This document shows, piece by piece, positions 1 through 22,769 of a DNA stretch of 22,769 nucleotides. The position numbers were made by a program, and so were the translations under genes. The notes under the pieces were generated by a model that saw only the letters and a list, made by a program, of their open reading frames with translations, was not told the DNA's origin and ran no database searches. This stretch comes from a virus. Position 1 is the first letter of the stretch; the number at the start of each line of letters is the position of its first letter. Location of the stretch: the IMG/VR virus record IMGVR_UViG_3300011126_000036, positions 1-22,769 of that record; one strand, 5' to 3'.

Positions 1-159
1 ATAAGTCAAAAAGTTAAGAAATACTTACCTAACTTACAAGTCAACAAAGTTAATATTGAAGAAAGTGAAGTTAGTGAATACGCAGCAACAGTTAGAATCG
101 ATTACACAGTAACTGATGATGTTTTCGTATCAACAGACTTTATAATAATAAACGTATAA
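1..159 (+). CDS. Probable gp25-like baseplate wedge protein, C-terminal end (5' partial)
   Basis: The window opens inside a gene; 52 residues are readable before the TAA at 157-159. The fragment has a basic stretch (KVKKYLPNL), then alternating beta-type sequence (ATVRIDYTVTDDVFVSTDF), and ends IIINV. Proteins of the GPW/gp25 family, which form part of the baseplate wedge in contractile tails, end in a similar short strand-rich region that describes a bilinear-type form, and they typically lie just before the gp6/gpJ gene, as in P2 W-J. The next gene, one base downstream, is gp6-like, which is the main support. The fragment is too short for a firm call, and the start and the family's conserved N-terminal part lie outside the window. 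Confidence 0.5.
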   Translation: MSQKVKKYLPNLQVNKVNIEESEVSEYAATVRIDYTVTDDVFVSTDFIIINV

Positions 160-160
160 T

Positions 161-1984
161 ATGGCAAAGAAAATAAATTATTCATCAAGGAACTTCTCAG
201 ACATAAGAACAGAGTTAATCCAATTCGCAAGACAATACTACCCAGACATATTCAATGATTTCAATGATGCATCTGTTGGTATGATGCTTTTAGAATTAAA
301 TGCGGCTGTTGGTGATATGTTATCATTTAACACTGATAGAACATTTCAAGAAACTCAAATAGATTTTGCACAAGAAAGAAAATCTATGTTATCGATGGCT
401 AGGACGTTTGGTTTAAAGGTACCAGGTCGAAGACCATCCGTAAGTATCGTAGATTACACAGTAACGATACCAGTATTAGGTGATAGTTTTGATATTTCAT
501 ATGCTCCAGTAATAAGACAAGGTAGTCAAGTATCTGGTGCTGGTAAGGTATTTGAAAATATGAATGATATTGATTTTGGTGACCCATTTACACTTGGTGG
601 TATTCCAAATAGATTAGTCATACCAACAGAAGATTCAAATGGTAATATTGTAAATTATAAAGTTACTAAAAGAGAAATGGTAACGAATGGTGTTACAAAG
701 GTTTTTAAGAGAGTAATCACCCCAAGCGATTCTAGACCATTTTTAGAGGTTATTTTACCAGATAATGATGTAACATCGATTTCATCTATTATAACGTTAG
801 AAGGTACTAATTACACCAAATCACCAACGTTAGACCAATTTCTAGATACTGATTTGAGATGGTATGAGATGGATGCTTTGGCTGAGGACAAGGTGTTTGT
901 TTATGATAATACGAAATCATCCGATAATTCGGGTGTAATGCCAGGTAAGTTTATCTCAGTAGATAGACGTTTCATTAGAGAATATACTGATTTAGGTTTC
1001 ACTAAGATAATATTTGGTGGTGGTTCAGAAGACATATCTTCATTATGTGAATTCGATACAAATAAATCATTAGTGAATAAGATTGGTGATTTTATCAATA
1101 ATACATCGTTAGGTGTTACCTTACCACCTAATCATACAATGTACATTCAATATAGAGTTGGTGGTGGTAGTGATACGAATCTTGGACCTAATACTATTAA
1201 TACAAAGGGTATTGTTAACATGACAGTTAACGGTAGTAGTCCAATTATCAACGACAATGTATCAAAATCATTAAAGGTTAATAATCCAATACCAGCGTTA
1301 GGTGGTAAAAACGAACCATCGATTGAAGAACTTAGAAATCTTATAAGGTATAATTTCGCAGCACAAAATAGATGTGTTACTCTTAAGGATTACCAATCTA
1401 GGATTTCTCTGATGCCAGGTGAATTTGGTGTTCCATTCAGAGCTGGGGTATTTGAAGAACAAAATAAAATTAAGGTTTACGTATTAGGTTTAGATAGTAA
1501 TTCAAAATTAACCAATTCATCAACACAAGCACTTAGAGATAATATAGCAACATATCTTGCTGATTATAGAATGGTTAATGATTATGTTGAGGTAGATAAT
1601 GGTAGAGTTGTTAATCTTTCATTTGAAATAGATTTATTCATTGATAAGCAATTCCCACAATCACAAATAATGAGTGAGGTTATTTCACAAGTAACTGACT
1701 ATATGGATGTTAATAACTTTGAAATGGGTGATAATATTTATTTGGCTGAGTTAATGGAAATAATCAACAATGTTAAGGGTGTATTGAATGTAATTGAGAT
1801 GAGAATCTTTAACAAAATAGGTGATGGTGAATACTCAATGAATGAGATAGCACAACCATACTTAGATGAATCAACAAGAGAGATTGATTTATTAGGTCAA
1901 TTTACTTTATTTGGTGAATCAACAACTATGTTTGAAGTTAAGTATCCAAATAAAGATATATTAGTTAGAGTTAAGACCCTATAA
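161..1984 (+). CDS. T4 gp6-like baseplate wedge protein
   Basis: This 607-residue protein is close in length to T4 gp6 (about 660), which forms the wedge ring around the baseplate hub. The N-terminus carries the typical gp6 pattern: NFSDIRTELIQFARQYYPDI, then a DFNDASVGMMLLELNAAVGD-type stretch and an IDFAQERKSMLSMARTFGLK-type segment (residues about 12-90). From about residue 385 (SIEELRNLIRYNFAAQNRCV, then LKDYQSRISLMPG) to about 560 it resembles the gp6/baseplate-J C-terminal region, including a regulator-like beta stretch and a final helical part near VKGVLNVIEMRIF. The start at 161 follows an A/T-rich leader with no Shine-Dalgarno and is one base after the previous stop, so the two are probably co-translated. 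Only two cysteines occur, unlike the large proteins downstream. Family assignment is from remembered motifs, not a search. Confidence 0.85.
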   Translation: MAKKINYSSRNFSDIRTELIQFARQYYPDIFNDFNDASVGMMLLELNAAVGDMLSFNTDRTFQETQIDFAQERKSMLSMARTFGLKVPGRRPSVSIVDYTVTIPVLGDSFDISYAPVIRQGSQVSGAGKVFENMNDIDFGDPFTLGGIPNRLVIPTEDSNGNIVNYKVTKREMVTNGVTKVFKRVITPSDSRPFLEVILPDNDVTSISSIITLEGTNYTKSPTLDQFLDTDLRWYEMDALAEDKVFVYDNTKSSDNSGVMPGKFISVDRRFIREYTDLGFTKIIFGGGSEDISSLCEFDTNKSLVNKIGDFINNTSLGVTLPPNHTMYIQYRVGGGSDTNLGPNTINTKGIVNMTVNGSSPIINDNVSKSLKVNNPIPALGGKNEPSIEELRNLIRYNFAAQNRCVTLKDYQSRISLMPGEFGVPFRAGVFEEQNKIKVYVLGLDSNSKLTNSSTQALRDNIATYLADYRMVNDYVEVDNGRVVNLSFEIDLFIDKQFPQSQIMSEVISQVTDYMDVNNFEMGDNIYLAELMEIINNVKGVLNVIEMRIFNKIGDGEYSMNEIAQPYLDESTREIDLLGQFTLFGESTTMFEVKYPNKDILVRVKTL

Positions 1985-2046
1985 ACATTTCCTTTGAAGG
2001 TTTATTTGATTATATTAGTGTTATAATATTAATAAAAAATTAAAAA

Positions 2047-2421
2047 ATGAGTTGCGAAAGTTGTAAAAACAAAGATAAAAATACGTTAAGTGTTTTCCAT
2101 AAAAATGGTGAAAAGGTAGAGACTGAACCTAAAACAACTGATGTTGGGTTTCAAATATTCAATTACAGTATTAGAATATTGATATTTGCTATTTCTTTAC
2201 TTGCCACACCTTTAATTATGCTTTTTGTGGTTTATTTAATGTTCAAGACAATAATACTTAATAACGGTGAGATTAATCTTACACCAACATTATTAAGTGT
2301 TGCTAAGACTTTAGGTATTGGTAAAAAGAAAGTAGAGGAAGAACACCCAGAAGATTACGAGGACTTAGACTCCAATAAACCAGATGAATACGAGATATAC
2401 GAAAAGGTAGATAAAGTGTAG
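2047..2421 (+). CDS. Small membrane protein of unknown function with CxxC and acidic tail
   Basis: I do not recognise this 124-residue protein. It starts with a cysteine pair (MSCESCKNK, residues 3 and 6), then a polar stretch, then a strongly hydrophobic region at about 35-71 (for example LIFAISLLATPLIMLFVVYL) long enough for one long or two short membrane helices, with Arg43 near its start. A basic patch (GKKK, 92-95) precedes a very acidic C-terminus (about 97-124, rich in E and D). It sits between the gp6-like gene and a giant protein that also has a long hydrophobic segment, six bases before that gene. Possible roles include a membrane-associated assembly factor or a virion component acting at the host membrane; neither can be shown here. 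The 62-base gap before it is A/T-rich and shows no convincing promoter or terminator. Confidence 0.75.
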   Translation: MSCESCKNKDKNTLSVFHKNGEKVETEPKTTDVGFQIFNYSIRILIFAISLLATPLIMLFVVYLMFKTIILNNGEINLTPTLLSVAKTLGIGKKKVEEEHPEDYEDLDSNKPDEYEIYEKVDKV

Positions 2422-2427
2422 TAATAA

Positions 2428-5400
2428 ATGTCAAAAACAGTTAGAATAAGAACAACCCCTAATGGTAATGATTCATACCTTAAGGTAAAACTAGAGCAAG
2501 ATTTCGATTTTATTGAGATTCTATCATTAAAGATATCTCAAGCGGAAGCGTATGCAAGATTTTGTTCTGATTATGGTGTTGTTGTTGGTAGAGTAATTGT
2601 TAACAACGGATTTGGTATTCCTAATGCTAAAGTATCCATTTTTGTTCCACTAACTGATGAAGATGAGGAAGATTCAGAAATTGCTGGTCTTTACCCATTT
2701 AAAAATATTGATGATAAAGATAGTGAAGGTATTAGATATAATCTATTACAAGGTACTTCAAATACATCAGATGAATGTTTTACCCCAGTCGGTACATTTC
2801 CAACCAAAAGAGAAGTAATCGATAATGACACTTCTTTAGAGATTTATGATAAGTATTATAAATTCACCACAACAACCAATGATGCTGGTGACTTTATGTT
2901 ATTTGGTGTTCCAACAGGTAGTCATGTCCTTAATGTTGATGTTGACCTTTCAGATATAGGTGTAGCATCACAAAAACCTTATGATTATATTTCAGAAGGT
3001 GAATCCCAAAAGAGATTTGAAAGTCCAACAAAATTTAAGAGCGATAAAGACTTAGATAAGTTAATCCAAATCAAATCATTTAAGAAAGGTGTTAATGTGC
3101 AACCATTCTGGGGTGATAAAGAACAATGTGATATTGGCATAAGTAGAGTTGATGTTGACCTTAAAAAAAGAATAGTACCATCTGCAATCTTTATGGGGAG
3201 TCTTTTTTCTGATTCAGAAAAGAATTCAATTAATAAGAATTGTAGACCTAGAAAAGACTTTGGTAGGATATGTGAGACAGATACTGGTGAAGGTACCATA
3301 GAAATGATTAGAAGGACGTTAGATGGCGGTATAGAACGTTTCGATGTAGAAGGTGGTAGGGTGATAAATGAGTTCGGCTCTTGGGCTTATCAAGTTCCAA
3401 TGAACTTAGATGTTATGGTTACTGATGAATTTGGTAACCTAGTACCATCTGATGACCCCAATAAGGGACTACCAACAAGAGCAAGAGTTAGGTTTAGAAT
3501 CAGTAAAGACATTAGTGGTGATGAAGGTAGACTTAGGACAACTGCAAAGTATCTAGTTCCTCACAATCCAATAGGGTCAAGTAATTTAGATTATAATTTT
3601 GATGAAAATACAAGTGATGCTCACTTTAGAGATTTTCATTGGAATAAGATTTATTCTGTTTCTAATTTCATTCCTAGAGTTCAAACAACATGTGTTGGTA
3701 ATTGTTCAGATAATAGAAATATGACTGGTATAAAAGATGTTGATGATTGTAGTGGAATTAAGAATCCATTCCCTTACAATAGAGTAGACACTGACTTTAA
3801 TCCATTATTTAGTATTCTTTGTTTAATTATCAATATAATAACTTTAATAATCTATTTAATAAATTCAACAGTAATTTCATTTGTTAATATATTCATTAAA
3901 TTTTTAAATCTATTCCTTAAGGGTATTTGTGAAATAATATTCGCTTTTGCCAAGGTCATATGTGGTTTAATTAAAGTATTAACACTTGGTACTTTCAATA
4001 AGGATAATTGTCTTGAGAATGGTTGTATAACTGGTCAATACAATTCAAGTAGTAATACTTGTCCTTGTGAGAGTACATTACCATATGTTCCTTGTATAAC
4101 CCTTGATTGTGATGGACAGGTATATGCACCAGGTTGTGATTGTAATCCATCAACTATAAACTCAAGTAGTGCAGCTATTGGTTCTGGTGATAATAATCCA
4201 AATGGTATTGGTGTAACTCAACTTGGATGTTGGGCTGCTAGGACTAATGCATCAAACGGTAAAAATATACAACATTGGAGTACCTTCGGTAATAGTTGTG
4301 GTAATACAAACACAACAGGTCATGTTGGTCATGGTACGGTAGGTGCTGGTTTTTCAGATTGTCAATCAATAAAGTTAGCAGAAGCATTAAATATGTTTGA
4401 ACTTGATTTTTACAATGATTGGGTTAATGGTACTTTATATACTTATATGTTAAAATATAAGAAAAAGAAAAGAGGTAAACAAAAGTTTTGTGATGCTGAT
4501 TGTGGTTCATCAGATTCTGACAATGGGTGTGATAAGAGTTGGTTTGTTGACACTTGTGTTGATGGTAGTGATGATAGGAATTCTGTTAAAAGTGTAACTA
4601 AACAATATATTGATGAAGGATTTATAAAACAAGTAACAACTAGATTACCAAATGGTGATGAGGTTGAAAACCTTTACTATGCACCATACGCCAGTAAAGT
4701 TAGTTATAAGTTATTCGCAACTGAATTGGTTCATTTAGGTTCAGTATTTGATTGTGATTGGCAAGGTATCCCAAAGATACAACAATTCTTAGTACCAACA
4801 ACATATAAGAGACCATCATACACTGATGAATATCTAATAGATGATAACGGTAATAATACTAATATTAAAACATCATGTGGAATGACATCAACAGGTGGGA
4901 ATGGTTCAACTGGTTTGTTCTTTGATATTGATTGTAGAGGTCTTGTTGTTGGTCAAATTGGTGGGTTATCTAGATGTGATAGTTTAAAAAGGATTTGTGA
5001 GTGGGGTGTTAATATTGACGAGGCACAATTAGACTCAAATAACCAACCAACAGTTAATGCTGATTGTTATATTGACGATAATGATTTAAACCAACCATAT
5101 GCTGGTAGAGTTAGAGATATATTTTATTCATTAAATAAAAATGATGGTGCTGGTAAATTAAACTCTTGGAGTGGTATACCTTATGGTATCAATACAGGGT
5201 TTGGTATAGGACTTTCTACTGGAAATTTAAATTCAACAACTATAGGACAAGAATATAGAATTTTTAGGGGTACCACAAATGGTCAACCATATTGGACACC
5301 AACTACTGGAATTGCTGGTGGGGGTTATGTTCAATCTAAGAATTCTTATTATTTTTACTTTGGTACAATGCCAGGTCAATCTGCATTGGACTTAATGAAC

Positions 5401-7101
5401 AGGAAATACTTCACAACTTGTTACACACCAAAATCTAATGACTTCTCAATTAATTTAGTTAGTTTAAAAAACCCAACAGCACCTAGCGTTTGTGATGGTG
5501 AAATAAATATAACTGTCATTGGTGGTAATGCACCATACACTTATAATTGGACGGGACCTAACGGTTATACAAACACACAAGTATCTCCATTAACTGGAGA
5601 TTTAACAAATCTTTGTGGTGGTAATTACACTCTAACAGTTACAGATGCTAATGGTGGGACATCTACAGTCACATACACTTTAAATGAACCAGCAACATTT
5701 AGTTGTTCTGTAATAGCGACAGATGCTACTAGTAATGGTGGTAATGGTACAATTACGATTAATGCATTTGGTGGTATTTCACCATACTCATATAGTATAA
5801 ATGGTGCACCATATATAACAATGGTTGGTTCATCAACTCAAATTCAAAAACCTTCTGGTGTATGGGTCGTAGATGTTAAAGACGGAACAGGTACATTAAC
5901 TTGTACTAACCCAACTACAGGTGTAACAATTAATGAACCACCAACACTTTCAATTCAAGGTTTAACAACTTGGGCAGATACAGAATGTGGTCAAGATAAC
6001 GGAACGATTACTTTAGCGTTAAATAGTTCAATTGGTGGCACACCACCATATACGATAAATATTTCATCTAGTAACTCAGCATCGAATAGTTCACCTAGTA
6101 CGATTGTTCCTTTTTCATCATCTTTTACTAATTTAAATAGTTTATTACCAGGTACTTATAATATTACAATATCCGATTCGCAACTACCAACACCACAAGT
6201 TGATACTGATTCTGTTGTGATAGGACCATCAACAAGTCCAACAATATCATACAATGGTGGTTGGTACTGTTGGTCACATCCAGTACAATCTCAAAATATA
6301 TACCCTAGTTTTACGGTTACTGCTAATGGTGGATTTACGATTACATCTAGAGTATTAAACAACACTAATAATATAGTAAACACAAGTATACCACCAATAA
6401 CACAAACATTCCTAGCTGGAACAACAACTGCTGTAATGACAACGTTACATAAGGATAGTAGATATGAATTTGAATTGGTTGATGATGAGGGTTGTGATAT
6501 TACAGTGTCGGCTGATTTCAGACCTGGTGAGGGACACGTACCATCAGCACCACAAAAAATAGAATACATACCAGAAGATTACTGTTGGGTTAATACTAAT
6601 CCAGATATATTACCTAAATTCCAAGTTTGGGTTGATGGTCCGTTTATTATTAAAAGAGGTAGTACTGTTGTTTATACAGAAACAATTGGTGTGGCTAATG
6701 GAACGATTATTACATTACCAACAATTCAAGCGACATCAACATCTGCTGTTTACGAATTAATTGAAACTACAAACAACTGTTCAGTACAAACAACACCTAT
6801 TAACTTTACTTTACAACACCCAACATCTCAATTAACCATAAGCATTGCTTTAGATGGAACCGTTGGTTGTGCTGGAACTTTCCAATCACCAACAACAATT
6901 ACAGCAACCGTTAGTGGTGGATGGGATTCATCTTATACTTATAAATGGTATAGAGATGGTAATATCTTAGGTACTGCCAATCAAGGTGCAGCTACCGCAA
7001 CCCCAACTGTACCTAGCACTGACTGTGATACTGTTTGGACTTGTAAAGTAATTGATGATAAAGGTTGTGAAAAACTAAGTTCTAGTGTAACTATAATATA
7101 A
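2428..7101 (+). CDS. Giant modular baseplate/tail protein with membrane-like segment and SprB/Ig-like repeats
   Basis: This 1557-residue protein is not named in any family I can recall, but its modules are clear. Residues about 50-172 look like a carboxypeptidase-regulatory-type beta sandwich (VVVGRVIVNNGFGIPNAKVS ... TTNDAGDFMLFGVPTGSHVL) split by an acidic insertion. Residues about 460-523 are strongly hydrophobic and could hold two or three helices. Residues about 524-900 are cysteine-rich. Residues 1015-1268 hold three SprB-like repeats (GGNAPYTYNW ... GNYTLTVTDANGG). Residues 1272-1465 hold two copies of a YCW module and 1467-1557 a final Ig-like domain. There are 46 cysteines. Its position between gp6-like and gpI-like genes points to a baseplate or tail-tip structural protein, with the C-terminal Ig-like array probably exposed and able to bind a surface. 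The stop overlaps the next start (TAATG). Confidence 0.8.
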   Translation: MSKTVRIRTTPNGNDSYLKVKLEQDFDFIEILSLKISQAEAYARFCSDYGVVVGRVIVNNGFGIPNAKVSIFVPLTDEDEEDSEIAGLYPFKNIDDKDSEGIRYNLLQGTSNTSDECFTPVGTFPTKREVIDNDTSLEIYDKYYKFTTTTNDAGDFMLFGVPTGSHVLNVDVDLSDIGVASQKPYDYISEGESQKRFESPTKFKSDKDLDKLIQIKSFKKGVNVQPFWGDKEQCDIGISRVDVDLKKRIVPSAIFMGSLFSDSEKNSINKNCRPRKDFGRICETDTGEGTIEMIRRTLDGGIERFDVEGGRVINEFGSWAYQVPMNLDVMVTDEFGNLVPSDDPNKGLPTRARVRFRISKDISGDEGRLRTTAKYLVPHNPIGSSNLDYNFDENTSDAHFRDFHWNKIYSVSNFIPRVQTTCVGNCSDNRNMTGIKDVDDCSGIKNPFPYNRVDTDFNPLFSILCLIINIITLIIYLINSTVISFVNIFIKFLNLFLKGICEIIFAFAKVICGLIKVLTLGTFNKDNCLENGCITGQYNSSSNTCPCESTLPYVPCITLDCDGQVYAPGCDCNPSTINSSSAAIGSGDNNPNGIGVTQLGCWAARTNASNGKNIQHWSTFGNSCGNTNTTGHVGHGTVGAGFSDCQSIKLAEALNMFELDFYNDWVNGTLYTYMLKYKKKKRGKQKFCDADCGSSDSDNGCDKSWFVDTCVDGSDDRNSVKSVTKQYIDEGFIKQVTTRLPNGDEVENLYYAPYASKVSYKLFATELVHLGSVFDCDWQGIPKIQQFLVPTTYKRPSYTDEYLIDDNGNNTNIKTSCGMTSTGGNGSTGLFFDIDCRGLVVGQIGGLSRCDSLKRICEWGVNIDEAQLDSNNQPTVNADCYIDDNDLNQPYAGRVRDIFYSLNKNDGAGKLNSWSGIPYGINTGFGIGLSTGNLNSTTIGQEYRIFRGTTNGQPYWTPTTGIAGGGYVQSKNSYYFYFGTMPGQSALDLMNRKYFTTCYTPKSNDFSINLVSLKNPTAPSVCDGEINITVIGGNAPYTYNWTGPNGYTNTQVSPLTGDLTNLCGGNYTLTVTDANGGTSTVTYTLNEPATFSCSVIATDATSNGGNGTITINAFGGISPYSYSINGAPYITMVGSSTQIQKPSGVWVVDVKDGTGTLTCTNPTTGVTINEPPTLSIQGLTTWADTECGQDNGTITLALNSSIGGTPPYTINISSSNSASNSSPSTIVPFSSSFTNLNSLLPGTYNITISDSQLPTPQVDTDSVVIGPSTSPTISYNGGWYCWSHPVQSQNIYPSFTVTANGGFTITSRVLNNTNNIVNTSIPPITQTFLAGTTTAVMTTLHKDSRYEFELVDDEGCDITVSADFRPGEGHVPSAPQKIEYIPEDYCWVNTNPDILPKFQVWVDGPFIIKRGSTVVYTETIGVANGTIITLPTIQATSTSAVYELIETTNNCSVQTTPINFTLQHPTSQLTISIALDGTVGCAGTFQSPTTITATVSGGWDSSYTYKWYRDGNILGTANQGAATATPTVPSTDCDTVWTCKVIDDKGCEKLSSSVTII
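3805..3996 (+). other. Hydrophobic, membrane-type segment inside the giant protein
   Basis: Codons for residues about 460-523 encode an almost uninterrupted hydrophobic run rich in I, L and F (for example ILCLIINIITLIIYLI and ICEIIFAFAKVICGLI) with single Lys/Glu breaks. It is long enough for two to three membrane helices and divides the N-terminal beta domain from the cysteine-rich middle. Such a segment is unusual in a tailed-phage structural protein. Confidence 0.75.
5470..6231 (+). repeat. Three SprB-like repeats within the giant protein
   Basis: Residues 1015-1088, 1089-1171 and 1172-1268 repeat a pattern of GG..PY.Y, a variable loop, then a G.Y...V.D strand and an N-E-P or GP-type linker. 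Key matches are GGNAPYTYNW with GNYTLTVTDANGG, GGISPYSYSI with SGVWVVDVKDGTG, and GGTPPYTINI with PGTYNITISD. This matches the known SprB repeat family of Bacteroidota surface proteins. The copies are diverged at both protein and DNA level, so they are old duplications. Confidence 0.75.
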
Positions 7102-8858
7102 TGGATGATAGAATTAAACATAGATTAGGTCGTGAGAAGTCTCAAAAATCGACAAATGTAGATACTTACATGAAACTAGAAATGGTGAATAGTGAGGCTA
7201 CTTTACCAGTTGGTGAGATTAATCACATAGTTGATGTTGGTGAAAGGTTTGATAAAGAGAGACAAACATCACCATACTATAGATTAGTTTCAACGATTAG
7301 ACCATTAATGAGTAATGCGTTATTCAATATTTCTGGTAATGGTAGTTGGTCTAGTTTTGATACATATGAATTTAGGAACCAAACTTACCCACCAATGGGT
7401 TCAACAGATAATGGTGTTAATGATAATGAGGATTTAACATATAAAGAATCGGTTAATAAACATTTAAAAGAGGTTAATGGTTGGTTCGGTTATTATGACC
7501 CAAATCCTTGGTCAGATGGTCTTTGCAATTTCATTGATATGGAACCACAAAGAAGAAGATTTTCATTTAAACCAGATAGGTTAAATTTAGATTCTAATCA
7601 AAACCCAACTAAGAATTGGGAAGCAACGGTTACGTACCCTAGTAGTAGTGCTGATACTGCATTAACTACTGGTGGTCTATTAATCTTTGATAAGGTTTCA
7701 GTTGAGGTATCTAGAAGAACCATGACTGCAATAGGATTACCAGTTTTACATAATGTTGAACAAGGTAGTACGGTTAGAATAACTGGAACAAATTTAGATG
7801 GTGATTATCTAGTACAAAGAATCGGATTGGATAATGGTGATTTAAAGGGTTATTATTTTGTAATTGATGTAAACCCTAATGATATTGTTATTGGTATAAA
7901 CAGTAGGTTTAAAAATGTGATTGGTGGTCAAGAAAGTGATTATTATTTTAGAGTGTTCGAAAAAGTTAAAATGAGAACAACACCTAAAATGGAAAATGAT
8001 GATTATGAAATTTATCCATTAGCATTTGCAAATAACATTTATAATGACGGTGTATGTCAAATGATTATAAATGAGGATATAGATATTAGTGATTTAAGAG
8101 ATAATCTTGGTAGACCATTATCAGAATTATATGTTACTATAATCAAAACTCAAGGTAATGACAATGCACAAGGTGCTGGGTTCAATGGATTCACATCTAT
8201 TAAATCTGGTATTGAGGTTCCATATATGCCAAGTGTTCAAGCAACAAACTCAACCACATTTAAACAAGGTATTCCAGATATTAGAAGAATTCATGATAGT
8301 TCTGCTGGTACTGGGTTACCAACACTTAGTCATACACCATTAGAAAATAACCTAACAATTAACGCAAATAGTTTTTATGGTGATGTTGTAGAATATAATA
8401 GATTTAGAGTTAAAGAAACAATATTAGGTGATGTTCACCATAGATTTAATACAGTGAATAGAGTTGGTGGTGGTTCTTCCGTTGCTAGTGGTCCTAGAGA
8501 AGAAGGTTATTACTATAAAGCACATTATCCATACATAATCAGAAACTTCTCAACATATATAGAACAAGGTGATGCATCAACTGAGGGTATTCCAGACTAT
8601 GCTGAGGACTTAGGTGACGGTAGATGGCTTTGGAGAGACTTATTGAGTATTGGGTATGATGAAGGGCAAGAAAGTCCTGTAAACTATCCATTTTTAAATG
8701 GTGCTCACTATATACATGATAACCTATGTGTTACACTTAAGAGACAAGACCCATTTGGGTACTTTGGTTTGTATTATTCACAACCGATATCATCTGACCC
8801 ATCTGGGATTCAGATGGTTGATAACTTTACTACAAACCTTACTAATAATGTCTGCTAA
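7101..8858 (+). CDS. Unknown tail/baseplate structural protein (585 aa)
   Basis: I do not recognise the family. The N-terminus is polar and basic (MDDRIKHRLGREKSQ), followed by a segment around residues 40-80 (VDVGERFDKERQTSPYYRLV, then STIRPLMSNALFNISGNGSW). The C-terminal third is aromatic-rich: GRWLWRDLLSIGYDEGQ, PFLNGAHYIHDN and LKRQDPFGYFGLYYS. There is no signal peptide, membrane segment or low-complexity tract, and only four cysteines. The composition (many Y, N, G and D) suits a beta-rich virion protein. Its start overlaps the previous stop by one base (TAATG), and it overlaps the next gene by 11 bases, so it belongs to the same translation-coupled series. By position it is probably a baseplate or tail-tip component; a tail-assembly role cannot be excluded. 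Confidence 0.75.
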   Translation: MDDRIKHRLGREKSQKSTNVDTYMKLEMVNSEATLPVGEINHIVDVGERFDKERQTSPYYRLVSTIRPLMSNALFNISGNGSWSSFDTYEFRNQTYPPMGSTDNGVNDNEDLTYKESVNKHLKEVNGWFGYYDPNPWSDGLCNFIDMEPQRRRFSFKPDRLNLDSNQNPTKNWEATVTYPSSSADTALTTGGLLIFDKVSVEVSRRTMTAIGLPVLHNVEQGSTVRITGTNLDGDYLVQRIGLDNGDLKGYYFVIDVNPNDIVIGINSRFKNVIGGQESDYYFRVFEKVKMRTTPKMENDDYEIYPLAFANNIYNDGVCQMIINEDIDISDLRDNLGRPLSELYVTIIKTQGNDNAQGAGFNGFTSIKSGIEVPYMPSVQATNSTTFKQGIPDIRRIHDSSAGTGLPTLSHTPLENNLTINANSFYGDVVEYNRFRVKETILGDVHHRFNTVNRVGGGSSVASGPREEGYYYKAHYPYIIRNFSTYIEQGDASTEGIPDYAEDLGDGRWLWRDLLSIGYDEGQESPVNYPFLNGAHYIHDNLCVTLKRQDPFGYFGLYYSQPISSDPSGIQMVDNFTTNLTNNVC

Positions 8859-9678
8859 ATACCAAATAAGAGTATCTGATTTAACTGGTATAACAGATAC
8901 CTTCATCAATATACCAATTAATTTAACACCACAAATGACTGACCAAGCAGAATTGGTTGATAAAAAGTTTGTTGATGTTGAAGTTGAGAAAGCGATTAAT
9001 CCAATTCAAGATTATGAGAAGGCTAGGTTTACACCTATCTATTTTCCAAATATTAATAATACATCAATATATCAACCAATAGATACATTAGTTTATAATG
9101 TTAAATTTTTAAATTCGGTTGGTTTCCCATCAGCACCTAGTGTGTACGGTGATATTGATATTAGTGATGATGATATTAAGTTTGGTAAAAAGAGATTTGA
9201 GAATTCATTTCTTAATCTTTCATTTTATGATTCAGATAGACCAACTGACCAAAGACTTTTATCAGTAATTGATGTTTACCCTAGAATAACAAGTAATGAT
9301 ACTCAACCATCTGGCCTACCTAAACCAGCGAACCAGATTCCAATTACATTCATGTTAACCAATCCAATTATAAACCCAGATGGTTTTGCTGAGGGGTTTT
9401 ATGTATACAATTACAGAGATGAGGTTACAGAGACTTTACCGAAAGAATTGTATATGAGGGCCAGATTTAATAATGCGGCCAATGGGAAGTCTACAAACAT
9501 GATGACAGAAGGTACACCGTATTACATTGAAGACTTAGTTCATAAGTTATACACTAAATACGTTTTATATAGAAATAGTGTTGGTTATTATTACGCTATC
9601 GATGAAACTTACTCAAATAATGTAACTCGTGTTGGAAATACCGTAACTATCGATATTTATGAAATACAAGCATTGTAA
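8848..9678 (+). CDS. Unknown structural protein (276 aa)
   Basis: The reading frame is open from 8698, but the 50 residues before Met at 8848 lie over the end of the upstream gene and have a composition unlike a phage structural protein (many H, L and I). I therefore take MSAKYQIRVSDLTG as the true start; it follows an A/T-rich ACTAATA leader and overlaps the upstream gene by 11 bases. The 276-residue protein is beta-rich by appearance, has no cysteine, and includes FTPIYFPNINNTSIYQP near residue 65 and a Y-rich C-terminus (YTKYVLYRNSVGYYYAI). No family is recognised. The stop overlaps the next start by one base (TAATG). A baseplate or tail structural role is inferred only from position. Confidence 0.75.
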   Translation: MSAKYQIRVSDLTGITDTFINIPINLTPQMTDQAELVDKKFVDVEVEKAINPIQDYEKARFTPIYFPNINNTSIYQPIDTLVYNVKFLNSVGFPSAPSVYGDIDISDDDIKFGKKRFENSFLNLSFYDSDRPTDQRLLSVIDVYPRITSNDTQPSGLPKPANQIPITFMLTNPIINPDGFAEGFYVYNYRDEVTETLPKELYMRARFNNAANGKSTNMMTEGTPYYIEDLVHKLYTKYVLYRNSVGYYYAIDETYSNNVTRVGNTVTIDIYEIQAL

Positions 9679-10592
9679 TGGAAGTAATTAAGAGGAAAAT
9701 ATCATTTGAACCAGCAACAGTTAGATATACTGGTGGTACAGTACCATATGGTACGATGACTGCTGATACTTTTTATTTAAAGGTAATGTTAACACAAAAC
9801 GCTGACGATATGGGTATGTTTACTGATATTGTATTTGAGGAAGAAGATAAAACTTTAACACCACCAGACTACACAATATTAATTAATAAACTATCTTTAT
9901 CTGGTATCACCTTTCCGTTTATGACTGGGACACAACCAGCAACACCAACGACAAATACAGATGAAAGACTATTAAGAGTTACTGGTAAGGAATTGGATGA
10001 TTACTTTGCTTATGCTAATAAGATTACTGGTGCGACTGATTCTAAAATAACTGATGTTAAGGGTTATAAAAAAACACAACATTATATTGCTGGTTTTGAT
10101 ATTAAGAAAACAACGTATACCAACTATGTCGGTGCAACTATAGACGGTAAGACTAGGGTAACAAGTAAAGGATTAAGTAGCTCTAGTTATGCACCAAACT
10201 TAACTGGATTAACAGCAACAACATATGTTTTTGATGCTAACGATGATGTTAATATAGGTACAAGTAATCAAAGTACTGGTATCCTATATAAAGATTTTGG
10301 TACTGGGTTAACAAGAACTACAATTGACTCTTTAGGTTTTTCACAGACTACTAACTTAACGGCAATGGAATTTACTGGTGAAGGTTGGAACGAAACTAAC
10401 TCATCTTTATCAGCAATAACGAAGGAAGAATATTTATTTGGTATTACACAACCACCAGAAGTGTATAGCGATGTATTTATTGATAGAGGTGCAACAACTG
10501 TGTTCGAAAAACACCTAAGATTTTCAGAAATTGAGAGTCTTGAGCACTTAGAAAGATATAATAACGGTTTTTATAGACTAGTAAAACAATAA
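9678..10592 (+). CDS. Unknown structural protein (304 aa)
   Basis: No known family is recognised. The protein starts MEVIKRKISFEPATV and has a Ser/Thr/Gly-rich middle (about 125-235) with short beta-type stretches, typical of virion proteins. The C-terminus is charged and partly helical: EEYLFGITQPPEVYSDVFID, then a segment with FEKHLRFSEIESLEHLERY. No membrane segment or cysteine is present. It is translationally coupled to the gene before it through a TAATG overlap and is followed by an 11-base A/T-rich gap. Because it shares an operon with gp6-like and gpI-like genes, a baseplate-associated role is likely but not shown. Confidence 0.75.
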   Translation: MEVIKRKISFEPATVRYTGGTVPYGTMTADTFYLKVMLTQNADDMGMFTDIVFEEEDKTLTPPDYTILINKLSLSGITFPFMTGTQPATPTTNTDERLLRVTGKELDDYFAYANKITGATDSKITDVKGYKKTQHYIAGFDIKKTTYTNYVGATIDGKTRVTSKGLSSSSYAPNLTGLTATTYVFDANDDVNIGTSNQSTGILYKDFGTGLTRTTIDSLGFSQTTNLTAMEFTGEGWNETNSSLSAITKEEYLFGITQPPEVYSDVFIDRGATTVFEKHLRFSEIESLEHLERYNNGFYRLVKQ

Positions 10593-10603
10593 AAAATTAA
10601 AAT

Positions 10604-11524
10604 ATGGCAACAGGAACTTATGGAATAGTTAGACCAGCGGATATTTCACCAAATGATGTGGATATATTCATTCATTACACCCCTAGTAGAAATATACAAG
10701 GTGGTACATTAACTAAGGTTCAAAATCCATCGGATTATTTGATACCAATAGACGACCCATCAAAGGCCGATTCTAACGTTACAGGATTTCAATTATTTGG
10801 CGGTATGTATACACTTAAACTACCAGTAACTGATTTCAGTGCTAAAGGGTTTTACACGATAATGATTAAACCAGTTGAAATAAGAACTAGAATTGTTGAT
10901 TGTGGTGTATTGTCTGCATATCCAGATATTAAAGGGTTGGTATTTGATTTATCACAAATTGATAGTAGATTTATATCTAGATTCGATAATGGTGGTTTAA
11001 CGGGATATAGAGTTGAGTATTTAGATACTGCTAATGTTGGTGATGCTAAGATTCATAATTTATTTAGAATCATAACAAGTAACAATAAAGCAGAACCAGT
11101 AAATCAAAACCTTACAAATACAAGTCAAAAGGCTATTCGTTACAGATTCAATGATAATTCAACACTTACGTTCTGTACACTAACACCTAGTTCAGCTAGT
11201 AATGTTAAACCTAATGTTGTACCTAATATTGGTTCACCAAACCAAGAAGTTATTATTACCAACACTTTTTTCAACCCAGTGATGCTTGAGATTGAAATGG
11301 TTGACCATGATATTGAAACTTTAGCTTATGGATTGTTTGGAAATCAAACAAAATCTCTGGAAGATGGTATTTATACTATATACAACTTTAATAATGATAT
11401 TTATAAGCAATATAATCTATATGAAATCAAAGATAGATTCAGTGGTAAACCATTATATGAAGTAAAAGAAGAGAGAGATAATATTAATATAGATAAAGAA
11501 TTTAATACTATAACAAATATATAA
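10604..11524 (+). CDS. Unknown structural protein (306 aa)
   Basis: This 306-residue protein begins MATGTYGIVRPADISPND after an A/T-rich leader with no Shine-Dalgarno. The first half contains probable beta-sandwich strands (DVDIFIHYTPSRN, MYTLKLPVTDFSAKGFYTIM, and IKPVEIRTRIVDCGVLSAY). The middle has ITSNNKAEPVNQNLTNTSQK followed by RYRFNDNSTLTFCTL. The C-terminal 60 residues are charged and probably helical or extended (EIKDRFSGKPLYEVKEERDN). Two cysteines occur. I do not recognise a family. The next gene starts four bases after the stop. It is most likely another baseplate or tail-tip component, judged by position and composition. Confidence 0.75.
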   Translation: MATGTYGIVRPADISPNDVDIFIHYTPSRNIQGGTLTKVQNPSDYLIPIDDPSKADSNVTGFQLFGGMYTLKLPVTDFSAKGFYTIMIKPVEIRTRIVDCGVLSAYPDIKGLVFDLSQIDSRFISRFDNGGLTGYRVEYLDTANVGDAKIHNLFRIITSNNKAEPVNQNLTNTSQKAIRYRFNDNSTLTFCTLTPSSASNVKPNVVPNIGSPNQEVIITNTFFNPVMLEIEMVDHDIETLAYGLFGNQTKSLEDGIYTIYNFNNDIYKQYNLYEIKDRFSGKPLYEVKEERDNINIDKEFNTITNI

Positions 11525-11528
11525 ATAA

Positions 11529-14333
11529 ATGGCAAACGATAGGATTAAGGTAGTTGGGTATGCACAGAAGCAAGTTTTTAATGGTAATATTGAATATAGA
11601 AACTTCTCTGATGATTTAGTTGGTTTACAACAAACCGATGGGTCATCCGTGTTCACCCTTGGTAACTTCCAAATTACAACAACCTTAGATTCAAAACCTA
11701 ATAAGATATTCACAAGTAATAAATTCTCTAATTTTGTTAGTCTTTGTGATTTAGATTTAACCTTAGAGGAAAGTCAAATTCTATTAACTAATAATGCTGA
11801 GGTTAAATTAAACTTAGATAAGAGTGATTTATGTAATTACGCTTATTTTGGTAGTCTTTTAGAGTACGTTAGAGTTTCTTTGGAGGAAATCATCACTAAA
11901 TGGCCAGCATCTCTTTATATGTCACCTATTGTTGGTATTTATGCTAATTATAGTACACTTGAGGATTATAATTACAATAGTTTAGTTAATGAGAGTACTT
12001 TTAAAGTAAGTACATCAGTAATAAACAACAAATATCAGATAAATTACTTAACTAATGGTTCTATCTTAGATACATTTAACGAAACGAATAATTTAAGGAA
12101 CCTAACTGTTAATTACTTAGATTATAGTGTATTAAGAGATGGTACAGAATTTTCTGTGTTAGAATTTACGGGTTCAACATCATTAACAGATGACTATATA
12201 TACTTAAAGGTTAAAGGTAATCCATTTTATGATATTACTGGTACAACAACAACTAACGAGTTCCACATTAAACCTAATAAATTAAAAGAGGATGGGTTTT
12301 TTAATTCTCTTCCAGATTTTGAATCTAATTTACTTAATAGGTTTACAGTTCCTAAGTATAAATCAACTTATAAATTCCCATATAAGTCAGATAATGGTTC
12401 AATTGTATTTAACACAAAAACAATAACTTGGCCAGTATCAGATGGTTATAATATTGATTTTGACACTACTGAATACGCTGATTTTGTTAGTGACTTAATT
12501 AAGATTTCTACAGATTTTGATGAGAGTAAGACCAATCTTATGGTTAGATTCCTTACTGCTGAGGCAATATCTGATTTTGATACCGTTCCTAGATGTGATG
12601 GTTCAGAAGAAGAAACCGCTGGTCAAAAAATGAATAGAACCCTTAAGATTTATGGTAGAGAATACGATGAAATTAAGAGGTATATTGACGGTATTCAATA
12701 TGCGAATACTGTATCATATGATAAAATGAATAACACCCCAGATGCAATTCTAAAATATATTGCTAGAACAATGGGTTGGGATTTAGTATCATCTGTATTA
12801 GAAAATGACTTACTTAAGAATTATGTGACATCAACACCATCTACATACTCTGGTATGAGTAGAGGTTATACAGCAGTTGAGGCAGAAGTTGAGATGTGGA
12901 GAAGAATAATCCTTAATTCACCTTGGATTTGGAAATCTAAGGGTGCTAGAAAGTCAATTGAGTTTTTATTTAAATTCATAGGGGCACCAGATGGTTTAAT
13001 TGAGTTTAATGAGTTTATATACTTAGCCAAGAATAAAATAGACGTTGATTTATTTAAAATATTATTGGAAGAAAATGGTTTACCAACAGATATTGACCTT
13101 TATAATATTGATTCTGATGGTTATCCAAGAGTACCAAACAATAACCCTAATATGTATTTCCAAAAGGGTGGTCGTTGGTATAGACAAACTGCTGGTAGTG
13201 GTTCTACCATAGATATTTTAACTGGTAATAACCCACATGTTGGACCATATGATGGTGGTGCTGCATTTATTAACCAATTTAACAACTTAATACCAGATTT
13301 CTCAGCGGTTACTGTTACATCTACAACTACAACAACTAGTACTACTAATTTATTTACAAATTATGAATCTGGTACGATAAATTCATACGAAGGTGATTAT
13401 TTTGTAGATGTTGTAAGTGAAGGTGATGTTGATTTATCTGATTGTGTTGTAGTAACAACAACAAAGGTAGTTGACCCAGACCCATCAGCAGCTGAAACAA
13501 CAGATTGTGGGTGTGATGTACTTGAAGATGATTATGCTTTGAAAATAGATGTTGAATGTCCTAAGGTGTCAGAACCATCAAATATAGCATGTTACGATGG
13601 ATTAGTTGATATCACAGATGGTCAATATGATGAAATGCAATTTACTTACGAAAATGTAGATGAATTTGGAAATATAACTGACAATAATTATGTGACATCA
13701 TACGTTAGTAAAGAATGTTGTGTTGTTTTTGGTGGTACATCAGTATTTGATGAAGAATGGAGTGACCCTACTAATGGTCCAGTTGAACTATTAAACTGTG
13801 GTTATTTCTGTTGTAAAACTGGTAAATGTGGTTGTGCTGCGACTTGTGATTGGACATTAGCAACAACAGATTTGGCTAATCTACCAATTATTGCACCATA
13901 CTCAAGTAAGTTTTTAATTTTTCAAAAGCCAAATGGTGACCAAACATCGATAACACCTACGGGTTGTTCTTGTATTGCTGGTTATACATCACCAGTTTCA
14001 ATAACAGACCCTAACACTGGAGAGGTTGGTACTGGTTGTATGTTAAATGATTCTGGTGTTCAAGACTTGACTGGTCAACCTAATATAGTATATTATACAC
14101 CATACAATAGTACTACTGGTAAATTTGAAGTTGAGGCTCTGGATTTAACGCCAGGTAAATTTGATACTGAACCAGTTCCAGTACCAGTTGTTAACTACGC
14201 TAGTTGGATTGAAGCTGTATATGCATCAAGAGAAAATGGTATTATACCATGTGACCAATATATGAATAATGGTGTAAATAATGATGTTGAATTTATAGAT
14301 GCTAGTATTTACATAAAAAATGAAAGAACGTAA
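11529..14333 (+). CDS. Large baseplate protein with gpI-like region and cysteine-rich C-terminus
   Basis: Residues about 338-490 of this 934-residue protein resemble the phage P2 gpI/tail-protein-I family, which joins gp6/gpJ at the baseplate wedge. Signs are a helical stretch KMNRTLKIYGREYDEIKRYI, a PDAILKYIARTMGWDLV motif (about 404-420), and the characteristic RRIILNSPWIWKSKGARKSI segment followed by EFLFKFIGAPDG (about 458-489). gpI itself is only about 180 residues, so this would be an expanded version. The N-terminal 330 residues are unassigned. A threonine tract (TVTSTTTTTSTTN, near residue 594) leads into a C-terminal part that holds 17 of the 20 cysteines, including the dense cluster GYFCCKTGKCGCAATC near residue 757. 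It ends in a TAATG overlap with the next gene. The gpI assignment rests on motif memory only. Confidence 0.75.
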   Translation: MANDRIKVVGYAQKQVFNGNIEYRNFSDDLVGLQQTDGSSVFTLGNFQITTTLDSKPNKIFTSNKFSNFVSLCDLDLTLEESQILLTNNAEVKLNLDKSDLCNYAYFGSLLEYVRVSLEEIITKWPASLYMSPIVGIYANYSTLEDYNYNSLVNESTFKVSTSVINNKYQINYLTNGSILDTFNETNNLRNLTVNYLDYSVLRDGTEFSVLEFTGSTSLTDDYIYLKVKGNPFYDITGTTTTNEFHIKPNKLKEDGFFNSLPDFESNLLNRFTVPKYKSTYKFPYKSDNGSIVFNTKTITWPVSDGYNIDFDTTEYADFVSDLIKISTDFDESKTNLMVRFLTAEAISDFDTVPRCDGSEEETAGQKMNRTLKIYGREYDEIKRYIDGIQYANTVSYDKMNNTPDAILKYIARTMGWDLVSSVLENDLLKNYVTSTPSTYSGMSRGYTAVEAEVEMWRRIILNSPWIWKSKGARKSIEFLFKFIGAPDGLIEFNEFIYLAKNKIDVDLFKILLEENGLPTDIDLYNIDSDGYPRVPNNNPNMYFQKGGRWYRQTAGSGSTIDILTGNNPHVGPYDGGAAFINQFNNLIPDFSAVTVTSTTTTTSTTNLFTNYESGTINSYEGDYFVDVVSEGDVDLSDCVVVTTTKVVDPDPSAAETTDCGCDVLEDDYALKIDVECPKVSEPSNIACYDGLVDITDGQYDEMQFTYENVDEFGNITDNNYVTSYVSKECCVVFGGTSVFDEEWSDPTNGPVELLNCGYFCCKTGKCGCAATCDWTLATTDLANLPIIAPYSSKFLIFQKPNGDQTSITPTGCSCIAGYTSPVSITDPNTGEVGTGCMLNDSGVQDLTGQPNIVYYTPYNSTTGKFEVEALDLTPGKFDTEPVPVPVVNYASWIEAVYASRENGIIPCDQYMNNGVNNDVEFIDASIYIKNERT

Positions 14334-16852
14334 TGGGATATTTTTTAGAATATGAATGTACAGATAAGGCTACTATTATAAGTAGTGGTGGTAAGGTTGT
14401 TGAAAACGATAATGGTACGGTCTCAGTGTTTATAGATACTGGGGGTAAAAACCTACACTCTTTACCTATGACAAAATCTTGTTGTGAGAAATTAGACCCA
14501 TCATATACTTTCGATGTTGATAAACAAAAATGTAGGTGGAGTGCTGATGGTCAAGATTGTTTAGATATTGCACCATTTAAACTTGTTCTTAATCCTATAG
14601 AAAATGACGGTGCTATTTTTGTTGTTGATACAGATAACAATGAAGACTGTACTTTAAATATTTCTTTTGATTATTTAATGCAATTTGATTGTGCTGATAT
14701 CCTAAATAAAATTATAGAATCTAATAATCAAAGTATAGGTCAAAGTGGTACAAATTACTTACAAAGTCAATATGATGATTGTGTAACACAACAAAATTTT
14801 TATGAGGGTCAATTATTTACATTACAACAAGACCTAGAAAATACACCATACGTAATAGAATGTAAGGCTGGTAAACTTGATGACTTTGGTGTAGATAAAC
14901 AATATTGTTTAACTGATTTAGGTCTTCAACAATGGGAACAAATATTAGGTACAAACAATTATAATACTTGGGTTAATTCAAATGGTACTGACACTAGTGT
15001 ATATAGTTGTACCGAAGTAAACCAACTAGTTAATTTAGATAACGCTACAAATACTTTATTTTTTAATTCTTGTGGTGTTGAGATGGGTCTTAGGGATAAG
15101 ATTACAAAACAGATTAGTGAGACTCAAGCGACATTATCTAAATTTAATTGTGATGAAATATTAACTACTATAAATGAATTAACACCTGTTATTAGATGTT
15201 TAACCGTTACTGATATATTGGAATCGTTTAATGTATCAATGAGTGTTGACTTGGTTGATTCAGATACTGGTAAATTAACACAAATATATGAAGAGGAAGT
15301 TTTCAATATCGGAACTGGAAACTTATCAACTTACCTTCAAGACAACCAACCAAATACTGGACTTATAGCAAGTGGTGAGACAGGTACAACTTTTTGCCAA
15401 AATGTTGCAATTCAATTAATGACTGAATTACAAGAGGTATTACAACAATCTGGCACAACTCAAATTCAAGACCTAGTTCAGAACTCATTTGATTCTAATT
15501 GGTTAAGTTTTAATACTACAATTGAAGACCAAAGTATTTTAGATTCATTATACAATGAAAAAATTAAAATATCATTAAAGATAAATGAGTGTTGTGTTGA
15601 TTTCTCTATATTGGTTGATAGAATTAAGTTAAATAGTGATTGTACTAAACTTGATAGTCAAGAAGTTAGAGTTACCAAATCACCAAGTTTTGATATGGTT
15701 AGGGTTTTAGATAATAAGAAATCATGGTTATCAAATGAAGATTCAGAACGTAGAGAATTTGACCTTAGGTTTAGAGATACACAATACGATATAAATAACT
15801 ACAAATTAGCAATCAATAGTAAAGAAGTTGATTTGGATATTAACCCAGCAAATGCTATTGAACAAGACTTATTTTGTTATGTTAGTGATAATAACTGCAT
15901 CTTAACTGGTACAACTGAGGTTACTGGAACCACATGTGGTGACAACGGAATTGACCTAACAGAACTTATGTCAACTGATATTAGTGAGATTACATCACTT
16001 AAGGAATTTACAGATACATTAAAAAGTGAACTTATAAATGTTAAGGGATGGAAAACAATGTCATCTCACCCAACACTTAGATTACTTTATGATAGATATA
16101 TGAATAGTACCGACTATTGTGATATGTTAAGTTCACAATTTGATTACTGTACTATGATGGAATTTTCAGAACTGGTTGGTACGTACTGGGTTGACTTGAT
16201 AGAACAAGTGGTTCCATCAACAACAATTTGGGGTTCTACATATGTTTATGGGAATACACTATTTGACCAACAAAAGTTCACATATAAAAAGTATTCCTTA
16301 TTACCATGTAAATTACCTAATTCTGGTGGTGGTGTGGTTAGCCCAACTACTGGTTGGACATCAGATGTTGATGTTGAACTTGAAGAATTACAAAACGACC
16401 CATATTATGATACAATAAGTGGTTCAACTACTGGTCAAACATTTGTTAATGTTACTTACACACCTAGTGGTAGACCCGCACCATTACTTAGACCATCATG
16501 TGAAGGTGTTGGGATAATACAAATGAATTGTGGTTCGGAATTCGTTGGTAGAATAGTTAACTACGGAACACCGAATAATGATGGTATTGAATCAGAAGAA
16601 CCATCAACTGGTGATATATCAATTACTGAATGTGCCATTAGTGTTGAGATAGGTAATGTTGCGATATCAAAACTTGGTTATTCAGCACATGCTAATACTA
16701 GCGGTGATATAGTTGGTCCAGTTACTTACTTATGGAGTAATGGTGAAACTAGTCAAACAGCAATAAACTTACAATCTGGTCAAACATATACGGTAACTGT
16801 ATATGATAACGGTATTGATGGGTGTTCAGAAACTGCCAGCGTAACGATTTAA
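14333..16852 (+). CDS. Cysteine-rich tail/baseplate protein with C-terminal SprB-like repeat
   Basis: This 839-residue protein has 28 cysteines spread over its length, beginning with YEC and a KSCCEK pair in the first 51 residues. Residues about 145-175 (QSQYDDCVTQQNFYEGQLFT, then LQQDLENT) look helical and may form a short coiled coil. Residues about 604-650 contain a conserved-looking aromatic segment, GTYWVDLIEQVVPSTTIWG, followed by FDQQKFTYKKYSLLPC. The last 76 residues (from 764) resemble one SprB repeat: VTYLWSNGETSQTAINL with SGQTYTVTVYDN and a terminal GCSETASVTI. No signal peptide is seen. Coupled through TAATG to the gpI-like gene and sharing its cysteine-rich character, it probably works with that protein at the baseplate rim or tail tip. 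Function is otherwise unknown. Confidence 0.78.
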   Translation: MGYFLEYECTDKATIISSGGKVVENDNGTVSVFIDTGGKNLHSLPMTKSCCEKLDPSYTFDVDKQKCRWSADGQDCLDIAPFKLVLNPIENDGAIFVVDTDNNEDCTLNISFDYLMQFDCADILNKIIESNNQSIGQSGTNYLQSQYDDCVTQQNFYEGQLFTLQQDLENTPYVIECKAGKLDDFGVDKQYCLTDLGLQQWEQILGTNNYNTWVNSNGTDTSVYSCTEVNQLVNLDNATNTLFFNSCGVEMGLRDKITKQISETQATLSKFNCDEILTTINELTPVIRCLTVTDILESFNVSMSVDLVDSDTGKLTQIYEEEVFNIGTGNLSTYLQDNQPNTGLIASGETGTTFCQNVAIQLMTELQEVLQQSGTTQIQDLVQNSFDSNWLSFNTTIEDQSILDSLYNEKIKISLKINECCVDFSILVDRIKLNSDCTKLDSQEVRVTKSPSFDMVRVLDNKKSWLSNEDSERREFDLRFRDTQYDINNYKLAINSKEVDLDINPANAIEQDLFCYVSDNNCILTGTTEVTGTTCGDNGIDLTELMSTDISEITSLKEFTDTLKSELINVKGWKTMSSHPTLRLLYDRYMNSTDYCDMLSSQFDYCTMMEFSELVGTYWVDLIEQVVPSTTIWGSTYVYGNTLFDQQKFTYKKYSLLPCKLPNSGGGVVSPTTGWTSDVDVELEELQNDPYYDTISGSTTGQTFVNVTYTPSGRPAPLLRPSCEGVGIIQMNCGSEFVGRIVNYGTPNNDGIESEEPSTGDISITECAISVEIGNVAISKLGYSAHANTSGDIVGPVTYLWSNGETSQTAINLQSGQTYTVTVYDNGIDGCSETASVTI
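16622..16849 (+). repeat. Single SprB-like repeat ending the 839-residue protein
   Basis: The encoded residues 764-839 follow the pattern of SprB repeats: YLWSNGETSQTAINLQSG, then QTYTVTVYDNGIDGC and a final strand. It matches the repeats in the giant protein upstream in general form (W...G.Y..TV.D..GC), but the DNA is not a recent copy. Confidence 0.65.
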
Positions 16853-16905
16853 AAACAAATGGATAATAACAAGATTAAAGTATTATTAAATACTATTTAT
16901 AGAAT

Positions 16906-17163
16906 ATGCCAAGATTAGTAAAAAATATAGAAGGGGTAATTTTCGATAATTTCGAAACAACAACAATTTTAATTAAAAATGTTGAAGGTTTCTACGGACC
17001 AAAAGATAATGGTTGTGGGGTATTTGATTATATACAATTAGAAGGGTTTACAGCCTTCATACAAGATTTTAGTAAAATAGAATCAGCAGAAGATTTATTA
17101 ACTCCCCCAACATTTGGTTTAAAAAATAATACAGACTTTGTTACACTAGAAATATCTTACTAA
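16906..17163 (+). CDS. Small protein of unknown function (85 aa)
   Basis: This 85-residue protein starts MPRLVKNIEGVIFDNFETTT and ends FVTLEISY, with mixed charge and no membrane segment. It contains VEGFYGPKDNGCGVFDY and DLLTPPTFGLKNNTD, and has one cysteine. I do not recognise it. A 53-base A/T-rich gap precedes it, and its stop overlaps the next start by one base (TAATG), so it is probably made together with the fibre-like protein that follows. A small connector or accessory of the fibre is possible but is only inference from position. Confidence 0.65.
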   Translation: MPRLVKNIEGVIFDNFETTTILIKNVEGFYGPKDNGCGVFDYIQLEGFTAFIQDFSKIESAEDLLTPPTFGLKNNTDFVTLEISY

Positions 17164-18635
17164 TGAGTTACTTTGAAAATAATATACGAATCCAAACTGC
17201 AAGTGATTGTGTTAGAAACAAAAGTATTGTAAATATTAATACTAGTTCTGATATATGCATATTTAATGCACCTCAATTTACAATGAGTGGTGCATCTAAG
17301 ATACCTTGTGATGTTAGTTTATCTGCAATAACAACCGCAACTACTTATGCGTATATTATATCTGAAACTGAAACGGAAAAAGAAATTAGTTTCCAATTTA
17401 CAGGTGATACGGATTCATTTACTGGAAGTAATGCGACATTTAGGTATCAGATTTACAAATACGATGAAGCTTTAGGTTATTTCCATACACCAGCATCATA
17501 TGCATCAAATGAGATAGGTTGGTCTGAATTCAGTGGTACAAGTATATTAGAACAAACAATTCAATTAACATCACTACAACCAGATGGTGAATATTTAATA
17601 AAGGGTAATTTTGTTCATGATGTTTGTACTGAGTTTGCTAGTAAACTTGGTTATAGGTACGACACATCATCATACGTTAGTGGTAGTGAGTTCGGTCTAT
17701 ATAATCCAGATAGAGACTTTTACATGTTAATCTTTAAGGAAGCATCAACACCTATATTCAATAGTACTATTATTGGTGGTGCGATAGGAGCAATTAAACA
17801 ATATGCGGTGATACCAGAAGATGGTCAAACAGTATTCACTCTAGGTAGTGACGTTGGTTTAGATTTTATGATATCACTTAATGGTTTGATTTTAGCTAGA
17901 GAAGATGATTACAGTATAACACAATTTTCTGGTGGTGCAGAACCATATGTTATTGAATTAATAGCAGAAACAAAGAGTACTGATATATTAACTGTGATAT
18001 ATACTAGTCTTGGTGATAATGGAACTAAGTTAAAAACAGAAACGATTGATGTAACTAGTATCCTTAGTGGGCCAACAGGTGCTCAAGGTAGTAGTGAGAT
18101 ATATTACAATACAACAACTAGTAAGTATGAAGCATATGTATCATTAACACCTAAAAACGGTAATGATATATTAGTAATGGTTAATGGTAGTATGTTATCA
18201 TTCGGTATTGATTTTTACCAATCAACCAGCAACCCAAAAAGAATAATATTTGAAGGTACAATATTAGTTGGTGATATCATTGTGATAGCATATAACGCTG
18301 GTGTTTCTTTTGTTGATGGAATAACACAAAATAACCCAGTTATTAATTGGAATATAAGTTATCCACCACAAGCGGTAAATGGTGAATTCATTTTAGAGGT
18401 CGCTAGTGACGGTAATATGTCAACGATAGTTAGTACCGCAAAAACAGATTACGTGGTAGGACAGATGACATATGGCACCACAGTAACGGTATCTGGTACT
18501 GTAGGAACACAACTTTACTATAGAGTAACAAATAATAAGAATTATGAAACATTATGTGGTGATATCATACAGAGCATTGCATATAGTGAGACAATACCAA
18601 TAAGAATAGCAACAAATTCAATTAATTCTTACTAA
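17163..18635 (+). CDS. Fibre-like tail protein with duplicated NG-type beta repeats
   Basis: This 490-residue protein looks like a tail fibre or fibre-associated protein. Two regions share the form often seen in phage fibres: an input strand, a VNG/LNG turn, a D-[DF]-Y strand and an I/V-rich strand pair. The first (about 208-280) includes DGQTVFTLGSDVGLDFMISL then NGLILAREDDYSI. The second (about 320-380) includes NGNDILVMVNGSMLSFGIDF and LVGDIIVIAYNAG. Between them lies a short Gly-X-Y stretch, GPTGAQGSS (303-311), like a vestigial collagen-type linker. The C-terminal 105 residues may be a fibronectin-like domain (VINWNISYPPQAVNGEFIL ... GTQLYYRVTNN). The gene is followed by a 59-base A/T-rich gap containing a 12-base palindrome. 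Receptor-binding is plausible, not shown. Confidence 0.7.
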   Translation: MSYFENNIRIQTASDCVRNKSIVNINTSSDICIFNAPQFTMSGASKIPCDVSLSAITTATTYAYIISETETEKEISFQFTGDTDSFTGSNATFRYQIYKYDEALGYFHTPASYASNEIGWSEFSGTSILEQTIQLTSLQPDGEYLIKGNFVHDVCTEFASKLGYRYDTSSYVSGSEFGLYNPDRDFYMLIFKEASTPIFNSTIIGGAIGAIKQYAVIPEDGQTVFTLGSDVGLDFMISLNGLILAREDDYSITQFSGGAEPYVIELIAETKSTDILTVIYTSLGDNGTKLKTETIDVTSILSGPTGAQGSSEIYYNTTTSKYEAYVSLTPKNGNDILVMVNGSMLSFGIDFYQSTSNPKRIIFEGTILVGDIIVIAYNAGVSFVDGITQNNPVINWNISYPPQAVNGEFILEVASDGNMSTIVSTAKTDYVVGQMTYGTTVTVSGTVGTQLYYRVTNNKNYETLCGDIIQSIAYSETIPIRIATNSINSY

Positions 18636-18694
18636 TAATGTTTACTTAAGAGTATTTATTAATAAAATAAGATATAAAACTATATTTATAAGAC

Positions 18695-20827
18695 ATGAGT
18701 TATATAATCAACAACAACGACCCATTTGTTAGTATAAAACTAACACAAATAGGTAGAGAGCAATTAGCCAAGGGTGCTCTTAATTTCCAATACTGGGCAA
18801 TAGGTGATTCTGAGATTAATTACGATAGAGAAGAGATTGTTAACAACAACCCTACTGACGTAACACTTTCTGGTGTATCAAGGATAATGAGACCTTTCGA
18901 TAAACAACCAAATATTAAATCATATATCACTAAGGTTAGTGGAGAACCACTTAATGCGTTAAACAACACTAACATTAGAACAGTTAAGGCTGTTATAAAC
19001 AATGAAGCTGAGGAAAGAGGTTTTTTTAGTGCTGATACTACACACTCATCATTTAATACAATGTCTGGTAGTACATACATTTTAGATTATGGGTCCATTG
19101 CTAACACTAGTATTAGTGGTGGTACAACTCTAGAACTTGGAACTGGGGTAACTAGAAATATTGGTGATTATATCTTAATCAAGGCTACTAATGATACTGT
19201 TGGTTCAATTACTGGATTAACTAATGATACAGTAGTACCTAATTTATGGTACAAGGTACAAGATAGTACTGGTTCAACAATAACTGTGGATAGAGAATTA
19301 CCTAACCTTTCTAATGAGGTTGCTTCTGATTCGTTATTTACGATATATAGAGGTGGTGAGGTTTATGAAAGTATTGCCACTGGTAATACAACATCTTATT
19401 GGAATACAGGTACATTATCATTTAACTCATGTTGTGATGTAACTTGTGATGATTTTCCAGTTTGGAATATGAACAATGTTTGGTGTGAAGACCTTGCTGG
19501 TATCACTGGGACAACATATGAAGGTCATGAGTACTTTGGTTCATACCAATACTTAGGTGCTAAGAATCCATTCTTTGAATATGAATGTATTGGTACGGCA
19601 TCAACAGAAGGTGATATATGTGAGGCTGCTGGTTTAGGTGTGATTGATGATGTTAAGAAATCAATATCTTTAATTCACTATACAAACAATACAGTTTCAA
19701 ATGTATACGGTGAGTATTTCTACATTGATAATGCAAACAATAAGACAGTCAAATTACATTACCCAACACTTATGTATCACAGAAGAAGTGGTGCTACAGG
19801 TTCTGGAACAACAATGGGAATGACATTCTTAGCATCTGGTACTACAAAATATGTAGGTTCATCTGATTTAGAATATATTGATTTAATCGAAGACCCAACA
19901 CTTGTAGGTAATTTAACACCTAGAGTGGTTGGTAGAGTTTACCCACAACTTAAAGCAATATCCTTCCATGATGATGAGATAGTTGCAGCAACTTCTTATA
20001 AGTCAAATAGAAACTGGACACTCCCAGAATTAGCTTGTGGTTTAGAGGCACCATCTGGTGGGACATCAACAGGTGTGTTAGCACCAAATGAAACAATGTA
20101 TATTACATATACAATTGAGAGTTCTACTGGAACTGGACTTACATCAACACTTCCATGTCAAAAATATGTTAAGATGACAAACTCAACATCGGTTAATAAA
20201 GATATTTCATTCAGAATGATTGGAACTGATTTATTACCGTATATGAGAAAAATTGAGGATGGTGGATATGATGGTCTTGGATTTTACGGATACAACTTTA
20301 AAGTATTATTCCAAAAGGTTACTGACTCTAATGATAGACCAGACCCAACAGCTTGGAATGTTTATGATTATACAACAACTACTTTAACAACAGTAAGTGG
20401 TGAGACAATCAACCCAGTACAATTAGAAAATCAATCACCAGTAACAAACGGATTCGTTATTACTGAATTAACCAACACTGCATCAACAATATTTGATTTA
20501 ACTCAGATATTAGATATGGCACCTAAAACTTCACCGACTGATTTACAATTCGGTGATGAAAGATTCTTCTATGGAAACATAGAGACTTATATTGGTGCTA
20601 CAATATATAAAACATTCTTCCCAATAACCGTTAACGCTGGGGAGTTTGACACAACAGGTAACGTAACTAGAAGTAAAGATGCTTCAACTAACCCACCAGA
20701 TATTATGGTTTCGGAAGTTGGGGTTTATGACTCTAATAAAAATCTAGTTATCATCGGTAAACTTAGTAAACCAACTAAATTAATAGCTGGGAATACAATA
20801 ATGCTAGAATTAAGTATGGATTTTTAA
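18695..20827 (+). CDS. Tail-collar-fibre-like protein, long paralogue (710 aa)
   Basis: The ends resemble the phage tail-collar fibre N-terminal domain, which attaches fibres to the baseplate. The N-terminus has SIKLTQIGREQLAKGALN followed by YWAIGDSEINYD (about 13-44). The C-terminus has the typical SEVGVYDSNKNLVIIGKLS segment (about 673-691). In the usual family these two parts lie within roughly 150 residues; here a segment of more than 600 residues separates them. It includes a four-cysteine cluster, SCCDVTCDDFPVWNMNNVWC (about 245-264), and aromatic-rich stretches. The next gene is a shorter paralogue with the same ends. The start follows an A/T-rich leader (TTTATAAGAC) and the next gene begins one base after this stop. 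It probably forms the adapter or shaft that holds a fibre on the baseplate. Confidence 0.7.
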   Translation: MSYIINNNDPFVSIKLTQIGREQLAKGALNFQYWAIGDSEINYDREEIVNNNPTDVTLSGVSRIMRPFDKQPNIKSYITKVSGEPLNALNNTNIRTVKAVINNEAEERGFFSADTTHSSFNTMSGSTYILDYGSIANTSISGGTTLELGTGVTRNIGDYILIKATNDTVGSITGLTNDTVVPNLWYKVQDSTGSTITVDRELPNLSNEVASDSLFTIYRGGEVYESIATGNTTSYWNTGTLSFNSCCDVTCDDFPVWNMNNVWCEDLAGITGTTYEGHEYFGSYQYLGAKNPFFEYECIGTASTEGDICEAAGLGVIDDVKKSISLIHYTNNTVSNVYGEYFYIDNANNKTVKLHYPTLMYHRRSGATGSGTTMGMTFLASGTTKYVGSSDLEYIDLIEDPTLVGNLTPRVVGRVYPQLKAISFHDDEIVAATSYKSNRNWTLPELACGLEAPSGGTSTGVLAPNETMYITYTIESSTGTGLTSTLPCQKYVKMTNSTSVNKDISFRMIGTDLLPYMRKIEDGGYDGLGFYGYNFKVLFQKVTDSNDRPDPTAWNVYDYTTTTLTTVSGETINPVQLENQSPVTNGFVITELTNTASTIFDLTQILDMAPKTSPTDLQFGDERFFYGNIETYIGATIYKTFFPITVNAGEFDTTGNVTRSKDASTNPPDIMVSEVGVYDSNKNLVIIGKLSKPTKLIAGNTIMLELSMDF

Positions 20828-20828
20828 T

Positions 20829-22040
20829 ATGGGATATCAAAAAACAGCAACAACGACAACACTTATCGCTAAATTAACTCCGTTAGGGAGACAATTATTG
20901 GTGACTAATACTAATAACCTAATCACAAAGTTTGCATTAGGTGATTCAGATGCTAATTACGATGCAGTAGATGCTTTAAGTAGTGGTACTGTACCATCTT
21001 TAGGTGGTAACTTAGGTCTTAATAACACCTCTAGTAATAGTGTCGGTAATGATACTACTATTAAATTTCCATTAATGACAAATGGTTTAGGTGGTAATTT
21101 AAAATCTGTAGATGCGGCATCAATAAACGTTACTAGAGTCCTTCAAAACCTAGGTCAAAATGTAGATGTCAGTGGTACGAACATAACTCAAGTAGTGGTT
21201 GATAGAAATGATGTGAATACAGATTCATTAACTAACTTATTCACTAGTTTTGGCTTACCTTTAACTGAAGCTGAAAAGGCTACATATACTGCAACTACAT
21301 TTGAGAAGGGTGGTTGGTCTGATACTGGACTAAGTGGGTTCGCTAATGATAAAATTTTAATTATTGCTATTGATAATTCACAATATGGTGAAAATTTAGA
21401 TGGTAAAGAAATTAAATTAGATTTAACAACTAGTGCATCATCATATACAATATACAGTACATTCCAAAACAGAGGTACTAATTTAAGTACTTTAGATGCA
21501 ACATATAAAGACTCATCAAAACAAACTATTGGGTTAGGTACATCTTTAGGTTTCCTAGTTAGTGATGATATTCTAAAACCTAATGGTGGTGATACATCAC
21601 TTAGTTGGTCCACAGGTTTTGGTACTAACAAACCATTCTCTGTTAATAAAAAGAGATTATATAATCTACGTACCAACACTAATCTTTCTGCAACGGCTGA
21701 TACTGTCGTAGGTATTGCTTATTTAGATAAGGGTCTTTTAGTCATTACAGAACCAACGATTGTAGATTCATTTAATTCAAGTTACAGTGCAACAACTGGA
21801 ACTAGTGTAACTTTAAATAGTGTATCAACAAATGTAATACAAAATATCACATGTGTTGCTGGTAGAGGTGAGTTTGGAAGTTCAACAAACCCTACTTGGA
21901 CAGTTGGTGACTCAGTTAGAATTAGTGAGATTGGATTATATGATAATCGAAATAGATTAATAGCATACGGTAAGTTTGATAGACATGTTATTAAAACAAC
22001 AGATGGTTTTGCATCATTTGGAATTAAAATAACAGTATAA
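20829..22040 (+). CDS. Tail-collar-fibre-like protein, short paralogue (403 aa)
   Basis: This 403-residue protein shares its end motifs with the 710-residue protein just upstream. The N-terminus has IAKLTPLGRQLLVTNTNN then KFALGDSDANYD (compare LTQIGREQL and AIGDSEINYD). The C-terminus has RISEIGLYDNRNRLIAYGKF, the classic collar-fibre signature, then ends FGIKITV. The middle is different and includes Ser/Thr/Gly-rich beta-type sequence and one cysteine. The simplest reading is an old tandem duplication in which the middle parts diverged. It is the last gene of the structural series and is followed by a weak hairpin. Its probable role is attachment of a fibre or formation of a collar/baseplate spike, by similarity to the collar-fibre family. 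Confidence 0.72.
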   Translation: MGYQKTATTTTLIAKLTPLGRQLLVTNTNNLITKFALGDSDANYDAVDALSSGTVPSLGGNLGLNNTSSNSVGNDTTIKFPLMTNGLGGNLKSVDAASINVTRVLQNLGQNVDVSGTNITQVVVDRNDVNTDSLTNLFTSFGLPLTEAEKATYTATTFEKGGWSDTGLSGFANDKILIIAIDNSQYGENLDGKEIKLDLTTSASSYTIYSTFQNRGTNLSTLDATYKDSSKQTIGLGTSLGFLVSDDILKPNGGDTSLSWSTGFGTNKPFSVNKKRLYNLRTNTNLSATADTVVGIAYLDKGLLVITEPTIVDSFNSSYSATTGTSVTLNSVSTNVIQNITCVAGRGEFGSSTNPTWTVGDSVRISEIGLYDNRNRLIAYGKFDRHVIKTTDGFASFGIKITV

Positions 22041-22056
22041 GGTTTAGTTTTAAGAA

Positions 22057-22075
22057 TTCTAAATTATATTTAGAA
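22057..22075 (+). terminator. Weak hairpin, possible terminator after the structural operon
   Basis: TTCTAAAT (22057-22064) and ATTTAGAA (22068-22075) are perfect 8-base inverted repeats with a 3-base loop. The stem is almost entirely A/T, and only a short T-run (TTTT, 22081-22084) follows after an A-run. It lies between the last fibre gene and the resolvase gene, a sensible place for a terminator. A weak stem in AT-rich DNA can occur by chance. Confidence 0.3.
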
Positions 22076-22090
22076 AAAAGTTTTAAACAT

Positions 22091-22669
22091 ATGAGTATTA
22101 AAGAGAATAAAAATGAGTTGATTCTTGGTCTTGACGTGAGCACGAAAACAATCGGTATTGCATTATTTGAAGATGTTGATGGTGAAGGTAAATTAAAATT
22201 ACTACATCATGTAACACCAAATGTTAAACCAAAACCAGAAACTAAGATGCAAGAATTATTCGAAAAAGCAAATATTTTCGAAAATGAATTTCTAAATAAG
22301 TATGTTGATGTTGGTATCACAAGAGTTATAATAGAAGAGCCATTACTTAGGTCTAATAACGTTAATACGGTAGCAACACTACTTAGATTTAACGGTATGG
22401 TGTCTAGGTCAGTATATAGTGTATTAGGTATAGTACCAGAATACATTTCATCTTATGATTCAAGAGCATTTGCTTATCCAGAATTAATGCAAATCAGAAC
22501 CAAAAACAAAAAAGGTGAACTATATTCAGAAAATGAAATTAAAAAAAAGAAACCTGTTTTATTTGGTGGTTATGATTGGGATGTAGATAAGAAGATGGTA
22601 GCATGGGAAAAGGTTGCTGACTTAGAACCACAAATCAAATGGCTTTACACAACCAAAGGAACCCTAAAG
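22091..22669 (+). CDS. RuvC-like Holliday junction resolvase, 3' partial (cut by adapter)
   Basis: The frame from ATG at 22091 gives 193 residues before adapter sequence begins. ILGLDVSTKTIGIALFED (residues 11-28) is the RNase H-fold first strand with a probable catalytic Asp15, and RVIIEEPLLRSNN supplies the second acidic position (Glu82 or Glu83). This agrees with RuvC-type resolvases, where catalysis needs D, E and two further C-terminal D residues. Those last acids normally lie further along; a possible W-D-V-D region occurs at 163-166 but the usual final D..D motif is not seen and is probably lost with the missing 3' end. In phages such enzymes cut branched DNA during replication or packaging. 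The start follows an A/T-rich leader with no Shine-Dalgarno. The open frame continues into artefact sequence and must be trimmed. Confidence 0.65.
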
Positions 22670-22733
22670 AGATCGGAAGAGCACACGTCTGAACTCCAGT
22701 CACCGATGTATCTCGTATGCCGTCTTCTGCTTG
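22670..22733 (+). other. Illumina TruSeq indexed adapter (artefact)
   Basis: The 64 bases match the standard TruSeq indexed adapter in full. They begin AGATCGGAAGAGCACACGTC, continue to the 6-base index CGATGT at 22704-22709 (TruSeq index 2), and end CCGTCTTCTGCTTG at 22720-22733. This is library chemistry, not genome. Biological sequence therefore ends at about 22669. Confidence 0.99.
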
Positions 22734-22769
22734 AAAAAAAAAAAAAAACAAACAACAATAAGAAACATA
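22734..22769 (+). other. Poly-A run and read-end noise after adapter (artefact)
   Basis: Fifteen A residues (22734-22748) directly follow the adapter end, as is usual when an Illumina read runs past its template. The remaining 21 bases are low-complexity A/C/T-rich sequence with no recognisable content. They are best treated as noise rather than phage DNA. Confidence 0.9.

Follow-up and report, generated by a model that had tools for sequence, protein, structure and literature searches.

The repeat protein and its neighbourhood

The window analysed here is a linear virus record from IMG/VR, 22,769 bases in length, in which three genes for a gp6-like baseplate wedge protein, a small protein and a large repeat protein follow one another on the plus strand. 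The gp6-like protein (Baseplate_J-like, 607 aa, positions 161-1984) was recognized in PHROG and tblastn searches: it matches the baseplate wedge PHROGs 10646, 6 and 219 with E values of 1.1e-16, 3.8e-16 and 2.4e-15, respectively, and the baseplate wedge protein of Flavobacterium phage immuto with an E value of 1e-53. As this open reading frame (ORF) lies upstream of the repeat protein, an earlier note on this DNA was right to speak of a baseplate region. Immediately 5' of the repeat protein, positions 2047-2421 encode a protein of 124 aa with the Cys motif MSCESCKNK and one hydrophobic segment, and homologues of it occur in at least 41 loci. Small ORFs of this type (MGCNCKTSDK, MSGCNCKTKSG) occupy the same position in two related loci, L108 and L099. 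The repeat protein itself (P0002, 1557 aa, positions 2428-7101) consists of a core without named relatives, followed by a C-terminal extension of SprB-type Ig-like domains. Towards the other end of the window, positions 22091-22669 encode a RuvC-like Holliday junction resolvase (E 8.8e-5), and the contig ends, at positions 22670-22769, in read-through of an Illumina adapter (AGATCGGAAGAGCACACGTCTGAACTCCAGTCAC..., followed by poly-A). The final ORF extends into the adapter, and therefore about 100 bases are not phage DNA.

The earlier note had described three diverged repeats of the SprB family at 5470-6231, and these repeats are real. The Pfam SprB family (PF13573, curated cut-off 28 bits) matches the whole protein in four stretches with 49.3 bits (E 3.8e-13), which upholds the family assignment, and it is the only Pfam family to exceed its cut-off; the HMM search that had been named as a check thus returned SprB and no generic Ig-like family above its cut-off (Filamin scored 13.8 bits and BiPBP_C 23.1 bits, both below theirs). 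Taken singly in the window DNA, the repeats at 5494-5562 (30.9 bits) and 5734-5805 (28.4 bits) lie above the PF13573 cut-off and those at 5980-6072 (16.3 bits) and 6895-6957 (19.4 bits) under it. Repeat borders were taken from an HMM built on the phage family's own repeats. This model places R1, which contains GGNAPYTYNW, at residues 1006-1092 (positions 5443-5694, 80 bits), R2 at 1090-1175 (5695-5955, 45 bits) and R3 at 1177-1271 (5956-6240, 45 bits), so that the triplet spans 5443-6240 with domains of about 85-90 aa each. A weak, degenerate fourth repeat is found at the C-terminus (residues 1469-1557, positions 6832-7098, 22 bits), and the tandem arrangement is accordingly one of three repeats together and one apart. 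The similarities of R1 to R2 and of R1 to R3 exceeded all of 500 shuffles and that of R2 to R3 exceeded 484 of 500. The interval given in the note is off by about 30 bases at most; the note had not listed the fourth repeat. R3 is followed by a fast-evolving region (6241-6831; rates measured on other homologue pairs), and the window's own copy of this region has no Pfam match. Elsewhere in the window, the C-terminus of the ORF at 14333-16852 contains a weak lone SprB-type match (16697-16750, 14.7 bits).

Structure prediction, also named as a check in the note, gave a confident AlphaFold model of the array (51 arrays, pLDDT 91.8) with three Ig-like sandwiches, and each repeat is accordingly predicted to be a beta sandwich.

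The core and its optional C-terminal array

The core comprises residues 1-1005 (positions 2428-5442), of which the N-terminal 400 are the most conserved. It has no Pfam family over cut-off, no NCBIfam match and no credible PHROG match, with none in the first 500 residues. Its fold search returned weak CNA-B or pilin-like matches only, and a PDB sequence search with the core and with the array gave no relevant match. The AlphaFold model of the core (pLDDT 80) contains one continuous, very hydrophobic helix of 60 residues (459-518, positions 3802-3981; hydropathy peak 2.84), and a comparable hydrophobic segment is present in every homologue examined. Such a helix is unusual for a soluble baseplate protein and is possibly membrane-inserting. 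Together with the hydrophobic segment of the adjoining small protein, it would suit a phage protein outside the virion that is anchored in the host membrane and displays the array there, for example for superinfection exclusion. We find this reading scarcely credible, as the gene lies in a tail cluster, in order directly after the gp6-like gene, and the protein has neither a signal peptide nor a T9SS signal. A hydropathy scan revealed no N-terminal export signal, the first hydrophobic segment being at residue 455, and no T9SS sorting domain was detected in Pfam searches for CHU_C and Por_Secre_tail (to E 1) or in NCBIfam (to 0.1), whereas the bacterial array proteins used as positive controls do match.

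A large protein downstream of gp6 recalls T4 gp7, with a small ORF intervening in this case, and the gene order is akin to the gp6-gp7 order of T4-like phages (6-7-8-9-10-11-12 in RB43). Comparison of the core with RB43 gp7 gave an hhalign probability of 0.1% (single-sequence template), and with single-sequence templates the core showed no homology to gp7 and gp10 of RB43 or to gp109 of immuto. Since no T4 baseplate protein is linked to the core by sequence or fold, its placement rests on gene order, which suggests that the core is located in the baseplate. The tail of these phages would be contractile.

Relatives of the core were found in 82 IMG/VR records in a first scan and in at least 594 contigs in a profile scan, some of them 274-362 kb long. 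The core has no relative in INPHARED, and a pattern-based scan of GTDB contigs did not find its N-terminal part; the phage family is abundant and so far uncultured. In 42 records tested, a SprB match was present in 34 and above cut-off in 23, mostly in this same protein. Among 79 complete homologues taken as representatives, 55 carry at least three repeats directly C-terminal to the core, spaced at a median of about 90 aa. One of the 79, L099, is a frame-shifted copy with its repeats in the next ORF, and was omitted from the core tree (78 rows).

Homologues without the array mostly stop about 20-25 residues past a core-end motif, YFGxxPGKT, which in the window reads YYFYFGTMPGQS...KYFTTC (residues 974-998, positions 5347-5421) and marks their natural C-terminus. 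Such natural ends were found in L108 (944 aa), L136 (835 aa), L143 (1035 aa) and most of an array-less clade. L108 and L136 belong to the array-bearing clade, and the next gene starts at once. On a core tree built from the N-terminal 430 residues, presence of the array requires four changes (one deep split and three single absences), compared with 20.1 when labels are shuffled. Since the core can end naturally where the array begins, the array is a separable C-terminal module, and comparison of the homologues shows it to be a discrete add-on, an optional extension. In three of 20 array-less homologues a DUF5122 (delta-60) beta-propeller was found inside the core, as in L057 (8001-14294).

Relatives of the repeats and their origin

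We searched 84,980 GTDB species for cellular relatives of R1. The 51-array alignment yielded too few conserved patterns to scan genomes with, so three close R1 sequences were used as the query, and the ranking is consequently biased to the window's own lineage. The scan gave 355 confirmed places, of which the top 80 (80/80) come from organisms named as Bacteroidota, and a tblastn search of PLSDB plasmids with the whole C-terminus gave five records, again from Bacteroidota only. The best solved match to the array model in Foldseek by E value is likewise from this group, and a Bacteroidota affinity of the repeats is thus supported. This match is to pieces of GhpA, the grappling hook protein of Aureispira (PDB 9fls, 9flu, 9flv; E 1e-8 to 1.5e-7, 17-21% identity), which, unlike the phage protein, is a giant bacterial protein. 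T5 tail fibre pb4 ranks next, followed by numerous animal Ig/FnIII chains. Whole-chain TM-scores to GhpA are low (0.31-0.36), and therefore the match concerns the domains and not their arrangement. With VIA-align, GhpA does not rank above titin or fibronectin domains, and about 50 Ig and FnIII chains fall within about 1 Z unit, with no specific relative. In BFVD, a protein named 'SprB repeat' from an uncultured Caudovirales phage ranks first (UniProt A0A6J5LD72, E 4.1e-10), so that SprB repeats in phages already bear this name in a public database; in the literature searched, the phrase is not used for a phage protein.

The array shares with the SprB family of Bacteroidota surface proteins the HMM family, the GG..PY.Y motif and a tandem arrangement of domains of similar length. 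It differs from them in repeat number (3-4 in the phage protein, up to 71 in cellular proteins) and in per-repeat PF13573 score (16-31 bits, compared with up to 65 bits). T9SS sorting domains were found in all three of the cellular repeat proteins tested. Giant T9SS-sorted SprB-repeat proteins span many genera, Roseivirga, Pedobacter and Bacteroidales included, and a secreted fucoidanase also contains SprB repeats (PMC7698502). The gliding adhesin SprB is encoded on a bacterial chromosome with spr/gld genes, whereas the phage protein is encoded on a virus record beside baseplate genes.

The nearest named phage sequences in tblastn searches are RB43 fibritin and T5-like pb10. Proteins of the T5-type pb10 and Hoc-like kind likewise display Ig-like domains on a phage structural protein; the Hoc-like family phrog_2973 matches residues 1022-1123 of the window protein (E 3e-9), and the array matches T5-like dec proteins in tblastn. 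PF13573 is above its cut-off in pb10 of Escherichia coli phage DT57C and of Salmonella phage GE_vB_N5, and absent from the cultured Flavobacterium phage immuto. They differ in that pb10 is located on the capsid by way of an N-terminal domain (PMC10713586), PF21393, which is present in DT57C pb10 and absent from the window protein (to E 1), and in that pb10 scores higher as a generic Ig domain. RB43-type fibritin (wac) is tail-associated and has Ig-like repeats that align with the R1-R2 region (tblastn E 2e-4), but its SprB score is below cut-off, it forms a neck whisker and its gene lies at another position.

The occurrence of the repeats in a fucoidanase, in many genera and in coliphage pb10 indicates that the SprB name denotes an Ig-like subfamily common in Bacteroidota, and not motility; a 'SprB repeat' match should not be equated with a gliding adhesin. 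The earlier note had linked the repeats specifically to gliding adhesins, and this link is not supported, since the cellular repeats are not gliding-specific and the family also occurs in phages of non-Bacteroidota hosts, namely in pb10 of the two enterobacterial phages named above. Nothing links the array to gliding motility in particular. Mimicry of SprB by the phage protein is possible and has no specific support.

In order to characterize the host, we examined Shine-Dalgarno-like (SD-like) motifs at gene starts. These were found at none of 14 starts in the window and at 10 of 555 orthologous starts in the phage family; among comparison phages, the counts were 1 of 48 in immuto, 14 of 25 in RB43 and 10 of 32 in Mel-JY01. 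One of the 14 window starts (8827, beginning with TTT) is a guess and is to be dropped, with the same result. A low SD frequency is also compatible with AT-rich genomes, and the close comparisons are those with immuto and RB43 only. As there is no relative of the core in GTDB or INPHARED, the host call rests on the missing SD sites and on the affinity of the domains, from which a Bacteroidota host is very probable for this phage group. The structure model, the 80/80 relatives, the gp6-like neighbour and the missing SD sites together support the presence of Bacteroidota-type repeats on a baseplate-region protein.

The earlier note had further proposed a phylogeny against host SprB repeats as a test for gene capture, and we compared the phage repeats with host repeats accordingly. 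When host repeats were chosen by similarity, R1, R2 and R3 required four, six and seven changes (23 with shuffled labels), and in the sub-lineage of the window both R1 and R2 grouped with host repeats, R1 being nested among them (SH-aLRT 97). When the host repeats were drawn at random, R1, R2 and R3 required two changes each (17.5 when shuffled), and trees that kept all R1 or all R2 in one clade had higher likelihoods than the unconstrained tree (p-AU 0.79 for R1 and 0.78 for R2). The signal for recent capture from host SprB came from a tree whose host repeats had been picked for their likeness to the window's R1, and it vanished with random repeats. Recent capture need not be assumed, because the triplet is fixed in 55 representatives and its members are mostly positional orthologues. 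The repeat alignments have only 82-83 columns; the trees favour old vertical inheritance, with single replacements still possible, and on these alignments the triplet would be an old, mostly vertically inherited add-on.

These results bear on the proposal of mimicry of, or competition with, the gliding adhesins of the host, or of capture of the repeats from host SprB. Membership in the same Pfam family, the Bacteroidota affinity and the position of R1 in the similarity-chosen tree speak for it, as does the proposal, itself unproven, that Flavobacterium phage receptors are located in the gliding machinery (PMC7345892). We nevertheless consider it very improbable: PF13573 exceeds its cut-off in enterobacterial phages, host repeats are not restricted to gliding proteins, the phage protein carries no T9SS signal, and throughout a deep clade the members of the triplet are mostly orthologous, the capture signal being gone with random host repeats. 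A composite scheme with a membrane-active baseplate protein, whose core helix would enter the outer membrane of the host upon contact and whose host-type array would sense the surface, R1 and R2 of the window's sub-lineage having been replaced from Bacteroidota surface proteins, appears improbable.

Evolutionary rates and the possible role of the array

Between the window and its relative L006, identity is 96% in the N-terminal 400 residues, 85% in the rest of the core, 93% in R1, 85% in R2 and 75% in R3 (partial). The corresponding values for L042 and L045 are 94, 86, 90, 90 and 77%, with 72% after R3. Two pairs (L048/L080 and L127/L129) are exceptions with a better conserved end. These comparisons of close pairs show a substitution rate that climbs towards the tip. 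Values of dN/dS are about 0.05 for the N-terminus and, from R3 onwards, mostly 0.2-0.5; the values of 0.8-1.1 in R1-R3 of L030/L053 were obtained at low dS and are noisy. With dN/dS below 1 for almost all segments, nothing indicates that escape from a receptor has been positively selected. Among 32 tips after R3, five contain further SprB repeats, and there are single weak matches to Big_9 and DUF7062.

A passive spacer or decoration, in which the Ig-like domains would steady the baseplate or set a distance and own no ligand, is conceivable though rather doubtful. Domain number and spacing are fixed and conservation is confined to fold residues, as such a role would predict, and many tail and capsid proteins of phages contain Ig-like domains for which no ligand is known (fold matches; DT57C pb10, PMC10713586). 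Constant length, however, does not account for faster change towards the tip, and a structurally needed part would not be absent from L108, L136, L143 and an entire clade. The same two observations weigh on a docking site within the virion, by which the repeats would hold another tail part such as the long tail fibres, in the manner of fibritin whiskers: a docking surface should be conserved, yet R3 and the region after it change fastest, and array-less relatives occur. We therefore regard docking as unlikely, even though a close named match is the fibritin (wac) of RB43-like phages, annotated as aiding long tail fibre attachment, and the gene sits in the tail cluster.

The reading we prefer, with a probability of roughly one half, is that of a modular Ig-like stalk with a variable tip for weak contact with the host surface. 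In this model, a tandem of three Ig-like domains belonging to the SprB subfamily of Bacteroidota has been fused to the C-terminus of a baseplate-region protein; the core would be seated in the baseplate and the three domains would point outward as a stalk. The variable distal part would make weak, reversible contact with a glycan or protein coat of the host, and this contact would keep the phage near the cell until its receptor-binding proteins engage. Conservation along the array is mainly of scaffold residues (Gly, Tyr, Asp), and no lectin, CBM or other known domain was found in the tips after R3, so that binding is an inference; exposure of the array and its service as a stalk are inferred as well. 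By this analysis, the array probably serves the phage as an aid in touching its host.

The best analogues of such a stalk are the Ig-like decorations of Hoc and pb10 and the BACON domains of gut phages, and not SprB as a motility adhesin. The crAss-like phages with BACON domains are gut podoviruses. BACON domains are Bacteroidota-associated and partly tandem in tail-region proteins of these phages, for which contact with host or mucus has been suggested, and weak glycan contact by phage Ig-like (Hoc-like) and BACON domains has a reviewed precedent (PMC9853417). BACON and the SprB-type array represent different domain families and the same kind of reuse; beside the BACON domains of gut phages, the array would be a second case in which tail-region proteins of phages have reused an extracellular domain associated with Bacteroidota.

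The natural array-less relatives render the role of the stalk testable. Three records with an array-less homologue (L057, L061 and L073) have SprB matches in other ORFs (925, 930, 556 and 840 aa), a pattern that would fit movement of the module from gene to gene. In a 642 kb uncultured phage (L087, LR756502.1), a single ORF of 1675 aa contains at least 12 SprB-type repeats over cut-off.
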